From: Kibdelosporangium persicum
GTDB lineage: Bacteria; Actinomycetota; Actinomycetes; Mycobacteriales; Pseudonocardiaceae
Reading direction: 5' to 3'
NCBI RefSeq assembly: GCF_013280595.1
Contig: NZ_JAAATY010000040.1
Location: 1 to 64,000 of the forward strand
DNA length: 64,000 nt
Both the position numbers and the translations under genes were made by a program. The notes beneath the pieces were generated by a model. It was not told where the DNA came from, did no database searches, and saw only the letters and a list, made by a program, of their open reading frames with translations. Of the stretch, positions 1-64,000 are shown piece by piece; within the stretch, counting starts at the first letter, position 1; each line of letters starts with the position of its first letter.

Positions 1-19
1 GGGGTGCCTTGGTGGGTGG

Positions 20-1402
20 TCAATGCTGGAGTGGGGGTGGGGAGTGTGCCCGGTCGAACAGCAGTAGCCAGGCGTTGCGGTGGGGCCAGTGGGTGGGCAG
101 GCGCAGGGTGGTGCGGCGTGCTTGGCGGGTGAGTTGGGCGGCCACGGTGATCAGGGTGCGGCGCAGGGTGGTGGTGTGGGCGCGGGCGAAGCGTCCGGTG
201 GCCAGGCAGCCGGTGGCGCGCAGGAGGTTGTGGGTGATGGTGGCCAGGATCAGCCAGGCGGCGTTGGCGATGAAGGCGTGTGACGGGAAGTGGGTCAGGG
301 TGCTGGTGGCGAGTTGGCCCAGGACGTGTTCGATGCTGCCGGCTCGTTGGCGGTGGCAGGCCTCGGCTTGGGTCTTTTCGAGTGGGGAGTTGGTGAGGAT
401 GGCGTGGTAGCGGTAAGCGGGGAATAGTGGTTGTTGGTCGGTGTGCGGGGTGGTGATGGGCACGCGGCGCACGATCAGCCGGAGGGTGGCTGGTCCGGTG
501 GGGTGCCGGGTGATGTTGGTGAGAACGGTCAGGCTGGTCTCGGCGATCTCGGCGTGGGTGATCAGCTGCCCGGTGTCCTGGTCGCGGATGGGGGTGGCGA
601 AGGTGACCGGTTGCCAGTGTGGTTCGGGGATGTCGTGGATGGCGGCGGTGACGTTGCCGCTGTGGCGTGCGGTGATGGAAAACCATGCGCCGGCCGTGAT
701 CACCTCGGTGATGACCTCGCCGTTGAAGAACGCCGAGTCCATGCGTACCAGGATGGGGCCGGTCGCGCCGCAGGCTCGGGCGGTGGTCAGCGAGCGGCGC
801 AGCAGGCTGGCGGCGTTGCGGGCGGAGTGGGCGTTGCCGCCGCGTAGCCGGCTGTCGAGGATCACCGGAGCGGCCAGCGGGGTGCCCAGCGTGATGAGTT
901 GGTAGTCCAGGCCGAACAGGTTCTTGTGCCCGTACGCGGCACCTTGTTTCTTGCTGTGCACCTGCTGGGTTTTGGAATCCATGTCCACAAAGGCCAGCTG
1001 ATCGACGCCGGGCAGCAGCGGGGTCTGGGCGGCCAGCCTGACCAGCACCCCGTGAGCCACGTGCTGCAACTGGGTCAGGTGACCGATGCCGAAATACCGC
1101 AGGAAGCTGCCCAGCGTGGACGGTGCCCTGATACCGTCGAACAGCAGCGGCAGCCCGCCATGGCGGATCACGTCCAGATCGTCGATCGAGTCCGCGCCAC
1201 AGACCATGCCCGCCACGATCGACGCGATCTTCGCGCCGGCGTTGGCGCCGATCGAGCCACCCAGCCGGACATGCCTATCGGCCAGCTCAGACAGGCCCGC
1301 ATCCTGCGCTAATCGCATCGCCGGCACCAGCCCGGCCTGCGACACCAACGTCGGATGGTCGAACCTCGCGTCAATCCCACCACGGGTATGCGATGCTTTC
1401 AC
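20..1402 (-). CDS. IS1380 family transposase
   Basis: This 460-aa protein is full length for the IS1380 family. It catalyses cut-and-paste movement through an RNase H-like DDE core. Candidate catalytic acidic residues are the Asp in FVDMDSKTQQV, the Asp in LVRMDSAFFNGEV and the Glu in RAGSIEHVLGQLATS, spaced as expected for this family with a long beta-strand insertion between the second Asp and the Glu. The start is GTG at 1402, chosen because GAAGAGGG lies about 10 nt upstream and the N-terminus (MKASHTRGG) runs straight into the conserved region. The frame is intact, so the element may still be active. The Shine-Dalgarno sequence is buried in a hairpin (see 1407-1474). Family assignment rests on overall motif order, without a database comparison. 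Confidence 0.88.
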   Translation of the reverse strand: MKASHTRGGIDARFDHPTLVSQAGLVPAMRLAQDAGLSELADRHVRLGGSIGANAGAKIASIVAGMVCGADSIDDLDVIRHGGLPLLFDGIRAPSTLGSFLRYFGIGHLTQLQHVAHGVLVRLAAQTPLLPGVDQLAFVDMDSKTQQVHSKKQGAAYGHKNLFGLDYQLITLGTPLAAPVILDSRLRGGNAHSARNAASLLRRSLTTARACGATGPILVRMDSAFFNGEVITEVITAGAWFSITARHSGNVTAAIHDIPEPHWQPVTFATPIRDQDTGQLITHAEIAETSLTVLTNITRHPTGPATLRLIVRRVPITTPHTDQQPLFPAYRYHAILTNSPLEKTQAEACHRQRAGSIEHVLGQLATSTLTHFPSHAFIANAAWLILATITHNLLRATGCLATGRFARAHTTTLRRTLITVAAQLTRQARRTTLRLPTHWPHRNAWLLLFDRAHSPPPLQH

Positions 1403-1406
1403 TTAA

Positions 1407-1474
1407 CAGGTGCCCTCTTCTGTGATGGCTTGTTCCCTAGACAAGAACAATCATCCCAGCTCAGAGGGCACCTG
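1407..1474 (-). promoter_or_regulatory. Hairpin covering the transposase ribosome binding site
   Basis: On the minus strand CAGGTGCCCTCT (1474-1463) can pair perfectly with AGAGGGCACCTG (1418-1407). The 3' arm contains the AGAGGG Shine-Dalgarno sequence of the transposase, 10 nt before its GTG. A second stem, CTTGT/ACAAG, nests in the loop (1429-1445). A transcript entering from outside the element would fold and hide the ribosome binding site, whereas one starting inside the loop would not. IS10 and IS50 are known to limit transposase synthesis from read-through transcripts this way; its use here is inferred. Confidence 0.55.
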
Positions 1475-1515
1475 CCCGTCTACGACATACCCACCACCAA
1501 CACATTCACCGGTGG

Positions 1516-1549
1516 ATCAGGGTTAGAACCCGGATAAACACTCACGAGG
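1516..1549. repeat. Truncated copy of the CTCGTGAG palindromic intergenic repeat
   Basis: It contains the loop (1516-1535, beginning ATCAGGGTTAGAACC) and the right arm AAACACTCACGAGG (1536-1549) of the element that is complete at 6023, 17561 and 20771. The left 14-bp arm is absent and replaced by DNA ending in ACCGGTGG. The break at the arm/loop junction, beside a transposase gene, suggests that the IS inserted here. The half palindrome lies just past the stop of the acyl-CoA ligase gene, where it would otherwise act as terminator. Confidence 0.8.
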
Positions 1550-1553
1550 TCTT

Positions 1554-3191
1554 TCAGGGCAGGTGGGTGACGTCGAGCTTGCCTTCGGCGAAGGCCGCCC
1601 GGATCCGCTTCTTGTCGAACTTGCCGACGCTGGTCTTCGGGACTTCCTCGATGTACGTGTAGTTCTCCGGCACCTGCCAGTGCGCGACCCGGCCTTCCAG
1701 GAACTCACGCAGCTCCCGCGGCTGGACGGTCTGCCCCTCCCGCACCACGACCGCGACCAACGGGCGCTCGTCCCACTTCTCGTCCGGGATGCCGACGACC
1801 GCCGCCTCGGCCACCGCCGGGTGCGCCATCACCTGGTTCTCCAGCTCCACCGAGGAGATCCACTCGCCGCCGGACTTGATCACGTCCTTGGAGCGGTCGG
1901 TCAGCTTCAGGAACCCGTCCGGGGTGAACGAGCCGACGTCGCCGGTGCGCAGCCAGCCGTCGTGGAACTTGTCCGCGCCCTCACCGTCCTCGTCCTGCCG
2001 GTAGTACGAGGCCGCGATCCACGGGCCGCTGACCTCCAGTTCGCCGACGCTCTCGCCGTCCCACGGCACCTCGTTGCCGTCGTCGTCGATCAGGCGTGCG
2101 CTCACCGACGCGGGCGGACGGCCCTGCGTGTACCGGTACGCCCACTCCTCGTCGCCCGTCACGCCTGCCGGCGGCCGCGCGACGCTGCCCAGCGGTGACG
2201 TCTCGGTCATGCCCCACGCGTGCGTGATGTGCACGCCGTAGCGGTCGTTGAAGGCATGCATCAGAGCGGGCGGGCACGCGGAGCCGCCGACGATGACGTC
2301 CCGCAACGACGAGAGGTCGACCGGGTTGCTCTCCAGGTGCGCCAGCAGGCCTTGCCAGATCGTGGGAACGGCGCCCGCGAAGGTCGGCCGCTCGGCCGCG
2401 ATCATCGCCGCCAGCGGCTCCGGCTGCAGGAACCGGTCCGGCATCAGCAACGACGCGCCCACCATCATCGCCGCGTACGGCATGCCCCACGACATCGCGT
2501 GGAACTGCGGCACGATCACCAGTGCCTTGTCCGACCCCGACAGGTTCATGCTGTCGGACATGCAGACCTGCATGGAGTGCAGGTAGATCGAGCGGTGCGA
2601 GTAGACGACGCCCTTCGGGTTGCCGGTCGTGCCGGACGTGTAGCACATCGCGGCGGCCTGCCGTTCGTCCACTTCCGGCCAGTCGTACTCCTCCGGCTGA
2701 CCGGCCAGCAGTTCGTCGTACGAGTGCACCTCGACCCCGGCAGGCGCTTCGAGCGCCTCGACCGGCCCGTTGGCCACGACCACGTGCCTGACCGTGCTGA
2801 ACGTCGGCAGGACGCGCGCCAACAGCGGCGCGATCGACGCGTCCACGATCACCACGTGGTCTTCGGCGTGGTTGGCGATGTAGGTCAGCTGCTCGGGGAA
2901 CAGGCGCAGGTTCAGCGTGTGCAGCACCGCGCCCATCGCGGGGACGGCCAGGTAGGCCTGCAGGTGCTCGGCGTTGTTCCACATGAACGTGCCCACCCGC
3001 TGGTCGCCGGTGACCCCAAGGCCACGCAGCGCGTGGGCGAGCTGAGCCGCCCGGCGGCCGGTCTGCCCGTACTGCTCGCGCCTGGCCTCGGTACCGGTCC
3101 AGGTGATCACCTCACTGGACGAGTACATGCCGGTTCCGTGGCGGACGATCCGCCCGATCGTGAGAGGGGTGTCCTGCATCGTGCTCAACAT
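1554..3191 (-). CDS. Fatty-acyl-CoA ligase (AMP-binding, FadD/AlkK-like)
   Basis: A 545-aa member of the ANL adenylating superfamily that activates a carboxylic acid, probably a medium- or long-chain fatty acid, to its CoA thioester via an acyl-AMP. The ATP/AMP-binding loop reads YTSGTTGNPKGVV in the first half, followed by the GMTETSP motif, the TGD motif (LRTGDVGSF) and the C-terminal catalytic lysine region KTSVGKFDKKRIR. The start at 3191 is preferred over an upstream in-frame codon at 3287 because GGGAGA precedes it and the extra N-terminal residues are not typical of the family. There is no transmembrane segment. It stands alone on the minus strand, its 3' end meeting the broken palindromic repeat and the IS. 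The exact substrate is not readable from sequence. Confidence 0.9.
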   Translation of the reverse strand: MLSTMQDTPLTIGRIVRHGTGMYSSSEVITWTGTEARREQYGQTGRRAAQLAHALRGLGVTGDQRVGTFMWNNAEHLQAYLAVPAMGAVLHTLNLRLFPEQLTYIANHAEDHVVIVDASIAPLLARVLPTFSTVRHVVVANGPVEALEAPAGVEVHSYDELLAGQPEEYDWPEVDERQAAAMCYTSGTTGNPKGVVYSHRSIYLHSMQVCMSDSMNLSGSDKALVIVPQFHAMSWGMPYAAMMVGASLLMPDRFLQPEPLAAMIAAERPTFAGAVPTIWQGLLAHLESNPVDLSSLRDVIVGGSACPPALMHAFNDRYGVHITHAWGMTETSPLGSVARPPAGVTGDEEWAYRYTQGRPPASVSARLIDDDGNEVPWDGESVGELEVSGPWIAASYYRQDEDGEGADKFHDGWLRTGDVGSFTPDGFLKLTDRSKDVIKSGGEWISSVELENQVMAHPAVAEAAVVGIPDEKWDERPLVAVVVREGQTVQPRELREFLEGRVAHWQVPENYTYIEEVPKTSVGKFDKKRIRAAFAEGKLDVTHLP

Positions 3192-3612
3192 GGGCTCTCC
3201 CGCTGTGTCCTGCGTCACCGCATCGTGCGCCTGACTGCACAGTAGATGGTCCTTACCTCCGGGGTATGAGGCCCGGATCACGGTCACAGCTTGCGACGAA
3301 AACTCGCCTGAGGTAACCGGAGGGCAATTCGAACATCCCCAGGAAGAGGCCGAAAAACAAGCGTGAAACTCACCGGAGGGAGTCTCCGGTCAGCCGGTCC
3401 GGCCCGTGCCGCAAACCGCCCTTGAGGGTGAATTACGGAGGGTTGTGCCTGGTCGGTGCGGGGTTGTTCGGCGGAAAGTCCCGCGTGTCGGGGGTATGTT
3501 CCGCAGGTGGGTGTCGTTTACTGGTCGCGTCGCGAGGCGTGATCGGGCCCGAAAAAGGGCGGTGGAAATCGCACCGGCGACACCAGACCTCGACATAGGA
3601 AGGAACAGCACG
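3192..3612. other. Intergenic region between divergent acyl-CoA ligase and mihF
   Basis: The 421 bp hold no convincing gene. They contain an inverted repeat, ACCGGAG-GGAGT-CTCCGGT (3372-3390), and a second copy of its left half (ACCGGAGGG) about 55 bp upstream near 3317, which could be regulator sites for the ligase. The promoters of both flanking genes should lie here, but no -35/-10 pair is good enough to place. Confidence 0.5.
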
Positions 3613-3924
3613 TTGGCTCTGCCTACGTTGACTCCCGAGCAGCGCGCTGAGGCGTTGGCCAAGGCAGCCGAGGCACGCAAGGCGCGCTCCGAGCTGCTTG
3701 CTTCGATCAAGGCCGGCAAGACCACCATCGACAAGGTGCTCGCCAAGGCCAAGGAAGACAAGACCATCGGAAAGACCAAGGTCAAGCAGCTGCTGATGGC
3801 GGTGCCGGGGCTTGGTGCGGTGAAGGTCGCCTCGCTGCTGGAGAAGGCCGGTATCGACGCCGAGCGCCGGGCGGCGGGTCTCGGCGACCGTCAGCGCGGC
3901 GCGCTGATCGACGCCCTCAAGTGA
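3613..3924 (+). CDS. mihF: Actinobacterial integration host factor (mIHF)
   Basis: A 103-aa nucleoid protein of the actinobacterial mIHF/sIHF family, with an N-terminal helix (LTPEQRAEALAKAAEA), a central basic helix and a C-terminal helix-two-turn-helix DNA-binding module (VPGLGAVKVASLLEKAG) like that of ribosomal protein S13. Known members bind DNA without sequence specificity, bend it, and affect recombination and replication. The start is taken as TTG at 3613 because family members begin MALPTLTPEQR, and AGGAAGGA lies about 8 nt upstream. In mycobacteria and streptomycetes the gene sits next to gmk (guanylate kinase) and rpoZ; neither is here, so this may be a second copy or a relocated one. 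Confidence 0.92.
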   Translation: MALPTLTPEQRAEALAKAAEARKARSELLASIKAGKTTIDKVLAKAKEDKTIGKTKVKQLLMAVPGLGAVKVASLLEKAGIDAERRAAGLGDRQRGALIDALK

Positions 3925-4054
3925 CAACAGGCCCCTAGCCGGAGGGGCGGTTCAGGTTTGCCGAAGGTGGTCCTCGCATGACGAGGGCCACCTTCAGCAG
4001 TTTCCGGGCCGGTGGGCGGGGCACGATGAAGGCGGGCGGGCACGATGAGAGGTT

Positions 4055-5170
4055 GTGGACGTGGAACTGACCGACCAGTACCAGCCGGGAGCCTTCTTCT
4101 TCGCCGCCCCGGACCGCACACTGCTCGCGAGCGACCCGCGGCACGTGCTCTCCGAGAAGGACTCCGACGCCCTGTCCGCCCAGGTCAACGAGGCTCTCGC
4201 GGAGTACCGCGGGATAGCCGTCGGCGCGCTGCCGTACGACGACACGGGCGAGACGCACGTGCTGCTGCCGGCCTCGGTGTCCTGGGCCGGTCCGATCCGC
4301 CCGGGCAAGCACCAGGTGTCGCTGCCCGGCCACCGGGTGACCTCCGAACCGTCGCCCGAGGAGTACGAACGCGGGGTCAGCAAGGCCCTCGCCCTGCTCA
4401 ACGACGGCACCCTGGGCAAGGTCGTGCTCGCCAGGACCCTGCGGATCGACCTGGACGAGCCGGTCGACATGCGGCGGATGCTGGCCAGCCTGGCCGCGAT
4501 GAACACGCACGGTTACACCTTCGCGACCCCGCTGCCCACTCCTGGGGTGACGCTCGTCAGTGCCAGCCCGGAGCTGCTGGTCCGCCGGACCGGGATGAGT
4601 TTCGTGTCCCGGCCGCTGGCCGGCTCCCAGCCGCGCGGCAAGGACCCGGTGGAGGACCGTGCCAACGCCCAGCGGCTGCTGGCGTCGAAGAAGGACCAGG
4701 ACGAGCACCGGTGGGTGGTCGAGGCCGAGGTCGAGGCGCTGCGGCCGTTCTGCCGGCGGATGACCGTGCCCCGCACGCCGTCGCTGGTCAGCACGCCGAG
4801 CATGTGGCACCTGTGCACCACGATCACCGGCGAGCTCGCCGACCGGAGCGTGACGGCGCTGACGCTGGCCGCGGCCCTGCACCCGACCCCGGCGGTCTGC
4901 GGATCGCCGACCAGGGCGGCCCGGGACGCGATCGCCCAGATCGAATCGTTCGACCGGGGTTTCTACACCGGCGCGGTCGGCTGGGTCGACAGCAACGGGG
5001 ACGGCGAGTGGGCCGTGGCGATCAGGTCGGCAGACGTCACTGACCAGTCACTACGCCTCTACGCCGGGGCGGGGATCGTCGACGCTTCGGTGCCGGAGCT
5101 CGAGCTGGCCGAGACATCCGCGAAGTTCCAGACGTTGTTGCGCGGTATGGGACTTGATCTCACGCTGTAG
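4055..5170 (+). CDS. Isochorismate synthase (chorismate-binding family)
   Basis: This 371-aa protein contains the chorismate-binding domain shared by isochorismate synthases, anthranilate synthase component I and PabB. The C-terminal signature is clear (VCGSPTRAARDAIAQIE, then FDRGFYTGAVGWVD), as is SQPRGKDPVEDRANA before it. The short N-terminus and lack of an amidotransferase domain favour isochorismate synthase, supplying isochorismate for 2,3-dihydroxybenzoate or salicylate siderophores or for menaquinone. The GTG start at 4055 has GAGAGG just upstream. The PhzF-like gene follows after 9 bp, so the two are probably cotranscribed. No other siderophore or menaquinone genes lie nearby. A distinction between EntC/DhbC and MenF roles cannot be made from sequence. 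Confidence 0.85.
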   Translation: MDVELTDQYQPGAFFFAAPDRTLLASDPRHVLSEKDSDALSAQVNEALAEYRGIAVGALPYDDTGETHVLLPASVSWAGPIRPGKHQVSLPGHRVTSEPSPEEYERGVSKALALLNDGTLGKVVLARTLRIDLDEPVDMRRMLASLAAMNTHGYTFATPLPTPGVTLVSASPELLVRRTGMSFVSRPLAGSQPRGKDPVEDRANAQRLLASKKDQDEHRWVVEAEVEALRPFCRRMTVPRTPSLVSTPSMWHLCTTITGELADRSVTALTLAAALHPTPAVCGSPTRAARDAIAQIESFDRGFYTGAVGWVDSNGDGEWAVAIRSADVTDQSLRLYAGAGIVDASVPELELAETSAKFQTLLRGMGLDLTL

Positions 5171-5179
5171 CTTTGGCAC

Positions 5180-6016
<837 letters not shown>

Positions 6017-6022
6017 CGCTCC

Positions 6023-6070
6023 CCTCGTGAGTGTTTGTCCGTGTTCTAACCCTGATAAACACTCACGAGG
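6023..6070. repeat. CTCGTGAG palindromic intergenic repeat, copy 2
   Basis: Perfect 14-bp arms CCTCGTGAGTGTTT (6023-6036) and AAACACTCACGAGG (6057-6070) enclose a 20-nt loop (GTCCGTGTTCTAACCCTGAT), which is the reverse-orientation version of the loop at 17561 and 20771. It lies between convergent genes (PhzF-like and a lipoprotein), so it probably works as a bidirectional terminator. Confidence 0.9.
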
Positions 6071-6088
6071 GTTGGGCTGGGGTTTTGC

Positions 6089-6709
6089 TCAGGGCAACTG
6101 GACGACGGTCAAGTCGTAGTTGGCCTCGTTGGTGAACGTGCCGCTGCCTCCGCGCAGAGTCAGCGTGTGCTGCCCGGGCGCCAGCGGATCGACCCGCACC
6201 CACAATCCACAGCTGTAGCCCTCCTGGGCACCTGACATCGAGTCGTACGTGATCTTGGTGGGCTCGATCCGCTCGACCGGCACCGGTTTGCCGTCCAGCA
6301 GCGCTTCGCCGTTCGCGGCCGAGAGGAACGTGGCGCAGCCCGCCGCGTCCTTCGTCATCCGCGTGGCGACCGGGCCGGCGAGCGGCAGGGCCGAGGGGAC
6401 CTGGCAGTGCCTGTCCGCCGTGCCTCCCGGCGTTCCCGCGATCAGCCAGACGCCGAACGGCTGGCTGTCGCCGCAGTACTGCCCGGTCGGGTCCTCGACC
6501 GGGCTCTGGCCCGGCGCGGCCGAGCTCGCCCAGCTCCACCAGAGGGTCTGCAACCGTTGCGGGGTCAGCGGTTCCGCCCTCACCTGATCGGCCGGCAGTC
6601 CGGCGACGGCCGGTGGCGGCGCGGCCGGTGGCGGGGCCGGTTCGGACGTGCTGCCGCATCCGGCCAGGAACAGTGCGGCCACACCGAACAACACAGGGCG
6701 TCGGATCAC
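6089..6709 (-). CDS. Putative lipoprotein of unknown function
   Basis: A 206-aa secreted protein. The N-terminus MIRRPVLFGVAALFLAGCGS is a lipoprotein signal with an LAGC lipobox, so the mature protein should be anchored through the cysteine on the outer face of the membrane. A proline/alanine-rich linker follows. The C-terminal third (DPLAPGQHTLTLRGG) resembles a small beta-sandwich without a named family that I recognise. The GTG start at 6709 overlaps the stop codon of the MocR regulator gene upstream (GTGA), implying translational coupling and a two-gene operon. Function unknown. Confidence 0.75.
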   Translation of the reverse strand: MIRRPVLFGVAALFLAGCGSTSEPAPPPAAPPPAVAGLPADQVRAEPLTPQRLQTLWWSWASSAAPGQSPVEDPTGQYCGDSQPFGVWLIAGTPGGTADRHCQVPSALPLAGPVATRMTKDAAGCATFLSAANGEALLDGKPVPVERIEPTKITYDSMSGAQEGYSCGLWVRVDPLAPGQHTLTLRGGSGTFTNEANYDLTVVQLP

Positions 6710-8133
6710 CGGCGAATCGTATCGGGCCGCATGCAGGCTTTCAGCCGGTGTAGCCCTTCGTCGATATCGGACAGTTCAATCGCGCCATACCCGATCACCA
6801 GACCGGGGCGACCGGAAGAGTGAATTCTGAACGGAGACAAGGCGTACACGACGACACCGGCCGCCCGTGCACGCCGATAGACGGACAGGTCGTTCACACC
6901 ATCGGGTAGATATGCACACAGGTGCAGGCCCGCCGCGACGGGCTGCGGTTCGAGCAGACCGGCGAAGTCACGCCGCAGCACCGTCAGAATCCGGTCATGC
7001 CTGGCCTGGTACTCCTTGCGGGTCCGCCGGATGTGCCGGGCCAGCAGGCCTTCGTCGATCAGGCCGGCGAGCGCGCCCTGGATCGGCCGGTTGGACTGCC
7101 AGTCGCCGACGTACTTCGCCGCCCGCAGCGCGGGCCGCAGACCGGCCGGTGCGATCAGGAAACCGAGCCGCAGGCTCGGCAGCAGCACTTTGGACAGTGA
7201 ACCGACGTAGACCACGTGCCCGGTCCGGTCGAGGTTCTGCAACGGCTCGATCGGACGGCCGCCGTACCGGAACTCGCTGTCGTAGTCGTCCTCGACCACG
7301 ACGGCCCCGGTCCGTTCGGCCCATTCGAGCAACGCGGTCCGGCGGGCCAAGGACATCGGGACGCCCAACGGGAACTGGTGGGACGGTGTCACGTAGACGA
7401 CCCGCGCGGCCGGAGGGATCGCGGAGACGACGATCCCCTCCTCGTCGACGGGCACGCCGACGACGTCGGCGCCGTGCGACCGGAACAGGTGCAGCGGCCC
7501 GAAGTAGCCGGGATCCTCCACGGCCACAACGGTTCCCGGTTCGACCAGGACGCGGCAGACCAGATCGAGCGCTTGCTGGGCGCCGTGGGTGACCAGCACG
7601 TCGTCCGCGGACGCGCGCACCGCACGGGAAACGCCGACGTGCCGGGCCAGCGCCGCGGCCAGCGCGGGATGAGCCGCCGCCCCGTCGTGCGCGAGCGATC
7701 CGATGGCCGCCGGGGTGAACTGTCTGGCCAGCAACCGGCGCCACGCGGCGTACGGGAACAGCTTCGCGTCCGGTATCCCGGCGCGGAAGTCGTACCGGAC
7801 CGGCGACGTGTCGTGTGCCGGGGCCCGCAGGGTTTCCCACACCGCTTTGGGACGCGGTCCCGCGCCGTGCGTGCGGCCGGGCGGCTGGGAGAACCCGGAC
7901 GCCTGGACGAACGTGCCCGAGCCGGTCTTCGCGGCCACGAACCCCTCGGCGGTGAGCCGGTCGTACGCGGCGCTGACGGTGTTGCGGGACACCGCAAGCC
8001 GCTCGGCGAGCTCGCGGGTCGGCGGCAGCGCGTCGCCCTGCCGCAGCCTGCCGTCCATGATGGCGGCCTTGACCTGCTGGTAGATCTGGCCGGTCTTCTC
8101 GGTCCGGCCGACCAGGCTGACATGGAACTCCAC
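6706..8133 (-). CDS. MocR/PdxR-type GntR regulator with aminotransferase-like domain
   Basis: A 475-aa transcription factor with an N-terminal GntR winged helix (LPPTRELAERLAVSRNTV) joined to a fold-type I PLP aminotransferase-like domain. The PLP-binding lysine is in YVGSLSKVLLPSLRLG, and VVEDDYDSEFRYGG carries the pyridine-nitrogen aspartate motif. MocR proteins use PLP or PLP-amino-acid adducts as effector; PdxR members control vitamin B6 genes, but no pdxS/pdxT is here. The GTG start at 8133 gives a normal family length; a longer in-frame reading to 8334 would run into the divergent gene. The regulator may control the downstream lipoprotein gene, which it overlaps, or the divergent TIGR03086 gene. 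Confidence 0.88.
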   Translation of the reverse strand: MEFHVSLVGRTEKTGQIYQQVKAAIMDGRLRQGDALPPTRELAERLAVSRNTVSAAYDRLTAEGFVAAKTGSGTFVQASGFSQPPGRTHGAGPRPKAVWETLRAPAHDTSPVRYDFRAGIPDAKLFPYAAWRRLLARQFTPAAIGSLAHDGAAAHPALAAALARHVGVSRAVRASADDVLVTHGAQQALDLVCRVLVEPGTVVAVEDPGYFGPLHLFRSHGADVVGVPVDEEGIVVSAIPPAARVVYVTPSHQFPLGVPMSLARRTALLEWAERTGAVVVEDDYDSEFRYGGRPIEPLQNLDRTGHVVYVGSLSKVLLPSLRLGFLIAPAGLRPALRAAKYVGDWQSNRPIQGALAGLIDEGLLARHIRRTRKEYQARHDRILTVLRRDFAGLLEPQPVAAGLHLCAYLPDGVNDLSVYRRARAAGVVVYALSPFRIHSSGRPGLVIGYGAIELSDIDEGLHRLKACMRPDTIRR

Positions 8134-8220
8134 CGCCTCGACGATAGCCGGATTGGCCCAGTCGAACTTGCCGATTTTGGCTCTTCCGGGGTGCCGCTGG
8201 GGCTTTCTAGGGTGCTTCCC

Positions 8221-8790
8221 GTGGACTTCCGGGAACTCGACCGCCAGGCGATGAAACTGACCAGCGAGGTGATCGGCCAGGTCCGGCCGGACCAGCTGCG
8301 GCTGCCGACGCCGTGCGCCGACTGGACGCTGCACGGTCTGCTACGGCACCTGGTCAGCGAGGACCTGGGCTTCGCCGCCGCGACGACCGCGGGCACCGGA
8401 TTGTCCGATGTGGACTGGAACGCGGGCGGGCTCGGGCCCGACCCGGTCGCCGGCTACCGGCGAGCGGCGGCCGGGTACGTCGCGGCCTTCGAGCCCGGCT
8501 CGGTGCTGGACCGGCCGATGCGCATCGGCGTGTTCGGGGTGGTGCCCGGTTCGGTCGCCGTGACGATGCACTTCATCGACACGGTCGTGCACGGCTGGGA
8601 CGTCGCCAGGACGATCGGCGTGCCGTACACGCCGGACGAGCGGATCGCGGCGGCGGCGCTGAAAGCCATGCGGCGCTTCCCATCCGATCGTCCTACCGCC
8701 GCGTTCGACGTTCAGGTGACGGTGCCGGACGACACGAGCGAGCTGGACAAGCTCGTGGCCTACGCCGGCCGGGATCCGCACTGGACGTGA
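8221..8790 (+). CDS. TIGR03086 family (DinB/maleylpyruvate isomerase-like) protein
   Basis: A 189-aa protein of the TIGR03086 group, related to mycothiol-dependent maleylpyruvate isomerases and DinB four-helix proteins. Visible marks are the N-terminal TPCADWTLHGLLRHLV, with the first conserved metal-binding histidine, and the later MHFIDTVVHGWDVAR with the paired histidines. Such proteins are thought to bind a divalent metal and possibly mycothiol; the reaction of this member is unknown. The GTG start at 8221 gives the standard N-terminus, though the ribosome binding site is weak. The gene diverges from the MocR regulator and is followed directly by a strong hairpin. Confidence 0.75.
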   Translation: MDFRELDRQAMKLTSEVIGQVRPDQLRLPTPCADWTLHGLLRHLVSEDLGFAAATTAGTGLSDVDWNAGGLGPDPVAGYRRAAAGYVAAFEPGSVLDRPMRIGVFGVVPGSVAVTMHFIDTVVHGWDVARTIGVPYTPDERIAAAALKAMRRFPSDRPTAAFDVQVTVPDDTSELDKLVAYAGRDPHWT

Positions 8791-8825
8791 GCCCGGCAGC
8801 AGGCTGGGGGTCTGCTGCCGGGCTC
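8789..8825 (+). terminator. Strong stem-loop terminator after the TIGR03086 gene
   Basis: GAGCCCGGCAGCAG (8789-8802) pairs without mismatch to CTGCTGCCGGGCTC (8812-8825), leaving a 9-nt loop. It starts within the TGA stop codon. There is no U-tract, as is common for actinobacterial terminators. Confidence 0.85.
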
Positions 8826-8849
8826 GCGCGTTTCGCCTGCGTGGGGCCA

Positions 8850-8872
8850 TACTGTTCGCTGATCGGACAGTA
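8850..8872. promoter_or_regulatory. TetR-like operator dyad upstream of the membrane protein gene
   Basis: TACTGTTCG (8850-8858) and CGGACAGTA (8864-8872) form an inverted repeat with one mismatch and a 5-nt spacer. It ends one base before the GAGGAGG ribosome binding site of the gene at 8885. Size and layout resemble TetR-family sites, and a bound repressor would block the promoter or ribosome access. No TetR gene lies in the window. Confidence 0.5.
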
Positions 8873-8884
8873 GAGGAGGCTTTC

Positions 8885-9331
8885 GTGGCTGACGTTCCCG
8901 CGACCCGGCACCGGATCACCTGGCTGGAATGGATCGGGGTCGCCGCGGGGATCATCGGCCTGGTCGTGAGCTTCCTGCCGTGGTTCAGAGCCACCGAGCC
9001 GGTCGCCGTGGGCCTGCGCGCGCAGGGAGCGCCGACGTGGATCCCGGTGTGGGAGGGCAACTTCCTGGCGTGGTTCCCGGTCGTGCTGTTGCTGGCCGTC
9101 AGCGTGCTGCTGTTGTGGCAACGGTTCGGCAGGCCGGTGCGGATGACGTCGTCGCTGTGGCTGACCCTCGGAATGCTGGCCGTGGTGATGATCGTGCTGC
9201 GCTGGATCACGTTGCCCGCGTCGGTGGTCAGTGGGTTCGGTCTATACCTGGGGCTCATGGTCGCCGCGGGCTCCGGTGCCGCGGCGTTCCTGGCGTTTCG
9301 GCGCGAACAGCGGGCGATGCCCGCCGGCTGA
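8885..9331 (+). CDS. Small integral membrane protein, unknown function
   Basis: 148 aa with four predicted transmembrane helices, roughly residues 14-35 (WIGVAAGIIGLVVSFLPWF), 58-78, 95-115 and 118-140, with little between them. The GTG start at 8885 is preceded by a near-perfect GAGGAGG at the right distance, so the gene is well expressed when transcribed. A dyad symmetric operator abuts the ribosome binding site (8850-8872). No catalytic motif is visible and no family is recognised. The PucR-type regulator gene follows after 39 bp and may be part of the same transcript. Confidence 0.8.
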   Translation: MADVPATRHRITWLEWIGVAAGIIGLVVSFLPWFRATEPVAVGLRAQGAPTWIPVWEGNFLAWFPVVLLLAVSVLLLWQRFGRPVRMTSSLWLTLGMLAVVMIVLRWITLPASVVSGFGLYLGLMVAAGSGAAAFLAFRREQRAMPAG

Positions 9332-9370
9332 GGCTATCCGCGAAGCGGAAAGGCGAGTTAAAGTCGCGTT

Positions 9371-10546
9371 ATGGGCTCTCGGATAGTGGCTACGCCGCTG
9401 CCTGAGGAACTCCTGGACCTGGCGCGATCGCAACGGGCGCAGGTGCCGGAGTTGTCCGCGCGGCTGGTGGACCTGCTGCGCGACAAAACCGAGTGCTACC
9501 GCCGGGTGGCCGAGCAGTACCCCGAGGAGCTGCGCAAGGTCTGCGAAGCGCATCTGGACGGCGCCTTCACCTCGTTCATCGAGAGCCGCGAGGTCGAACT
9601 CGGCAACGCGCTGAAGACCGGCCGCGCGCAGGCCCGGATCGGGATCACGTTGCCGGACGCGTTGCGCGCCTACCGGCTGGCGGGAACGTTCGTCTACGAG
9701 ATGCTGATCGAACGCGGCAACCCGCGTCCGCACAGCGTGACACCCGAACAGATGTTGCAGGCCAGCACCACGGTCTGGCGGATCATCGACGCCTACTCCG
9801 AAGCGCTCACCACGGCATACCGCGAAGTCGAGGCCGACCGCGGCAGGCTGGACGACCAGGCTCGGACCGCGTTGATGGACGGCCTGCTCGAAGGCCGTAT
9901 CGCGCAACGCCCGGACCTGGAGGACGCGGCGGGCGTGCTCGGCCTGCCGTCCACCGGCAAGCTCGTGGTGATCGTCGCCGACGACGCGAGCGTGGTCGAC
10001 GCGATCGGGTCCCGTGCCGTCTGGCGCCGCCGCGTGCACTCGTCCGGAGTGGACATGAACGTCGGCATCATGGCCGTCGGCTCCGGCGTGACCGCGTTGC
10101 GCGAAGTCCTCGCGAAGACCAGCGGGGTCGTCGGCGTCAGCACCCCGTTCTCGGACCTGACCGAAGTCCCGACGGCCTTGCACAGAGCCAGAATCGCCCG
10201 CCGGTCACTACCACACGGTGCCAACGGCGTGGTGGTCTTCGGCGATTCGCCAGTTGCCGCACTGGTCGCGGGCGCTCCCGCGCTGGCCGCCGAGCTGGCG
10301 CACGAGATGCTCGCCGACTTGCTCGCGCTGCCCCAGGCCGAGCGGGAGATCCTGCTGACCACGCTCGAAGCGTGGTACGGGCACGGCGGATCGGCCAAGG
10401 TCGCGGCCAAGAACCTCTACGTCCATCCGAACACCGTGCGTTACCGGATCCGGCGGATCGAGGACCTGACGGGCCGTGATCTGAACCGCCCGAAGTGTGT
10501 CGCGGAGCTCTACATGGCACTGCAAGCGGTCCGCCTCGGCTTGTAA
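9371..10546 (+). CDS. PucR/CdaR-family transcriptional regulator
   Basis: A 391-aa regulator. Residues about 1-170 form an alpha-helical sensory region typical of actinobacterial PucR proteins (PEELLDLARSQRAQVPELS), the middle is a degenerate GGDEF-like domain, and the C-terminus has the conserved PucR helix-turn-helix (NLYVHPNTVRYRIRRIEDLTG, about residues 345-365). Family members sense small metabolites and often govern purine, sugar-acid or stress genes. Nothing next to it reveals a target: the gene is followed by a terminator and a convergent gene, and preceded by a membrane protein. It starts with ATG at 9371 with a modest GGCGAG ribosome binding site. Confidence 0.88.
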   Translation: MGSRIVATPLPEELLDLARSQRAQVPELSARLVDLLRDKTECYRRVAEQYPEELRKVCEAHLDGAFTSFIESREVELGNALKTGRAQARIGITLPDALRAYRLAGTFVYEMLIERGNPRPHSVTPEQMLQASTTVWRIIDAYSEALTTAYREVEADRGRLDDQARTALMDGLLEGRIAQRPDLEDAAGVLGLPSTGKLVVIVADDASVVDAIGSRAVWRRRVHSSGVDMNVGIMAVGSGVTALREVLAKTSGVVGVSTPFSDLTEVPTALHRARIARRSLPHGANGVVVFGDSPVAALVAGAPALAAELAHEMLADLLALPQAEREILLTTLEAWYGHGGSAKVAAKNLYVHPNTVRYRIRRIEDLTGRDLNRPKCVAELYMALQAVRLGL

Positions 10547-10598
10547 CTTTCTTCCCCGAGTGCGCATCGCACGCATAAGGATCGCCTCGGCGGCGGAA

Positions 10599-10631
10599 CG
10601 CCGGTGCGAACGACAGGCGTTCGCACCGGCG
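10599..10631. terminator. Bidirectional stem-loop terminator
   Basis: CGCCGGTGCGAACG (10599-10612) and CGTTCGCACCGGCG (10618-10631) form a perfect 14-bp stem with the 5-nt loop ACAGG. It lies between the convergent PucR and vWA genes and can serve both. Confidence 0.9.
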
Positions 10632-10649
10632 CCGGGTGAGCTGACCGGA

Positions 10650-12323
10650 TCAGGGCTTGCCGGAGATGAACCGGCTGAGTGCCGCGAAGAAGATCTCGTT
10701 GATCTTCGTCGGGTCCGCCGTGTTGAACGCCTGGCCGCCGGTGGCCTTGGCGATCGCGTTCAGCTCGGCCACGTCGACGTCCGGGCCGAACCCGATGAAC
10801 ACGATCGGCAGCGGCCGGTTCGGGTCCTGCAACTTGCCCAGCTCGGCGAGCAGTGCCTCCCGGGTGACGCCACGGCCGTCGTCGTCGTTCTTGCCGTCGG
10901 TCAGGATCAGCACCATGTTCAACCGCCCGGGCTCCCAGTTCTGACGCGCCGACGTGTACGCGGCCAGGGCCGTGTCGTACAGGCCGGTGCGGCCGGTCGG
11001 GGTCGCCTTGATCGCGCGCAGTTTCTCCAGCGCACCCTGCGGCAGGGACTCGTTCAGCGGCAGGACCGGCAGTACTTCCTTGTAGTCCTTCTCGCCGTCC
11101 AGCTCCGCGGAGAACACCCAGATGCCCAGTTTGGTGCGGGGGTTCATCAGCTTGATGCCGCCCTCGGACGCCTCCAGCGTCACCTGCATCCGGGTCTTGC
11201 CGGAACCGGGGATCACGCCGTTCATCGAGCCGGACACGTCGAGCACGGCCTGGATACGCGAGGCCTTGCTGATGCCCGCCCACGTGTTGAGCACCTGGTC
11301 GAGCTGGGCGGTTCCGGGCGGGGCGACCGGGCGCAGCTGGCGCACGATGGTCCGGTTGTCCGTCGGCGGCGAGCCGGGGACCCGGCCGTCCGGGAAGCGC
11401 AAACCGTTGGCCGCCAAGGCATCGCCGACGTTCTGCGACTGCAGCGCGGTCCGGAACTTCGCCGCGGCGATGGCGACGTCCTCCGGCGAGGGCAGCACGG
11501 TGTACGGGTAGTCCAGGGACGGCGACGCCGGGTTGGGGTAGACCGCGACGAGCTGCTCGTCCTTGCGCTTGGCGTTGTTGTCCAGCAGCGCGTGCTCGGA
11601 GGTCGGGAAGGCGGTGATCGGCGGGCCGCTGGAGGTCGTGCCGGTCTTCGCGAACAGCTCGGCCGCGCCGGACGCCGCGTTGGGCGACAGTTTGCGCAGC
11701 ACGGCGACGTTGTTGGCGGCCGGGTCGGACGTCAGCCCGGTCACGTCACGCACCGCGATCAGCGCCGAGACACCCACGGCGTCGACGGACGGATCGACCA
11801 TGCCGACGTTCAGGTCCGCGCCACCGGCGCCGATCACGTCGGTCCAGCTCAGTTGCTTCTGCGGCCAGCCACGGGCCTTGGCGGCGTCCTCGGCCAGCGC
11901 CATCACCACGGGGGAGCTGGCGATGGACGAACCGGCGTCCGGCACCTGCGTCGCGCCCTTCTCCCGGGCCCGGCGCAGCCAGACGGTGGAGTCGGGAATC
12001 CACACCGACGGCACGTTCACCGGCTTCGGCGCGGACAGCTGGTCCGCGGTGGTGGCGGAGTCGTTCACCACCATCTCGACCCGGTAGCACGTGTTCTCGT
12101 CTTCCGGGTCCAGCCCGCGCGCCACCTGGTCGACCACGGGCGCGATGTCCGGCGCGGCCACCACGTTGAGCACGGTCGGGTCGGCGCACTTGGCCTGAGC
12201 CGGGTCGCGCAGCCGGTCCACGGTGAACCAGGCGACGCCCGCCACGAGCGCTCCGACGAGCACTATGACCAGCATCAAGATCAATTTCCGCCGGTTCCGC
12301 TGCTCGATGTCGTGCCGGCCCAT
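10650..12323 (-). CDS. Membrane-anchored substrate-binding and von Willebrand A domain protein
   Basis: 557 aa. A cytoplasmic basic N-terminus is followed by one transmembrane helix (LILMLVIVLVGALVAGVAW, about residues 14-32), placing the rest outside the cell. Residues about 45-330 look like a periplasmic solute-binding fold (VLNVVAAPDIAPVVDQVA), and the C-terminal part is a vWA domain with the metal-ion-dependent adhesion site DVSGSMNG (DxSxS) and LTDGKNDDDG. Proteins of this architecture are common in actinomycetes; their ligand and role are not established. The start codon ATG at 12323 sits just ahead of the membrane helix. The gene follows the FadD15-like gene on the same strand but is separated from it by a terminator hairpin. 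Confidence 0.85.
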   Translation of the reverse strand: MGRHDIEQRNRRKLILMLVIVLVGALVAGVAWFTVDRLRDPAQAKCADPTVLNVVAAPDIAPVVDQVARGLDPEDENTCYRVEMVVNDSATTADQLSAPKPVNVPSVWIPDSTVWLRRAREKGATQVPDAGSSIASSPVVMALAEDAAKARGWPQKQLSWTDVIGAGGADLNVGMVDPSVDAVGVSALIAVRDVTGLTSDPAANNVAVLRKLSPNAASGAAELFAKTGTTSSGPPITAFPTSEHALLDNNAKRKDEQLVAVYPNPASPSLDYPYTVLPSPEDVAIAAAKFRTALQSQNVGDALAANGLRFPDGRVPGSPPTDNRTIVRQLRPVAPPGTAQLDQVLNTWAGISKASRIQAVLDVSGSMNGVIPGSGKTRMQVTLEASEGGIKLMNPRTKLGIWVFSAELDGEKDYKEVLPVLPLNESLPQGALEKLRAIKATPTGRTGLYDTALAAYTSARQNWEPGRLNMVLILTDGKNDDDGRGVTREALLAELGKLQDPNRPLPIVFIGFGPDVDVAELNAIAKATGGQAFNTADPTKINEIFFAALSRFISGKP

Positions 12324-12489
12324 CTTTTCCTACCCCTCACGGTGTCGCCGGCAATTCCGGCCAATCAGGAAGACCCCTGGAATGTACTGCCTCGAATGGC
12401 GTCGACGAATAGGCCGTGTGCAGTAACACCGGGTTTCGTCAATGATTGTCGTTCCGCAAGACGTGATCGTTGTCAATTGCTTCCCTTGT

Positions 12490-12520
12490 CCCCGGCGGCA
12501 AAGTCAGCGTGCCGCCGGGG
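12490..12520 (-). terminator. Stem-loop terminator after the FadD15-like gene
   Basis: CCCCGGCGGCA (12490-12500) pairs with TGCCGCCGGGG (12510-12520) over a 9-nt loop. It begins 22 bp beyond the stop codon of the minus-strand gene at 12542. The rest of the 218-bp gap to the next gene shows nothing further. Confidence 0.8.
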
Positions 12521-12541
12521 GTGGCGTCACAATTCGTAGCC

Positions 12542-14335
12542 TTATGAGTACAAGGCATCGACGTCGGCCCGGAAGTCGGCCATGATCACCGACCGCTTCA
12601 GCTTCAGCGACGGGGTGAGGTGGCCGGTCTCCGGGCTGAACTCGGTGGTCAGGATCCGGAACCGGCGGACCGACTCGGCCTTGGACACCGCGAGGTTGCC
12701 CTCGTCGACCGCACGCTGGATCTCGGCGTTGAGGTCCGGGTCGTCGACCAGGTCCGCGACGGTCGCCGACTCGGGCTTGCCGTTGGTGGACTTCCAGTAG
12801 GCGAAGTAGTCCGGCTCGATGGTGATCAGCGCGGCGATGTAGCTCTTCCCGTCGCCGACCACCATGGCCTGCCCGACCAGCGGGTGCGCCGCGATCCGGT
12901 CCTCGATCACGGCGGGCGCGACGTTCTTGCCGCCGCTGGTCACCAGGATCTCCTTCTTCCGCCCGGTGATCTTCAGGAAGCCCTCGTCGTCCAGTTCACC
13001 GAGGTCACCGGTGGCGAACCAGCCCTCGTCGTCCAGCGCGGCCTTGGTGGCCTCCTCGTTCTGCCAGTAGCCGGGGAACACCTGGCCGCCCTTGATCTGG
13101 ATCTCGCCGTCCTCGGCGATCCGCACCGCGGTGTTCGGCAGCGGGTGGCCGACCGTGCCCGGCTTGAACTTGTCCGGCGAGTTCACCGTGGCCGCCGCGC
13201 ACGTCTCGGTCAGGCCGTAGCCCTCGAACACGACCAGGCCGACGCCGCGGAAGAAGTGAGTCAGCCGCAGGCCGAGGGCCGCGCCACCGGAGATGGCGTA
13301 CTTGGCCTTGCCGCCGAGTGCGGCACGCAGTTTCGAGTAGACGAGTTTGTCGAAGATCGCGTGCTTGATCTTCAGCCCGATTCCGGCCTTGCCGTCGGCC
13401 TCGCTGAAGGCGATCGCGGTCGCCGCGGCGGCGTCGAAGATCTTGCCCTTGCCCGCGGAGTGCGCCTTCTGCCGTGCGCCGTTGTAGACCTTCTCCAGCA
13501 CGTACGGCACCGACAGGATGAACGTCGGCTTGAACGCGGCCAGGTCCTCGGTGACCTTCTTGATGTCGCCGGTGTGCCCGAGCCGTGCCCGCGCCTGCAC
13601 CGCGCCGACCTGCACCATTCGCCCGAAGACGTGGGCCAGCGGCAGGAACAGCAGGGTGGAGGTCTCCTCGACGCCGAGGCCCTTGAACACCGGCGCCAGC
13701 ATCTCCACGACGTTGCCGCCCTCGGAGTGGAAGTTGGCGTGGGTGAGCACGCAGCCCTTGGGCCGCCCGGTGGTGCCGGACGTGTAGATCAACGTGGCGA
13801 TGTCGGACGCCTTCACCGCCTTGCGGCGTTCGTCGACCGCCTCGGCCGTCTCGTTCACGCCGGCCGCGACGACCTGGTCGACCGCGCCCCGCTCGATGTT
13901 CCAGACCTGCCTGAGCGCGGGCGTCGCCGCCCTGACGCTGTCCACTTTGGCCTGCAATGCGTCGTTCTCGGCGATCACCGCGACCGCGCCGGAGTCGGAG
14001 AGGATCCACTGGATCTGCTCCTCCGACGACGTCACGTAGATCGGTACCGGAACGCCGCCGACCGCCCAGATGGCGAAGTCGAACAGGGTCCACTCGTACC
14101 GCGTCGCGGCGAGGATCGCCACCCGGTCACCGACACCCACACCGGAACCGATCAGGCCACGCGCGACGGCGACCATCTCGTCCTTGAACTGTGCCGCGGT
14201 GACGTCCCGCCAGGTGCCGTCGACCTTGCGGCTGAACGCCACCGTGTCGGGGACCTCGGCCGCGTTGGTGTAGATGAGGTCGGCCAGTCCACCGCCGTAG
14301 GGCTCCACCAAGGGGGCGACTGCGATCTCGCGCAT
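12542..14335 (-). CDS. Long-chain acyl-CoA synthetase, FadD15-like
   Basis: A 597-aa AMP-forming long-chain fatty acid:CoA ligase that would activate free fatty acids for beta-oxidation or lipid synthesis at the membrane. The P-loop-like motif is LIYTSGTTGRPKGCVLTH, the FEGYGLTETCA motif is present, and the C-terminal half has FATGDLGELDDEGFLKITGR and the KKEILVTSGGKNVAP signature typical of FadD15/Faa-type synthetases. The N-terminus MREIAVAPLVEPYGGGLADL matches that subgroup. ATG at 14335 is preceded by GGAGGAG. This is the second fatty-acyl-CoA ligase in the window; the one at 1554 belongs to a different subfamily. It is flanked by its own terminator downstream and probably has its own promoter. 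Confidence 0.92.
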   Translation of the reverse strand: MREIAVAPLVEPYGGGLADLIYTNAAEVPDTVAFSRKVDGTWRDVTAAQFKDEMVAVARGLIGSGVGVGDRVAILAATRYEWTLFDFAIWAVGGVPVPIYVTSSEEQIQWILSDSGAVAVIAENDALQAKVDSVRAATPALRQVWNIERGAVDQVVAAGVNETAEAVDERRKAVKASDIATLIYTSGTTGRPKGCVLTHANFHSEGGNVVEMLAPVFKGLGVEETSTLLFLPLAHVFGRMVQVGAVQARARLGHTGDIKKVTEDLAAFKPTFILSVPYVLEKVYNGARQKAHSAGKGKIFDAAAATAIAFSEADGKAGIGLKIKHAIFDKLVYSKLRAALGGKAKYAISGGAALGLRLTHFFRGVGLVVFEGYGLTETCAAATVNSPDKFKPGTVGHPLPNTAVRIAEDGEIQIKGGQVFPGYWQNEEATKAALDDEGWFATGDLGELDDEGFLKITGRKKEILVTSGGKNVAPAVIEDRIAAHPLVGQAMVVGDGKSYIAALITIEPDYFAYWKSTNGKPESATVADLVDDPDLNAEIQRAVDEGNLAVSKAESVRRFRILTTEFSPETGHLTPSLKLKRSVIMADFRADVDALYS

Positions 14336-14432
14336 ACCTCACTCCTCCGACCTGCTACTACTCGGTAACCAGGGTGACATAGTGCCTTCCCGCTGCGGTA
14401 ACGGCCAGACCCCGCGTCCGAATCGGTACTTT

Positions 14433-14450
14433 CCGGGCAGGCTCGCCCGG
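14433..14450 (-). terminator. Possible weak terminator after asparaginase
   Basis: CCGGGC-AGGCTC-GCCCGG forms a 6-bp GC stem about 100 bp beyond the asparaginase stop codon, inside the 212-bp gap before the FadD15-like gene. It is short, and the gap may equally hold the promoter of that gene. Confidence 0.35.
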
Positions 14451-14547
14451 CGCGACCCACCGTCCGGTAGCCTCGCACAGTCGGCGGTAAACGTTTCCTG
14501 CGTCACAGTGGAAAATGCGCCGACCGCATTCTTCACACGGATTTTCC

Positions 14548-15549
14548 TCAGCTCATCACCCGGATCTCGCCGGAGTCGCGGAACACGCGCGTGATCTCGG
14601 CGCGATCGGCTCCGGCGGACACCAGAACGTGCAGCAGAACACGTGCTTTGAACGGGTCGAGGAAACCGGCGTTGATGAGGCCCCTTGACAACAGGTCCTG
14701 TTCCGAACCCGGATATCCGTATGTCCGGGTCAGCACCGGCCCGGAACTGGTCCGCGACGCCAGCACGACCGGTTTCGCCTCGGCCAGCTCGGCCAGCAAC
14801 GGCACCAGCCGGGACGGCACGTGCCCGCCGCCGAACCCGGCGATGACCAGGCCGTCGGTGTGCTCGGCGAACGGGCGCAGCCAGTCACCGTCGTCACCCA
14901 GCGCGGCGTGCACCATGCCGATCGACGTCTCCGACAGCCGGGGACTACGCGGCAGCGGATCGTACGGCCGCGGCCTGCTCAACAGGACCAGCTCCTGCTC
15001 GACGATGTGACCGATCGGGGCGGCGTTGGGCGACGTGAACGCTCCCGTGCTGGTGCTGTGCGACTTACGGACGTAACGAGCGGCGTGCACCTCGTCGGAC
15101 ATCACCACGACGGTGCCGAGGCCACGAGCCCGCGGATCGGCCGCGACGACCATCGCGGCCAGGAGGTTCGCCGGGCCGTCCGGGCCTGCCTGCTGCGGGT
15201 GGCGCATCGCGCCGGTCATCACGATCGGCACGTCCCCGCCGATCGTGCGGTCCAGGAAGTAGGAGGACTCCTCGATCGTGTCCGTGCCCTGCGTGACGAC
15301 GATGCCGGTCGCGCCCGCCGCGATCTCCTCCTCGATCTTCGTGGCCAGCGCGGCCAGATCGGTGAACCCGATGTCCGGGCTCGGCAGCCTGCGGAAGTCG
15401 TGGGTGACCAGCTCGACGTCGAGCTCGGGCAGGGTCGAGAGCAGGTCGGCCGCGTCGAGTCTCGGTACGACCGCACCGGACGCGCTCGCCGACGTCATCG
15501 CGATGGTGCCGCCGAGGGTCAGCATCGACAGCCTGGGTTTGTCCGTCAC
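14548..15549 (-). CDS. L-asparaginase
   Basis: A 333-aa enzyme that hydrolyses L-asparagine to aspartate and ammonia. Both active-site signatures are visible: TLGGTIAM at about residues 11-18, with the nucleophilic threonine, and TQGTDTIEESSY near residue 90, with the second Thr-Asp pair. No signal peptide is present, so it should be cytoplasmic (type I-like in location). Length and motif order match the family. The start is GTG at 15549 (MTDKPRLSMLTLGG). The gene diverges from the secreted hydrolase gene at 15591 with only 41 bp between start codons, so their promoters overlap or one transcript is leaderless. Confidence 0.9.
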   Translation of the reverse strand: MTDKPRLSMLTLGGTIAMTSASASGAVVPRLDAADLLSTLPELDVELVTHDFRRLPSPDIGFTDLAALATKIEEEIAAGATGIVVTQGTDTIEESSYFLDRTIGGDVPIVMTGAMRHPQQAGPDGPANLLAAMVVAADPRARGLGTVVVMSDEVHAARYVRKSHSTSTGAFTSPNAAPIGHIVEQELVLLSRPRPYDPLPRSPRLSETSIGMVHAALGDDGDWLRPFAEHTDGLVIAGFGGGHVPSRLVPLLAELAEAKPVVLASRTSSGPVLTRTYGYPGSEQDLLSRGLINAGFLDPFKARVLLHVLVSAGADRAEITRVFRDSGEIRVMS

Positions 15550-15590
15550 GGCCGGGACTTTATGTCGTACCCCTGTAGTTGCATCGGTTC

Positions 15591-16811
15591 ATGAGACGGA
15601 AAACGCTTCTCACACTGGTGACAGTGTTCGGGCTGGTGGCGACCCCCGCGGTCGCGTCCGCCGGTCAGTCCGGGGGCTGGGAAGGCACGTGGACTGCCTC
15701 GGCACACAGGCCGCACGAAGGCTTCGCGCCGAACTGGTCGCTCGAGGGCTTCGCCGACCAGACCGTCCGTCAGGTCGTCCGCGTGAGCCAGGGCGGCCCG
15801 GCGGTCCGTATCCAGCTGAGCAACAAGTACGGCACGACTCCGCTCACGGTCACCGGCGCGACGATCGCCAAGGCGACGCACGGCGCCGCGGTCGAGTCGG
15901 TGCGGCCGTTGACGTTCAAGGCCCGCAAGCAGGCGGTGATCCCGCCGGGCGGGCAGGTCGCGAGTGACACGGCGTTCCTGCCCGTGCGGCCCTTGGAAAG
16001 CCTCGCGGTGACGCTGTACTTCGCCAAGCCGACCGGCCCGGTCACGTACCACGCTGTCGCGGAGGCCACGACCTACCGCGCGGCCGGTGATCACCGCGAT
16101 GACCGTGACGGCGCGGCTTTCACCGAGACTTCGCAGTCCTGGTACCTGCTTTCGGGCGTCCAGGTGATCGACCCGAACCCACGTCGCGATGTGGTGGTGG
16201 CGTTCGGTGACTCGATCACCGACGGCTTCGGCGCCGGTCCGAACACCAACGACCGCTACCCGGACGAGCTGGCGGAGCGGCTGCGTGGCCGGCTCGGCGT
16301 GCTGAACCAGGGCATCGGCGCCAACCAGGTACTGGCAGACACCGGCTTCGGCGGTGACAGCGCGCTCAACCGGTTCAAGTCGGACGTGCTGAGCCAGCCG
16401 CGGGTCCGCACGGTGATCATCCTGGAGGGCGTCAACGACATCGGTTTGTCCGAGATCGAGGTGCCGGGGCTTCCGCCGCGGCCGCCAGTGACCGCGGCGC
16501 AACTGATCGCCGGGCATCGTGAGCTCGTCCGTCAGGCGCGGGAGAAGGGCCTGCGGGTGATCGGCGCGACGATCCTGCCGTACAAGGGAGCCGCGTACTA
16601 CACCGAGCGCGGGGAGAAGGTCCGCGACGAGGTCAACACCTGGATCCGCACGTCCGGTGTGTACGACGCGGTCGTGGACTTCGACAGGGTGATGGCCGAC
16701 CCGAAGGACGCGGACGCCCTGAACCCCGCGTACGACGTCGGTGACAGGCTGCACCCGAACGCCGTGGGCTACAAGGCGATGGCCGCCGCGATCGACCTGA
16801 GGTCCTTGTAA
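15591..16811 (+). CDS. Secreted SGNH/GDSL hydrolase
   Basis: A 406-aa exported esterase or lipase-like enzyme. The signal peptide [24 protein letters not shown] is followed by an N-terminal beta domain of about 180 residues, then the SGNH core: block [13 protein letters not shown] with the catalytic serine, block II around GIGANQVL, block III EGVNDIG with the oxyanion asparagine, and block [11 protein letters not shown] with the Asp-x-x-His pair. Actinobacterial proteins of this layout are usually annotated as GDSL-like lipases or rhamnogalacturonan/xylan acetylesterases; the substrate here is unknown. ATG at 15591 is preferred to a TTG 12 nt earlier because it gives a clean signal peptide. 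The SDR gene follows after 10 bp. Confidence 0.9.
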
Positions 16812-16821
16812 TACTCACCGC

Positions 16822-17559
16822 ATGACTCAGGTTGCTGTGATCACTGGGGCCGGTTCGGGGATCGGCCGGGCTGTCGCCGTCGAACTGCTCGACGCCGGAT
16901 ACACGGTGGTCCTCGCGGGCAGGCGCGAGGACAAGTTGCGCGAGACGGCGGCGCTCAGCCAGGGCGAATCCCTGGCCGTCCCCACCGACGTGGCCGACCC
17001 GGACTCGGTACGGGCCCTGTTCGACCAGGTCCGGGCTCGCTACGGCCGGGTCGACGTGCTGTTCAACAACGCGGGCCTGAACGCCCCGGGAAACGTCGGC
17101 GACGTGTCCCTCGAGGACTGGCGACGGGTGATCGACATCAACCTGACCGGCTCGTTCCTGTGCGCGCAGCAGGCGTTCACCCTGATGCGCGACCAGGACC
17201 CCCAGGGCGGCCGGATCATCAACAACGGCTCGATCTCGGCCCACAGCCCGCGCCCGGGCAGCCCGGCCTACACCGCGTCGAAGCACGCCATCACCGGCCT
17301 GACGAAGTCGATCTCCCTGGACGGCAGGCCCTACAACATCGCGTGTGGACAGATCGACATCGGCAACGCGGCCACCGAAATGGCGAGCAGGTTCGTCGAA
17401 GGCGTCCCGCAGGCCAACGGGACCATCGCCCCCGAACCGGTCTTCGACGTGCGGCACGTCGCCACGGCGGTCCGGCAAATGGTCGCCCTCCCGCTGGACA
17501 CGAACGTCCAGTTCATGACGATCATGGCGACAACCATGCCCTTCGTAGGCCGAGGATAA
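16822..17559 (+). CDS. Short-chain dehydrogenase/reductase
   Basis: A 245-aa classical SDR that would oxidise or reduce an alcohol/carbonyl with NAD(P). The Rossmann glycine motif is [10 protein letters not shown] at residues 9-18, followed by the NNAG motif in VLFNNAGLN and the catalytic Ser with the YTASKHA Tyr-x-x-x-Lys pair. It starts with ATG at 16822 only 10 bp after the SGNH hydrolase stop, so the two are probably cotranscribed. Two bases past its stop codon begins a complete palindromic repeat that should end the transcript. The substrate cannot be told from sequence. Confidence 0.9.
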
Positions 17560-17560
17560 C

Positions 17561-17608
17561 CCTCGTGAGTGTTTGTCAGGGTTAGAACACGGATAAACAC
17601 TCACGAGG
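17561..17608. repeat. CTCGTGAG palindromic intergenic repeat, copy 3
   Basis: Perfect arms CCTCGTGAGTGTTT (17561-17574) and AAACACTCACGAGG (17595-17608) flank the loop GTCAGGGTTAGAACACGGAT. It starts 2 bp after the SDR stop codon. The 12 bases following the right arm (TGACCAGGGCGG) match those following copy 4 at 20819, where they are coding sequence of a GntR gene. That shared flank suggests that one copy was duplicated from the other locus with some neighbouring DNA. Confidence 0.9.
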
Positions 17609-17622
17609 TGACCAGGGCGGTG

Positions 17623-17652
17623 CTTGGCCCATGACGGTCGTCATGGGTCAAG
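17623..17652. promoter_or_regulatory. 30-bp operator-like palindrome upstream of the ABC/two-component operon
   Basis: CTTGGCCCATGACG (17623-17636) and CGTCATGGGTCAAG (17639-17652) form 14-bp arms with a single mismatch around a central GT; the inner 9 bp are perfect. It lies 51 bp before the ATG of the ABC ATPase gene. The tight centre (2-nt spacer) suits a protein-binding dyad better than a transcription terminator. The regulator is unknown; the operon's own LuxR-type response regulator is one candidate. Confidence 0.55.
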
Positions 17653-17703
17653 TCGCGACCCTCGACACTGACCATCGGGCAAGCCCACTCGTAGCGTCGA
17701 AGC

Positions 17704-18390
17704 ATGGACACGAGCTTTGATCGAGTGAGCTACAGCTATGGTTCGGCCAAAGCCCTCACCGAAGTGACCTTCACCGTCCCTAGTGGACAGACGGTCGCCC
17801 TTCTCGGAGCCAACGGAGCAGGAAAATCCACCACGGTGGACCTGCTGCTTGGACTGAAACGTCCCGAAACCGGCACAGTCACCGTCCTCAACAGCACGCC
17901 ACAGGCCGCGGTCGCGCACGGTCGCACAGGCGCAATGCTGCAAACCGGCGGCCTGCCAACGGACTCCACTGTCAAGGAGATCATCGACCTCGCCTGTCAC
18001 CTCTACGGCCACCGGAGAACCGCCGACGAAGTCATCGCCCTGGCAGGCCTCGATGACTTCCGGCGCCGCAGAGCCGACACCCTCTCCGGAGGCCAGGCCC
18101 AGCGCGTCCGTTTCGCCGTCGCCATGGCCGGAAAACCCGAACTCCTCTTCCTCGACGAACCGACCGTCGCACTGGATTTCAGGGCCCGCAGGCAGTTCTG
18201 GCGCGCGGTGAAGGAAGAAGGCAACACGGTCATCTTCGCCACGCACTACCTCGACGAGGCCGACGAGTACGCCGACCGAATCATCGTGATCGACCGCGGA
18301 CGCGTGATCGCCGACGGCCCGCCCCAGCAGATCAAGGGCGACAAAAGCCTGGAGTACGCACTGGTCAAGCTGACCGGGGGAACCGAGTGA
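17704..18390 (+). CDS. ABC exporter ATP-binding protein
   Basis: A 228-aa ATPase subunit of a two-component (ATPase plus permease) exporter. Walker A is GANGAGKSTT, the ABC signature is TLSGGQAQRVRFA, Walker B is LLFLDEPTVALD, and the switch histidine lies in FATHYLDEAD. This type (CcmA/NatA/DrrA-like) drives export of drugs, antibiotics or lipids. Its stop codon overlaps the GTG start of the permease. Gene order, ATPase-permease-histidine kinase-response regulator, with overlaps throughout, indicates a single operon in which the exporter is controlled by, or senses for, the two-component system. A palindrome (17623-17652) lies in its leader region. Confidence 0.93.
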   Translation: MDTSFDRVSYSYGSAKALTEVTFTVPSGQTVALLGANGAGKSTTVDLLLGLKRPETGTVTVLNSTPQAAVAHGRTGAMLQTGGLPTDSTVKEIIDLACHLYGHRRTADEVIALAGLDDFRRRRADTLSGGQAQRVRFAVAMAGKPELLFLDEPTVALDFRARRQFWRAVKEEGNTVIFATHYLDEADEYADRIIVIDRGRVIADGPPQQIKGDKSLEYALVKLTGGTE

Positions 18391-19040
18391 TGCTGGCGTA
18401 CACGAAGTTCGAAGTGCTGCGCACACTGCACAACTTCCGGTATCTCGTGTTCCTCGTGCTGATGCCCGTGGTGTTCGAGTTGATCTGGGGCAAGCAGGGA
18501 CAAGCGGTGACCGCGGCCATGGCGGTCTACGCCGCCACCGGCGCCGGGCTCATCGGCAGCGGCAGCGCGATCGCGGAAGACCGCGCCACCGGCTGGCTCA
18601 AACAGTTGCGAGTCACACCCCTGTCGGACAGGGCATGGCTGATCGGCAAGATCGTGCAGGGCGTGCTGACCGTCATCCCAGGCGTGCTGTTGGTCAGCGT
18701 GATCGGCGCGGTGACGACGCATGTCGGACGTTGGCCGTTACTGGTCGCGGTGACCGTGGCCGGTTCGTTGCCGTTCGTCCTGATCGGCGTGTTCGCCGGA
18801 ACTCTCTTCCGCGGCAGGACGGCGACGATCGCCCTGGTGCTCGTGTTCTTCACGATGATGTTCCTCGGCGGGGTGGTCGGCGGCGAGACGATCTGGACCC
18901 TGGCGCCGACCCACAGCCTTCTCACGGCGGGTGTCGGGGTGCTGGAGAGTCGGCCGATCGGGGCGGAAGCGCTCGTCAACCTCGCTGCGTGGACCGTGGC
19001 CGCGGCCGTCGCGGTACTGCTCAGGTGGCGCCGCGCGTGA
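18387..19040 (+). CDS. ABC-2 type exporter permease
   Basis: A 217-aa integral membrane subunit of the exporter, with about six hydrophobic segments (for example YLVFLVLMPVVFELIWG, VIPGVLLVSVIGAVTTHV, LPFVLIGVFAGTLF, TIALVLVFFTMMFLGG and LAAWTVAAAVAVLL). The sequence between the second and third segments (EDRATGWLKQLRVTPLSDRAWLIG) is the conserved cytoplasmic loop of ABC-2 permeases. Start codon GTG 18387 (or ATG 18390) overlaps the ATPase stop codon. Substrate unknown; the small size is normal for the subfamily next to DesK-like kinases. Confidence 0.9.
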   Translation: MMLAYTKFEVLRTLHNFRYLVFLVLMPVVFELIWGKQGQAVTAAMAVYAATGAGLIGSGSAIAEDRATGWLKQLRVTPLSDRAWLIGKIVQGVLTVIPGVLLVSVIGAVTTHVGRWPLLVAVTVAGSLPFVLIGVFAGTLFRGRTATIALVLVFFTMMFLGGVVGGETIWTLAPTHSLLTAGVGVLESRPIGAEALVNLAAWTVAAAVAVLLRWRRA

Positions 19041-19042
19041 CA

Positions 19043-20164
19043 ATGGCAGGCGTGGTGGACCCAGCCGACGAACACGTCCGGGCGATGTGGAACCGGCGCA
19101 AGTGGTCCAGGTTCGCGCTGATGTACCTGGCCATGGTCGTGTCCGCGGTGTTCTACCTGTCGCGACATCCGCCCGTGTGGGAGACCGTCCTCGTGTTGCT
19201 GGTCGCGGCCGTCACCGCGGTGCTCGGCATGCGGACGACCTTCGACATCAGCCTCCCGTTGCTGAACAGGCTCTCCTCCTGGCTGTCCTACGTCGTGTTG
19301 CTCGCGCTGTGCCTGCTGCTGCCGATCTTCGCGGGCAGCGAATGGGCGTTCAACTCGATCTGGGCGAGCGCGGCGACCGGCTGGATCGGCGGTCGATGGC
19401 TGCCGCTCAGGCTGGTCGCGTACAACGCGGTGATCGGCTACATCGCCTGGTCACAAGACCTCGAGCCGGTGCTGGTCGGGTGGCTGGCGGTGGTCGGGCT
19501 GATGGTCGGCTTCTTCTGCAGGCAGTCCCGCGTTCAGTCCGACATGTTCCTGGAACTGCAGGTCAGCCGCAGGGAACGGGCCAGGCTCGCGGTGGCCGAG
19601 GAACGTGACCGGATCGCCCGCGACCTGCACGACCTGGTCGGCCACAGCCTGTCGGTGATCGCGGTGAAGACCGAGCTCGCCCGTCGCCTGGTCACGGCGG
19701 ACCCGGCGAAGGCCGAGCAGGAACTCGCGGACATCGACACGGTCGTCCGCCGCGCCTTGACCGAGGTACGGCAGGCGGTCACGAACTACCGCCGGCCCAC
19801 GCTGGCTGGAGAACTGGCGTCAGCCCGGCGAGCGGCCGCGTCGGCGGGCATCGACTGCCGCGTGGAATCACCCGACTCGTGGTCGCTGCCCGCGCCTGCG
19901 GACGGTGTGCTGGCGTGGAGCGTGCGCGAAGGCGTGACCAACGTCCTCAGGCACAGCCGGGCTACGCACTGCACGATCACCTTGTCGCTCAGGGACTCCC
20001 ACGCGGAGGTCTCGATCGTCGACGACGGCGTCGGTCCCGGCCAGGACGGCCGGGGCAACGGACTGGCCGGGCTGGCCGAACGGGCCCGGGCGCTCGGCGG
20101 TTCGATGGACTCGGGTCCGCACCAGGACTGTGGCTTCCACCTCCGAGTACGGGTACCCACATGA
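19043..20164 (+). CDS. Sensor histidine kinase (HisKA_3, NarL/DesK type)
   Basis: A 373-aa membrane kinase. The N-terminal half has about five transmembrane helices (residues 20-150). The dimerisation/phosphoacceptor region is ERDRIARDLHDLVGHSLSV, with the phosphorylated histidine at residue 196. The C-terminal HATPase_c domain contains EGVTNVLRHSRA (N box) and DDGVGPGQDGRGNGLAGL (G boxes). ATG at 19043 lies 2 bp after the permease stop codon, and the gene's TGA overlaps the response regulator ATG. Multi-helix sensors of this type often sense membrane state or a compound handled by the linked exporter; that is inference. Confidence 0.92.
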   Translation: MAGVVDPADEHVRAMWNRRKWSRFALMYLAMVVSAVFYLSRHPPVWETVLVLLVAAVTAVLGMRTTFDISLPLLNRLSSWLSYVVLLALCLLLPIFAGSEWAFNSIWASAATGWIGGRWLPLRLVAYNAVIGYIAWSQDLEPVLVGWLAVVGLMVGFFCRQSRVQSDMFLELQVSRRERARLAVAEERDRIARDLHDLVGHSLSVIAVKTELARRLVTADPAKAEQELADIDTVVRRALTEVRQAVTNYRRPTLAGELASARRAAASAGIDCRVESPDSWSLPAPADGVLAWSVREGVTNVLRHSRATHCTITLSLRDSHAEVSIVDDGVGPGQDGRGNGLAGLAERARALGGSMDSGPHQDCGFHLRVRVPT

Positions 20165-20778
20165 TCAAGTTGTTGCTGGCCGAAGACCAGACCATGTTCC
20201 GCGGCGCGATGGCCACGCTGCTCGGCCTCGAACCGGACTTCGAGGTCGTCGTGCAGCTCGGCCGGGGCGACGAAGTCCTCGGTGCGGCGCAGGCGTTCCA
20301 GCCGGACGTGGCGCTGCTGGACATCGAGATGCCGGGGATGGACGGCCTGGCGGCCGCCAGGCTGGTGCACGCCAAGGTGCCCGCCACCCGGGTGATGATC
20401 CTGACGACGTTCGGCCGTCCCGGCTACCTGCACTCCGCGATCGCCGCCGGAGTCGCGGGCTTCCTGCTCAAGGACGCACCCGTGACCGAGCTGGCCGTGG
20501 CGATCCGGAAAGTCGCGGCAGGCGGGCAGGTCGTCGACCCCGGGCTCGCCCTCGCGGCGCTGAGCGAAGGCGCAAGCCCGTTGACGCCAAGGGAAACCGA
20601 GATCCTGGCGGCTGCCCGCGGCCACGACACCATCGCGGACCTGGCCAGGCAGCTACATCTTTCCCCAGGAACCGTCCGCAACCACCTGTCCGCGGCGATC
20701 CAGAAACTCGGCGCCCGGACCCGCGCCGAGGCCGTCCACCTCGCCGAAGCCAAAGGCTGGCTCCAGAACCCCTCGTGA
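20161..20778 (+). CDS. LuxR/NarL-type response regulator
   Basis: A 205-aa regulator with a receiver domain (residues 1-120) and a C-terminal LuxR helix-turn-helix. The phosphoacceptor is Asp54 in VALLDIEMPGMDG; acidic pocket residues are in LLLAEDQTMF, and the conserved lysine in FLLKDAPV. The DNA-binding part reads LTPRETEILAAARGHDTIADL. Cognate of the kinase whose gene it overlaps by 4 bp. Its stop codon TGA (20776-20778) lies inside the left arm of a palindromic repeat, so the repeat contributes the last codons. It probably regulates the exporter operon. Confidence 0.93.
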   Translation: MIKLLLAEDQTMFRGAMATLLGLEPDFEVVVQLGRGDEVLGAAQAFQPDVALLDIEMPGMDGLAAARLVHAKVPATRVMILTTFGRPGYLHSAIAAGVAGFLLKDAPVTELAVAIRKVAAGGQVVDPGLALAALSEGASPLTPRETEILAAARGHDTIADLARQLHLSPGTVRNHLSAAIQKLGARTRAEAVHLAEAKGWLQNPS

Positions 20779-20818
20779 GTGTTTATCAGGGTTAGAACAC
20801 GGATAAACGCTCACGAGG
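20771..20818. repeat. CTCGTGAG palindromic intergenic repeat, copy 4, shared by two stop codons
   Basis: Arms CCTCGTGAGTGTTT (20771-20784) and AAACGCTCACGAGG (20805-20818) surround the loop ATCAGGGTTAGAACACGGAT. The single difference from a perfect palindrome keeps a G-U pair. The TGA in the left arm is the stop codon of the response regulator, and the TGA in the right arm (minus strand, 20811-20813) is the stop codon of the GntR gene. The element is therefore both the coding 3' ends and the terminator of a convergent pair. Confidence 0.92.
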
Positions 20819-21548
20819 TGACCAGGGCGGCGAGCAGGTCGCGCTCGGGTTCCGGGACCCAGTCGGCGTAGTAGTCGTACAGCGCCTGCCGGGCCAGGCG
20901 GGCGGCGAGTTCGCCGTCACGGTCACGGATCGCTTGCAGGACCTCGGAATGGTGCCGCAGGTACGCGCTCATCAGCGCCTGCCGGTCCGGCGCGGCGGCC
21001 AGCCGGTCGGCGATCAGGTCGAGCACCACGCCTCGCACGACGTTGCTGCACACCACGATCAGCGTGTTCTGCGTGGCGCGGGCGACGGCGTCGTGGAACG
21101 CCACGTCCGCGTCGCTGAACTCGGCGTGCCCGGTCGCGTCCGACATCGACCGCACCGCGGCTTCCATCTCCGCGAGCTGGGCGTCGGTTCGTAACCGCGC
21201 GGCCAGCAGGTACGCGGACCCTTCGAGCACCATCCGGAACTGCAGCAACTCGGCCAGCGACATCGACTCCGCCCTGACCAGGCGGGACATCGACTTGCGC
21301 AGGTTCTTCGGCGACGCGGGCAGCACCTCCGGGCCGCGCGGGTCGCCGGCGCGGGACTGGATCATCCCGTTGCTCTGCAGGACGCGCAGAGCCTCCCGGA
21401 CAGTCGACCGGCTGACGCCGAACTGGGTCATCAGGTCACGTTCGCTGGGCAACCGGGACCCGGGTCTGAGCCGGCCCGTGAACACGGCTTCTTCGATCTG
21501 CTCGACCACCCGTTCGTACGCCCGGACCGGGCTGACCGGCTCGAACAT
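20811..21548 (-). CDS. GntR/FadR-family transcriptional regulator
   Basis: A 245-aa repressor-type regulator. The N-terminal winged helix (GSRLPSERDLMTQFGVSRSTVREALRVL) is that of FadR-subfamily GntR proteins, and the all-helical FCD effector domain follows (residues about 95-230), with DADVAFHDAVARAT carrying the usual metal-binding Asp and His. ATG at 21548 has AAGAGGGG upstream. The gene diverges from the catabolic ABC operon at 21620, and the perfect dyad TGGTCAGACCA between them fits the FadR-subfamily operator form TGGTnnnACCA. It most likely represses that operon and itself until a substrate-derived acid binds. Its last codons lie in the palindromic repeat. Confidence 0.92.
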   Translation of the reverse strand: MFEPVSPVRAYERVVEQIEEAVFTGRLRPGSRLPSERDLMTQFGVSRSTVREALRVLQSNGMIQSRAGDPRGPEVLPASPKNLRKSMSRLVRAESMSLAELLQFRMVLEGSAYLLAARLRTDAQLAEMEAAVRSMSDATGHAEFSDADVAFHDAVARATQNTLIVVCSNVVRGVVLDLIADRLAAAPDRQALMSAYLRHHSEVLQAIRDRDGELAARLARQALYDYYADWVPEPERDLLAALVTS

Positions 21549-21594
21549 CGAGGACCGCCCCTCTTGACCGCTGCCGTGACCAAGTGCGAGTCTA

Positions 21595-21607
21595 CTGGTC
21601 AGACCAG
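21595..21607. promoter_or_regulatory. GntR/FadR-type operator
   Basis: CTGGTC-A-GACCAG is a perfect 13-bp palindrome holding TGGTCAGACCA, the classic spacing for FadR-subfamily GntR regulators. It lies 12 bp upstream of the substrate-binding protein start and 46 bp from the regulator start, in the only space both divergent promoters can occupy. Confidence 0.8.
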
Positions 21608-21619
21608 CGTACTAGGTAG

Positions 21620-23113
21620 GTGAAGCCGGTGCGGGTGTTCGGCGCGACTCTCGTCCTCGCGATGCTCGTGAGCGCCTGCTCGGCCGGGTCCTCCGTGTCG
21701 GTGCCCGCCGACCCCGACGCGATCTCGATCGGGTTCGCCGCCGAACCGGCCAACCTGGACTTCACCCGCACCGATGGTGCCGCGATTCCGCAGGCTCTGC
21801 TGTACAACGTCTACGAAGGCCTGGTGAAACTGGACGCGGACGGCCGGGTCGTGCCCCTGCTGGCTCGCGAGTGGACAGTCAGCGAGGACCGCCGGACGTA
21901 CGACTTCCAGCTGCGGCCGGACGTCACCTTCAGCAACGGCCAGCCGTTCACCGCGCAGGACGTCAAGTTCTCGGTGGAACGGGTGAAGACGGCGTGGACC
22001 ATCTCGCTGAAGTCCAAGATGGACGTCGTGGACCGGGTGGACGTCGTCGGCCCGCTGCACGCCCGGGTGGTGCTGAAACGGCCCAGCAACAACTGGCTGT
22101 TCGACATGACCACACGGGTGGGCGCGATGTTCAGCCCGTCCGGCGTCGCGGACCTGGCGAACACGCCGGTCGGCACGGGCCCGTACACCTTCGCCACCCG
22201 CAAGCGCGGTGACTCGATCGTGCTGCGGGCCAATCCGTCCTACTGGGGCCGCAGACCGGCGTACACCACGGTGTACCTGAAGTACTACAAGGACCCGACC
22301 GCGTTGAACAACGCCCTGCTCAGCAACGGGATCGACGTGATCTCCTCGATCACCACACCGGACTCGATCGGCCAGTTCGAGGCGGACACCCGGTTCACCG
22401 TCCTGCAGGGTACGACGAACGCCGAGGTCACGCTCTCGTTCAACAACGCGAAAGCGCCCCTGAACGACAAGCGGGTCCGCCAGGCGCTGACGTACGCGAT
22501 CGACCGCAAGGCGGTGATGGCCACGGTCTCGGCCGGTCGCGGCACCCAGATCGGCAGCATGGTGCCGCCGACCGACCCCTGGTACGAGGACCTGTCCGGC
22601 GTCCACCCGCACGACCCGGCGCGGGCGAAAGCGCTGCTGGCCGAGGCCGGCCTGCGGAACATCAGCCTCCGGTTGCGAGTGGCGAACCTGCCGTACGCCG
22701 TCTCAGCCGCGCAGGTGGTCGCCTCGCAACTGGCCGACGTCGGGGTGAACGTGAGCATCGAGCCGCTGGACTTCCCGGCGGTGTGGCTCAAGCAGGTGTT
22801 CACCGACCACGACTTCGACATGTCGATCGTCCAGCACGTCGAGGCCCGGGACATCGTCACGTTCGGCAATCCCAAGTACTACTGGGGATACGACAGCCCG
22901 AAGGTGCGGGAGCTGCTGACCCAGGCGGACGTGGGCACACCGGAGAAACAGGTCCAGGCCATGAAGGAGATCGCCCGCACCATCGCCGACGACGCCGCCG
23001 CGGACTGGTTGTTCCTGTTCCCCAACGTGATCGCGGCGAAGACCAAGGTCACCGGGCTGTCGCGCAACCAGGTCAGCGAGTCGTTCGACCTGACCGGGCT
23101 GGGGCGCCGATGA
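21620..23113 (+). CDS. ABC transporter substrate-binding lipoprotein, family 5 (oligopeptide type)
   Basis: A 497-aa extracytoplasmic receptor of the DppA/OppA class. The signal ends in the lipobox LVSAC, followed by a serine-rich linker. Family 5 features include NVYEGLVKLDADGRVVPLLA, the YDFQLRPDVTFSNGQPFTAQDV segment and VRQALTYAIDRKAV. The GTG at 21620 is used; GTG at 21629 is an equally good start because the AGG bases then sit at ribosome-binding distance. It heads an eight-gene operon in which every downstream junction overlaps or is within a few bases up to the amidase. The ligand may be a peptide, a nickel chelate or an amide-bearing plant or microbial compound. Confidence 0.92.
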   Translation: MKPVRVFGATLVLAMLVSACSAGSSVSVPADPDAISIGFAAEPANLDFTRTDGAAIPQALLYNVYEGLVKLDADGRVVPLLAREWTVSEDRRTYDFQLRPDVTFSNGQPFTAQDVKFSVERVKTAWTISLKSKMDVVDRVDVVGPLHARVVLKRPSNNWLFDMTTRVGAMFSPSGVADLANTPVGTGPYTFATRKRGDSIVLRANPSYWGRRPAYTTVYLKYYKDPTALNNALLSNGIDVISSITTPDSIGQFEADTRFTVLQGTTNAEVTLSFNNAKAPLNDKRVRQALTYAIDRKAVMATVSAGRGTQIGSMVPPTDPWYEDLSGVHPHDPARAKALLAEAGLRNISLRLRVANLPYAVSAAQVVASQLADVGVNVSIEPLDFPAVWLKQVFTDHDFDMSIVQHVEARDIVTFGNPKYYWGYDSPKVRELLTQADVGTPEKQVQAMKEIARTIADDAAADWLFLFPNVIAAKTKVTGLSRNQVSESFDLTGLGRR

Positions 23114-24054
23114 TCCTCGGCATCGCCCGCCGCACGGCCATCTTCCTCGTCAGTGTCCTCGCCGCGTCCATCGCCGTGTTCCTGTTCATGGCGGTCCTGC
23201 CCGGCGACCCGGCGCAGGTGGCGCTGGGCATCAACGCCACACCGGAGCTGATCGCCAGGACCAGGGCGGAGTTCGGCACCGACCGTCCACTCACGACTCA
23301 GTACTTCGACTGGATCGGCGGCGTGCTGACCGGTGACTTCGGCCGGTCGTACGTCACCCGCGACCTGATCGGCCCGCAGCTCGCCGACCGGCTCGGCGTG
23401 ACGTTGTGGCTGGTCGGCGCGGCCATGGTGATCGCGGTGGTGATCGCGGTGCCGCTGGGTTCGTTCGCGGCCGTGCGGCACCGCAAGGTCAGCGGCACGG
23501 TCATCTCCGGGGCGTCCCAGCTCGGTGTGGCAGTGCCCGCGTTCCTCGCCGGAATCCTGCTGGTGCAGGTCTTCGCGGTGCAGTGGCGGTTGCTGCCGTC
23601 CGGTGGATGGACACCGCCGAACCAGGACTTCGGCGAGTTCCTCCGTGGCCTGGTCCTGCCCGCCCTGGCGCTTGGTCTGGTGCAGGGCGCCGTGCTGACG
23701 CGGTACGTCCGGTCAGCTGTGCTGGACACGTTGCGGGAGGACTATCTGCGGACGGCCCGGGCGAAAGGACTGATGCCCGGCCAAGCGCTTGTGCGGCACG
23801 GTCTGCGCAACGCCGCCGTGCCTGTGGTGACCGTACTGGGCTTGCAGCTCACGACGTTGCTGATCGGTGCGGTCGTGGTCGAGCGCGTCTTCGTGTTGCC
23901 GGGGCTGGGAAGCATGCTGCTCGACGCGGTCGCGGCCCGTGATCTGCTGACGGTGCAAGGGATCGTGCTCGTCCTGGTGATCGCCGCGCTGCTGGTCAAC
24001 TTCCTGGTCGACCTGCTGTACACGGTCATCGACCCACGGCTGCGGAGGTCCTGA
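23110..24054 (+). CDS. ABC transporter permease, DppB type
   Basis: A 314-aa membrane permease with about six helices: the N-terminal helix (TAIFLVSVLAASIAVFLFM) and TM_PBP1 core. The LPGDPAQ motif after helix 1 is typical of DppB/OppB, and the EAA loop region reads YLRTARAKGLMPGQALVRHGLRN-like, where the ATPase docks. ATG 23110 overlaps the substrate-binding protein stop codon (ATGA). It pairs with the DppC-type permease that follows. Confidence 0.93.
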   Translation: MILGIARRTAIFLVSVLAASIAVFLFMAVLPGDPAQVALGINATPELIARTRAEFGTDRPLTTQYFDWIGGVLTGDFGRSYVTRDLIGPQLADRLGVTLWLVGAAMVIAVVIAVPLGSFAAVRHRKVSGTVISGASQLGVAVPAFLAGILLVQVFAVQWRLLPSGGWTPPNQDFGEFLRGLVLPALALGLVQGAVLTRYVRSAVLDTLREDYLRTARAKGLMPGQALVRHGLRNAAVPVVTVLGLQLTTLLIGAVVVERVFVLPGLGSMLLDAVAARDLLTVQGIVLVLVIAALLVNFLVDLLYTVIDPRLRRS

Positions 24055-24887
24055 TGACGACTGCCGCCATGAAACGCCGGACACCGACGCTGACCGTGGG
24101 CGCGATCCTGGTCGGTCTCGTCGTGCTGCTCGCGGTGATGTCCTTCCTGTGGACGCCGCACGACCCGACCCGCGTCGACGCGGCCGTACGCTTGCTCGGG
24201 CCGACCGGCGATTACCTGTTCGGCACGGACAAGTTCGGCCGCGACCTGGTCAGCCAGATCATGGTCGGCGCGCGGACAACGTTGTACGTCGGCGTGGTCG
24301 CGGTCGGCGTGGCTGCCGTGATCGGCACGCCGCTCGGCATCCTCGCCGCGATGGGCCCGCGGTGGCTCGGCGAGTTTGTCATGCGGGTCAACGATCTGGT
24401 GCTCGCGTTCCCGGCCCTGCTGCTGGCGATCATGTTCGGCGCGGTGTTCGGCGCCAGCACGCTGACGGCGATGATCGCCATCGGGATCGCGACCGTGCCG
24501 TCCTTCGCGCGGATCGCGAGGTCCGGGACCTTGCAGGTGATGAGCACCGAGTACGTGCTCGCGGCGCGTGCGGCCGGACGGTCCCGGTTCGCCATCGCGC
24601 ACAGGCACGTCCTGCCGAACGTCGCGGGCCTGCTGATCGTGCAGAGTTCGGTGTCGTTCGCGATCGCTGTGCTGGCCGAGGCGGCGTTGTCGTTCCTCGG
24701 GTTCGGTACGCGCCCGCCGACGCCGTCATGGGGCCGGATGCTGCAGGAATCGCAGGAGCTGCTGGCGGTGCAACCACGGCTGGCCATCGTGCCGGGCATC
24801 GCGATCGCCATCGCGGTGCTGGGTTTCAACCTGCTCGGCGACGGGCTGCGGGACCGGCTCGACCCACGATTGGCAGGCCGTCGATGA
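24054..24887 (+). CDS. ABC transporter permease, DppC type
   Basis: A 277-aa permease with an N-terminal helix and five-helix core. Typical DppC features are TDKFGRDLVSQIMVGARTTL and the EAA loop EYVLAARAAGRSRFAIAHRH, followed by EAALSFLGFGTRPPTPSWGR, the highly conserved DppC signature near the C-terminus. The ATG at 24054 shares one base with the preceding TGA and has GGAGG upstream. Forms the translocation channel with the DppB-type subunit. Confidence 0.93.
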   Translation: MTTAAMKRRTPTLTVGAILVGLVVLLAVMSFLWTPHDPTRVDAAVRLLGPTGDYLFGTDKFGRDLVSQIMVGARTTLYVGVVAVGVAAVIGTPLGILAAMGPRWLGEFVMRVNDLVLAFPALLLAIMFGAVFGASTLTAMIAIGIATVPSFARIARSGTLQVMSTEYVLAARAAGRSRFAIAHRHVLPNVAGLLIVQSSVSFAIAVLAEAALSFLGFGTRPPTPSWGRMLQESQELLAVQPRLAIVPGIAIAIAVLGFNLLGDGLRDRLDPRLAGRR

Positions 24888-25690
24888 GCGTCCTCACCGT
24901 GCACGGCCTGAATGTCTCGGCAGGCGATGCCGAGCTGGTCAGGGACGTGTCCTTCACGATCGGCAAGGGTGAACGGGTCGGCCTGATCGGTGAGTCGGGT
25001 TCCGGCAAGTCCGTGACGGCGTCCGCGGTGATGGGCCTGCTGTCCGAGGAACTGACCGCGTCCGGCTCGATCACCCTGAACGGCAAGCAGATCGTCGGCA
25101 TGCCGGAACGGCAGTTGTCCCGGTTGCGTGGCCGGGACATGAGCATGGTCTTCCAGGAACCGATGACCGCGCTGAACCCGGCCATGCAGGTCGGCAAACA
25201 GGTCGCGGAAGTCATGTCGCTGCACCGCACACAACCGGACCGCCGGTCGGCCCGTGCGGCCGCCGTGGACCTGCTCGGCCGGGTCCGCCTGCCTGATCCC
25301 CAGCGGGCCGCGAAGTCCTATCCGCACCAGCTTTCCGGTGGGCAACGGCAACGCGTGATGCTGGCGATCGCCTTGGCCAACAACCCGTCGCTGCTGATCT
25401 GCGACGAACCGACCACGGCCTTGGACGTGACCGTGCAGGCACAGATCCTCGACCTGATCCTGGCGAACACCAACGACTCCGCGCTGCTGTTCATCACCCA
25501 TGACCTGGCTGTCGTGGCAACCGTGTGCGAGCGGGTACTTGTGATGTACAACGGGCGGATCGTGGAATCCGGCCTCGTCCGTGACGTCTTCACCGCGCCG
25601 GAACACCGCTACACGCGGCAACTCCTCGCGTCCTCGGACCTTGAGGCGACCGACGAGAACGGCAGGCTCCGGACGGTGTCCCATGATTGA
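24884..25690 (+). CDS. ABC transporter ATPase, DppD type
   Basis: 268 aa. Walker [14 protein letters not shown] signature QLSGGQRQRVMLA, Walker B LLICDEPTTALDVTVQAQ, and the switch His in FITHDLAVVA. The Q-loop region FQEPMTALNPAMQVGKQV is diagnostic of the peptide/nickel importer family. The usual C-terminal extension with cysteines that binds an iron-sulfur cluster in some DppD/OppD proteins is cut short here (ends soon after APEHRYTRQLL), consistent with the shorter members. ATG 24884 overlaps the permease stop codon. Confidence 0.93.
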   Translation: MSVLTVHGLNVSAGDAELVRDVSFTIGKGERVGLIGESGSGKSVTASAVMGLLSEELTASGSITLNGKQIVGMPERQLSRLRGRDMSMVFQEPMTALNPAMQVGKQVAEVMSLHRTQPDRRSARAAAVDLLGRVRLPDPQRAAKSYPHQLSGGQRQRVMLAIALANNPSLLICDEPTTALDVTVQAQILDLILANTNDSALLFITHDLAVVATVCERVLVMYNGRIVESGLVRDVFTAPEHRYTRQLLASSDLEATDENGRLRTVSHD

Positions 25691-26459
25691 GGTCCGTGAC
25701 CTTCGCCGGACGTACCGCGGACGGCTCGGCCGAAAGCCGGTGGAAGCCCTGCGCGGGGTGTCGTTCGACGTCCGCACCGGGCAACGGTTCGGGATCGTCG
25801 GCGAGTCCGGCTCCGGAAAGTCCACTATGGTCAGGCTGCTGGCCGCGCTGGACAGGCCGACGAGCGGCACGATCTCGTTCCGCGGCATCAGGATCGACGA
25901 ACTGCCCGAGCGCAGGCTGAAGTTCCTGCGGGACGAGCTGCAGATCGTCTTCCAGGACCCGATGGGCTCGCTGGACCCGCGGATGCGCGTGCGCGACATC
26001 ATCTGCGAGCCGCTGAAACGTTCCGGCAACCGCGAAGAACGACTGCACGAGCTGCTGGACGCGGTCGGCCTGCCGCAGGACGCGGCTTCCCGTTACCCGC
26101 ACCAGTTCTCCGGTGGGCAACGGCAGCGCATCTCGATCGCCCGTGCCCTCGCGCCGCACCCGAAGGTGCTGATCGCCGACGAACCGGTCAGCGCGTTGGA
26201 CGTGTCCGTCCGCGCGCAGATCCTGAACCTGCTGGCGGAACTGGTGGAGCGGTACGACCTCACGCTGGTCTTCGTTTCGCACGACCTGTCCGTGGTCCGG
26301 CACGTGTGTGACACGGTCGCGGTGATGCGTCGTGGGGAGATCGTCGAACTCGGTGACGTCGAACAGGTTTACCAGGAGCCGTCGCATCTGTACACGCGTG
26401 AGCTGATCGCCGCCGCGCCGACGTTGCGTGCCGCGCTCGCGAGATTCCAGGAAGGATGA
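25683..26459 (+). CDS. ABC transporter ATPase, DppF type
   Basis: 258 aa, the second nucleotide-binding subunit. Walker [14 protein letters not shown] signature [13 protein letters not shown], Walker [20 protein letters not shown]-loop [14 protein letters not shown] and [15 protein letters not shown] 25683 lies inside the last codons of the DppD-type gene (8-bp overlap). With DppD type it forms the heterodimeric motor of the importer. The usual C-terminal OppF/DppF motif ([12 protein letters not shown]) is intact. Confidence 0.93.
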
Positions 26460-27907
26460 GCATGTTCTCCCCGCCGTATCCCCCTGGGCTGCCGATCGGG
26501 CCGGACTGGGTACCGACGCCCAGCACTACTCCGGTGCTGTTTCCGTACGACGGGACTGTCGTCGCGCAGGCCCCGGTCGGCACCTCGGAACTCGCCCGGC
26601 AGGCCCTCGACGAGGCTGTCGCGATCAGGAAAGAGGTCGCCGCGCTGTCGTCGCGTGCCCGTCGTCAGATCCTGACCTCGGCGGCCGACGCGATCACGGC
26701 CCACCGTGAGGCCTTTGAACAACTGCTGGTCGCGGAGACCGGGAAGCCCTTGGTGGACTGCCGGGTCGAAGTCGCCAGGACGATCGTGACCTTGCAGGCC
26801 TCGGCCGAGGAGGTCGCACGCCTGCACGGCGAAACGGTGCCGCTGGATCTTCTGCCGTCCGGCGACGGCATGGTGGGGTACTGGACCAGGCGGCCGATCG
26901 GTGTCGTGGTGGGCATCGCGGGTTTCAACTACCCGTTGTTGCTGGCGTCGCACAAGATCGCGCCCGCGGTCGCCGCCGCGTGCCCGGTCGTGTGCAAGCC
27001 CGCTCCGGCAACGCCGTTGGCGACCTTGTGGCTGGTGGACCTGTTCCGCAAGGCGGCCGTCGAAGCGGGCGCTCCGGCCGCGCTGGTCCAGTTGGTGACC
27101 GGCGACGTGGAGGTCGGCTCGACTCTGGTGACCGACCGGCGGATCGGCGCCGTGTCGTTCACCGGCTCGTCCGCGGTCGGGCACCAGATCGCCCGCGACG
27201 CCGCACCGACCAAGACCTTGCTTGAGCTCGGATCCAACGCGGCCATGGTGGTCGCGGATGACGCGGACCTGGACGCCGCCGTCGATGCCGCACTGCGTGG
27301 CGGTTTCTACGCCTCCGGCCAGGCGTGCATCTCGGTGCAGCGCTTGGTCGTGCACGAGTCCGTGGCCGACGACTTCGCGGCGAAACTCCAAGCCCGGCTG
27401 GGCGAAGTCGTGACCGGCGACCCGCGGGACCCGCGGACCAGGGTGTCGGCGTTGATCGACGAGCGGTCCACCAAGCGTGTCCTGGAATGGATCGACTCGG
27501 CGGTTTCCGCCGGTGCACGGGTGGTCAGCGGCGGCGAGCTCGACGGCGGCGTGGTCCGTCCGACCGTGCTGGCCGACGTGCCCGCCGGTGCTTCCTGCTG
27601 GGACGACGAAATCTTCGGCCCGGTCGTCTGTTTGCGTACAGTGTCCACTATGGATGAAGCGTTCGACGTGGTGAACGACTCGCGGTACGGGTTGAACGCG
27701 TCGGTGTTCACGCGGTCGCTGGCCACGGCGCACAAGGCGATCGACACGCTGGAGGTCGGTGCGGTCGTGGTGAACGAGGTACCCGGATTCCGGTCGGACA
27801 CCATGCCGTACGGCGGTGTGAAGGACTCCGGCATCGGCCGCGAGGGGCCGAGGTTCGCCATCGAGGAACTGACCGTGACGAGGATGGCGGTGATCCGGCC
27901 GGCATGA
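26456..27907 (+). CDS. NAD(P)-dependent aldehyde dehydrogenase
   Basis: A 483-aa member of the aldehyde dehydrogenase superfamily that oxidises an aldehyde to the acid. The catalytic cysteine is Cys291 in SGQACISVQR, the general base glutamate is in LLELGSNAAMVV, the cofactor motif FTGSSAVG is present, and the C-terminal EIFGPVVCLRTV matches the family. ATG 26456 overlaps the ATPase stop codon; another ATG lies two codons later. Its position inside a transporter operon with an SDR and an amidase suggests a pathway in which an imported amide or alcohol is cut and oxidised stepwise to a carboxylate. Confidence 0.92.
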   Translation: MSMFSPPYPPGLPIGPDWVPTPSTTPVLFPYDGTVVAQAPVGTSELARQALDEAVAIRKEVAALSSRARRQILTSAADAITAHREAFEQLLVAETGKPLVDCRVEVARTIVTLQASAEEVARLHGETVPLDLLPSGDGMVGYWTRRPIGVVVGIAGFNYPLLLASHKIAPAVAAACPVVCKPAPATPLATLWLVDLFRKAAVEAGAPAALVQLVTGDVEVGSTLVTDRRIGAVSFTGSSAVGHQIARDAAPTKTLLELGSNAAMVVADDADLDAAVDAALRGGFYASGQACISVQRLVVHESVADDFAAKLQARLGEVVTGDPRDPRTRVSALIDERSTKRVLEWIDSAVSAGARVVSGGELDGGVVRPTVLADVPAGASCWDDEIFGPVVCLRTVSTMDEAFDVVNDSRYGLNASVFTRSLATAHKAIDTLEVGAVVVNEVPGFRSDTMPYGGVKDSGIGREGPRFAIEELTVTRMAVIRPA

Positions 27908-28671
27908 CCGACTACACCAAACTGTTCAGGTTGGACGGTCGTAGGGCCGTGGTTCTGGGCGCGGGCAGCGGGATCGGCCGCGAGTCGGCGCTGGCTCTCG
28001 CCGCTCACGGCGCGTCGGTGGTGTGCGCCGACGTGAACCTGCCTGCCGCGCAGGAGACAGCGTCGATGATCGACGCCGACGCGTACGAGATCAACGTGCT
28101 CGACACCGAGGCGGTCACGGCAGCGGCGGCCGCGTTGGGCGAGGTCGACGTCGTCGTGCTGACCGCCGCCATGAACGTCCGCAAACGCTTGCTCGACTAC
28201 ACCAAGGCGGAGTTCGACCGCGTGGTCGCGCTGAACCTGGGCGCCACTTTCGACGTCGTGCGGGCTTTCGGAGCGCGCATGGTCGACCGCGGCACCGGCA
28301 GCATCATCGGCTTCTCGTCGATCCGTGGCACGACGGTCGAACCTGGTCAGAGTGTCTACGCGGCCACCAAAGCCGGTCTGGTGCAGCTGTTCCGCACGGC
28401 CGCGGCGGAGTTCGGCCCGTCCGGTGTGCGGGTCAACGCGATCGCGCCCGGTGTGGTGGAAACCCCGCTGACCGCGCAGATCAAGTCCAATCCCGGCTGG
28501 TACCAGGCGTACGCCGACAAGGGCGCGCTCGGCCGGTGGGCGAGACCGTCGGAACTGGCCGGTGCCGTGGTGTACCTGGCATCGGACGCCGCCAGCTTCG
28601 TGACCGGCGCCGTGATCGCCGTGGACGGCGGCTGGACCGCGGTCGACGGCCGCTTCGACCCGCCTGCGTGA
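27904..28671 (+). CDS. Short-chain dehydrogenase/reductase
   Basis: A 255-aa classical SDR. The cofactor motif is [14 protein letters not shown] near residues 20-33 with an acidic residue (CADVN) after the second strand that favours NAD. The catalytic residues are Ser in GFSSIRG and YAATKAG (Tyr-x-x-x-Lys). The usual NNAG is replaced by TAAMNVRKR, a modest deviation. ATG 27904 overlaps the aldehyde dehydrogenase stop codon. It probably oxidises an alcohol to a carbonyl for the adjacent aldehyde dehydrogenase; inferred from the operon. Confidence 0.92.
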   Translation: MTDYTKLFRLDGRRAVVLGAGSGIGRESALALAAHGASVVCADVNLPAAQETASMIDADAYEINVLDTEAVTAAAAALGEVDVVVLTAAMNVRKRLLDYTKAEFDRVVALNLGATFDVVRAFGARMVDRGTGSIIGFSSIRGTTVEPGQSVYAATKAGLVQLFRTAAAEFGPSGVRVNAIAPGVVETPLTAQIKSNPGWYQAYADKGALGRWARPSELAGAVVYLASDAASFVTGAVIAVDGGWTAVDGRFDPPA

Positions 28672-28681
28672 AAGGACGGAC

Positions 28682-30058
28682 ATGACTGATCTCGCGGACC
28701 TGCCTGCCGTCGACCTGCTCGCCGAGTACCGGTCGGGGCTTTCGCCGGTCGAGGTGGCCGAAGCGGTGCTCGCCCGGATCGCGTCGCTGGAACCCAGGCT
28801 GAAGGCGTTCTACACGCACGAACCGGAGGCTGTCCTGGCGGCGGCACGGGAATCCGAGCTGCGCTGGCGAGCCGGTAATCCACAAGGGACGCTGGACGGC
28901 GTGCCGGTGACGATCAAGGAGAACATCGCCACCCGCGGCACGCCGGTCCCGTTGGGCACGGCCGCGACGGAACTGGTGCCCGCCGCGGAGGACGCTCCGG
29001 CCGCGGCCCGGCTGCGTGAGGCCGGTGCGATCACGCTGGGCAAGACCACGATGCCGGACTACGGAATGCTCACGTCCGGCCTGTCCAGCTTCCACGAAGC
29101 CTCTCGGAATCCCTGGGACACGGCACGAACGCCAGGCGGATCGAGCGCGGGCGCTGGTGCCGCGGCTGCGGCCGGGTACGGCCCGCTGCACCTTGGCACG
29201 GACATCGGCGGGTCGATCCGGCTGCCTGCGGCGTTCTGCGGTCTCGTCGGCCTGAAGCCCAGCTTTGGCCGTGTGCCGGTGGATCCGCCGTACATCGGTC
29301 GTGTCGTCGGCCCGATGACCAGGACAGTCGCGGACGCGGCATTGCTGATGCGGGTGTTGTCCCAACCGGACGAGCGGGACCACATGAGCCTGCCGCCGAG
29401 CGATATCGACTGGCAGTCCTTGAATTTCGACCCCGCTGGAGTACGCGTCGGGCTGCACCTCGACGCCGGTGTCGGGCTTGACGTCGAGCCGGAGATCAGG
29501 TCGGCGGTGGAGGCAGCCGCGCGGCTGTTCGAGAACGCGGGCGTGACCGTCGAGCCGATGAACCCCTTCGTCACCAGGGAGATGATCGACGGCCTCGACC
29601 TGTTCTGGCGAACCCGGCTCTGGTCGGACCTGATGACGTTGCCGCCGGAGCGGTTCGAGCGGGTGCTGCCGTACATCACGGAATGGGCACGTGCGGGCGG
29701 TGATTCCTCCGGTGTGGACGTGTATCGCGGATTCTCGCAGATCGACAGGATGACCGTGGCCGCGTTGCGGGCGACTGCGCCGTACGACTTCGTGCTCTCG
29801 CCGACGAGTCCCGTGTCCGCCTTCCCCGCCGAGTGGGCGTCGCCGGTCAACGACCCCGCCAGGCCGTTCGAGCACATCGAGTTCACCGTCCCGTTCAACA
29901 TGTCCGGCCAGCCGTCGGTGTCGATCAACTGCGGGTACACCGCCGAAGGCCAGCCGATCGGCCTGCAGATCACCGGCCGCCGGTTCGACGACCCCGGCGT
30001 GCTCAGGATGGCCGCCCTGTTCGAACAGTTGCGGCCGGAGCAGCGGAGAGCCGTTTGA
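28682..30058 (+). CDS. Amidase (amidase signature family)
   Basis: A 458-aa amidase-signature enzyme that hydrolyses a carboxamide, releasing ammonia or an amine. The Ser-cisSer-Lys triad can be placed at Lys79 (VTIKENIATRG), Ser154 in the GGSSAGAGAAAAAG loop and Ser178 (GTDIGGSIRLPAAF). The C-terminal part, FTVPFNMSGQPSVSIN, is typical of amidases for small or aromatic amides more than of GatA. It starts with ATG at 28682, 10 bp after the SDR, with GAAAGGA upstream. It is the last gene of the GntR-controlled operon and gives the best clue to its substrate: a compound carrying an amide bond. Confidence 0.93.
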   Translation: MTDLADLPAVDLLAEYRSGLSPVEVAEAVLARIASLEPRLKAFYTHEPEAVLAAARESELRWRAGNPQGTLDGVPVTIKENIATRGTPVPLGTAATELVPAAEDAPAAARLREAGAITLGKTTMPDYGMLTSGLSSFHEASRNPWDTARTPGGSSAGAGAAAAAGYGPLHLGTDIGGSIRLPAAFCGLVGLKPSFGRVPVDPPYIGRVVGPMTRTVADAALLMRVLSQPDERDHMSLPPSDIDWQSLNFDPAGVRVGLHLDAGVGLDVEPEIRSAVEAAARLFENAGVTVEPMNPFVTREMIDGLDLFWRTRLWSDLMTLPPERFERVLPYITEWARAGGDSSGVDVYRGFSQIDRMTVAALRATAPYDFVLSPTSPVSAFPAEWASPVNDPARPFEHIEFTVPFNMSGQPSVSINCGYTAEGQPIGLQITGRRFDDPGVLRMAALFEQLRPEQRRAV

Positions 30059-30373
30059 TCAGCACATCGGTGGCCGGCGCTTTCCCGCTGTGGCGTACCT
30101 CCATGGGACTACGGGAATTTCCCTGATATCCGGGTGCGGGCCGGGTTGGTCAGCGTCGGGGGATGGAGATCGCCTGGGCGCTCGCGACCGGCCGGGTGCT
30201 GCTCGTGCGGTACCGGCCGATGTGGTCAAGGCCGAACCCGCGCCTCGGGCCGGGCCCGCGGACCTGTGTGGGCCGTGTCCTGGGCAAACCCGGCGTCCGG
30301 GACCGTGCGCAGGCGATCGTGCCGGCCTACGAGCCGGGGTCGGTCCAACCAGGACGCGGTTAGAGTGATCAGC
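30059..30373. other. Gap after the catabolic operon
   Basis: 315 bp separate the amidase from the TIGR03084 gene. No clear terminator hairpin is visible. A 66-codon frame occupies its second half (see 30163-30363); the rest shows nothing supportable. Confidence 0.4.
30163..30363 (+). CDS. Possible small protein of unknown function
   Basis: A 66-codon frame (starts [17 protein letters not shown]) with G or C at most third codon positions, as in neighbouring true genes, and GGGGG just ahead of its ATG. It ends 10 bp before the TIGR03084 gene. No family is recognised, and in DNA this GC-rich such frames also arise by chance. Confidence 0.25.
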
Positions 30374-31159
30374 ATGTCGGAACTTCGCGGGGTGCTTGAC
30401 GATCTGCTCGCCGAGGGCTTATCCCTCGACGACCTGGTGGCTTCGTTACCGGAATCCGGGTGGTCCACCATGACTCCGGCCGAGGGCTGGACCATCGCGC
30501 ATCAGATCGCGCACCTGGCGTGGACCGATGACGCCAGCATCCTGGCCGCGACCGACGCGGCGGGCTTCCAGAAAATGGTCACCGAGGCCTGGCAGAACCC
30601 GGTCGGCCTCGTCGACGAAGGCGCCGAAGCCCTGGCCCGGACGCCACCGGCCGAGTTGCTCGCCCGCTGGCGTGCGGGCCGGACAGCGGTGGCGTCGGCG
30701 TTGGCGGACGTGCCCGCGGGGGAGAAGCTGCCGTGGTTCGGGCCGCCGATGAGCGCCATGTCCATGGCCACCGCCCGCATCATGGAAACCTGGGCACACG
30801 GGCTGGACATCGCCGACGCGCTGGGTGTCGAGCGCCCACCGACGACGCGGCTGCGGCACGTGACCCATATTTCCGTCCGTACCAGGGACTTCGCCTTCCA
30901 GCTGCATGGCCTGACCCCGCCCGCCGAGCCGTTCCACGTGGCGTTGACCGCGCCGGACGGCTCGACCTGGACCTGGGGCCCGGCCGACGCGGCCCAGAAA
31001 GTCACCGGCCCGGCCCTGGACCTGTGCCTCGTCGCCACCCAACGCCGTCACCGCGCGGACACCGCACTGGTGGCCACCGGGCCCGATGCCGACAAGTGGC
31101 TCGACATCGCCCAGGCGTTCGCGGGTCTGCCGGGGCCGGGCCGCAAGCCTTCTCAATGA
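30374..31159 (+). CDS. TIGR03084 family metal-binding protein (DinB-like)
   Basis: A 261-aa protein of the TIGR03084 group within the DinB/mycothiol-dependent superfamily. The metal-binding histidines are visible in [15 protein letters not shown] and in [15 protein letters not shown]. The C-terminal domain ([17 protein letters not shown]) matches the wHTH-like or SCP2-like tail of these proteins. Function of the group is not established; a role in mycothiol-linked detoxification is often assumed. ATG at 30374. Its stop codon overlaps the end of the convergent multicopper oxidase gene by 7 bp, leaving no room for a terminator. Confidence 0.82.
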
Positions 31160-32592
31160 CCGTGGCCCGACATCGACACCGTGCGTGACGTGTGATCCTC
31201 GGTTCCAGGCGGGACGATCACGAACTGTCCCATCATGCCTTGGTCCTCGTGCTTGAGGATGTGGCAGTGGTACATGTACGGCGTCTTCGGATCGGTGTGC
31301 CGGCCGAACTCCACCGCGAGCCTGACTTTCGTCCCGCTGGGCACGAACACGGTGTCCTTCGGGCCGCGCAGGTGCTCCGGCGGCTGTTCGCCGTCGATGT
31401 CGAGCACGCGGAACACCACTTCGTGGATGTGGAAGTTGTGCGAGTACGTGACGTTGTCCAGCTCCCAGATCTCGCTCGCGCCCGCGGCGACGACCTCGTC
31501 GATCCGGGTCATGTCCATGTTGCGGCTGTTGATGTTGGACCCGCCCAGCCGGAACGTCCTGGTCTTCGTGGGTTTCGCCGGGGGCGCCAGGTCGGCGAGC
31601 CTGCCCGGCAGTCCGGCCGACGGCTTGAGCCGCTCCGCGGCGGTGAACTTGATCAGGTCGAAGTCGCCGCTGCCGATGTCGGAGTCACCGTCGAAGCTCT
31701 TCAGCAGCACCTGCTCGCCCGGCTGGAACCCGGCGACGATCTCGACCCGTTCCCCGGGGCTGATTTGGAACCGGCGCACCGGCACCGGTTTCTCGAGCAG
31801 GCCGCCGTCACCGCCGACGACGTGGAACGTGCGGTCGTCCGCGAACCCGATGTCGTAGACGCGCGCGTTGGAGCCGTTGAGCACGCGGAACCGGGCATTT
31901 GTGGTCGTCACCTGGAAGTACGGGCCGTAGGTGCCGTTGACCAGGATGTGATCACCGAGGATGCCGAACGTGCCGCCGGTGTTGTCGTTGAGTTCGCCGT
32001 CGTCCTTGAACTTCTTGTCCTGGATGACCAACGGGATGTCGTCGGTGCCGTACGTCCTCGGCAGCGCGACGTCCTTGTCGTCGTCGATCAGGAACATCCC
32101 GGCCAGCCCACGGTAGACGTGCCGCGCGGTCTGGCCGTGCGGGTGCGGGTGGTACCAGGTCGTGGCCGCGGGCTGATCAACTGTCCACTCCGGACTCCAC
32201 GTGTCACCCGGGTTGATCATCTGGTGCGGGCCGCCGTCCATCTTCGCGGGCAACCGCATTCCGTGCCAGTGCAGAGTGCTTGCTTCGCCGAGCGTGTTGG
32301 TCACGTTCATCGCCACACGGTCACCGCGCTTCGCGCGGAGCGTCGGGCCGAGGTAGTCGCCGTTGATCCCCCAAGTGCCGACGGGCTTCCCGGGCCGCAT
32401 TTCGGCGCGTCCTTCCTGGAGCCGCAACGGGAACCGCTTGACGCCGTCGGGGCCGGGTGCGGGGTCCAGCACAGGCGGGATGTGCAGGGGAGCGGTGAAC
32501 TCCAGCGAGCCCACGTTGCCCTGCCCGCCGCCGCAGCCGGTCACCGTGAACGCGGCCAGTGCCGTCAGGGCCAGGAAGCTTCGCCTTCTCAT
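31153..32592 (-). CDS. Multicopper oxidase, Tat-type lipoprotein
   Basis: A 479-aa laccase-like enzyme that couples one-electron oxidation of a substrate (Cu(I), Mn(II) or phenolics) to reduction of oxygen to water. All copper-ligand blocks are present: [21 protein letters not shown] and the C-terminal [13 protein letters not shown] with the type 1 cysteine. The N-terminus [23 protein letters not shown] has an RR motif for Tat export and a GC lipobox, so the folded, metal-loaded enzyme probably ends as a surface lipoprotein. The ATG at 32592 is preferred to an upstream start at 32715 because it yields this signal. It most resembles CueO/CotA-type bilirubin oxidase-like enzymes. Confidence 0.9.
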
Positions 32593-32706
32593 GGCACTGA
32601 TGGTTGCTTCGAGGCTTGGCCTGGCGCGTCGGCCCGCAACGGCAACTTGGCGTACATCTTGCGTGGTAGCGGCGTCCCCCGGCGGTATCCGTGAGTTGCG
32701 CCCGAG

Positions 32707-32734
32707 GCAAAACAAGCACGCTTGCTTGTTTTGC
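32707..32734. promoter_or_regulatory. TetR-like operator dyad before the AtuA/carboxylase operon
   Basis: GCAAAACAAGCA (32707-32718) and TGCTTGTTTTGC (32723-32734) are perfect 12-bp arms with a CGCT spacer. A smaller overlapping palindrome, CAAGCACGCTTG, lies within. The AT-rich dyad is 22 bp before the ATG of the AtuA-like gene and 115 bp from the divergent oxidase start. TetR regulators of acyl-CoA catabolism commonly use CAAG/CTTG half-sites; the regulator gene is not in the window. Confidence 0.7.
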
Positions 32735-32756
32735 GTGCGGCTGGCATGCTGACGGC

Positions 32757-34433
32757 ATGTCGGCGATCAGGATCGGCAACGCGTCCGGGTTCTACGGGGA
32801 CCGGTTCGGCGCGGTGCGCGAGATGCTCACCGGTGGGCCGCTCGACGTGCTCACCGGCGACTACCTGGCCGAGCTGACCATGCTGATCCTCGGCCGCGAC
32901 CGGATGAAGGACCCGAAGCTCGGCTACGCCAAGACGTTCCTGCTCCAGATGGAGGAGAACCTCGGCCTGGCGGCCGAGCGGGGCGTGCGGATCGTCACGA
33001 ACGCCGGCGGCCTGAACCCCGCCGGTCTGGCAGACGCCTTACGGGAACTGGCCGGGAAGCTGGGGCTGGACGTGCGCGTCGCGCACGTCGAAGGCGATGA
33101 CCTGATCGGCCGTGCCGCCGAACTCGGGCTCGGTCAACCGTTGACCGCCAACGCCTACCTCGGCGCTTTCGGGATCGCGGAGTGCCTCAGGGCAGGCGCC
33201 GACGTCGTGGTGACCGGCCGGGTGACCGACGCGTCAGTGATCGTCGGCCCGGCCATCGCGGCTTTCGGCTGGCAGCCGACGGACTACGACCAGCTCGCCG
33301 GTGCGGTCGCGGCCGGGCACGTGATCGAATGCGGCGCGCAGGCCACCGGCGGCAACTACTCGTTCTTCCAGGAACACGACATCCGCCACCCGGGCTTCCC
33401 GATCGCCGAGATCCACCCCGACGGCAGCAGTGTGATCACCAAGCACGACGGCACGGGCGGTGCCGTGACTGTGGGAACCGTGACGGCCCAACTACTCTAC
33501 GAGATCGCCGGTGCCCGCTATGCCGGGCCGGACGTCACCGCCCGCTTCGACACCATCGAACTGTCCCAGGAGGACACTGACCGGGTCAGGATCACCGGCG
33601 TACGTGGCGAACCGCCCCCACCGTCGCTCAAGGTGTCGCTGAACACCCTGGGCGGCTTCCGCAACGAGATGGTCTTCGTGCTCACCGGCCTGGACATCGA
33701 GGCCAAGGCCGAACTGGTGAAGCAGCAGCTGACGTTCGCCAAGCCACCTGCCGAGATCAAGTGGACGCTCGCCCGCACGGACCACGTCGACGCGGCCGGT
33801 GAGGAAGAGGCGAGCGCGCTGCTGCGGTGTGCCGTCAAGGACGCCGATCCCAAGGTCGTCGGCCGGGCGTTCGCCAACGCGGCGGTCGAAATCGCGTTGG
33901 CGAGCTATCCAGGATTCCACGTGACGGCCCCGCCCGGCGACGCATCGCCCTACGGACTTTTCACGCCTGGTTACGTGGACGCGAAACTGGTCGACCACGT
34001 GGCGATTGTGGACGGTCGGACGATCCCCGTCCCGCCCGCCGCCGAGACGCTTCCCCTGGAACCGGTGGAGGAACCCCCGCTGCCCGAACCTCTGACGGGG
34101 CCGGCGCGGCGGGCGCCGCTGGGCCTCGTCGCCGGTGCTCGGAGCGGGGACAAGGGAGGTGACGCGAACGTCGGCGTCTGGGTGCGTACCGACGAAGCCT
34201 GGCGGTGGCTGGTGCACGCGTTGACCGTCGACGAGTTCCGCAGGCTGCTGCCGGAAACCGCTGCGCTGCCGGTGACCAGGCACGTGTTCGGCAACCTGAA
34301 AGCGGTGAACTTCGTGGTCACGGGCATCCTCGGCGACGGCGTCGCGTCGCAGGCCCGGTTCGACCCGCAGGCCAAGGCGCTCGGCGAGTGGTTACGAGCG
34401 CGGTACACGGACATCCCGGAGGTACTGCTGTGA
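32757..34433 (+). CDS. AtuA-like protein (acyclic terpene utilisation family)
   Basis: A 558-aa protein with an N-terminal DUF1446/AtuA domain (IRIGNASGFYGDRFGAV through about residue 440) and a C-terminal small domain (GARSGDKGGDANVGVWVRT to the end) found fused or adjacent in AtuA proteins. Pseudomonas atuA belongs to the citronellol/geraniol degradation cluster that also encodes geranyl-CoA carboxylase; its biochemical role is still unclear. Here it precedes both carboxylase subunits, overlapping the beta subunit start (GTGA), so the same association holds. ATG 32757 follows a strong operator-like dyad. Confidence 0.88.
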   Translation: MSAIRIGNASGFYGDRFGAVREMLTGGPLDVLTGDYLAELTMLILGRDRMKDPKLGYAKTFLLQMEENLGLAAERGVRIVTNAGGLNPAGLADALRELAGKLGLDVRVAHVEGDDLIGRAAELGLGQPLTANAYLGAFGIAECLRAGADVVVTGRVTDASVIVGPAIAAFGWQPTDYDQLAGAVAAGHVIECGAQATGGNYSFFQEHDIRHPGFPIAEIHPDGSSVITKHDGTGGAVTVGTVTAQLLYEIAGARYAGPDVTARFDTIELSQEDTDRVRITGVRGEPPPPSLKVSLNTLGGFRNEMVFVLTGLDIEAKAELVKQQLTFAKPPAEIKWTLARTDHVDAAGEEEASALLRCAVKDADPKVVGRAFANAAVEIALASYPGFHVTAPPGDASPYGLFTPGYVDAKLVDHVAIVDGRTIPVPPAAETLPLEPVEEPPLPEPLTGPARRAPLGLVAGARSGDKGGDANVGVWVRTDEAWRWLVHALTVDEFRRLLPETAALPVTRHVFGNLKAVNFVVTGILGDGVASQARFDPQAKALGEWLRARYTDIPEVLL

Positions 34434-36025
34434 CGACGTTGCAGTCCACACTGGACACGGCGTCGGACGAGTACGCGGCGAACCGCGAGTCGATGCTCGG
34501 CAAGCTGGCCGAGCTGGACGGCGAGTACGCCAAGGCGATCGCCGGTGGCGGGCCGAAGTACGTCGAACGACACCGCAAACGCGGCAAACTCCTCGCCAGG
34601 GAACGCGTCGAGCTGCTGATCGACCCGGACTCGCCGTTCCTGGAGCTGTCCCCGCTGGCCGCGTGGGGCAGCGACTACACCGTCGGTGCCAGTGTGGTCA
34701 CCGGAATCGGCGTGGTCGAGGGCGTCGAATGCATGATCATGGCCAGCGACCCGACCGTGCGCGGCGGGTCGAGCAATCCGTGGACGGTCAGGAAAACGTT
34801 CCGCGCCATGGACATCGCGCTGGAGAACCGGCTGCCGTTGATCAACCTCGGCGAGTCCGGCGGTGCGGACCTGCCGTCGCAGAAGGAGATCTTCATCCCG
34901 GGCGGCCGGTTGTTCCGTGACCTCACCAGGTTGTCCGCCGCGGGCATCCCGACGATCGCCTTGGTCTTCGGCAACGCGACGGCCGGCGGCGCGTACGTGC
35001 CGGGCATGTCCGACCACGTCGTGATGGTCAAGGGCCAGTCCAAGGTCTTCCTCGGTGGCCCGCCGCTGGTCAAGATGGCCACCGGTGAGGAGTCGGACGA
35101 CGAGTCACTGGGCGGTGCGGAGATGCACGCCCGCAAGTCCGGCCTGGCCGACTACTTCGCGGTCGACGAGCAGGACGCGATCCGGATCGGCAGGCGGATC
35201 GTGGCGCGGCTGAACTGGAAGAAGCGCGGCGCGGCACCGGGTCCGTACACACCGCCGCTGTTCGACGAGGACGAGCTGCTGGGCGTCGTGCCTGGCGACC
35301 TCAAGATCCCGTTCGACCCGCGGGAAGTGATCGCGCGGGTGGTCGACGGTTCGGACTTCGACGAGTTCAAACCGATGTACGGAACCAGTCTGGCGACCGG
35401 CTGGGCGACGGTGCACGGGTATCCGGTCGGTATCCTGGCCAACGCCCAAGGCGTGTTGTTCAGCGAGGAGTCGCAGAAGGCCGCGCAGTTCATCCAGCTG
35501 GCGAACCAGACGGACACCCCGCTGATCTTCCTGCACAACACCACCGGGTACATGGTCGGCAAGGACTTCGAGCAGGGCGGCATCATCAAACACGGCTCGA
35601 TGATGATCAACGCCGTGTCGAACTCGAAGGTGCCGCACATCTCGATCCTGATGGGCGCCTCCTACGGCGCGGGACACTATGGAATGTGCGGCCGCGCGTA
35701 CGACCCACGGTTCCTGTTCGCCTGGCCGAGCGCGAAGTCGGCGGTGATGGGACCGCAACAACTGGCCGGCGTACTGTCCATTGTGGCGCGTGCGGCGACC
35801 TTGGCTCGTGGCGAGGAGTACAGCGAGGAGAACGACGCGGCCATGCGCGCGATGGTCGAGGCGCAGATCGAAGCCGAGTCGCTGCCGATGTTCCTGTCCG
35901 GCAGACTGTACGACGACGGCGTGATCGATCCCCGCGACACCAGGACGGTCCTCGGGCTCTGCCTGTCCGCCATCCACACCACACCAGTGGCCGGCGCCGA
36001 CGGCTTCGGCGTCTTCCGGATGTGA
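34430..36025 (+). CDS. Acyl-CoA carboxylase carboxyltransferase (beta) subunit
   Basis: A 531-aa carboxyltransferase that moves CO2 from carboxybiotin to an acyl-CoA. Two crotonase-like halves carry the oxyanion-hole motifs: GESGGADLP and FGNATAGGAYVPGMSDH in the first, HNTTGYMVGKDFEQGG and SYGAGHYGMCGRAYDPRF in the second. The SDYTVGASVVTGIGVVEG and FLGGPPLVKMATGE segments are characteristic of methylcrotonyl-CoA and geranyl-CoA carboxylases rather than propionyl-CoA carboxylase. GTG 34430 overlaps the AtuA-like stop. With AtuA upstream, geranyl-CoA or a related branched enoyl-CoA is a plausible substrate; methylcrotonyl-CoA (leucine degradation) cannot be excluded. Confidence 0.92.
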   Translation: MTTLQSTLDTASDEYAANRESMLGKLAELDGEYAKAIAGGGPKYVERHRKRGKLLARERVELLIDPDSPFLELSPLAAWGSDYTVGASVVTGIGVVEGVECMIMASDPTVRGGSSNPWTVRKTFRAMDIALENRLPLINLGESGGADLPSQKEIFIPGGRLFRDLTRLSAAGIPTIALVFGNATAGGAYVPGMSDHVVMVKGQSKVFLGGPPLVKMATGEESDDESLGGAEMHARKSGLADYFAVDEQDAIRIGRRIVARLNWKKRGAAPGPYTPPLFDEDELLGVVPGDLKIPFDPREVIARVVDGSDFDEFKPMYGTSLATGWATVHGYPVGILANAQGVLFSEESQKAAQFIQLANQTDTPLIFLHNTTGYMVGKDFEQGGIIKHGSMMINAVSNSKVPHISILMGASYGAGHYGMCGRAYDPRFLFAWPSAKSAVMGPQQLAGVLSIVARAATLARGEEYSEENDAAMRAMVEAQIEAESLPMFLSGRLYDDGVIDPRDTRTVLGLCLSAIHTTPVAGADGFGVFRM

Positions 36026-36030
36026 GAGCG

Positions 36031-38295
36031 ATGATCACAAGTGTTCTGGTCGCGAACCGTGGGGAGATCGCCCGGCGGGTGTTCCGTACCTGCCGGTCCC
36101 TCGGGATCTCCTGCGTGGCGGTCTATTCGGACGCCGACGCGTCGTCGCCGCACGTGGCCGAGGCGGACGCGGCCGTCCGCCTGCCCGGCAACACGCCGTC
36201 GGAGACCTACCTGCGCGGTCCGTTGATCATCGAAGCCGCCCAGCGCGCGGGCGCGGACGCGATCCATCCCGGCTACGGCTTCCTGTCGGAGAACGCGGAC
36301 TTCGCCCGCGCGGTGATCGAGGCGGGCCTGACGTGGATCGGCCCGTCCCCCGAAGCCATCGGCCAGATGGGCTCGAAGGTAGCGGCGAAGCGGTTGATGG
36401 CCGCGGCGGGAGTCCCGGTCCTGTCCGAAGTGGACGACGTCACGGCCGACGACCTGCCGGTGCTGATCAAGGCATCGGCGGGCGGCGGCGGCCGGGGCAT
36501 GCGCATCGTGCGCGACCTCGCGGACCTGCCCGGCGAGCTCGAAGCGGCCAAGTCGGAGGCCTTGTCGGCGTTCGGCGACCCGACGGTGTTCTGCGAGCCG
36601 TACCTGGAGACCGGACGGCACATCGAAGTCCAGATCATGGCCGACACCCACGGAACGGTCCGGGCAGTCGGCGAACGCGAATGCTCGATCCAGCGCAGGC
36701 ACCAGAAAGTCATCGAGGAAGCCCCGTCCCCACTGGTCGAACGCACCCCAGGCATGCGCTCGCGCCTCTTCGCCGCCGCCCGCGCGGCGGCGAGCGCTAT
36801 CGCCTACACCGGCGCCGGAACCGTCGAGTTCCTCGCGGACGAAAACGGCCGTTTCTACTTCCTGGAGATGAACACCCGCCTCCAGGTCGAACACCCGGTG
36901 ACCGAGTGCACGACCGGCCTGGACCTCGTCCGCCTGCAGATCCTGATCGCCCAGGGCGCCCACCTGCCCGCCCTGATCCCCACCGGCGCAGCCCTTTCCG
37001 CAACAGCAATTCGCCGAGGGGAACCCCTGAATTCAACGTTACCGCAAGGGACCGACAGTTCCGGTGCGGCGCAGACGCCCGCCGGCGTCAGCGCAGCCCC
37101 TTCCGCAACAGCAATTCCCCAAGGGGATCCCCTTGATTCAACGTTACCGCAGGGGTCTGACAATTCCGGCGCACGCGCGGCCGGCAGCCAGGCCGCGAAA
37201 GACCGTGCCAATCTGAGCGCAGCCCTCTCCACAACAGGAATTCCCAAGGGGGAACCCCTGATTTCAACGCTACCGGAGGGGTACGACAGTTCTGGGCCGC
37301 CGCTCACGCGCGGGCACGCGATCGAGGTGCGGCTCTATGCCGAGGATCCCGCGCAGGACTGGCGGCCGCAGAGCGGTGTGGTGCATCGGCTTTGCGTGCC
37401 CGGCGTGACCACGGAGTTCGCGGTGCCCGCCGGGCCGGGGCTTCGGCTGGACAGCGGGTTGCGGGACGGCTCCGCCGTCAGCGTCTTCTACGACCCGATG
37501 CTGGCGAAGGTCATCTCGTTCGCCGACACCCGGGAGGAGGCCGCGCTCGGGCTGGCCGGTGCGCTGGCGCGTGCGGAGATCCACGGGTTGGTGACCAACC
37601 GGGACCTGCTCGTGCGCGTGCTGCGGCATCCCGAGTTCCTGGCAGGCAACACCGACACCGCGTTTCTCGACCGGCATGAGCTGGCCGTCCTCGCGGAGCC
37701 GCTCGCCGACAAGGACACCGAGGCGCTCAGTGCGCTCGCGGCCGCGTTGGCCGACGCCGCGGCACGGCGTTCCATGGACGTCCCGAGCGGATGGCGGAAT
37801 GTGCCGTCGCAGCCGCAGCGCAAGGTGTACCGGACGGCGTCCGGTGATCACGAGGTCACGTACCGGCACACTCGGGCAGGCCTGGTCACCGACGGGTATC
37901 CGGACCTGCGGCTGCTCAGTGCCGAACCGGAGCACGTGGTCCTCGAGGTAGCCGGGGTGCGCCGGGCGTTCCGGGTCGCGGTGTATCCGGGCCTGGTCTG
38001 CGTGGACTCGCCGTTGGGGCCGGTGTCGCTGACGCCCGTGCCGCGGTTCACCGATCCGTCCGCCCAGACGGCGCCGGGCTCGCTGCTCGCGCCGATGCCG
38101 GGGACTGTGGTCAGGGTCGCGGTGTCCGCCGGGGACCAGGTCGAACAGGGCCAGCCGCTGCTGTGGCTCGAGGCCATGAAGATGGAGCACAAGATCATTG
38201 CTCCGGCCACGGGGACGGTCACGTCGCTGTCGGTCGTCGCGGGCCAGCAGGTCGACCTGGGGGCCGTGCTGGCGGTGGTGGCGCCACTGGAATGA
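36031..38295 (+). CDS. Acyl-CoA carboxylase biotin carboxylase/biotin carrier (alpha) subunit with in-frame repeat insertion
   Basis: A 754-aa biotin-dependent subunit. The N-terminal biotin carboxylase has the ATP-grasp loop KASAGGGGRGMRIV, the catalytic EVQIMADTHGTVRAVGERE and FLEMNTRLQVEHPVTE. The C-terminal biotin carrier domain has biotinyl Lys717 in EAMKMEHKI. Residues 320-422 are not part of the enzyme fold: three 26-residue repeats (ATAI..GEPL.STLPQG..SSG) interrupt the chain between the motif ending QGAHLPALIP and the conserved GHAIEVRLYAEDP. In ordinary homologues these two blocks are separated by only about ten residues, at a surface loop. The reading frame is kept throughout. ATG 36031, 5 bp after the beta subunit. 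Confidence 0.93.
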   Translation: MITSVLVANRGEIARRVFRTCRSLGISCVAVYSDADASSPHVAEADAAVRLPGNTPSETYLRGPLIIEAAQRAGADAIHPGYGFLSENADFARAVIEAGLTWIGPSPEAIGQMGSKVAAKRLMAAAGVPVLSEVDDVTADDLPVLIKASAGGGGRGMRIVRDLADLPGELEAAKSEALSAFGDPTVFCEPYLETGRHIEVQIMADTHGTVRAVGERECSIQRRHQKVIEEAPSPLVERTPGMRSRLFAAARAAASAIAYTGAGTVEFLADENGRFYFLEMNTRLQVEHPVTECTTGLDLVRLQILIAQGAHLPALIPTGAALSATAIRRGEPLNSTLPQGTDSSGAAQTPAGVSAAPSATAIPQGDPLDSTLPQGSDNSGARAAGSQAAKDRANLSAALSTTGIPKGEPLISTLPEGYDSSGPPLTRGHAIEVRLYAEDPAQDWRPQSGVVHRLCVPGVTTEFAVPAGPGLRLDSGLRDGSAVSVFYDPMLAKVISFADTREEAALGLAGALARAEIHGLVTNRDLLVRVLRHPEFLAGNTDTAFLDRHELAVLAEPLADKDTEALSALAAALADAAARRSMDVPSGWRNVPSQPQRKVYRTASGDHEVTYRHTRAGLVTDGYPDLRLLSAEPEHVVLEVAGVRRAFRVAVYPGLVCVDSPLGPVSLTPVPRFTDPSAQTAPGSLLAPMPGTVVRVAVSAGDQVEQGQPLLWLEAMKMEHKIIAPATGTVTSLSVVAGQQVDLGAVLAVVAPLE
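36988..37296 (+). repeat. Three in-frame copies of a 78-bp palindrome-bearing unit inside a CDS
   Basis: Units at 36988-37065, 37093-37170 and 37219-37296, separated by 27 and 48 bp (all multiples of three). Units 1 and 2 match at 67 of 78 positions by hand count; unit 3 is more diverged. Each has a core with AGGGG..CCCCT dyad symmetry; in unit 2 it is the perfect palindrome CAAGGGGATCCCCTTG (37120-37135). ATTCAACGTTACC follows the core. They encode residues 320-345, 355-380 and 397-422 of the carboxylase alpha subunit. Confidence 0.92.
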
Positions 38296-38312
38296 GTGGG
38301 CCTAGGCCCACT
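38295..38312. promoter_or_regulatory. Perfect 18-bp palindrome between carboxylase and histidine kinase genes
   Basis: AGTGGGCCTAGGCCCACT is fully self-complementary with no loop, starting on the last base of the carboxylase stop codon and 33 bp before the kinase ATG. Lack of a spacer suits a protein-binding site, although a short hairpin terminator is possible. Confidence 0.5.
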
Positions 38313-38345
38313 GGCCGGCGGCCGTTCGCATACCAGAATGGGCGC

Positions 38346-39611
38346 ATGAGCTCACCGCGCCCGGCACCGACCAGGCTTCAGTTGTTCGGCTGGAGCGTGG
38401 CCCTGATGGGCATGATGGCCCCGCTGATCGTGCTGCTCAGCGCCTTGCTGACGTCGATGGGGCTGATGCTGGTCTGGATCGGCTTCCCGCTCCTGCTCGG
38501 CCTGCTGGCGTTGCTGCGCAAGTTCGCCGACGTGCACCGCAGGCGCGCCGGGTGGGTCCTGGGCACCGAGATCGAGCGGCCGTACCGGGCCCGCGTGCCC
38601 GGTCAGGGCATGTACCGGCGGGTCTTCGCCCTGCTCACCGACGTGGCGACCTGGCGTGACCTGGCCTGGGTGTTCACCCAGGTCGTCGTCGGCTCGGCGC
38701 TGGCGATCACGAACTTCGCGCTGCTGGTCGGCGGGATCGCGCACATCACGCTGGCGACCTGGTGGTGGGCGCTGCCGGATGACGCCGATGTCAACCTGAT
38801 CGGCCTGTTGTCGGTGAGCTCCACCGCGTCCGCGATCTTCATCGGTATCCCGGTCGGCGTGCTGTACGTCGCCGTCTGGTACTTCGGATCGTCCCATCTG
38901 ATGCGGGCACAAGCCCGGCTGACCGCCGCGTTGCTGGCACCCACTGAGGCGGCACGGCTGGCCAACCGGGTCCAGCAACTGACGGAGTCGCGTGCGGACA
39001 CCGTGGACACGCAGGCCGCCGAACTCCGGCGGATCGAGCGTGACCTGCACGACGGCGCGCAGGCCAGGTTGGTGGCACTGGGAATGAGCCTCGGGATGGC
39101 CGAGGAGACAGTCGCCCGCGATCCGGCCGCCGCCCGGGAACTGCTCGCCGAGGCCCGTGCCGCCAGCTCGCAGGCGTTGGCGGAACTTCGTGACCTGGTA
39201 CGGGGAATCCACCCACCGGTGCTCGCCGACCGCGGCCTGGAAGGCGCGATCCAGGCGCTTGTCCTGGCCAATCCGCTGCAGACCGATGTGGACATCGACA
39301 TCCCCGGCAGACTGTCCGCGCCGGTGGAGTCGGCCGCGTACTTCGCCGTCGCGGAAACACTGACCAATGTGGCCAAACACGCCGGGGCGGGCAAAGCGTG
39401 GATCCGGCTGACCTACGACGAGGGAAAGCTCACCATTCTCGTCGGCGACGACGGCCGTGGCGGTGCCGACCCGGGCGGTGGCACCGGTTTGCGCGGCATC
39501 GAGCGGCGTCTTTCCGCGTTCGACGGCACACTGGTGGTGAGCAGCCCCATCGGCGGCCCGACCGTGGTCGTGATGTCCGTGCCCTGCGAGCTGATCGCCG
39601 GCCTGCGCTAA
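38346..39611 (+). CDS. Sensor histidine kinase with putative membrane sensor domain, orphan
   Basis: A 421-aa membrane kinase. The N-terminal sensor region has four helices in two pairs (residues about 12-55 and 108-175, including WSVALMGMMAPLIVLLSALL and VVVGSALAITNFALLVGGI), the layout of the PF13796-type sensor module. The phosphoacceptor is His235 in RIERDLHDGAQARLVALG (HisKA_3), and the HATPase domain has AETLTNVAKHAGA and GDDGRGGADPGGGTGLRGI. Such kinases normally sit beside a LuxR-type response regulator; none is adjacent, so its partner is encoded elsewhere. ATG 38346. Confidence 0.92.
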   Translation: MSSPRPAPTRLQLFGWSVALMGMMAPLIVLLSALLTSMGLMLVWIGFPLLLGLLALLRKFADVHRRRAGWVLGTEIERPYRARVPGQGMYRRVFALLTDVATWRDLAWVFTQVVVGSALAITNFALLVGGIAHITLATWWWALPDDADVNLIGLLSVSSTASAIFIGIPVGVLYVAVWYFGSSHLMRAQARLTAALLAPTEAARLANRVQQLTESRADTVDTQAAELRRIERDLHDGAQARLVALGMSLGMAEETVARDPAAARELLAEARAASSQALAELRDLVRGIHPPVLADRGLEGAIQALVLANPLQTDVDIDIPGRLSAPVESAAYFAVAETLTNVAKHAGAGKAWIRLTYDEGKLTILVGDDGRGGADPGGGTGLRGIERRLSAFDGTLVVSSPIGGPTVVVMSVPCELIAGLR

Positions 39612-39719
39612 CTGTGCAACGGGGTGTTCGTTCCGTGTGGCGCCGGTTCTTAATGTGCTGCGCCTGGGTGAACCCGACATCTGTCACCCAGTCCCGCATA
39701 TCAAGGAGAACTGAGGCAC

Positions 39720-40277
39720 GTGAGCACTTACCCGACCACCGCGACCCACGGCGGGCAGGCCGTTGACGCGGCGCCGAAGAAGCCGGGCACCTTGGTCGTC
39801 GCCTGGGCGATCGCGATCCTGACCGGACTCGCCGCGGTCGCGTGCGGCCTGGTCATCCTCACCGGGGGCGTCGACCTGGCCAAGGAGGTGGCCGCCAAGG
39901 CGCTGGCCGAGGAGACCGGGATGACCGTCGACCAGGTGAAGGCCGAGGGCGGCGAGCTGCTGTTGGCAGCCGGGGCCGAGGAGATCAAGGACCAGCTGGC
40001 CGGCAGGGCGTACATCCTGATGGTGCCCGGCGTGTTGGCGTTGCTGTTCGCGCTGATGATGGGCAAGGCTGCCACCTGGAGCCGGGTCCTGGTGACCATC
40101 TTCGCCACGCTCACGCTCCCGGGCGCGTGCCTCATCGCCTTCAGGGACTACGAGGCCACCACTCTCATGCTCGCCACCGCGTGGATCGCTGTCCTGGCCG
40201 CTCTGATCACGATCGTGTTGACCTGGCTCGGGCCGAACAACCGCTATGCGCGGGCGGTCAAACAACAGCGGGCCTGA
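39720..40277 (+). CDS. Four-helix membrane protein of unknown function
   Basis: A 185-aa integral membrane protein. The first transmembrane helix (about residues 22-45, TLVVAWAIAILTGLAAVACG) is followed by an external or periplasmic helical segment rich in Glu/Lys/Ala (VDLAKEVAAKALAEETGMTVDQVKAEGG), then three further helices (residues about 100-118, 122-143 and 150-172). The GTG start at 39720 has AAGGAG about 14 nt upstream. No family is recognised. It lies downstream of the orphan kinase after 108 bp and ends at a terminator shared with the convergent AfsR-like gene. Confidence 0.75.
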   Translation: MSTYPTTATHGGQAVDAAPKKPGTLVVAWAIAILTGLAAVACGLVILTGGVDLAKEVAAKALAEETGMTVDQVKAEGGELLLAAGAEEIKDQLAGRAYILMVPGVLALLFALMMGKAATWSRVLVTIFATLTLPGACLIAFRDYEATTLMLATAWIAVLAALITIVLTWLGPNNRYARAVKQQRA

Positions 40278-40295
40278 TGCGTCAGCACCAGGGGA

Positions 40296-40324
40296 GGGTC
40301 GGACGGGCCGGGGGCGTCCGACCC
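40296..40324. terminator. Bidirectional stem-loop terminator
   Basis: GGGTCGGACG (40296-40305) and CGTCCGACCC (40315-40324) form a perfect 10-bp stem with a 9-nt loop between convergent genes. Its last base is the first base of the stop codon complement of the AfsR-like gene. Confidence 0.85.
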
Positions 40325-43300
40325 TAAGGTGCCGGCACGGCAGGCGCCGGTACCACCGCGAGATTCAGCAGTAGTTTCAACAGGATCGCGGTGTTGGTGT
40401 CCCGGGGATCGCCGAGCCGGTCGGCCTCGGCACGGGCCTGTGCCGCCGCGACAACGTCGTTCTGGCAGTCGTAGGCGGCGGCCAACAGGTTCAGCGTGAT
40501 CGTCGTCGCCGACGTGCTGCCCATTTCGCGGTACGTCGCAAGGCATTCGCGGAGAACCGGGATCGCGTCGCCGGCCCGGCCGTCACCGATCCAGGCCGCT
40601 GCGATCGCCCGGGTGCACGACAGTTCCCGTGGCCGCTCAGTGAGTTCCCGCGCGATGTCACGGGCTTCCCTGAAGGCGCGGACGGATTCCTCCCGCTTCC
40701 CCAGGCCGGCGAGGACCGCGCCCAACGTCCGCAAGGCTTTGGCGAGCGACGACCGCGAGCCGACCGTCCGCAACAGGGTGGTGGCCTCCTCGGCCAGCTC
40801 CCTGGCCTGCTCGAGGTTTCCTTCACCCAGCACATAGGCCCATGCCTTGTCGTGCAGCGCCATCGCCAACTGTCGTGGCTCACCGAAACTCTGGGCCACG
40901 TCAAGCGCTTCGCTCACGATGCGTGCGGACTCCTCGGTACGGCCCAACCTGTTCAGCGCCGCCAACTGGATCCGCAGCGCCGATCCGACGGCGAACGGGT
41001 CGTCGCGCAACTCGATCCGCGCCGACGCCGTCAGCTCGATCGACTCCTCGGACCGGCCGACCGCGATCAAGCACGCGGCCAGGTTGGTGTGCACCCAGGC
41101 CAGCGCTTCCCGCTCGCCCAAGGCGGCCAGTTCCGTGGCACACGCCCGGTACGCGTCCACTGCCTTCTCGTACTGTCCGCGGGCATGCCACAGCAACGCG
41201 AGGACTGACCTCGCGCGAGCAGCCACCCGTGGATTCGAGTTCTCCGCGGCGTCAGCGATGCTCTGGTACGCCACCCGCATGTCCGCGTAGAGGCCCTCAG
41301 CCCACAGGTACACCGAAAGCCGGTCCATCACCAGAATCGCGTCGGTGTGCCAGCCGAGTGCGCTCATCTTCGGGATGCCGTTGAGCAGGTTCACGCGCTC
41401 AGCCGAGAACCACGCCTCAGGATTGACCGTGAGCCGCTTGACCAGATCGCTCGCCAACGGTTGCGCCGGGATCGGACCACGCAGCCGGGGCAAGGGAATC
41501 GTCCACGGCAGCCGGCGTGCGGCGACATCGGCGATGCCGATGATCGCGTCGACGATCGTGCGTGCACTGGTGTACCGATCCCGCGTGCTGTCCTCCGCCC
41601 GCGCGCGTTCGAGCGCGAACACGCGCACCAGATCGTGCAGCCGGTACCGCGGTTCGCCGGTCTCGTCCGTGCCGGTCGGCTCCAACAGGCCCGACTCGAC
41701 CAGGTCCTCGACGACGCCCTCGGTGGAATGGCTGTCGAGCAGCGTCGTGATCCGCCACTCCGGCAGGTCGACGGTGTCGATCAACCCCAGCCGGCGCAAC
41801 GCCACCTGTGACGTCTTCGCCAGCGCGGCATAACTGAGCGCCAGGCTCGCCCGCACCTGAAGATCGCTGACTTCGAGTTCGTCCAGTCTCCTCCCTTCGT
41901 CCTCCAACCGGTCGGCCAGCAGCCCCAGCCGCAGGTTCGGCCGCAACGCCAGGCGTGTTCCGGCGATGCGCAACGCCAGCGGCAGGTTGCCGCACGCCCG
42001 CGCGATCCGCACGGCATCCGTTCGTTCGGCGGAAACCCTTGCCCGGCCTGCAATCCGCTCGAGCAGCCGGAGTGCTTCCTCGTCGGCCAACGGCCCGACC
42101 GTGAGCCGGGTCGCCCCAGCCAGCCCGCTCAGCCGCCTCCGGCTGGTGATCAGCACCGCACAGCCCGGTGTGCCCGGCAGCAACGGCCGCACCTGTGCCG
42201 GATCGGCCGCGTCGTCCAGCACCACCAGCACCTTGCGGTCGGTCAGCAGCCCGCGGTACGTCGCCGCCCTGGCCTGCAGGTCGTCCGGGATCGCCGGACC
42301 GCTGACCCCCAGGCCGCGCAACAGGTCCGCGAGCACCGCGCCGGTGTCCCGTGGCGAGTCCACTCCGGACAGTGGCACGAACAGCTGGCCGTCCGGGAAC
42401 ACCGACCGCAGCTGGTGCGCGGCACCGATCGACAGGCTGGTCTTGCCCGCGCCCGGCTCGCCACTGAGCACCACCACCGGAACGCTGTGCCCACCCGGGT
42501 TGAGCCGGCTGGTCACCTCGGCCAGTTGCCGATCGCGCCCGGAGAAATCCGCGGCGACCGCGGGCAACTGGCAGATCGGCCAGGTCGGCCGTGGCAACGG
42601 CGCGTCGTCACCGTCGCCCTGCAACAGCGAGGTGTGCAGCCTGCGTAGAGCTGTTCCCGGTTCGATGCCGAGCTCGTCGATGAGCGTGGCCCGAGTCATC
42701 CGGTACACCTCGAGCGCCTCAGCCTGCCGCCCCGAGTGTTGCAGCGCCAGCATCAGCTGACCGGCCAACCGTTCCCGCAGCGGGTTCTCGGTCAACGCCG
42801 CCTGTAACTCGGCCGCGAGCTCGGCGTGCCGCCCCACCGCCAGTTCCGCGTCGACACAGTCCTCGAACACCGCCAGCCGCTCGGACTCCAGCCTGCCCAG
42901 CTCGGCATCGAGCACAGGCACGTGCATGTCGGTCAGCGGATGTCCACGCCACTGCGCCAACGCCTTACGCAGGAACATGGCCGCCTTCTCCGGCTGCCCG
43001 GCTCGCGCCGCACTGCGCCCCGCGGCCGCGGCCTCCCGGAACACCAGGAGATCGACGTCCTCAGTGGCGACGTGAAGCCGATACCCACGCCCGGCCAAGT
43101 CGATGCGACTGCCAGGAAGCCGTGCCCGTAGACGCGACACATACGTGTGCAGGTTGGAGGCGTACGACTTCGGCGGCATGTCCGGCCACAGCGCACCGAC
43201 CAGCAGGTCGGTGGTCACGGGCCGGTTCGCGTGGAACAACAGCATGGCCAGCAGGACACGCTGGTGCTCACCGCGTAATCGGACCTCACCCTCTGGGCCT

Positions 43301-43335
43301 GTCACGGTCAGCGGGCCAAGCACGCCGAATTTCAC
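40324..43335 (-). CDS. AfsR-like SARP regulator (wHTH-BTAD-NB-ARC-TPR)
   Basis: A 1003-aa pathway-type regulator. Residues 1-95 form the OmpR-like winged helix (MKFGVLGPLTVTGPEGEV), followed by the BTAD domain to about residue 240 (LQAALTENPLRERLAGQLMLALQHSGRQAEAL), an NB-ARC/AAA ATPase with Walker A GEPGAGKTSL and Walker B VLVVLDDAAD, then helical and tetratricopeptide-like repeats from about residue 600. AfsR proteins bind direct repeats near -35 of antibiotic or developmental genes and use ATP. No biosynthetic genes lie nearby, so it may act globally or at a distance. GTG 43335 is preceded by GGAGAAGG. It is one of two such proteins in the window. Confidence 0.93.
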   Translation of the reverse strand: MKFGVLGPLTVTGPEGEVRLRGEHQRVLLAMLLFHANRPVTTDLLVGALWPDMPPKSYASNLHTYVSRLRARLPGSRIDLAGRGYRLHVATEDVDLLVFREAAAAGRSAARAGQPEKAAMFLRKALAQWRGHPLTDMHVPVLDAELGRLESERLAVFEDCVDAELAVGRHAELAAELQAALTENPLRERLAGQLMLALQHSGRQAEALEVYRMTRATLIDELGIEPGTALRRLHTSLLQGDGDDAPLPRPTWPICQLPAVAADFSGRDRQLAEVTSRLNPGGHSVPVVVLSGEPGAGKTSLSIGAAHQLRSVFPDGQLFVPLSGVDSPRDTGAVLADLLRGLGVSGPAIPDDLQARAATYRGLLTDRKVLVVLDDAADPAQVRPLLPGTPGCAVLITSRRRLSGLAGATRLTVGPLADEEALRLLERIAGRARVSAERTDAVRIARACGNLPLALRIAGTRLALRPNLRLGLLADRLEDEGRRLDELEVSDLQVRASLALSYAALAKTSQVALRRLGLIDTVDLPEWRITTLLDSHSTEGVVEDLVESGLLEPTGTDETGEPRYRLHDLVRVFALERARAEDSTRDRYTSARTIVDAIIGIADVAARRLPWTIPLPRLRGPIPAQPLASDLVKRLTVNPEAWFSAERVNLLNGIPKMSALGWHTDAILVMDRLSVYLWAEGLYADMRVAYQSIADAAENSNPRVAARARSVLALLWHARGQYEKAVDAYRACATELAALGEREALAWVHTNLAACLIAVGRSEESIELTASARIELRDDPFAVGSALRIQLAALNRLGRTEESARIVSEALDVAQSFGEPRQLAMALHDKAWAYVLGEGNLEQARELAEEATTLLRTVGSRSSLAKALRTLGAVLAGLGKREESVRAFREARDIARELTERPRELSCTRAIAAAWIGDGRAGDAIPVLRECLATYREMGSTSATTITLNLLAAAYDCQNDVVAAAQARAEADRLGDPRDTNTAILLKLLLNLAVVPAPAVPAP

Positions 43336-43481
43336 AGTGTCGTCGCCTTCTCCAGCAGATGAGCGGGGTGCAGCTTAACCAGCTTGCCGAGTGAATGCCC
43401 GGCCAGGTGTTAGTTCACAACGTGAAATAGCAACCTCCGCAGGTGTCGAAGTAGTTTTCAAGACGTCTCACGATGTGCCGC

Positions 43482-43503
43482 CCGCCCTGGTGGGGCAGGG
43501 CGG
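43482..43503. terminator. GC-rich hairpin in the AfsR upstream region
   Basis: CCGCCCTG (43482-43489) and CAGGGCGG (43496-43503) form an 8-bp stem with a GTGGGG loop. It may stop transcripts coming from the minus-strand gene at 44004 or act as an attenuator ahead of the AfsR-like gene. Confidence 0.4.
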
Positions 43504-43937
43504 CTGGTCATCCGGCTCAGCGAGATCATCGCAGCCGGGATGCGTGAGCGGACAATGATGTCGACCGGTCGATTCGCGCGGCCCTCGTGCGGCGCCGGGA
43601 CAGGCGATGGGCTGGATAAAACTCCTTTCTCTGTGCAGGCTTTCGGGGACGGGAGCCAATTGGCTCACCTGGGTTGTCGCGGGCGAGCAGTGGGCGTGAG
43701 GACAAAGTGGTTGCCCGCGACGTGGGCGGGGTGCCGGCCGGCGGCGGACTGTCTTGGTTCGTGAACGCGCTCCTTTCGACGCGGTGTCAGTGACGCGGCG
43801 CCGGTAATGCGGTGCCGGTGGGGCGATCGGTTGAGGTTCTCGCGAAGGCGGCTCCTCGGTGACCGGGCGAGGCGGGCGTGAGGTGAGTTCTGTTCGTCGG
43901 ACCAAGGGCGACTCCTCGAGTCGAGGGAGATCCGGGG

Positions 43938-43963
43938 CCTCGTGAGGGTGCGGGCTCACGAGG
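43938..43963 (-). terminator. Terminator hairpin with CCTCGTGAG arms
   Basis: CCTCGTGAG (43938-43946) and CTCACGAGG (43955-43963) form a perfect 9-bp stem with an 8-nt loop, 40 bp beyond the stop codon of the Myb-like gene. The arms equal the outer part of the palindromic repeat family, but GTTT and the conserved loop are missing, so it is a relative at most. Confidence 0.65.
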
Positions 43964-44003
43964 ATCGGTGATCACGGCGGGGGACGCGGCGCGGCGCCGG
44001 GCA

Positions 44004-44474
44004 TCACGACGATCCAGGTGCCGGGATGAAGGCATGACCAGGCGCGTCCGGATCACAGCCGATGCGCAACAGCCGGGCGCGGATCGCTCCGGGCGTGCGG
44101 CCGAAGTGGTCGGCGAGGATCCGGCGCAGGGCGTACGAGCTGTGCGTGTCGCCGGCCGAGATCCAGCGTTCGAGCAACTCCTCGTCCTGTTCCTTGCTCC
44201 ACGGCGCCTGGGCGTTCGCCGGACTGGTGGCCGACCGTCCGCTCAATGTGGACAGACCGGCGAGCACCTGGCTGATCAGTTTGCCGATCGCCGCGAGGCC
44301 GTCGGCAGGCACCGTGATCGAACCGCGTTCGGTTGTGCCGCCCGTCGAATCGTGGTCGGCGAGTGCGACTTCGACCCGTTCGTCGCCGGTGCCCGCCGGT
44401 GGCAGGGTCGCCGCCCGGACGGTGTACTTGCGGCCGTTGACCTGAACGTCCGCGCTGCAGTCCACGATCCCCAT
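44004..44474 (-). CDS. Myb/SANT-like DNA-binding protein
   Basis: A 156-aa protein in two parts. Residues 1-70 form a small beta-rich region (VDCSADVQVNGRKYTVRA). The C-terminal 60 residues have the tryptophan-led helical pattern of Myb/SANT-like modules (APWSKEQDEELLERWISAG, then LRRILADHFGRTPGAIRARLLRIG), suggesting sequence-specific or helicase-associated DNA binding. The ATG at 44474, with GGAAGAGGTG ahead of it, is preferred over longer readings. It diverges from a LacI-type regulator. Bacterial Myb-like domains are poorly studied and I cannot assign a target. Confidence 0.75.
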   Translation of the reverse strand: MGIVDCSADVQVNGRKYTVRAATLPPAGTGDERVEVALADHDSTGGTTERGSITVPADGLAAIGKLISQVLAGLSTLSGRSATSPANAQAPWSKEQDEELLERWISAGDTHSSYALRRILADHFGRTPGAIRARLLRIGCDPDAPGHAFIPAPGSS

Positions 44475-44592
44475 ATCGGTCACCTCTTCCTTCTCGTCAG
44501 GTTCCTGGTGAACCCGGTGTGCCGACAGCTTCGCGGACGGCACCGACAGTCCGGGCGGGCCGATATGCGGAACAGTCATTTCGGATTTGGGT

Positions 44593-44621
44593 TTGAGCTG
44601 CGGGTTCAGGCTGGGTATCCC
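44593..44621 (+). promoter_or_regulatory. Possible promoter of the LacI-type gene
   Basis: TTGAGC (44593-44598) and TATCCC (44616-44621) are spaced by 17 bp, 28 bp upstream of the ATG at 44650. The -35 is good and the -10 weak. Confidence 0.3.
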
Positions 44622-44649
44622 TCGAATGGGTGGACTTGCGGAGGCCGAC

Positions 44650-45492
44650 ATGAAGCGACCAACCATCGGCGACATAGCCCGGCGTGCCGGACTGTCCAAG
44701 GCGGCGGTGTCCTACGCGCTCAACGGCCGTCCCGGCGTGTCCGAGGAGACGAGGGAGCGGGTGTCGCGGATCGCGCACGCCTTGGGCTGGCGGGCGAACA
44801 TCGCGGCGTTGGCGCTGTCGAGCGAACGGGTCGGTGTCGCCGGACTGGTGGTCGCGGGCGAGGTGCCGTGGCCGACGGTCGAAGGGATCGAGCGGGAGCT
44901 CGCGGGTGACGGCGTGGCCCTGCAGGTCGCGATCGCCAAGGACGCCGAGGAGACCTACCAGGACTGGTGGGCGTCCGGCCGGGTGGACGGCATGCTGCTG
45001 ATCGATCCGCGGCCCGACGACCCGCGCATTCCGTTGCTGCACAAGCTCGGCGTCCCCACCGCCCTGATCGGCGCGAGCCATCCCGGCATGTCCGCGGTCC
45101 TGCACGACAGAACTGGGGCGTGCGAGCAGGTGACCAGGCACCTCGCCGAGCGCGGCCACACCAGGATCGGCCACGTCGCCGCTGGTCCCGACGAGGCCAT
45201 AGCCGCGACACGCGACCTGGAGGACGTCACCGCGGTGATCTACGACGACCCGATGGCCGCGGCGAAAGTCGTGTCCACGTCGGGCATCCGTGTCCCGGAC
45301 GACCTGGCGGTGGTCGCGTGGCACGACTCGCCGGTGTGCCGCCTGGTGAACCCGGAGATCACCGCGATCCGGCACGACCACGCCGCCGACGGCGCGCTGG
45401 CCGCCCGGCTGCTGCTCAACCTGCTCAGCACCGGTGTCCCGGAACAGCGTGAGACCGGTCTTGACGAACTGGTCGTGCGTGGCACGACCTAG
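44650..45492 (+). CDS. LacI-family transcriptional regulator with shortened effector domain
   Basis: A 280-aa regulator. The N-terminus is a standard LacI helix-turn-helix and hinge (TIGDIARRAGLSKAAVSYALNGRPGVSEET). The periplasmic-binding-type effector domain is about 50 residues shorter than the usual 330-345-aa LacI protein. The missing part lies chiefly between GHTRIGHVAAGPDEAIAATRD and VTAVIYDDP, where homologues have the helix that carries the RLxGY motif and a strand. The conserved end (VAWHDSPVCRLVNPEITAIRHD) is intact. A GGAGG site sits 5 nt before ATG 44650. Ligand binding may be altered or lost. The gene diverges from the Myb-like gene. Confidence 0.88.
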   Translation: MKRPTIGDIARRAGLSKAAVSYALNGRPGVSEETRERVSRIAHALGWRANIAALALSSERVGVAGLVVAGEVPWPTVEGIERELAGDGVALQVAIAKDAEETYQDWWASGRVDGMLLIDPRPDDPRIPLLHKLGVPTALIGASHPGMSAVLHDRTGACEQVTRHLAERGHTRIGHVAAGPDEAIAATRDLEDVTAVIYDDPMAAAKVVSTSGIRVPDDLAVVAWHDSPVCRLVNPEITAIRHDHAADGALAARLLLNLLSTGVPEQRETGLDELVVRGTT

Positions 45493-45560
45493 TCGGCCTG
45501 ACCACGGCCGATACCGCTACTGTCACGCACAGTGTCAAAGCGGTGACAAGAGGGGCGGAC

Positions 45561-46316
45561 GTGCACGGCGAGGAGTTCGAAGCCGGCCAGCGGGCGCGTG
45601 AGTGGTTCCACTCGATGACGGTGCCACCCGGAGCATGGACGATCCTGCGAGTCGACGGCCGCAGCTTCTCGCGGTTCACCGAGCAGCGGTACGACAAGCC
45701 GTTCGACTTACGCTTCTCGCAGCTGATGACCGAGACCGCGCGGGCGTTGCTGATCGAGTTCGGCGGCCGCTACGCCTACACCGAGAGCGACGAGATCTCG
45801 GTGCTGCTCGACCCGGAGTCCCAGATCTTCGGCCGTGGCGTCGAGAAGCTGGTGTCGTTGTCGGCCAGCGTCACCGCCGCGGCCTTCACCCACGCGGCCG
45901 GCGAACCGGCGCACTTCGACAGCCGGGTCTGGATCGGCACCGGACCGGCCGACGTGATCGACTACTTCTCCTGGCGCCAGGCCGACGCGGCCCGTTCGGC
46001 CCTCAACGGCTGGTGCTACTGGACTTTGCGCAAGGACGGCCGCAGCAGGCAGGAGGCGACAAAAGCTCTGGAGGGCGCGAACGCCTCGGCCAAGAACGAG
46101 CTGCTCTTCCGGTACGGCGTGAACTTCAACGAGGTGCCGGCGTGGCAGCGCCGGGGCGTCGGCCTGTGGTGGGAGACCTACGAACGCCCCGGCTACGACC
46201 CGGTACGGGCGATGACGGTGACCGCGACCCGCCGCCGGGTGCGGGAGGAGCGGGAACTCCCGATGAAGGAGCCTTATCGGGAGTTCCTCGCCGGCCTCAT
46301 CGCGCGGCCGTCCTGA
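45561..46316 (+). CDS. thg1: Thg1-like 3'-5' polymerase (tRNA-His guanylyltransferase family)
   Basis: A 251-aa member of the Thg1 superfamily, which adds nucleotides to tRNA 5' ends in the reverse (3'-5') direction. The palm-domain metal-binding motifs are visible: TILRVDGRSFSRFTE, with the first aspartate, and GRYAYTESDEISVLL, with the second. The C-terminal part contains ASAKNELLFRYGVNFNEVP. Eukaryotic Thg1 adds G-1 to tRNA-His; bacterial members (TLPs) mainly repair 5'-truncated tRNAs. GTG 45561 is chosen because AGAGGGG precedes it at a good distance. Its stop codon directly abuts that of the convergent tex gene, with no base between. Confidence 0.9.
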   Translation: MHGEEFEAGQRAREWFHSMTVPPGAWTILRVDGRSFSRFTEQRYDKPFDLRFSQLMTETARALLIEFGGRYAYTESDEISVLLDPESQIFGRGVEKLVSLSASVTAAAFTHAAGEPAHFDSRVWIGTGPADVIDYFSWRQADAARSALNGWCYWTLRKDGRSRQEATKALEGANASAKNELLFRYGVNFNEVPAWQRRGVGLWWETYERPGYDPVRAMTVTATRRRVREERELPMKEPYREFLAGLIARPS

Positions 46317-48656
46317 CTACTTCCCGAAACCCGCCCGGCGCAGGGCATCCGCCATCGAACCGCCGGCCGGTGGCTCGTTGCGGCGCTGCGGACGTTGCTG
46401 ACCGCCTCGACGCGGGCCGCCGTTGTTGTCGCGGCCGTCGCGACGGCCACCGCCCTGCGGTGCGGGCTTGCCGACCTCGTCGTCCAGCCGGAGCGTCAGG
46501 CCGATCCGCTTGCGCGGGATGTCGACCTCCAGCACCTTCACCTTCACGATGTCACCGGGTTTGACCACGTCACGCGGGTCCTTGACGAAGTTGCGGGACA
46601 TCGCCGAGACGTGCACGAGGCCGTCCTGGTGCACTCCGATGTCGACGAACGCGCCGAACGCCGCCACGTTGGTGACCACGCCCTCCAGCGTCATGCCCGG
46701 CCTGAGGTCGGAGATCTTCTCGACGCCGTCGGCGAAGGACGCGGTCTTGAACGCCGGACGCGGGTCGCGGCCCGGCTTGTCCAGCTCGGCCAGGATGTCG
46801 GTGATCGTGGGCAGACCGAACTTCTCGTCGACGAAGTCCTGCGGCCGCAGCTTCTTCAGCGTCGGGCTGCCGATCAGTGACCGCACGTCGGTCTTGGTCG
46901 CGTCCAGGATGCGCCGCACCACCGGGTAGGACTCCGGGTGCACGCTGGAGGCGTCCAGCGGGTCGTCGCCGTCGGGGATCCGGAGGAAGCCCGCGCACTG
47001 CTCGAAAGCCTTGGGGCCCAGGCGAGGCACGTCCTTCAACGCGGAGCGGGACCGGAACGGCCCGTGCGTGTCGCGGTGCAGCACGATGTTCTCGGCGAGG
47101 CCTTCGCCGATGCCCGAAACGCGGGTCAGCAGCGGTGCCGAAGCCGTGTTGACGTCCACGCCGACCGCGTTCACACAGTCCTCGACGACCGCGTCGAGCG
47201 ACCGGGACAGCTTCCCTTCGGACAGGTCATGCTGGTACTGGCCGACACCGATGGACTTCGGGTCGATCTTCACCAGTTCCGCCAACGGGTCCTGCAACCG
47301 CCGGGCGATGGAGACCGCGCCACGCAGCGACACGTCCAGCCCGGGCAGCTCGGCCGACGCGTACGCCGACGCGGAGTACACCGACGCGCCCGCCTCGGAC
47401 ACCATGACCTTGGTCAGCCGCAGGTCCGGGTGCGCCTTGAGCAGGTCACCGGCCAGTTTGTCGGTCTCCCGGGACGCGGTGCCGTTGCCGATCGCGATCA
47501 GCTCGACCTTGTGCTGCTTGCACAGGACGGCGAGCTTGTGGATCGACTCGTCCCACGCGCGCCGCGGCTCGTGCGGGTAGATCGTGTCGGTCGCGACGAC
47601 CTTTCCGGTGCCGTCGACCACCGCGACCTTCACGCCGGTACGGAAGCCCGGGTCCAGTCCCATGGTCGCGCGGGTGCCCGCGGGTGCCGCCAGCAGCAGG
47701 TCACGCAGGTTCGCGGCGAACACGCGAACTGCTTCCTCCTCGGCCGCGTTGCGCAGCCGCATCCGCAGGTCGATGCCCAGGTGCACGAGGATTCTGGTGC
47801 GCCAGGCCCACCGGACCGTGTCGGCGAGCCACTTGTCGGCGGGACGGCCCTTGTCGTCGATGCCGAACTTCGCCGCGATGCGGATCTCGTAGTCGCTCGG
47901 TCCGGCCGGGGGCTCGTCGTCGGGTTCCGGGTTGAGGGTGAGGTCGAGGATCTCCTCCTTCTCGCCGCGGAACATCGCCAGGATCCGGTGCGAGGGCAGC
48001 TTGGTCAGCGGCTCGGCGAAGTCGAAGTAGTCGGCGAACTTCGCGCCTGCTTCCTCCTTGCCTTCCCGGACCTTCGCGGCGAGCCGGCCACGGGACCACA
48101 TGTGCTCACGCAGGTCACCGATCAGGTCGGCGTCCTCACCGAAGCGCTCGACCAGGATGGCCCGTGCGCCTTCCAGCGCCGCGGCGGCGTCCTTGACGTT
48201 CTTCTCGGCGTCGACGAACCCGGCCGCGGTGGCCTGTGGGTCCAGCGTGGGGTCGGCGAGCAGCTGGTCGGCGAGCGGCTCGAGACCGGCCTCCCTGGCG
48301 ATCTGCGCCTTGGTCCGCCGCTTGGGCTTGTACGGCAGGTAGATGTCCTCGAGACGGGCTTTGGAGTCCGCGGCACGGATCTGCTGCTCCAGCTCGTCGG
48401 TGAGTTTCCCTTGCGATCGCACCGAGTCCAGGATCGCCACCCGCCGCTCTTCGAGCTCACGCAGGTAACGCAGCCGCTCTTCGAGCGTGCGCAGCTGCGC
48501 GTCGTCGAGCATGCCGGTCACCTCCTTGCGGTACCGGGCGATGAACGGCACGGTCGCGCCGCCGTCGAGCAGGTCGACCGCGGCCTTCACCTGGTGCTCG
48601 CGGACGCCCAGCTCCTCGGCGATCCGCTGGTCTATCGACAAAGTCACGCCGAGCAT
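46317..48656 (-). CDS. tex: Tex-type S1 RNA-binding transcription accessory protein
   Basis: A 779-aa nucleic-acid-binding protein related to eukaryotic Spt6. Order of domains: N-terminal Tex helical region ([39 protein letters not shown]), YqgF-like RNase H fold ([17 protein letters not shown]), helix-hairpin-helix pair ([17 protein letters not shown] and [18 protein letters not shown]), an S1 domain ([19 protein letters not shown]) and a basic, glycine/arginine/glutamine-rich tail that may bind RNA. It is thought to modulate transcription elongation. ATG 48656. The 48-residue tail is longer and more RGG-like than in model Tex proteins. Confidence 0.95.
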
Positions 48657-48985
48657 TGTGCCCGCAGGCCGTCACAGCACAAGGCAGGGGTGAAATATGC
48701 GCAGCTCACGGCTGCTTGGCCAGTGCGCGGGCCGCCCACAGCCAGGGCGACCCGCGCGCCATGGCACCACCCTGTCGCAGGCAGCAACAGGCTCGGTGCG
48801 TTGGTGGATGTCCTCGTTACGCCGGATGCGGTCGTTGTCGGGACCGTGCACAACACAGGTGCAGTGGCGTGCGGAACTGGTCGGCCGAGAGGCGGCCGTG
48901 ACGTCCATTCTGGACCGTCAGTGCGTTGTGGCTACCGCATGGCTTGAGCCATAACGAGAGGAGATTGAGGCGGTACTGCTTAGGC
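48657..48985. other. 329-bp region between tex and the hydrolase gene
   Basis: It should contain the tex promoter. An 85-codon plus-strand frame (48697-48954) has AGGGG before its ATG but weak codon bias and no recognisable family, so it is not called. A GAGAGGAG sequence at 48954-48962 has no open frame behind it. No hairpin is convincing. Confidence 0.4.
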
Positions 48986-49612
48986 TCACTCTTCCGACAG
49001 AAAACGGGCCGACAGCTCAGCCAGCTTCCGCGGCTGTTCCTGGAGCATGGCGTGTGATCCGTCGAACCGGACGACCTGGTGCCCGGCCAGGTCGGCGAGG
49101 ACGCCTTCGCGCATGGCGTTGTAGAAGTCGGCGAACGGCTCCTGGGCCGTCATGAGCTTGTCGGCGACGACCGCGAGGTGCCTGGCGGTCAGGCCGTCGT
49201 ACAGGTCGTGGACCGAGCCGTTGTCGATCAGTGGGCGCAGCGCCACGTGCTCGGGTGGCATCTGCTTGGCCATCTCGTCAAAGAGCTCCTTGAGCTTGGC
49301 CTTCCAGCTGCCGACCTCGGCATCGGTCAGGCCCGGGTAGGTCGACGGGTGGCCATGGCCGTCGAAGTTGACCACGCCGGGGCATTCGGGGTGGCGGTGG
49401 GCCCACTTGACGCCCAACGCCCCGCCGAGCGAGTGCCCGACGACGGCCGGGTTGTCCAAGCCGAGCCCCTCCAGGTGGTCGAGCATCGCCTCCCAGGTCG
49501 TCAGGCCGGTCAAATCCGGTGCCACGCAGCGGAAGCCAGGCATCAGCGGGATGAACTCGTCCCAGACCGACGGCTGTGCGCCCGCTCCGTGCAGCAGTAA
49601 CAGGTCTCTCAT
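48986..49612 (-). CDS. Alpha/beta hydrolase
   Basis: A 208-aa serine hydrolase of the alpha/beta fold. The nucleophile elbow GHSLGG lies near residue 59, the oxyanion segment is LLLHGAGAQPSVWDE, and the catalytic histidine is in FDGSHAMLQEQP close to the C-terminus. It is shorter than typical 250-300-aa members, having a reduced lid. ATG 49612 overlaps the stop codon of the upstream HTH gene (ATGA) and has GAGGGG ahead of it, so the two genes form an operon under the double CTTGAC operator. Natural substrate unknown. Confidence 0.88.
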   Translation of the reverse strand: MRDLLLLHGAGAQPSVWDEFIPLMPGFRCVAPDLTGLTTWEAMLDHLEGLGLDNPAVVGHSLGGALGVKWAHRHPECPGVVNFDGHGHPSTYPGLTDAEVGSWKAKLKELFDEMAKQMPPEHVALRPLIDNGSVHDLYDGLTARHLAVVADKLMTAQEPFADFYNAMREGVLADLAGHQVVRFDGSHAMLQEQPRKLAELSARFLSEE

Positions 49613-50055
49613 CTTGGGTGTCCCCTCAGCTGGATCCGTTCCCGGATGGACGTCACGGTGACGCCCCCGTCGGGATGGCGGGCGAGCTTGTCGCGCGTCA
49701 CCAGGTCGTGTACGCCCTGCCTGGTGACGCCCAACATCGCACCCGCGAGCGCGTACGACACCGCTTCGCGGCCGGGGAACCCCACCCGGAGCAGGACGAC
49801 CTGCCCGAGTGGGGTCCGCCACCAGTCCGCGGGCGGGTCGAAGGCCTCGTCGCCCGGGTACAGGGCGCCGACGATGCTCGCGATCGCGTAGTTCGCCTCC
49901 GGGCCGTGCAGGCGTGCCGCCCATGCTTCGGCGGCACGCTCACATCGCTCCCGCAGATCCGTGACCGGATCGTCCAGCAGGATCTCCAAGGGATCCAGCA
50001 GCCGGTTGCTCATGATCGACATCAGCTGCTGGGCCAGTGGTCCGGTCTCGGTCAT
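49609..50055 (-). CDS. Putative helix-turn-helix regulator of the hydrolase operon
   Basis: A 148-aa protein. Most of the chain is helical (residues 1-90, with RLLDPLEILLDDPVTDLRERC), and the last 45 residues contain a plausible helix-turn-helix, SYALAGAMLGVTRQGVHDLVTRDK, followed by a wing-like GGVTVTSIRERI. No named family is recognised. ATG 50055 is preceded by GGAGGTG. Directly upstream are two tandem 19-bp dyads (50066-50105) that overlap its promoter, so autoregulation is likely. It precedes and overlaps the hydrolase gene. Confidence 0.7.
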   Translation of the reverse strand: MTETGPLAQQLMSIMSNRLLDPLEILLDDPVTDLRERCERAAEAWAARLHGPEANYAIASIVGALYPGDEAFDPPADWWRTPLGQVVLLRVGFPGREAVSYALAGAMLGVTRQGVHDLVTRDKLARHPDGGVTVTSIRERIQLRGHPR

Positions 50056-50065
50056 CGCCCACCTC

Positions 50066-50105
50066 CTTGACAGTCAGTGTCAAGTACTTGACGCGAGCTG
50101 TCAAG
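50066..50105. promoter_or_regulatory. Tandem double operator of CTTGAC/GTCAAG half-sites
   Basis: Two 19-bp dyads lie end to end: CTTGACAGTCAGTGTCAAG (50066-50084) and CTTGACGCGAGCTGTCAAG (50087-50105). All four half-sites are exact, each dyad has 7 bp between half-sites (one extra paired base in the first), and the dyads repeat every 21 bp, two helical turns. The array covers the promoter of the minus-strand HTH/hydrolase operon and reaches into the stop codon of the oxidoreductase gene. Confidence 0.85.
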
Positions 50106-51045
50106 AGGCGACGCGGACCACCAGTTTGCCCTGGGCCCGGCCACTTTCCTGGCGCTCGTGCGCGGCGGCGATCCTGGTGAACGGGTACACCTGCTCGACC
50201 TCGACGTGCACTCGGCCCGCGTCGATCAGGGCGGCGATCTCGGTCAGCGCGTGCCCGTCCGGTTCCACCAGGAACGGGATCGCCGACACACCGCGCCGCT
50301 CGGCGGCGTCGGCCAGATCGGCGGACACGCCACCGGGGATGGCGACGACGATCCCGCCGGGCTTGGTCACCCGCACCGACCGGACCGCGTTGTCGCCGCC
50401 GATCAGGTCGAGGACGACGTCCTGGTCAGCGGTCGCGTCCTCGAAACGGGTGGTCCGGTAGTCGATCACCTCGTCGGCGCCGATCCCGCGCAGCCAGTCG
50501 TGCTTCGCGGCGCTGGCCGTGCCGGTCACGTGCGCGCCGGCGGCCTTGGCGAACTGCACGGCGAAGTGTCCGACGCCGCCGGCCGCGGCGTGGATCAGCA
50601 CGCGCTGTCCGGACTTGATGTGCACGGCGTCGTGCAGGGCCTGCCACGCCGTCAGGGCGGCCAGCGGCACCGCCGCGGCCGCGTCGTGGTCCACAGTGGA
50701 CGGCTTACGGGCGAAGTGCCGGGACGGGGCCGTCACGTACTCCGAGAACCCGCCTGCCTGGCGGGGGAACCAGGGCATCCCGTACACCTCGTCACCCGGC
50801 TTGAGGGTGTGCACACCGAAGCCCGCCTCCTCGACCACGCCGGACACGTCCCAGCCCAGGACGAACGGCGGCTTGCCCAGCACGTCCGCCATTCCGCCGC
50901 CCGCGCGGGTCTTGGCGTCGACCGGGTTGACCCCGGCCGAGACCACCCGGACGAGCACTTCCGTGGGCAGTGGTTCCGGGCGTGGAACGTCGATCTCGTG
51001 CAGCACTTCGGTGCCGCCGAACTCGGTCTGGCTGATCGCGCGCAT
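50101..51045 (-). CDS. NADP-dependent quinone oxidoreductase-like enzyme (MDR family)
   Basis: A 314-aa zinc-free medium-chain dehydrogenase/reductase. The N-terminal GroES-like domain contains VSAGVNPVDAKTRAGGG and GWDVSGVVEEAG; the Rossmann part has the glycine motif HAAAGGVGHFAVQFAKAAGAHVTGT. It lacks the catalytic zinc cysteines, matching quinone:NADPH oxidoreductases. ATG 51045. It diverges from an HxlR-type regulator across a short region with a palindrome, the usual arrangement for electrophile- or quinone-responsive detoxification. Its stop codon lies within the operator of the neighbouring operon. Confidence 0.92.
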   Translation of the reverse strand: MRAISQTEFGGTEVLHEIDVPRPEPLPTEVLVRVVSAGVNPVDAKTRAGGGMADVLGKPPFVLGWDVSGVVEEAGFGVHTLKPGDEVYGMPWFPRQAGGFSEYVTAPSRHFARKPSTVDHDAAAAVPLAALTAWQALHDAVHIKSGQRVLIHAAAGGVGHFAVQFAKAAGAHVTGTASAAKHDWLRGIGADEVIDYRTTRFEDATADQDVVLDLIGGDNAVRSVRVTKPGGIVVAIPGGVSADLADAAERRGVSAIPFLVEPDGHALTEIAALIDAGRVHVEVEQVYPFTRIAAAHERQESGRAQGKLVVRVAS

Positions 51046-51110
51046 GTCTTTCTCCTTTACTCCGGCTGGCGTGTGTCGAAGCTATCCCCGAGGCCCTACT
51101 TTCCCGCAAG

Positions 51111-51124
51111 GGCTAGTACTATCC
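51111..51124. promoter_or_regulatory. Probable HxlR-type operator
   Basis: GGCTAGTACTATCC is a 14-bp imperfect palindrome with a perfect core TAGTACTA (51114-51121), in the 111-bp space between the divergent oxidoreductase and HxlR genes, 32 bp from the HxlR start. HxlR-family sites such as YodB's contain TACT/AGTA half-sites. Confidence 0.55.
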
Positions 51125-51156
51125 GCCGGGAAGCATGCAGCTAGGAGGAGGTTCAG

Positions 51157-51519
51157 GTGACGCTTTCGTGTCCAACAGGGCAGCACGACAAGCACGACGT
51201 GTACGCCGCGCAGTGTCCCTGCCGTGGCGTGCTCGACCTGCTGGCGAACAAGTGGGCGGCGCTGGCGATCGGTGCCATGGAGGACGGCCCGCGGCGGTTC
51301 GGCGAGCTTCAGCGCAAGCTGGAGGGCGTGAGTCCGAAGGTGCTCACCAACACGCTGCGCAAGCTGGAGGACGCCGGGTTCGTCGAGCGGACGATCTACC
51401 CGGCGGTGCCGTTACACGTCGAATACACCCTCACCGACCTGGGGCGCAGTGTCGCCGAGCCGTTGGCCGCGCTGCGTTCGTGGGTCGAGGACAACCTGCA
51501 CCGGATCGCGTCCCTATAG
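51157..51519 (+). CDS. HxlR-family transcriptional regulator
   Basis: A 120-aa winged-helix repressor of the HxlR/DUF24 family. Core motifs: LDLLANKWAALAIGAMEDGPRRFGEL and VSPKVLTNTLRKLEDAGFVERTIYP. Cysteines at positions 5, 20 and 22; the one in QCPCRGVLDLL occupies the N-terminal position at which YodB/QorR-type members sense quinones, diamide or peroxides. AGGAGG precedes the GTG start at 51157. It diverges from a quinone oxidoreductase gene, which it most likely represses until the cysteine is modified. The carboxylesterase gene follows after 9 bp. Confidence 0.93.
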   Translation: MTLSCPTGQHDKHDVYAAQCPCRGVLDLLANKWAALAIGAMEDGPRRFGELQRKLEGVSPKVLTNTLRKLEDAGFVERTIYPAVPLHVEYTLTDLGRSVAEPLAALRSWVEDNLHRIASL

Positions 51520-51528
51520 TGGGGTCGT

Positions 51529-52950
51529 GTGGCCTTGGTGACGATCGAGCAGGGGCGGCTCAACGGGCTGCAGGGCGACGGATGTGTTCACTGGCGCGGG
51601 ATTCCGTATGCAGAGCCGCCGGTCGGCGAGCTGCGCTGGCGTGCGCCCAGGCAGGCCCCGTGCTGGGCGGGTACGTGGCCGGCCACGGATTTCGGGCCGC
51701 AGGCATTGCAACCGCAGGAGATCGGCGTCGCTCCCGCACCGTCCAGTGAGGACTGCCTGTACCTGAACGTCTGCGCTCCGCAAGGCGTGCCGCCGCCAGG
51801 TGGCTGGCCGGTGCTGTTCTGGCTGCACGGCGGCGGATACCGGACGGGCAGCGGGATTCAGGTGGGGGAGGGCGAGGCGTTCGCCCGTGCCGGAATCGTC
51901 GTGGTGACGGTCAACTACCGGCTGGGCGCGCTCGGGATGACCTATCTGGCCGGTGTCCTGGGCCCGGATGAGCAGGACGCGGGAGTCTGCACCCTGCTCG
52001 ACCAGATCGCCGCGCTGCGGTGGGTACGCGACAACATCGGCGCGTTCGGTGGAAATCCGCAACGCATCACGGTTTACGGTGTATCCGCGGGCGCCAAGAG
52101 CGTGGGCAACCTGATGGCCAGCCCGCTGAGCCGGAACCTGTTCTGCCAAGCCATCGTCAGCAGCGGCGGTGACCACGTCGCGACGCCGCGGCAGGGCACC
52201 GAGATCGCCCGGCGGCTGATCGACGAACTCGGCACGCGTGACGTCCGGGCCGTGCCCGCCGAAGACGTGCTCGCGGCGCAGGAACGAATCCTGACCGGGA
52301 TGGCCGCCGTATGGCTGTGGCGGCCGACGATGCACTCCAGGGCGCTGCCCGCGATGCCGACCAGGCTCATCGCGGCGGGCAGCGCGGCCGGAATCCGGCT
52401 GATGATCGGCCACAACGGCAATGAGGCCGCCACGTTCGCCGCGTTCCTCGGGGAACGGGCGACCGCGCCGGTGGATGCCGTCCTCACCGAGATCTTCGGC
52501 GACACCAGGATTCTGGACACCTACCGGGACACCCGGGGCGCGGACGCGGCCAAGGTCGCCGTCATGAGCGATGAGCGGTACGGCATTCCGACCCAACGGC
52601 TCGCCGACGCCCAGGCCTTGCACAGTCGCGTCTACCGGTACCGCATCGACATCGCGCAACCAGGCGTGCCGCAGTTCCTCGACGGCGCGCACGGTATGGA
52701 ACTCGGAATGGTGTGGAACCCGCCCGAACAGGTCTCGCTGCCGAGGGAGATCACCGCCGCCCAGATCCATGAGGCGTGGGTGAGCTTCATCGAGGACGGC
52801 ATCCCGTTGCCCAGTTGGCCACCTTACGGCCCGACCCGGCCGGTACTGGTCTTCGACGAGGACACCCATGTCGAGTTCGACCCGAACCGGCGGGAACGCC
52901 TGGCGTGGGGCGATGTCTCGTGGCAGCCGGGCGCGTGGTTCCCGTTCTGA
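51529..52950 (+). CDS. Type B carboxylesterase
   Basis: A 473-aa carboxylesterase/lipase family enzyme without signal peptide. Type B marks: N-terminal FRGIPYAEPP-like HWRGIPYAEPPVGELRW, SEDCLYLNVCAP, LFWLHGGGYRTGSG (oxyanion hole) and the nucleophile region VYGVSAGAKSVG. The usual elbow is GESAGA; here valine replaces glutamate before the serine, a small deviation. The histidine is probably in LDGAHGMELGMVW. GTG 51529 follows the HxlR stop by 9 bp, so it is probably cotranscribed with the regulator. Acts on unknown esters; a detoxification role with the neighbouring oxidoreductase is possible. Confidence 0.9.
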   Translation: MALVTIEQGRLNGLQGDGCVHWRGIPYAEPPVGELRWRAPRQAPCWAGTWPATDFGPQALQPQEIGVAPAPSSEDCLYLNVCAPQGVPPPGGWPVLFWLHGGGYRTGSGIQVGEGEAFARAGIVVVTVNYRLGALGMTYLAGVLGPDEQDAGVCTLLDQIAALRWVRDNIGAFGGNPQRITVYGVSAGAKSVGNLMASPLSRNLFCQAIVSSGGDHVATPRQGTEIARRLIDELGTRDVRAVPAEDVLAAQERILTGMAAVWLWRPTMHSRALPAMPTRLIAAGSAAGIRLMIGHNGNEAATFAAFLGERATAPVDAVLTEIFGDTRILDTYRDTRGADAAKVAVMSDERYGIPTQRLADAQALHSRVYRYRIDIAQPGVPQFLDGAHGMELGMVWNPPEQVSLPREITAAQIHEAWVSFIEDGIPLPSWPPYGPTRPVLVFDEDTHVEFDPNRRERLAWGDVSWQPGAWFPF

Positions 52951-52967
52951 CCGGCCCTTGACTGGCC

Positions 52968-53019
52968 AAGTGGTCTGTGTCACAGTCGGCCCGTGCGTTT
53001 ACCAATTGGTCAACTGGTG
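52968..53019. promoter_or_regulatory. TGGTC-type regulator sites at the start of the chito-sugar operon
   Basis: AAGTGGTC (52968-52975), the perfect palindrome ACCAATTGGT (53001-53010) running into TTGGTC, and AACTGGTG (53012-53019) surround the GTG start at 52993. GTTTACCAATT (52996-53006) recurs almost exactly before the GH16-like gene (58285-58295). TGGTC half-sites also occur twice before the GntR gene. HutC-subfamily regulators such as DasR bind TGGTCTAGACCA-like sequences, so these are probable sites of the regulator at 57443. Confidence 0.5.
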
Positions 53020-54228
53020 GCCGTGGCTCTCCTGGCCGGTTGCGGCGCGTCCGAACCCGCGGACGGCGGCCCGGTCACGGTCGACGTCTGGTTGATGCGC
53101 GACAGCACCACCGACGACTTCACGGCCCGGTTCAAGGAAGACTTCGAGAAGAACAACCCAGGTGTCCGGCTCGACATCCAGATCCAGGAGTGGGACGGCA
53201 TCGGGCCCAGGGTGGTCAGTGCCCTGGCCGGCAACGACGCCCCTGACGTGATCGAGGTGGGCAACACGCAGGTCGCCCAGTACGCCGCCAGTGGCGGCCT
53301 GACCGACCTGACGTCCAAGGTGGACGACCTGGCCGGCCGGGACTGGATCCCCGGCCTGCGCGATCCGGGAGCGCTCGACGGCAAGCAGTACGGCATCCCG
53401 TACTACGCGGCGAACCGCGTGGTGATCTACCGCAAGGACCTGTTCGAGCAGGCCGGGGTGACGCCGCCGAAGACGCGTGCCGAGTGGCTCGCGGCGACCG
53501 AGAAGCTCAACCAGGGCGCCGTCCAGGGCATCTACCTGCCTGGGCAGATGTGGTACGCGCTGGCCGGATTCATCTGGGACGAGGGCGGTGACCTGGCGGT
53601 CCGCGACGGAACCGGCTGGAAAGGCGCGCTGGCGACCCCGCAGGCGCTGGCCGGCGCGGACTTCTACAAGCGATTACAGGCACTGGGCAAGGGGCCGAAG
53701 GACTCCGACGAGGCCAAGCCGCAGCAGTCCGACGTCTTCGCAGGCGGGGAAGTGGCGCAGATGATCGCGGTGCCCGGCGCGGCCAAGCTGATCACCAAGG
53801 CCAATCCGGCACTGGCGGACAAGCTCGGCTTCTTCCCGATCCCCGGGAAGACCGCCGACCTGCCGGGCGCGGTGTTCACCGGTGGTTCCGACCTGATCAT
53901 CCCGGTGGCGGCGGCGCAGCAGGAGGAGGCTTACCAGGTGGTCAAGTCCCTCACCGGGCAGAAGTGGCAGACCGAGCTGGCCAGGACGATGAACTACGTC
54001 CCCAACCGCACGTCCCTGGCGCAGGCCGCGACCGACCCGGGCGCTCAGGCGATGGCCGCCGGGGCGCGAAACGGCCACGGCACCCCGAACTCACCGAACT
54101 GGGCCGCGGTGGAGGCCCGTAACCCGATCAAGGACTACCTGACCAAGATGCTCACCGGGGCCGATCCGGCGACCGCGGCACGGGAGGCGGACGCGGTGAT
54201 CACCGCGGCGCTGAACACCGGGAGATGA
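52993..54228 (+). CDS. ABC transporter sugar-binding lipoprotein
   Basis: A 411-aa family 1 (sugar) solute-binding protein. The signal MRLPIGQLVAVALLAGCGAS ends in an LAGC lipobox. Typical features: VDVWLMRDSTTDDFTARFKEDFEKNNPGVRLD, PDVIEVGNTQVAQYAASGGLTDLT, and YGIPYYAANRVVIYRKDLFEQAG. It delivers an oligosaccharide to the two permeases that follow, and the GH20 enzyme in the same operon points to beta-linked N-acetylglucosamine oligomers. GTG 52993. Regulator-type sites surround the start codon. Confidence 0.92.
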   Translation: MRLPIGQLVAVALLAGCGASEPADGGPVTVDVWLMRDSTTDDFTARFKEDFEKNNPGVRLDIQIQEWDGIGPRVVSALAGNDAPDVIEVGNTQVAQYAASGGLTDLTSKVDDLAGRDWIPGLRDPGALDGKQYGIPYYAANRVVIYRKDLFEQAGVTPPKTRAEWLAATEKLNQGAVQGIYLPGQMWYALAGFIWDEGGDLAVRDGTGWKGALATPQALAGADFYKRLQALGKGPKDSDEAKPQQSDVFAGGEVAQMIAVPGAAKLITKANPALADKLGFFPIPGKTADLPGAVFTGGSDLIIPVAAAQQEEAYQVVKSLTGQKWQTELARTMNYVPNRTSLAQAATDPGAQAMAAGARNGHGTPNSPNWAAVEARNPIKDYLTKMLTGADPATAAREADAVITAALNTGR

Positions 54229-55160
54229 CGGCCCTGCGGACCGGGCCCGCACTCGAGGTCCCGCCAGTACCCCGAGCGCGGGCCCGCCGGATCACGATCT
54301 GGCCGTACCTGCTGGTCGCCCCGACTGTCCTGGCGACCGCGTATCTCCTGGTTTATCCGCTGGTGCGCAACGTCGTCATGTCGCTGCAGCGGTTCGGCGT
54401 CGGCGAGCTGATCAGGGGCGGAGCGGACTTCGTGTGGTTCGCGAACTACGTCGAGATCCTCGCCGACCCGCAGTTCTGGGCCGTGGTGCGGCGCACGTTC
54501 GTGTTCACCGTCGTCAACGTCGTGCTGATCATGGTGTTGTCCACGGCGGTGGCGTTGTTGCTGACGGGTTTGGGCAGGTGGGCGCGTCTGATGGTGATGG
54601 GCGGGCTCGTGCTGACCTGGGCCATGCCGATCATCGCCGCGACCACGGTGTTCCAGTGGCTGTTCGCGTCGCAGCTCGGACTGGTCAACTGGGTGCTGGT
54701 CCGGCTGGGCTTCGACCAGTTCGAGGGCTACACGTGGTTCGCCAGCGGCACCGCCACGTTCGGGATTCTGGTCGCGCTGATCGTGTGGCAGTCCGTGCCG
54801 TTCGCGGCGCTCGTGCTGTACGCGGCGATGACCACGGTCCCCGCCGAGCTCTACGAGTCGGCGAAGATCGACGGCGCGAGCGGGACACGGATGTTCCTGT
54901 CGATCACGGTGCCCGTGCTGCGGCCGATGTTCGGGCTGGTGCTGTGCCTCGAGGTCATCTGGGTGTTCAAGGCGTTCGTGCAGATCTGGGCGATCAGCCA
55001 GGGCGGGCCGGGCGAAGCGACCACCACCTTGCCGGTGTACGCCTTCCAGGTCGCCCAGGCGTTGCATAGGTTCGACCTGGGAGCGGCCATCTCGACGGTG
55101 ACCGTGCTGATGCTGACGGTCGTCCTGCTGGCGTACGTCCGGACGGAGAAAGCCAGGTGA
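54225..55160 (+). CDS. Sugar ABC transporter permease (MalF/NgcF type)
   Basis: A 311-aa permease with six transmembrane helices (first: ITIWPYLLVAPTVLATAYLLVYPLV). The EAA loop reads ELYESAKIDGASGTRMFLSITVPVL, the docking site for the ATPase. ATG 54225 overlaps the binding-protein stop codon. No ATPase gene belongs to the operon; carbohydrate importers of this class in actinomycetes generally share a genome-encoded MsiK-type ATPase. Confidence 0.93.
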   Translation: MTALRTGPALEVPPVPRARARRITIWPYLLVAPTVLATAYLLVYPLVRNVVMSLQRFGVGELIRGGADFVWFANYVEILADPQFWAVVRRTFVFTVVNVVLIMVLSTAVALLLTGLGRWARLMVMGGLVLTWAMPIIAATTVFQWLFASQLGLVNWVLVRLGFDQFEGYTWFASGTATFGILVALIVWQSVPFAALVLYAAMTTVPAELYESAKIDGASGTRMFLSITVPVLRPMFGLVLCLEVIWVFKAFVQIWAISQGGPGEATTTLPVYAFQVAQALHRFDLGAAISTVTVLMLTVVLLAYVRTEKAR

Positions 55161-55963
55161 CCAAACGGTTTCTCGCTTTGATCGTCTTCTCGGTGTCGGT
55201 GTTCCCGGTGTACTGGATGGTGCTGACGGCGTTCAAACCGACCAGGGAGATCCAGTCGGCCACGCCGGCGTTCTGGCCGTCGTTCACCCTGGAGCACTTC
55301 GGGACGGCCGTGTCGGCCGCCGGATTCTGGTCGTTCTGGCGCAACAGCCTGCTGGTGGCCGTCGGCGGCGTGCTGTTGTCGCTGGTCGTGGCGTCACTCG
55401 CGGCGTTCGCGGTCGCCAGGATGCGGTGGAAGGGCCGCAAAGCCTTCATCCTGATGATCTTCGTCGCGCAGATGACGCCGTGGGAGGCGTTGCTGATCCC
55501 GATGTACGTGATCGCCCGCGACACCGACATGCTCGACAAGCTGTCCATGCTCACGCTGATCTACTTCATGATCACCCTGCCGTTCACCGTGGTCACCCTG
55601 CGCGGGTTCATCGAGGCGATCCCCGCCGAGCTGGAGGAGGCCGCGCTGGTCGACGGCGCGAGCAGGATCACCGCGTTCCGCAGGGTGGTCTTCCCGCTGC
55701 TGGCGCCGGGCCTGTTGGCCACGTCGCTGTTCGGCTTCATCACGGCGTGGAACGAGTTCGCGTTCGCCAACCTGTTGATCATCAAGGACCTCGACGACCG
55801 CACCCTGCCGGTGTGGCTGTCGTCGTTCAGCAGCACGTTCGGAACCGACTGGGGTGCGACGATGGCCGCGGCCACGCTGTTCATGCTGCCGGTACTGGTG
55901 GTTTTCCTCATTCTCCAAGGCCGGGTCACGGCCGGGATCACCGCGGGCGCGGTCAAGGGGTGA
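55157..55963 (+). CDS. Sugar ABC transporter permease (MalG/NgcG type)
   Basis: A 268-aa partner permease with six helices. The conserved features are PVYWMVLTAFKPTREI after helix 1 and the EAA loop ELEEAALVDGASRITAFRRVVFPLLAPG. GTG 55157 overlaps the preceding stop codon (GTGA), and its own TGA shares a base with the GH20 start codon. Forms the channel with the MalF-type subunit. Confidence 0.93.
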   Translation: MTKRFLALIVFSVSVFPVYWMVLTAFKPTREIQSATPAFWPSFTLEHFGTAVSAAGFWSFWRNSLLVAVGGVLLSLVVASLAAFAVARMRWKGRKAFILMIFVAQMTPWEALLIPMYVIARDTDMLDKLSMLTLIYFMITLPFTVVTLRGFIEAIPAELEEAALVDGASRITAFRRVVFPLLAPGLLATSLFGFITAWNEFAFANLLIIKDLDDRTLPVWLSSFSSTFGTDWGATMAAATLFMLPVLVVFLILQGRVTAGITAGAVKG

Positions 55964-57468
55964 TGTCGATGCTGATTCCACGTCCACACCGGATGATCAC
56001 CCGGCCAGGACACTTCACTGTGGACTCGGAGACCGCCATCCGGGCGGGACAGGGCACTGAACCGGCCGCGGAACTCCTCCGCGAGCACATCGCGGGCACA
56101 GCCGGCCTGTCGCCGAGGATCGTGCCCAGCGGCACGATCACGCTCGCACTGGATCCCCGGCTGACCGGGATGGGCGAGGAAGGGTACTCGCTGATCGTCA
56201 GCCGGCAGGCCGTCGTGCTGCGGGCGGCCCGCAATCCCGGTCTGCTGCACGGGATCCAGTCGCTCCGTCAGTTGCTGATGACCTCGGGGGGAAGTCACAT
56301 CCCGTGTGTGGACATCAGCGACCGGCCGCGGTTCGCCTGGCGTGGCGCGATGATCGACGTGGCCCGGCACTTCATGCCCGTGGATTTCCTGCGCAAGTTC
56401 GTCGATCTGCTGGCGCTGCACAAACTCAACGTGCTGCACCTGCACCTGACCGACGATCAGGGCTGGCGGATGCCGGTCCGCCGGTACCCCGCGTTGACCG
56501 AAACCGGTGCCTGGCGGCCGGAAAGCATGATCGGTCCGGCCGGGAGCACCAGGTTCGACGGCACACCGCACGGCGGCGCGTACACCCGTCGTGAACTCGA
56601 GGACCTTGTGCGGTACGCGAGTGATCGCGGAATCACGATCATGCCCGAGATCGAGATGCCGGGACATGCGCGAGCGGCCTTGGCGGCGTATCCTGAACTC
56701 GGGAACTTCCCGGACCGCGAACTGGGCGTGTGGACCGGGTGGGGTGTGTCGGACGCGATCTTCGGCGTCCAGGAATCGACGCTGGACTTCTGCCGTGAGG
56801 TGCTGGCCGAGGTGATGGAGATCTTTCCGTCACCACGGATCCACATCGGCGGCGACGAGTGCCCGATTGTCGAATGGGAGCGCAGTCCTGTCGCGCGGCA
56901 ACGGATCGCGGCCGAAGGACTGGCCGGAGCGAGCGAGCTGCGCGGCTGGTTCCTTGGCCAGATCAGCCGGTTCCTGGTGCGGCACGGCAGACAACCGGTG
57001 TGCTGGGACGACGGTGACCACAGTGGGAGCCTGCCCGCGGAGGCGACGGTGATGGCGTGGCGCGATGCCGAACACGGGTTGGCTGCGGCACAACGTGGGC
57101 ATCAGGTCGTGATGACGCCGTGGCGGTCGACGTATCTCGACTATCCCCAAGCCGCGCACGGTGAACCGCCGGGACAGCCCACGGGCATCGTCACCCTGGA
57201 AGACGTGTACCGTCAGGAGATTCTGCCGTCCACTTGGGATTCCGAGTTGTCGGGTGCGGTACTCGGTACGCAGGGTCAGGTGTGGACGGAGTTCGCGGCG
57301 ACAGCCGAAGCGGTGGAGTACCTGGCGTTTCCCAGGTTGTGCGCGCTCGCCGAGAACGCGTGGTCGGGACAGTGGCCGGACTTCGCGGACCGGTTGGCAC
57401 AGCACGAAAGCAGGCTGAAGGAACTCGGGGTGAACTATCGTCCTAGCCTGAGGTATGATCGAACGTGA
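55963..57468 (+). CDS. Beta-N-acetylhexosaminidase, GH20
   Basis: A 501-aa glycoside hydrolase family 20 enzyme that removes terminal beta-linked GlcNAc or GalNAc by substrate-assisted catalysis. An N-terminal GH20b-like domain (residues about 1-115) precedes the barrel. The catalytic pair Asp298-Glu299 is in HIGGDECP; LNVLHLHLTDDQGWRM, MPEIEMPGHARA and GTQGQVWTE are further family blocks. There is no signal peptide, so it acts inside the cell on imported chito-oligosaccharides, in step with the ABC importer. Its 3' end overlaps the convergent GntR gene by 26 bp. Confidence 0.95.
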   Translation: MSMLIPRPHRMITRPGHFTVDSETAIRAGQGTEPAAELLREHIAGTAGLSPRIVPSGTITLALDPRLTGMGEEGYSLIVSRQAVVLRAARNPGLLHGIQSLRQLLMTSGGSHIPCVDISDRPRFAWRGAMIDVARHFMPVDFLRKFVDLLALHKLNVLHLHLTDDQGWRMPVRRYPALTETGAWRPESMIGPAGSTRFDGTPHGGAYTRRELEDLVRYASDRGITIMPEIEMPGHARAALAAYPELGNFPDRELGVWTGWGVSDAIFGVQESTLDFCREVLAEVMEIFPSPRIHIGGDECPIVEWERSPVARQRIAAEGLAGASELRGWFLGQISRFLVRHGRQPVCWDDGDHSGSLPAEATVMAWRDAEHGLAAAQRGHQVVMTPWRSTYLDYPQAAHGEPPGQPTGIVTLEDVYRQEILPSTWDSELSGAVLGTQGQVWTEFAATAEAVEYLAFPRLCALAENAWSGQWPDFADRLAQHESRLKELGVNYRPSLRYDRT

Positions 57469-58153
57469 GGTGGGTGGTGATGCGGTACCGGTCCCCGCGA
57501 TAGATCGACCGGGTGTACTCGATCACGCGATCGGTTGTGTCCTTCGTGGTGCGCTCGAAGAGCAGTGCCGGCGCGTGCAGCGGCACGCCGAGCAGCTCCG
57601 ACTCCGTCGGGTCGGTGACCGTCGGTTCGGTCGTCTGCACGGCCTTGCTCGCGACAACTTCATATCGGATGCGCAGCAGTTCGTACAGCGAGCCGGACTC
57701 GAAGTCCGAGGGGGCGATCTCGGGCACGAGTTCGGCGGGCAACAAGATCCGCTCGATCGCCATGGGGTTGTCGTCGACGATGCGGACCCTCGTGACGGAC
57801 AACAGCTCTGTGCTCGGTGAGACCTGCAGGCGCTGACCGAGCCGGGCGCCCGCGACCTGGGTGGTGAACTCGACGACGCGGCTGAACCACGTGCCGTCCG
57901 CGGGTGGCGCGTTGAACTCCCCGGTCGGCATCGGCGTCAGCTCCTGGGAGATCTTGCGCGCGCCGGTGAACGTGCCGCGGCCGTGCTCCCGGACCAACAG
58001 GCCGTCCTTGGCCAGGTCGCTCATCGCGGCCCGGAGCGTCGGCCGGGACACGCCCAGTTCCTCGCTGAGATTTCGCTCGGACGGCAGGACTTCGCCCGGC
58101 TGCCGAGAGTTGATCAACTGACGCAGCCGTTCGCGCACCTCTGCCCGCTTCAC
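57443..58153 (-). CDS. GntR/HutC-family regulator (DasR/NagR-like)
   Basis: A 236-aa regulator with an N-terminal winged helix (PGEVLPSERNLSEELGVSRPTLRAAMSDLAKDGLLVREHG) and a C-terminal UTRA effector domain (from about residue 85; ERILLPAELVPEI, LLFERTTKDTTDRVIEYTRSIYRGDRY). UTRA members DasR and NagR/YvoA bind phosphorylated glucosamine derivatives and repress GlcNAc uptake genes. GTG 58153 (AAGGGAG ahead) is favoured over a longer reading to 58204. The gene lies convergent to the GH20 gene with a 26-bp overlap and diverges from the GH16-like gene, so it is probably the local regulator of chitin-sugar use. Confidence 0.92.
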   Translation of the reverse strand: MKRAEVRERLRQLINSRQPGEVLPSERNLSEELGVSRPTLRAAMSDLAKDGLLVREHGRGTFTGARKISQELTPMPTGEFNAPPADGTWFSRVVEFTTQVAGARLGQRLQVSPSTELLSVTRVRIVDDNPMAIERILLPAELVPEIAPSDFESGSLYELLRIRYEVVASKAVQTTEPTVTDPTESELLGVPLHAPALLFERTTKDTTDRVIEYTRSIYRGDRYRITTHLTFDHTSG

Positions 58154-58197
58154 CGACCGCTCCCTTCGCCGACCCCGACGGCCAAGGGTATCAACGT

Positions 58198-58295
58198 GGA
58201 CCAATAACTGACCACTGGATGGCGGTTCTAGCAGCGAAGGGAGATATTCCGTTTACCTCTTGACAACGTTGCCCGGGAGGTGGAGTTTACCAGTT
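58198..58295. promoter_or_regulatory. Regulator sites between the GntR and GH16-like genes
   Basis: On the minus strand, TGGTC occurs twice 11 bp apart (within 58198-58218, bordered by GGACCAATAAC and TGACCACTGG on the plus strand). On the plus strand, GTTTACC occurs at 58251 and again in GTTTACCAGTT at 58285-58295, the latter nearly identical to 52996-53006 at the start of the ABC operon. These shared words suggest that one regulator controls both transcription units. Confidence 0.45.
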
Positions 58296-58344
58296 ACGGC
58301 CGGCCGGCTCTCTGCGAGGTTCCCTGCTACTCGAGGAAGAACCC

Positions 58345-59469
58345 ATGTCCGGATCAAGAATCACCGCGGTGGTCGTGGCGCTGATCGCCATGCTCACCCC
58401 CGCGGCCGCGACGGCCTCGCCTCAGGCGAGTGCCGCGTGCGGCGAACTGTTCGACGACTTCCACTACACATCGCACACCGACCCGGCATTGTCCGCGCAC
58501 GGCTGGTCCGCGCGGTCGAACGCCGGTGGCCCCGGTGTTCCCGGTGCCAGATGGGCGCCGGAGAAAATCACGTTCCCGACCGTCGACGGTGACAAGGCCG
58601 CACAACTGGCGTCGTCGACCGACGGCACTGCGAGCGGCACGACCCACACGGAGTTGCTGCAGAACCAGATGCGGTTCTTCGAAGGCACGTACGCGGCCCG
58701 GATCAAGTTCTCGGACGCGCCGGTCAGCGGTCCCGACGGCGACCGGATCAACCAGACGTTCTTCACCATCAGCCCGCTCCGGTACGACAACGACCCCCTG
58801 TACAGCGAACTGGACTTCGCCGAGTACCTGCCCAACGGCGGATGGGGTGAACCGACGTGGCCGGTCAACTTCCACACCTCGTGGCACACCTACCAGCTCG
58901 AACCCTGGGTGTCGAAGAACAAGTACGACAAGCAGGTCCGGAGCATGGCGGGGTGGCACACGATCGCGGCCACGGTGTCCGGCGGCCACGTGAAGTACTA
59001 CGTGGACGGTCAGCTGACCGGGGACCACAGCACGATCTTCGTCGACGGCAAGGAGTTGAGCGTCTACCCGCGGCAGATGATGTCGCTCAACTTCAACCAC
59101 TGGTTCATCGACCTCACCCAGCACAGCGGCGGGCTGAGCACGTACCACGAGCAGATCGACTGGGTGTACTACGCCAAGAACCGTGTTCTGACTCCCGCTG
59201 AGGCCTCGGCTCAGGCGTCGTCGTTCCGTAGTTCCGGCGTGCGGTTCAAGGACGACCTCGTCGGCAACTGCGGTACGCCGCCGACCGACCCGCCGCCCAC
59301 CAACCCACCCGACTGCACCAACGCCCCGAACTGGCAATGGGCCACGGCGTACCTGGAGAACCAGCGCGTCAAGCACAACGGACGGCTATGGCGTGCCCGT
59401 TGGTGGACTCAGGGCTCCGAGCCCGGACTGACCGCGCAGTGGGAGAACCTGGGCCCCTGTTCGACGTGA
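58345..59469 (+). CDS. Secreted GH16-like glycoside hydrolase with C-terminal chitin-binding-type module
   Basis: A 374-aa exported protein. The signal peptide (ITAVVVALIAMLTPAAATA) is followed by a beta-jelly-roll domain (residues about 35-270) with the GH16-like catalytic signature SELDFAEYL, where Glu155, Asp157 and Glu160 fit the E-x-D-x-x-E pattern. A proline/threonine linker (PPTDPPPTNPPD) leads to a compact module (WQWATAYLENQRVKHNGRLWRARWWTQGSEPG) typical of CBM5/12 chitin/cellulose binding. ATG 58345. It likely cuts an extracellular beta-glucan or chitin-associated polymer, providing sugars for the adjacent importer. A non-hydrolytic or lyase activity cannot be excluded. Confidence 0.88.
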   Translation: MSGSRITAVVVALIAMLTPAAATASPQASAACGELFDDFHYTSHTDPALSAHGWSARSNAGGPGVPGARWAPEKITFPTVDGDKAAQLASSTDGTASGTTHTELLQNQMRFFEGTYAARIKFSDAPVSGPDGDRINQTFFTISPLRYDNDPLYSELDFAEYLPNGGWGEPTWPVNFHTSWHTYQLEPWVSKNKYDKQVRSMAGWHTIAATVSGGHVKYYVDGQLTGDHSTIFVDGKELSVYPRQMMSLNFNHWFIDLTQHSGGLSTYHEQIDWVYYAKNRVLTPAEASAQASSFRSSGVRFKDDLVGNCGTPPTDPPPTNPPDCTNAPNWQWATAYLENQRVKHNGRLWRARWWTQGSEPGLTAQWENLGPCST

Positions 59470-59477
59470 TTCCCAGG

Positions 59478-59539
59478 CGTGGCAGCCAGTCGCGGGGCGA
59501 ACGACAACGTTTCCCGCCTGCCCCGCGCTGGCTGCCACG
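59478..59539 (+). terminator. Large stem-loop terminator after the GH16-like gene
   Basis: CGTGGCAGCCAG (59478-59489) pairs with CTGGCTGCCACG (59528-59539), and inside it CGCGGGGC (59491-59498) pairs with GCCCCGCG (59520-59527): 20 bp of stem with one bulged T and a 21-nt loop, 9 bp past the stop codon. Confidence 0.9.
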
Positions 59540-59591
59540 TCGGTCAGGACCGTGGCCCGCTTTCCGTGCCTCGTCGAGATTCCGCTGGTCG

Positions 59592-59948
59592 CTATGCCGA
59601 GACGTCCGACTTCAGGCCTCGGGCCAGCCGTAGCAACGCTTCACGCAGACGGGTGGGCATTTCTCCTTGGCGGACATGGGTTTCACAGAGCCACATCAGT
59701 TCGGCGACGTTGTAGGCCGTGGCGGGAGCGACCGCGGTCAGATAGTCGGCCGTGTGTGGCGCCCACAAGCCTGTGAGCACAGCGACTTCATGGTCCTCGC
59801 GGCCGCGCAGACGGATCAACGCGCCCTCCGGTACGGCGCGCCACACGCCGGGAGCGGCTTTACGGCCCAGTTCACGTAACCAGTCGGATGCCGCCCGGAT
59901 CTCGTCAGCCGCTTGCCTGCTCTCGCGATCGAACACATGTTCGATCAT
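59592..59948 (-). CDS. Hypothetical protein
   Basis: A 118-aa soluble protein, mostly helical, rich in Arg, Glu and Ala (MIEHVFDRESRQAADEIRAASDWLRELGRKAAPG). It has a central segment with beta character (GALIRLRGREDHEVAVLTGLW) and a C-terminal helix pair (YNVAELMWLCETHVRQGEMP). No family recognised. ATG 59948; no good ribosome binding site is visible, but codon bias is that of a real gene. It stands 59 bp downstream of the small membrane protein gene on the same strand and may share its transcript. Confidence 0.6.
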   Translation of the reverse strand: MIEHVFDRESRQAADEIRAASDWLRELGRKAAPGVWRAVPEGALIRLRGREDHEVAVLTGLWAPHTADYLTAVAPATAYNVAELMWLCETHVRQGEMPTRLREALLRLARGLKSDVSA

Positions 59949-60007
59949 TGGGGGTCAATGGCGCCCTGGGCAAATCGCCGTAACCCCTTCGGGGGAGAAA
60001 TGGCTGC

Positions 60008-60361
60008 TCAGCGGCTCAGGCGTGCGAACACGGTGGTGCCGCCGCTCGCGAGGCCGGTGGCGGCCAGCGCGATGATCGTGAACAGGCCGGCGGTTTCGAC
60101 GGACGCCTCGTCGAGCACGAGCGATCCGGAACGGCCGACGATGAAGCCTGCGTAGAGCAACCAGCACTGCACGCAGGTGGCGAGCGCGCCGATGACGGTG
60201 GTGATCGCCGAGACGGCGGCGACGGCCAGGGCGAGGGCGAACAGGCCGATCTCGTGGTGCGTTGTGGCGCCGGCCAGCGAGGCGATCAGACTGGCCATGA
60301 TGCCTGCCGCGAAGCCCGCCGCGGATCCCAGGGAACCGGGGATCCTCGGCCATCTGGTCAT
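60008..60361 (-). CDS. Small membrane protein, unknown function
   Basis: A 117-aa protein with four hydrophobic helices in a row (residues about 10-32, 40-62, 65-85 and 93-112; for example GFAAGIMASLIASLAG and LFALALAVAAVSAITTVIGAL). One cysteine lies in ALATCVQCWLLYAG, a CxxC-like pair. ATG 60361 with GAGGTG upstream is preferred over ATG 60379. No family recognised. It diverges from the peroxiredoxin gene. Confidence 0.7.
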   Translation of the reverse strand: MTRWPRIPGSLGSAAGFAAGIMASLIASLAGATTHHEIGLFALALAVAAVSAITTVIGALATCVQCWLLYAGFIVGRSGSLVLDEASVETAGLFTIIALAATGLASGGTTVFARLSR

Positions 60362-60565
60362 GTCCTTGGCACCTCTCACTCATCGATTGACTCACGGTGA
60401 TCGGCCGATGGCGCCTCGCGATGGCGAGGTTCTGACGCGTTCGGGATGTTCCTTTATGGCGTCCTGATGCCACCGGCGGAAGTCCTGGCATCGAGAACTA
60501 CCCGATCGTGTGAGCGAGGACCCGGTTACGCTGGGTTCGTAGCGCTGGACTAGGAGGAGACTCGG

Positions 60566-61030
60566 ATGAGCGTGGCCGTCGGTGACGTGGTGGAGGACTT
60601 CGAGCTGCCGGACGCGACCGGCACCCCGCGACGGCTGACGGAGTTCCTGGACAAGGGCCCGGTCGTGTTGTTCTTCTACCCGGCGGCGATGACCCGCGGC
60701 TGCACCATGGAGTCCTGCCATTTCCGCGACCTCGCCGCGGAATTCGCGCAGTACAACGCCCAACGGGTCGGCGTCAGCGCGGACTCGGTGGAGAAACAGC
60801 GCGAATTCTCCGACACGCACGGCTTCGACTACCCCCTGCTGTCCGACCCGGACAGTGCGGTCGCCGCACGGTTCGGCGTCCGCCGCAAGCTCGGCTTCGG
60901 CCCGCTGAAGAACCGCCGGATGACCTTCGTGATCGACACGAACCGCAAGGTGCTCGCGGTGATCCACTCCGAGCTCGACATGAACGGCCACGCCGACCGC
61001 GCCCTGGAAACCCTCGCCGCCCAGCACTGA
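60566..61030 (+). CDS. bcp: Thioredoxin-dependent peroxiredoxin, BCP type
   Basis: A 154-aa thiol peroxidase that reduces hydrogen peroxide and organic hydroperoxides. The peroxidatic cysteine is Cys46 and the resolving cysteine Cys51 (TRGCTMESCHFRD), the five-residue spacing of atypical 2-Cys BCP/PrxQ enzymes. The VVLFFYPAAMTRGCT context replaces the more usual YPKDDTPGCT, and the conserved Arg is in RRMTFVIDTNRKV. ATG 60566 has an AGGAGGAG site. No signal peptide: cytosolic. Confidence 0.94.
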   Translation: MSVAVGDVVEDFELPDATGTPRRLTEFLDKGPVVLFFYPAAMTRGCTMESCHFRDLAAEFAQYNAQRVGVSADSVEKQREFSDTHGFDYPLLSDPDSAVAARFGVRRKLGFGPLKNRRMTFVIDTNRKVLAVIHSELDMNGHADRALETLAAQH

Positions 61031-61304
61031 TCGCCCAGCCGGCTTTTCGCTGCCCGACCTGGCGGAGACCGTACGAACGGTCCGTTCGCCAATCTGGTTG
61101 TCCACAGGCGCCCGATTTCCCTTCCGCGCCAAGCCATCGCCGGTAGACTGGGTCCGGGGTCGCCCCCCGGGAGTGGTGGGGGATGCTTGGGGGCGTTGTG
61201 ATGGTGGGAATGTGGTCTGGGCTGGCTGGGTGCGGTCGATGTACCCATGACGGGGGTGCGGGTCTGGGGCGTCGGCGAGCGCGGAAGACCGCTTCGGGTG
61301 GCGG
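61031..61304. other. Convergent intergenic region with an orphan dyad
   Basis: 274 bp between the convergent peroxiredoxin and BTAD regulator genes, with no gene. It contains CGAACGG-T-CCGTTCG (61074-61088), a perfect odd palindrome of TetR-operator form, although no promoter is needed here. No strong terminator hairpin is present. Confidence 0.5.
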
Positions 61305-64000
61305 TCAGCGGGGGATGAGGTCGTCGGGCGGGGTTTGTTTGCCGCGGTCGAACTCCGTGGCGAAGGTCGCCGGGCCGAGGGCGGTGCGGGCGGTTTCGGT
61401 GATGCGGTCGACGTCGCGGCGCTGACCGGGTGGCAGCGGGCGGCCGACGGATTCGCGGGCCTGGGCGGCGGCGCCGAGGAGACGGGCGGCGGATGCCGCG
61501 TTGCCTGCCAGTGCTTCGGTTCCTGCCAGGCCTTCGAGGGCAAGGGCCACCGCGCGGGGATCGTTGGCGGCGGTGGCTACGGTGTAGCCCTCCAGGTGGA
61601 GAGCCAGTGCTTTCCGTACGTCGCCGCGGTGTTCGGCGATGAAGCCGAGTTCCACCAGGATCAGCGAGCTTCCCGCCTCGTAGTGCTGTTCACGGTGCCA
61701 GGCCAGGACGTTGCGGGCGTGTTTTTCCGCCGTGTCGAGGTCACCGGACTGGCGGGCGCCCAGGGCGAGGCCGGTTTCGGCGTACATCTCCGCCGGTTTG
61801 AAGCCGTGTTCGGCTCCGATCTGGCGGGCCCGCTCGTGCAGATCCCACGCCTTGGTGTAGTCGCCACGGATCAGGGCGATCCGGCCGAGCCAGGAGAGCT
61901 GGTACGACACTTCCGGCGTGAGGTTCAGTTCCTCGGCCATGCGCAGGCCGTTGGCGTGCATCTCGGCGGCGAGGTCGTAGTCGCCGGCGATCTCGGCGAG
62001 GGTTCCGGTGCTGTAGCTGACCTGCAACTGCCCCCAGCGTTCACCGAGGCCGGCCATCAGCCGGGCGCTGCGTTGGTTGGCGCATTCGGCCGCGTCGAAG
62101 TCGCCGCAGGCCATGTACTGCGCCATCCTGTCGACCAGGACCACCGCGACGCCCCAGGTGTCGTCGAGCGCCTCGAACTCGGCGAGTGCCTGGGTGGTCA
62201 GTTCGATGGCGGTCGCCGAGCCGATCGTGGTGTTGACGTAGCCGAGGAACCACAGGGCCATGGCGCGGTCGGCGGGGTTCTTGATGTCGTGCGCCACCTC
62301 GAAGGCCTGCTCGTCGACCGGTTCACCGGCCAGCACGGCGAGGCCGACGTCCCAAGCCAGGACCGTCGATCGCAGGTCCGGCACTTCGCCCGGGACGTCG
62401 AGGGCCTGCCGGATCGTCCTGCGGGCCTCGTTGATACGGCCACGGAGGAACCAGTACCACGTCATCGCCTTGGCCAGGCGCAGCGCGAGGGCGGCGTTTC
62501 CGTGTTGCAGGGCGGTTTCCAGCGCGCGGCGCAGGTTGGCAGTTTCGAGGTCGAGGACTTCGAGCCACGGGCGCTGTTCGCTCGTGCGCAGCTTGCTGTC
62601 CGCTTGTTCGGCGAGGCTGACGTAGTACTCCGCGTGCCGTAGGCGCATCGTGTCCAGTTCGCCTGCGGCCTGCAGTTGTTCGACGCAGTACGCCACAACG
62701 GATTCGAGCAGCCGGTATCGCGGCCCTGGGCTGCTGACGACCAAGGACCGGTCCACCAGGTCGGCGACGTGCGACAGGACGTCGGCCTTGAGGACGTCAC
62801 CGCCCGCGCAGATCGCCTCGACCGCGGCCAGGCTGGCGCCTTCGACGTGCACGGCCAGGCGGCGCAGCACTACCTGCTCCACGGGGGACAGCAGTTGCCA
62901 GCTCCAGTCGATCATCGCCCGAAGCGTCCGTTGGCGTGGCGGGCCGCCGCGGTTGCCGCTCGCCAGCAGACGGAACCTGTCGTCCAGGCGTGCTAGCAAC
63001 TCACGCGTGCCGAGCGCGCGTACTCGGGTCGCGGCGAGCTCCAACGCCAGCGGGATGCCGTCCAGCCGACGACAGATCGCGGCGACGTCGGCCGCGTTGT
63101 CCGCGTTGAGGACAAATCGAGGGTCAGCGGCCGAAGCACGTGCGACGAACAGTTGCACCGCGCTGAACGCGCGGACGTCGGAAGCCTCGACGCTGGCCGC
63201 GCTGGGCACGTCCAACGGCGGCACGTTCCACACCACTTCACCGGCCACGCCGAGCGGCTCCTGACTGGTCGCCAGGATGCGCAACCGCGGCGCGGCTTGC
63301 AGCAGGCGGGACGCCATCGTGGCGATCGAGCCGACCAGACCCTCGCAGTTGTCCAGCACGAGCAGGACTTCCTTGGCGTACAACGACTCGGCCAGCCGGT
63401 CCAGCACGGCGCCCTGGTCGTCACGGATGCCCAGCGTCGCCGCGGTGACCTCGGCGACCATGTCCTCACGCGGGCACGACTCCGGCGTCCCGTGCTGCTC
63501 CAGACCCGCGAACTCGACCAGCCACGCTTCCGGCGTCTGCCGCGCGGTCTGGATCGCCAGCCTCGTCTTGCCCACGCCACCGGGACCGGTCAGCGTGACC
63601 AGCCGGGTCTCGCCGATCAACGACAGCACGGACTGCACCGCCGTTTCCCGGCCGACCAGCTCGGTCAACGGCTCGGGCAGGTTCGTGCGCGCCACGGACG
63701 GCAGGCCCAGCGACGGATCCTGCCGGAGGATCTGCGAGTGCAGCTCGACCAGCTCAGGACTGGGCGTCAGGCCCAACTCGACGTCCAGCACCGTGACCAG
63801 TTCACGGTAGCTGTCCAACGCCTCGGTCTGCCTGCCCGCGCGGTAGAGCGCGAGCAGTTGGAGCGCACGTAACCGCTCACGTAACGGATGCTCGGCGACC
63901 AGGTCGGCGAGCTCCACGACCAAGGAGGCGTGTTCGCCGAGCTCCAGCCGTGCCGCGGCCCATTCCTCGAAGGCGACGAGCCGTTCCTCGGTGAGCCGCT
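61305..64000 (-). CDS. BTAD/NB-ARC/TPR transcriptional regulator, 5' end outside the window
   Basis: The frame stays open to the right edge, so the N-terminus, probably an OmpR-like winged helix and the first part of the BTAD domain, is missing; at least 898 codons are present. The visible part begins in the BTAD domain (EHPLRERLRALQLLALYRAGRQTEALDSY), then NB-ARC/AAA with Walker A TGPGGVGKTRL and VLLVLDNCEGL, and a long C-terminal array of tetratricopeptide-type helices (SYQLSWLGRIALIRGDYTKAWDLHERA). It has the layout of AfsR/SARP-like regulators, but its NB-ARC is closer to the LuxR-associated ATPases (ATSQEPLGVAGEVVWNVPPLDVP). Target genes unknown. Confidence 0.92.
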   Translation of the reverse strand, partial: RLTEERLVAFEEWAAARLELGEHASLVVELADLVAEHPLRERLRALQLLALYRAGRQTEALDSYRELVTVLDVELGLTPSPELVELHSQILRQDPSLGLPSVARTNLPEPLTELVGRETAVQSVLSLIGETRLVTLTGPGGVGKTRLAIQTARQTPEAWLVEFAGLEQHGTPESCPREDMVAEVTAATLGIRDDQGAVLDRLAESLYAKEVLLVLDNCEGLVGSIATMASRLLQAAPRLRILATSQEPLGVAGEVVWNVPPLDVPSAASVEASDVRAFSAVQLFVARASAADPRFVLNADNAADVAAICRRLDGIPLALELAATRVRALGTRELLARLDDRFRLLASGNRGGPPRQRTLRAMIDWSWQLLSPVEQVVLRRLAVHVEGASLAAVEAICAGGDVLKADVLSHVADLVDRSLVVSSPGPRYRLLESVVAYCVEQLQAAGELDTMRLRHAEYYVSLAEQADSKLRTSEQRPWLEVLDLETANLRRALETALQHGNAALALRLAKAMTWYWFLRGRINEARRTIRQALDVPGEVPDLRSTVLAWDVGLAVLAGEPVDEQAFEVAHDIKNPADRAMALWFLGYVNTTIGSATAIELTTQALAEFEALDDTWGVAVVLVDRMAQYMACGDFDAAECANQRSARLMAGLGERWGQLQVSYSTGTLAEIAGDYDLAAEMHANGLRMAEELNLTPEVSYQLSWLGRIALIRGDYTKAWDLHERARQIGAEHGFKPAEMYAETGLALGARQSGDLDTAEKHARNVLAWHREQHYEAGSSLILVELGFIAEHRGDVRKALALHLEGYTVATAANDPRAVALALEGLAGTEALAGNAASAARLLGAAAQARESVGRPLPPGQRRDVDRITETARTALGPATFATEFDRGKQTPPDDLIPR

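Follow-up and report, generated by a model that had tools for sequence, protein, structure and literature searches.

In-frame copies of a dispersed Kibdelosporangium repeat with a PafBC-type promoter motif in an acyl-CoA carboxylase gene

As judged from profile matches in eight genomes of the genus, the three units that lie in frame within a carboxylase gene of Kibdelosporangium persicum are copies of a dispersed Kibdelosporangium repeat of about 79 bp, which is mainly intergenic and has 12-74 matches per genome. The reading that we prefer, with a probability of roughly 0.7, is that of a genus-wide repeat with a PafBC-type promoter core, whose in-frame entries into genes are tolerated and whose units would be fired by DNA damage. 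Throughout, the window is the whole stretch of 64,000 nucleotides that was analysed, taken from contig 40 of the 10.35-Mb genome; G000 is the window's own genome, G001-G007 are seven relatives from the same genus, and loci are numbered with the prefix L.

Three repeat units in the reading frame of a carboxylase

The host gene encodes 754 residues in one frame with no stop across all three units, and the product carries the Pfam domains Biotin_carb_N, CPSase_L_D2, Biotin_carb_C, BT_MCC_alpha and Biotin_lipoyl (Table 1). In a phmmer alignment with the solved chain 3u9s (methylcrotonyl-CoA carboxylase alpha chain), the match stops at residues 314/329 (window protein/3u9s) and restarts at 427/337, leaving a 7-residue stretch of 3u9s opposite 112 residues of the window carboxylase. 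The gap between two conserved carboxylase blocks is 135 residues in the window protein vs. 28 residues in 23 of the 28 other-genus orthologues (at the remaining five loci, motifs for both blocks were not recovered and the spacing was left unmeasured), i.e. the window carboxylase has 107 extra residues. The first-pass annotation of this DNA had described about 100 extra residues in an essential-type enzyme, and the block spacing agrees with that size. By contrast, "essential-type" is too strong: from the MCC-alpha BT domain and the preceding carboxyltransferase and AtuA-type genes, we infer a catabolic carboxylase and pathway of the MCC/geranyl-CoA type. A structure prediction with six sequences gave a mean pLDDT of 35, too low to show whether the extra segment forms a loop.

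The window units are direct repeats with start-to-start distances of 105 and 126 nt, and over 96 nt units 2 and 3 are 77% and 79% identical to unit 1, respectively. The annotation's description of three 78-bp in-frame units separated by spacers of 27 and 48 bp was correct in coordinates, length and spacing. A pattern combining the dyad with TTCAACGNTACC, allowing up to three mismatches, has exactly three matches in the 64 kb (mean in shuffles, 0.01). A dyad and a tract had been reported for every unit; the dyad pattern matches all three, but the tract of unit 3 is ATTTCAACGCTACC rather than ATTCAACGTTACC. At gathering scores, a search of Rfam over the window gave a single match, to an unrelated sRNA.

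Table 1. Coordinates of the carboxylase genes, the repeat units and their parts in the window.
Feature	Position	Strand	Basis
Carboxyltransferase (beta) subunit, upstream of alpha gene	34430..36025	+	PF01039
Acyl-CoA carboxylase alpha subunit (biotin carboxylase + BT + BCCP), MCC/geranyl-CoA type	36031..38295	+	Pfam domains, open translation
Extra loop, residues 315-426	36973..37308	+	phmmer vs. solved chain 3u9s
Repeat unit 1	36986..37066	+	R1 profile 79.5 bits; model includes unit 1
Repeat unit 2	37091..37171	+	R1 profile 76.1 bits; model includes unit 2
Repeat unit 3	37217..37296	+	R1 profile 78.9 bits; model includes unit 3
PafBC-type promoter motif, unit 1: TGTCGG-N10-TAACGT, antisense, towards 5' half of gene	37036..37057	-	core-pattern position; PMC8151990, PMC5656591
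PafBC-type promoter motif, unit 2: TGTCAG-N10-TAACGT	37141..37162	-	core-pattern position; PMC8151990, PMC5656591
PafBC-like motif, unit 3: TGTCGT-N10-TAGCGT; sixth base off the published variants	37267..37288	-	core-pattern position; PMC8151990
GGGG/CCCC dyad, unit 1; few bases past -10 box	37017..37028	.	dyad pattern, arm covariation
GGGG/CCCC dyad, unit 2	37122..37133	.	dyad pattern, arm covariation
GGGG/CCCC dyad, unit 3	37248..37259	.	dyad pattern, arm covariation

The units belong to a dispersed, mainly intergenic family

A sequence-only profile built on ten units gave, at E<=0.01, at least 25 matches in the own genome and at least 64, 28, 59, 24, 74, 12 and 12 matches in the seven relatives, counts that are possibly lower bounds as 150 first-look candidates were scored per genome. 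The outcome named beforehand as fatal to a repeat, i.e. no further copies anywhere in the genome, was thus not observed, and most family copies are intergenic. The best 150 places form 123 clusters and include none from G007. Thirteen lie in the carboxylase gene; the other 137 comprise 129 intergenic units, seven units in the gene for sarcosine oxidase alpha (soxA) and one at a gene edge, with genes called by a simple home-made codon-usage caller trained on the window. These 129 of 137 non-carboxylase units, together with the in-frame copies in the carboxylase gene and soxA, bear out the proposal of a mainly intergenic repeat that tolerates coding insertion. All 20 clusters with more than one unit among the best 150 places are arranged head to tail.

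A short core pattern has 5-47 matches per genus genome, some of which are not units (e.g. one before a RecA-like gene), and the reversed pattern has none in the genus genomes. In the order, the core pattern was detected in 70 of 200 genomes, the own genome included, mostly once or twice each. Three of 15 extra-genus core matches examined are unit-like by profile (L234, L235 and L236, all in one genome), and, among the matches listed, the exact pattern is also present in named genomes of Amycolatopsis, Goodfellowiella, Actinokineospora and Glycomyces. Twenty such loci (among the 80 matches listed; 23 profile matches) cover only positions 19-31 to 69-77 of the 79, which marks the dyad and the promoter motif as the wider core; the first approximately 20 positions of the unit seem to have been added in Kibdelosporangium.

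The reverse strand of the unit matches the PafBC promoter motif

Read on the reverse strand, the unit consensus is TGTCGGACCCCTGCGGTAACGT, and it matches the PafBC DNA-damage promoter motif TGTCRG-N10-TANNNT. This motif is given as TGTCGG-10xN-TA-3xN-T with the variants TGTCAG and TGTCAC (PMC8151990) and also as tTGTCRgtg-8 nt-TannnT (PMC5656591), while PafBC is described as a sigma-adapting activator that recognises a -26 motif and is itself activated by single-stranded DNA (PMC11804915). In an alignment of 125 units from 90 loci (L182-L214 left out), 11 of the 72 columns that hold 100 letters or more show no variation; seven of the 11 are the fixed bases of TGTC-N12-TANNNT and the other four are those of the dyad. 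TGTC-N12-TANNNT is held by 123 of 124 units. The full published -26 variant (GG, AG or AC) is present in only 76 of 124, many others having TGTCRT, and in two of the three window units. As a control against the search itself imposing this motif, units were recovered from 628 kb of locus sequence with the opposite half of the profile alone (E<1e-6), and 148 of 151 kept A-N3-TA-N12-GACA; the three exceptions have a spacing longer by one base, a spacing shorter by one base and an altered -10 box, respectively.

The own genome encodes the regulator: at L375, pafA is directly followed by ORFs for WYL+WCX (PafB) and HTH_PafC proteins. By eye, PafBC-form motifs were also seen upstream of radA in G001 and G005, with 7 nt between motif and gene start, and in G000 and G001 where the gene for an SNF2-family helicase starts; in G007, such a motif precedes a gene that is RecA-like by look. 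Both radA and the helicase gene have a unit immediately before the native motif and in the same direction, and thus carry a native and a repeat-borne motif in tandem. Elsewhere, units face genes no more often than expected by chance: 44 point towards a gene start and 83 towards a gene end, and the numbers in co-directional gaps are 25 vs. 20. We infer that the units have promoter activity, a prediction made from sequence. The dyad starts a few bases past the -10 box and would thus be the first part transcribed or, alternatively, an operator over the start site.

In the genus-wide repeat with a PafBC-type promoter core, as we envisage it, PafBC together with the housekeeping RNA polymerase would fire the units upon DNA damage, the fired units would give rise to short leader or antisense RNAs, and the unit before radA and the SNF2-family helicase gene would add a second damage promoter to the native one. 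Antisense transcripts from the carboxylase units would, if long enough, reach the beta gene. A more far-reaching version, which we put forward tentatively and hold to be rather doubtful, is that of a dispersed DNA-damage regulon element in which dozens of units are fired together by PafBC, with antisense or leader RNAs from convergent gaps, antisense transcription through the alpha and beta carboxylase genes, and a dosage tuned by the in-frame tandem copy number. If this were true, one stretch of DNA would be both a translated protein loop and a damage-induced antisense promoter.

An origin of the unit as the 5' end of DUF222/13E12-HNH genes was also considered. Of 20 genus DUF222 loci, one (L249) has a unit-like match, and among the 11 genus DUF222 genes that were callable, L258 alone has the PafBC motif at its start; an origin from these genes thus finds no support. 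Outside the genus, PafBC-like core matches lie just before DUF222/13E12-HNH genes (named by look) at L225-L231. There was no sign of a small ORF starting within the unit.

Units are better conserved than their flanks and often inherited in place

Among 109 orthologous pairs of unit loci between species, the relative orientation agrees in all 109 and the copy number differs in 36. At 64 noncoding orthologous pairs, unit identity is 0.82 vs. 0.58 for the noncoding 50-bp flanks, and unit identity is above noncoding flank identity in 90 of 93 comparisons; baseline identity is 0.72 for unrelated units and 0.52 for unrelated flanks, and the conservation estimates are inflated, as only recognisable units entered the count and, out of several pairs, the best one was used. 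Conservation beyond that of the flanks makes it probable that the unit has a function.

This slower change, and equally the invariance of the seven promoter bases, argues against the strongest alternative, i.e. that the unit is a selfish REP- or MITE-like repeat, that its motif derives from its origin or its own propagation and has no host role, and that its coding copies are frame-filtered neutral passengers. Such a repeat would account for a copy number ranging from 12 to 74 between species, for the placement at 3' ends and in convergent gaps that PMC3733652 gives for REPs, for the lack of a common function among the neighbour genes scanned in the own genome, and for presence or absence at orthologous gaps of G001 and G005. 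Concerning the latter, seven loci were chosen for having no listed unit in the sister; at six of them the sister proved to have no unit, and at the seventh it retains one of two. For one of the six empty loci (L142 vs. L412), units are present at the corresponding site in G003, G004 and G006, and the unit was most likely lost by G001.

Signs of transposition were sparse, which also counts against a selfish repeat. Neither of the two MITE features, terminal inverted repeats and target-site duplications, was found: the best end-to-end inverted match in 125 units is 7 nt with one mismatch, and duplications of k=4 to 9 show no clear excess in the same units, the largest count, at k=6, being seven observed vs. 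4.25 expected, with 38 of 300 shuffles as high. Moreover, unit 2, used as the single query, had no match at E<=0.01 in the plasmid and phage collections. In total, the suggestion that the repeat is mobile was not borne out, given the lack of these signs, the many inherited copies and their fixed orientation, and we regard a selfish repeat as possible, yet a good deal less probable than the genus-wide repeat with a PafBC-type promoter core. One site (L149 vs. L411) has a flanking 33-nt direct repeat.

Placement at gene ends and the dyad

Units sit mostly 3' of genes. Both neighbours were called for 126 intergenic units, of which 63 lie in convergent, 45 in co-directional and 18 in divergent gaps, vs. 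a share of convergent gaps of 17.4% of intergenic bases in a 221-kb background (the window and eight other stretches); counted per locus, 53 of 106 are in convergent gaps, and, as many unit loci are orthologous to each other and not independent, binomial values for this placement overstate the evidence. The convergent placement would suit a 3'-end element in which the dyad CAGGGG-N-CCCCTG followed by ATTTT weakly terminates transcription or stabilises RNA, the promoter-like bases being there by coincidence. Also in line with this idea, at two more of the six sister loci without a unit, the gaps L413 and L414, G005 has a terminator-like hairpin instead (by eye), and the dyad arms vary together (CAGGGG..CCCCTG, CAAGGG..CCCTTG, GGGGG..CCCCC), with a mean arm of 5.33 vs. 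5.005 (sd 0.061) on random re-pairing of the right arms and none of 1000 re-pairings as high. However, 83 of 171 3' neighbours are on the same strand, i.e. there is no bias although the T tract is one-sided, and a 3'-end element leaves the invariant TGTC and TA...T unexplained; we consider it unlikely. Single-unit RNA folds are ordinary compared with shuffles (z -1.5 to +1.4), and RNAalifold on the model alignment gave no compensatory pair, covariation being seen in the dyad-centred count alone.

Age and history of the coding copies

The carboxylase genes of G000-G006 have 3, 4, 1, 1, 2, 2 and 1 units, respectively, and that of G007 has none; the second of the four units in G001 was recovered by a later model search alone. 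The corresponding block spacings are 135, 166, 66, 58, 111, 92 and 70 residues, and 28 in G007, whose carboxylase diverges most among the eight (83% and 75% for its two halves, in a comparison of the carboxylase alone). A strong match to the carboxylase protein is present in 50 of 60 family genomes, two of the 50 within the genus. The first-pass annotation had named the same insert in distant orthologues as grounds for rejection; the spacing of 28 in G007 and at 23 of 28 other-genus loci is the opposite. Across these genomes, the carboxylase insert is genus-specific, with all units in one frame in seven of eight species.

The closest relative of the first G001 unit is the first unit of G005 (identity 0.97), that of the last G001 unit is the last unit of G005 (0.91), and the G004 pair are each other's closest relatives (0.91); mean identity is 0.81 among carboxylase units vs. 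0.75 to units elsewhere. This pattern favours a single entry followed by local duplication and loss. Counting against such a history, three of 14 carboxylase units (unit 3 of G000, unit 2 of G001 and the single unit of G003) are slightly closer to a unit outside the gene.

The soxA gene, identified by Pfam SO_alpha_A3, Fer2_4 and GCV_T with TIGR01372 just under the cut-off, has one unit in each of G000-G006 (seven of eight species), in frame and antisense to the gene. In G007, soxA is without the unit, query residues 1-143 and 173-895 matching with 6 nt between them, and soxA of other genera has a different sequence at the unit site in the 14 readable of 20 loci. Since G007 has no unit at either site, one unit would have entered the carboxylase gene and one soxA after the G007 lineage had split off.

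Measured from the fifth alignment column through GACA, core length is 65 nt in 14 of 14 carboxylase units and in six of six soxA units, the seventh soxA unit (G005) being outside this count as its locus is not in the alignment. By comparison, the core is 65 nt in 50 of the 88 intergenic units that reach the fifth column, and 62, 63, 64 or 66 nt in the rest. In the 98 intergenic units of sufficient length for this comparison, two frames are free of stops in 87 and 89 cases and the other four in 47, 56, 22 and 1; of the two open frames (+0, -2), one is read in the carboxylase and the other in soxA. The constant 65-nt coding cores and the two mostly stop-free frames make gene insertion look like chance combined with a strict frame filter, as in Rickettsia. 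The units in genes would be tolerated in that the site is a variable loop and two of the six unit frames are nearly stop-free.

That the insert is instead an old protein module, or a protein-level repeat of the carboxylase that is repetitive by chance, would agree with the single frame of 14 of 14 units in seven of eight species, and is nevertheless very improbable: it is absent from the G007 orthologue and the 23 measurable other-genus loci, and it is refuted by the intergenic copies and by soxA, which reads the unit in the other frame and on the other strand. An assembly error or a decayed gene can practically be dismissed, as seven genomes, two of them single-contig (G002 and G004), have related units and open frames here.

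Relation to known repeats and to PafBC sites

In-frame repeats (PMC2229807) and promoter-bearing repeats (PMC2649163) are already known. Rickettsia is the best-known setting in which intergenic repeats survive in frame, alongside some cases from enterobacteria and neisseriae (PMC2229807). Accordingly, the Rickettsia palindromic elements (RPEs) invoked by the earlier annotation are a valid precedent but not the sole one, as in-frame fusions to genes are also described for ERIC, the Yersinia RU-2 repeat and the 107-bp Correia element (PMC2229807). Like RPEs, which are interspersed both between genes and in frame within conserved enzyme genes (PMC2229807), the Kibdelosporangium unit is found in both settings. 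RPEs, however, are 105-146 bp long with terminal inverted repeats and long stem-loops, whereas the unit is approximately 79 bp long, has no terminal inverted repeat and an ordinary fold, contains the PafBC motif, and varies in tandem copy number within a gene.

The CREE/NEMIS repeats of Neisseria are likewise dispersed and can supply a promoter (PMC2649163), and their 107-bp form is fused into genes (PMC2229807); in contrast to the unit, in which a motif of the PafBC type is the conserved core, CREE promoters arise at the ends and inverted repeats are present. REP/BIME sequences resemble the unit in being short and palindrome-bearing, often downstream of or between convergent genes and sometimes within genes (PMC3733652). 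They differ in having 20-40 bp, GTAG or CGTC tags and RAYT transposases; the Kibdelosporangium consensus is about twice as long, and over its 75-79 nt, read by eye, there is no GTAG or CGTC end tag. Finally, the mycobacterial PafBC-dependent (RecA-independent, P1) promoters share TGTCRG-N10-TANNNT with the unit (PMC8151990, PMC5656591), and PafB and PafC are encoded in the own genome. In these two papers, the mycobacterial sites lie in gene promoter regions, many of them of DNA-repair genes, whereas the Kibdelosporangium motif is packed with a palindrome in a dispersed tandem repeat and mostly does not face a gene start. Judged on titles and abstract openings, we found no dispersed repeat built on a PafBC promoter in the open-access papers searched.

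The actinomycete system offers an empty-site species and a graded series of 0-4 in-frame copies over eight relatives, two host genes with opposite unit orientations, and a length filter that is visible in coding and not in intergenic copies. These observations suggest that stress promoters can propagate in the form of a repeat family, and they make the growth of a damage regulon and the effect of antisense promoters within enzymes testable. On two closed chromosomes, a bias of the units to one third of the chromosome is no more than suggestive, with P of 0.01-0.15 depending on arc width for the best arc chosen.

Sequences bordering the repeat units

A GCAGGTCA-like tract was detected 6-16 nt beyond the 3' end of the unit in 24 of 171 units, e.g. 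at the loci L125 and L152. Forms of 8-9 nt of this tract occurred at 20 units in the 3' flanks, compared to a shuffle mean of 0.37 and to two occurrences in the 5' flanks. It is possible that the tract in the 3' flanks represents a longer form of the repeat. At one unit (L011, L109), a tandem GCGCGCGAACCCAGCCGCGGGCTACAGC-type repeat adjoins the unit just past position 105,626 of contig C9 in the genome G000.

Gaps with and without a unit were compared between the sister genomes G001 and G005. In G005, a direct repeat of ~33 nt is present on both sides of the unit at L149, while the corresponding unit-free gap in G001 (L411) contains only one copy of this sequence. By eye, a terminator-like hairpin takes the place of the unit in the gaps L413 and L414 of G005, whose counterparts in G001 (L160 and L161) contain units.

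The sarcosine oxidase alpha site

In seven of the eight species, an antisense unit occupies the same site in sarcosine oxidase alpha (L104, L110, L120, L126, L133, L169 and L190); in the eighth, G007, this site is merely short and no unit fills it. The site lies past the second Rossmann strand, where sarcosine oxidase alpha of Kibdelosporangium lacks a stretch that is present in other genera.

Genomes with doubtful titles

The unit was also detected in genomes whose records (JOAA010000xx and MTQO010000xx) bear the titles Rhodococcus rhodnii NRRL B-16535 and Actinosynnema sp. ALI-1.44. Both genomes share a genus assignment with the Kibdelosporangium genomes. These titles look wrong.

Other features

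PafBC-like motifs were also observed outside the units. In the K. persicum genome, one such motif (position 2001 of L243) lies 31 nt upstream of a gene that is presumably egtA-like, judging from the start of its protein; L240 and L241 contain weaker and perhaps related matches near position 2001. In other families of the order (L225-L231), PafBC-like motifs lie immediately 5' of genes presumably of the DUF222/13E12-like family, judging from the look of the proteins. The window also contains a small RNA match.

Small RNA matched in the window
Feature	Position	Strand	Evidence
Actinobacterial sRNA Ms_IGR-7	1405-1521	+	Rfam match, 56.2 bits (cut-off 45)
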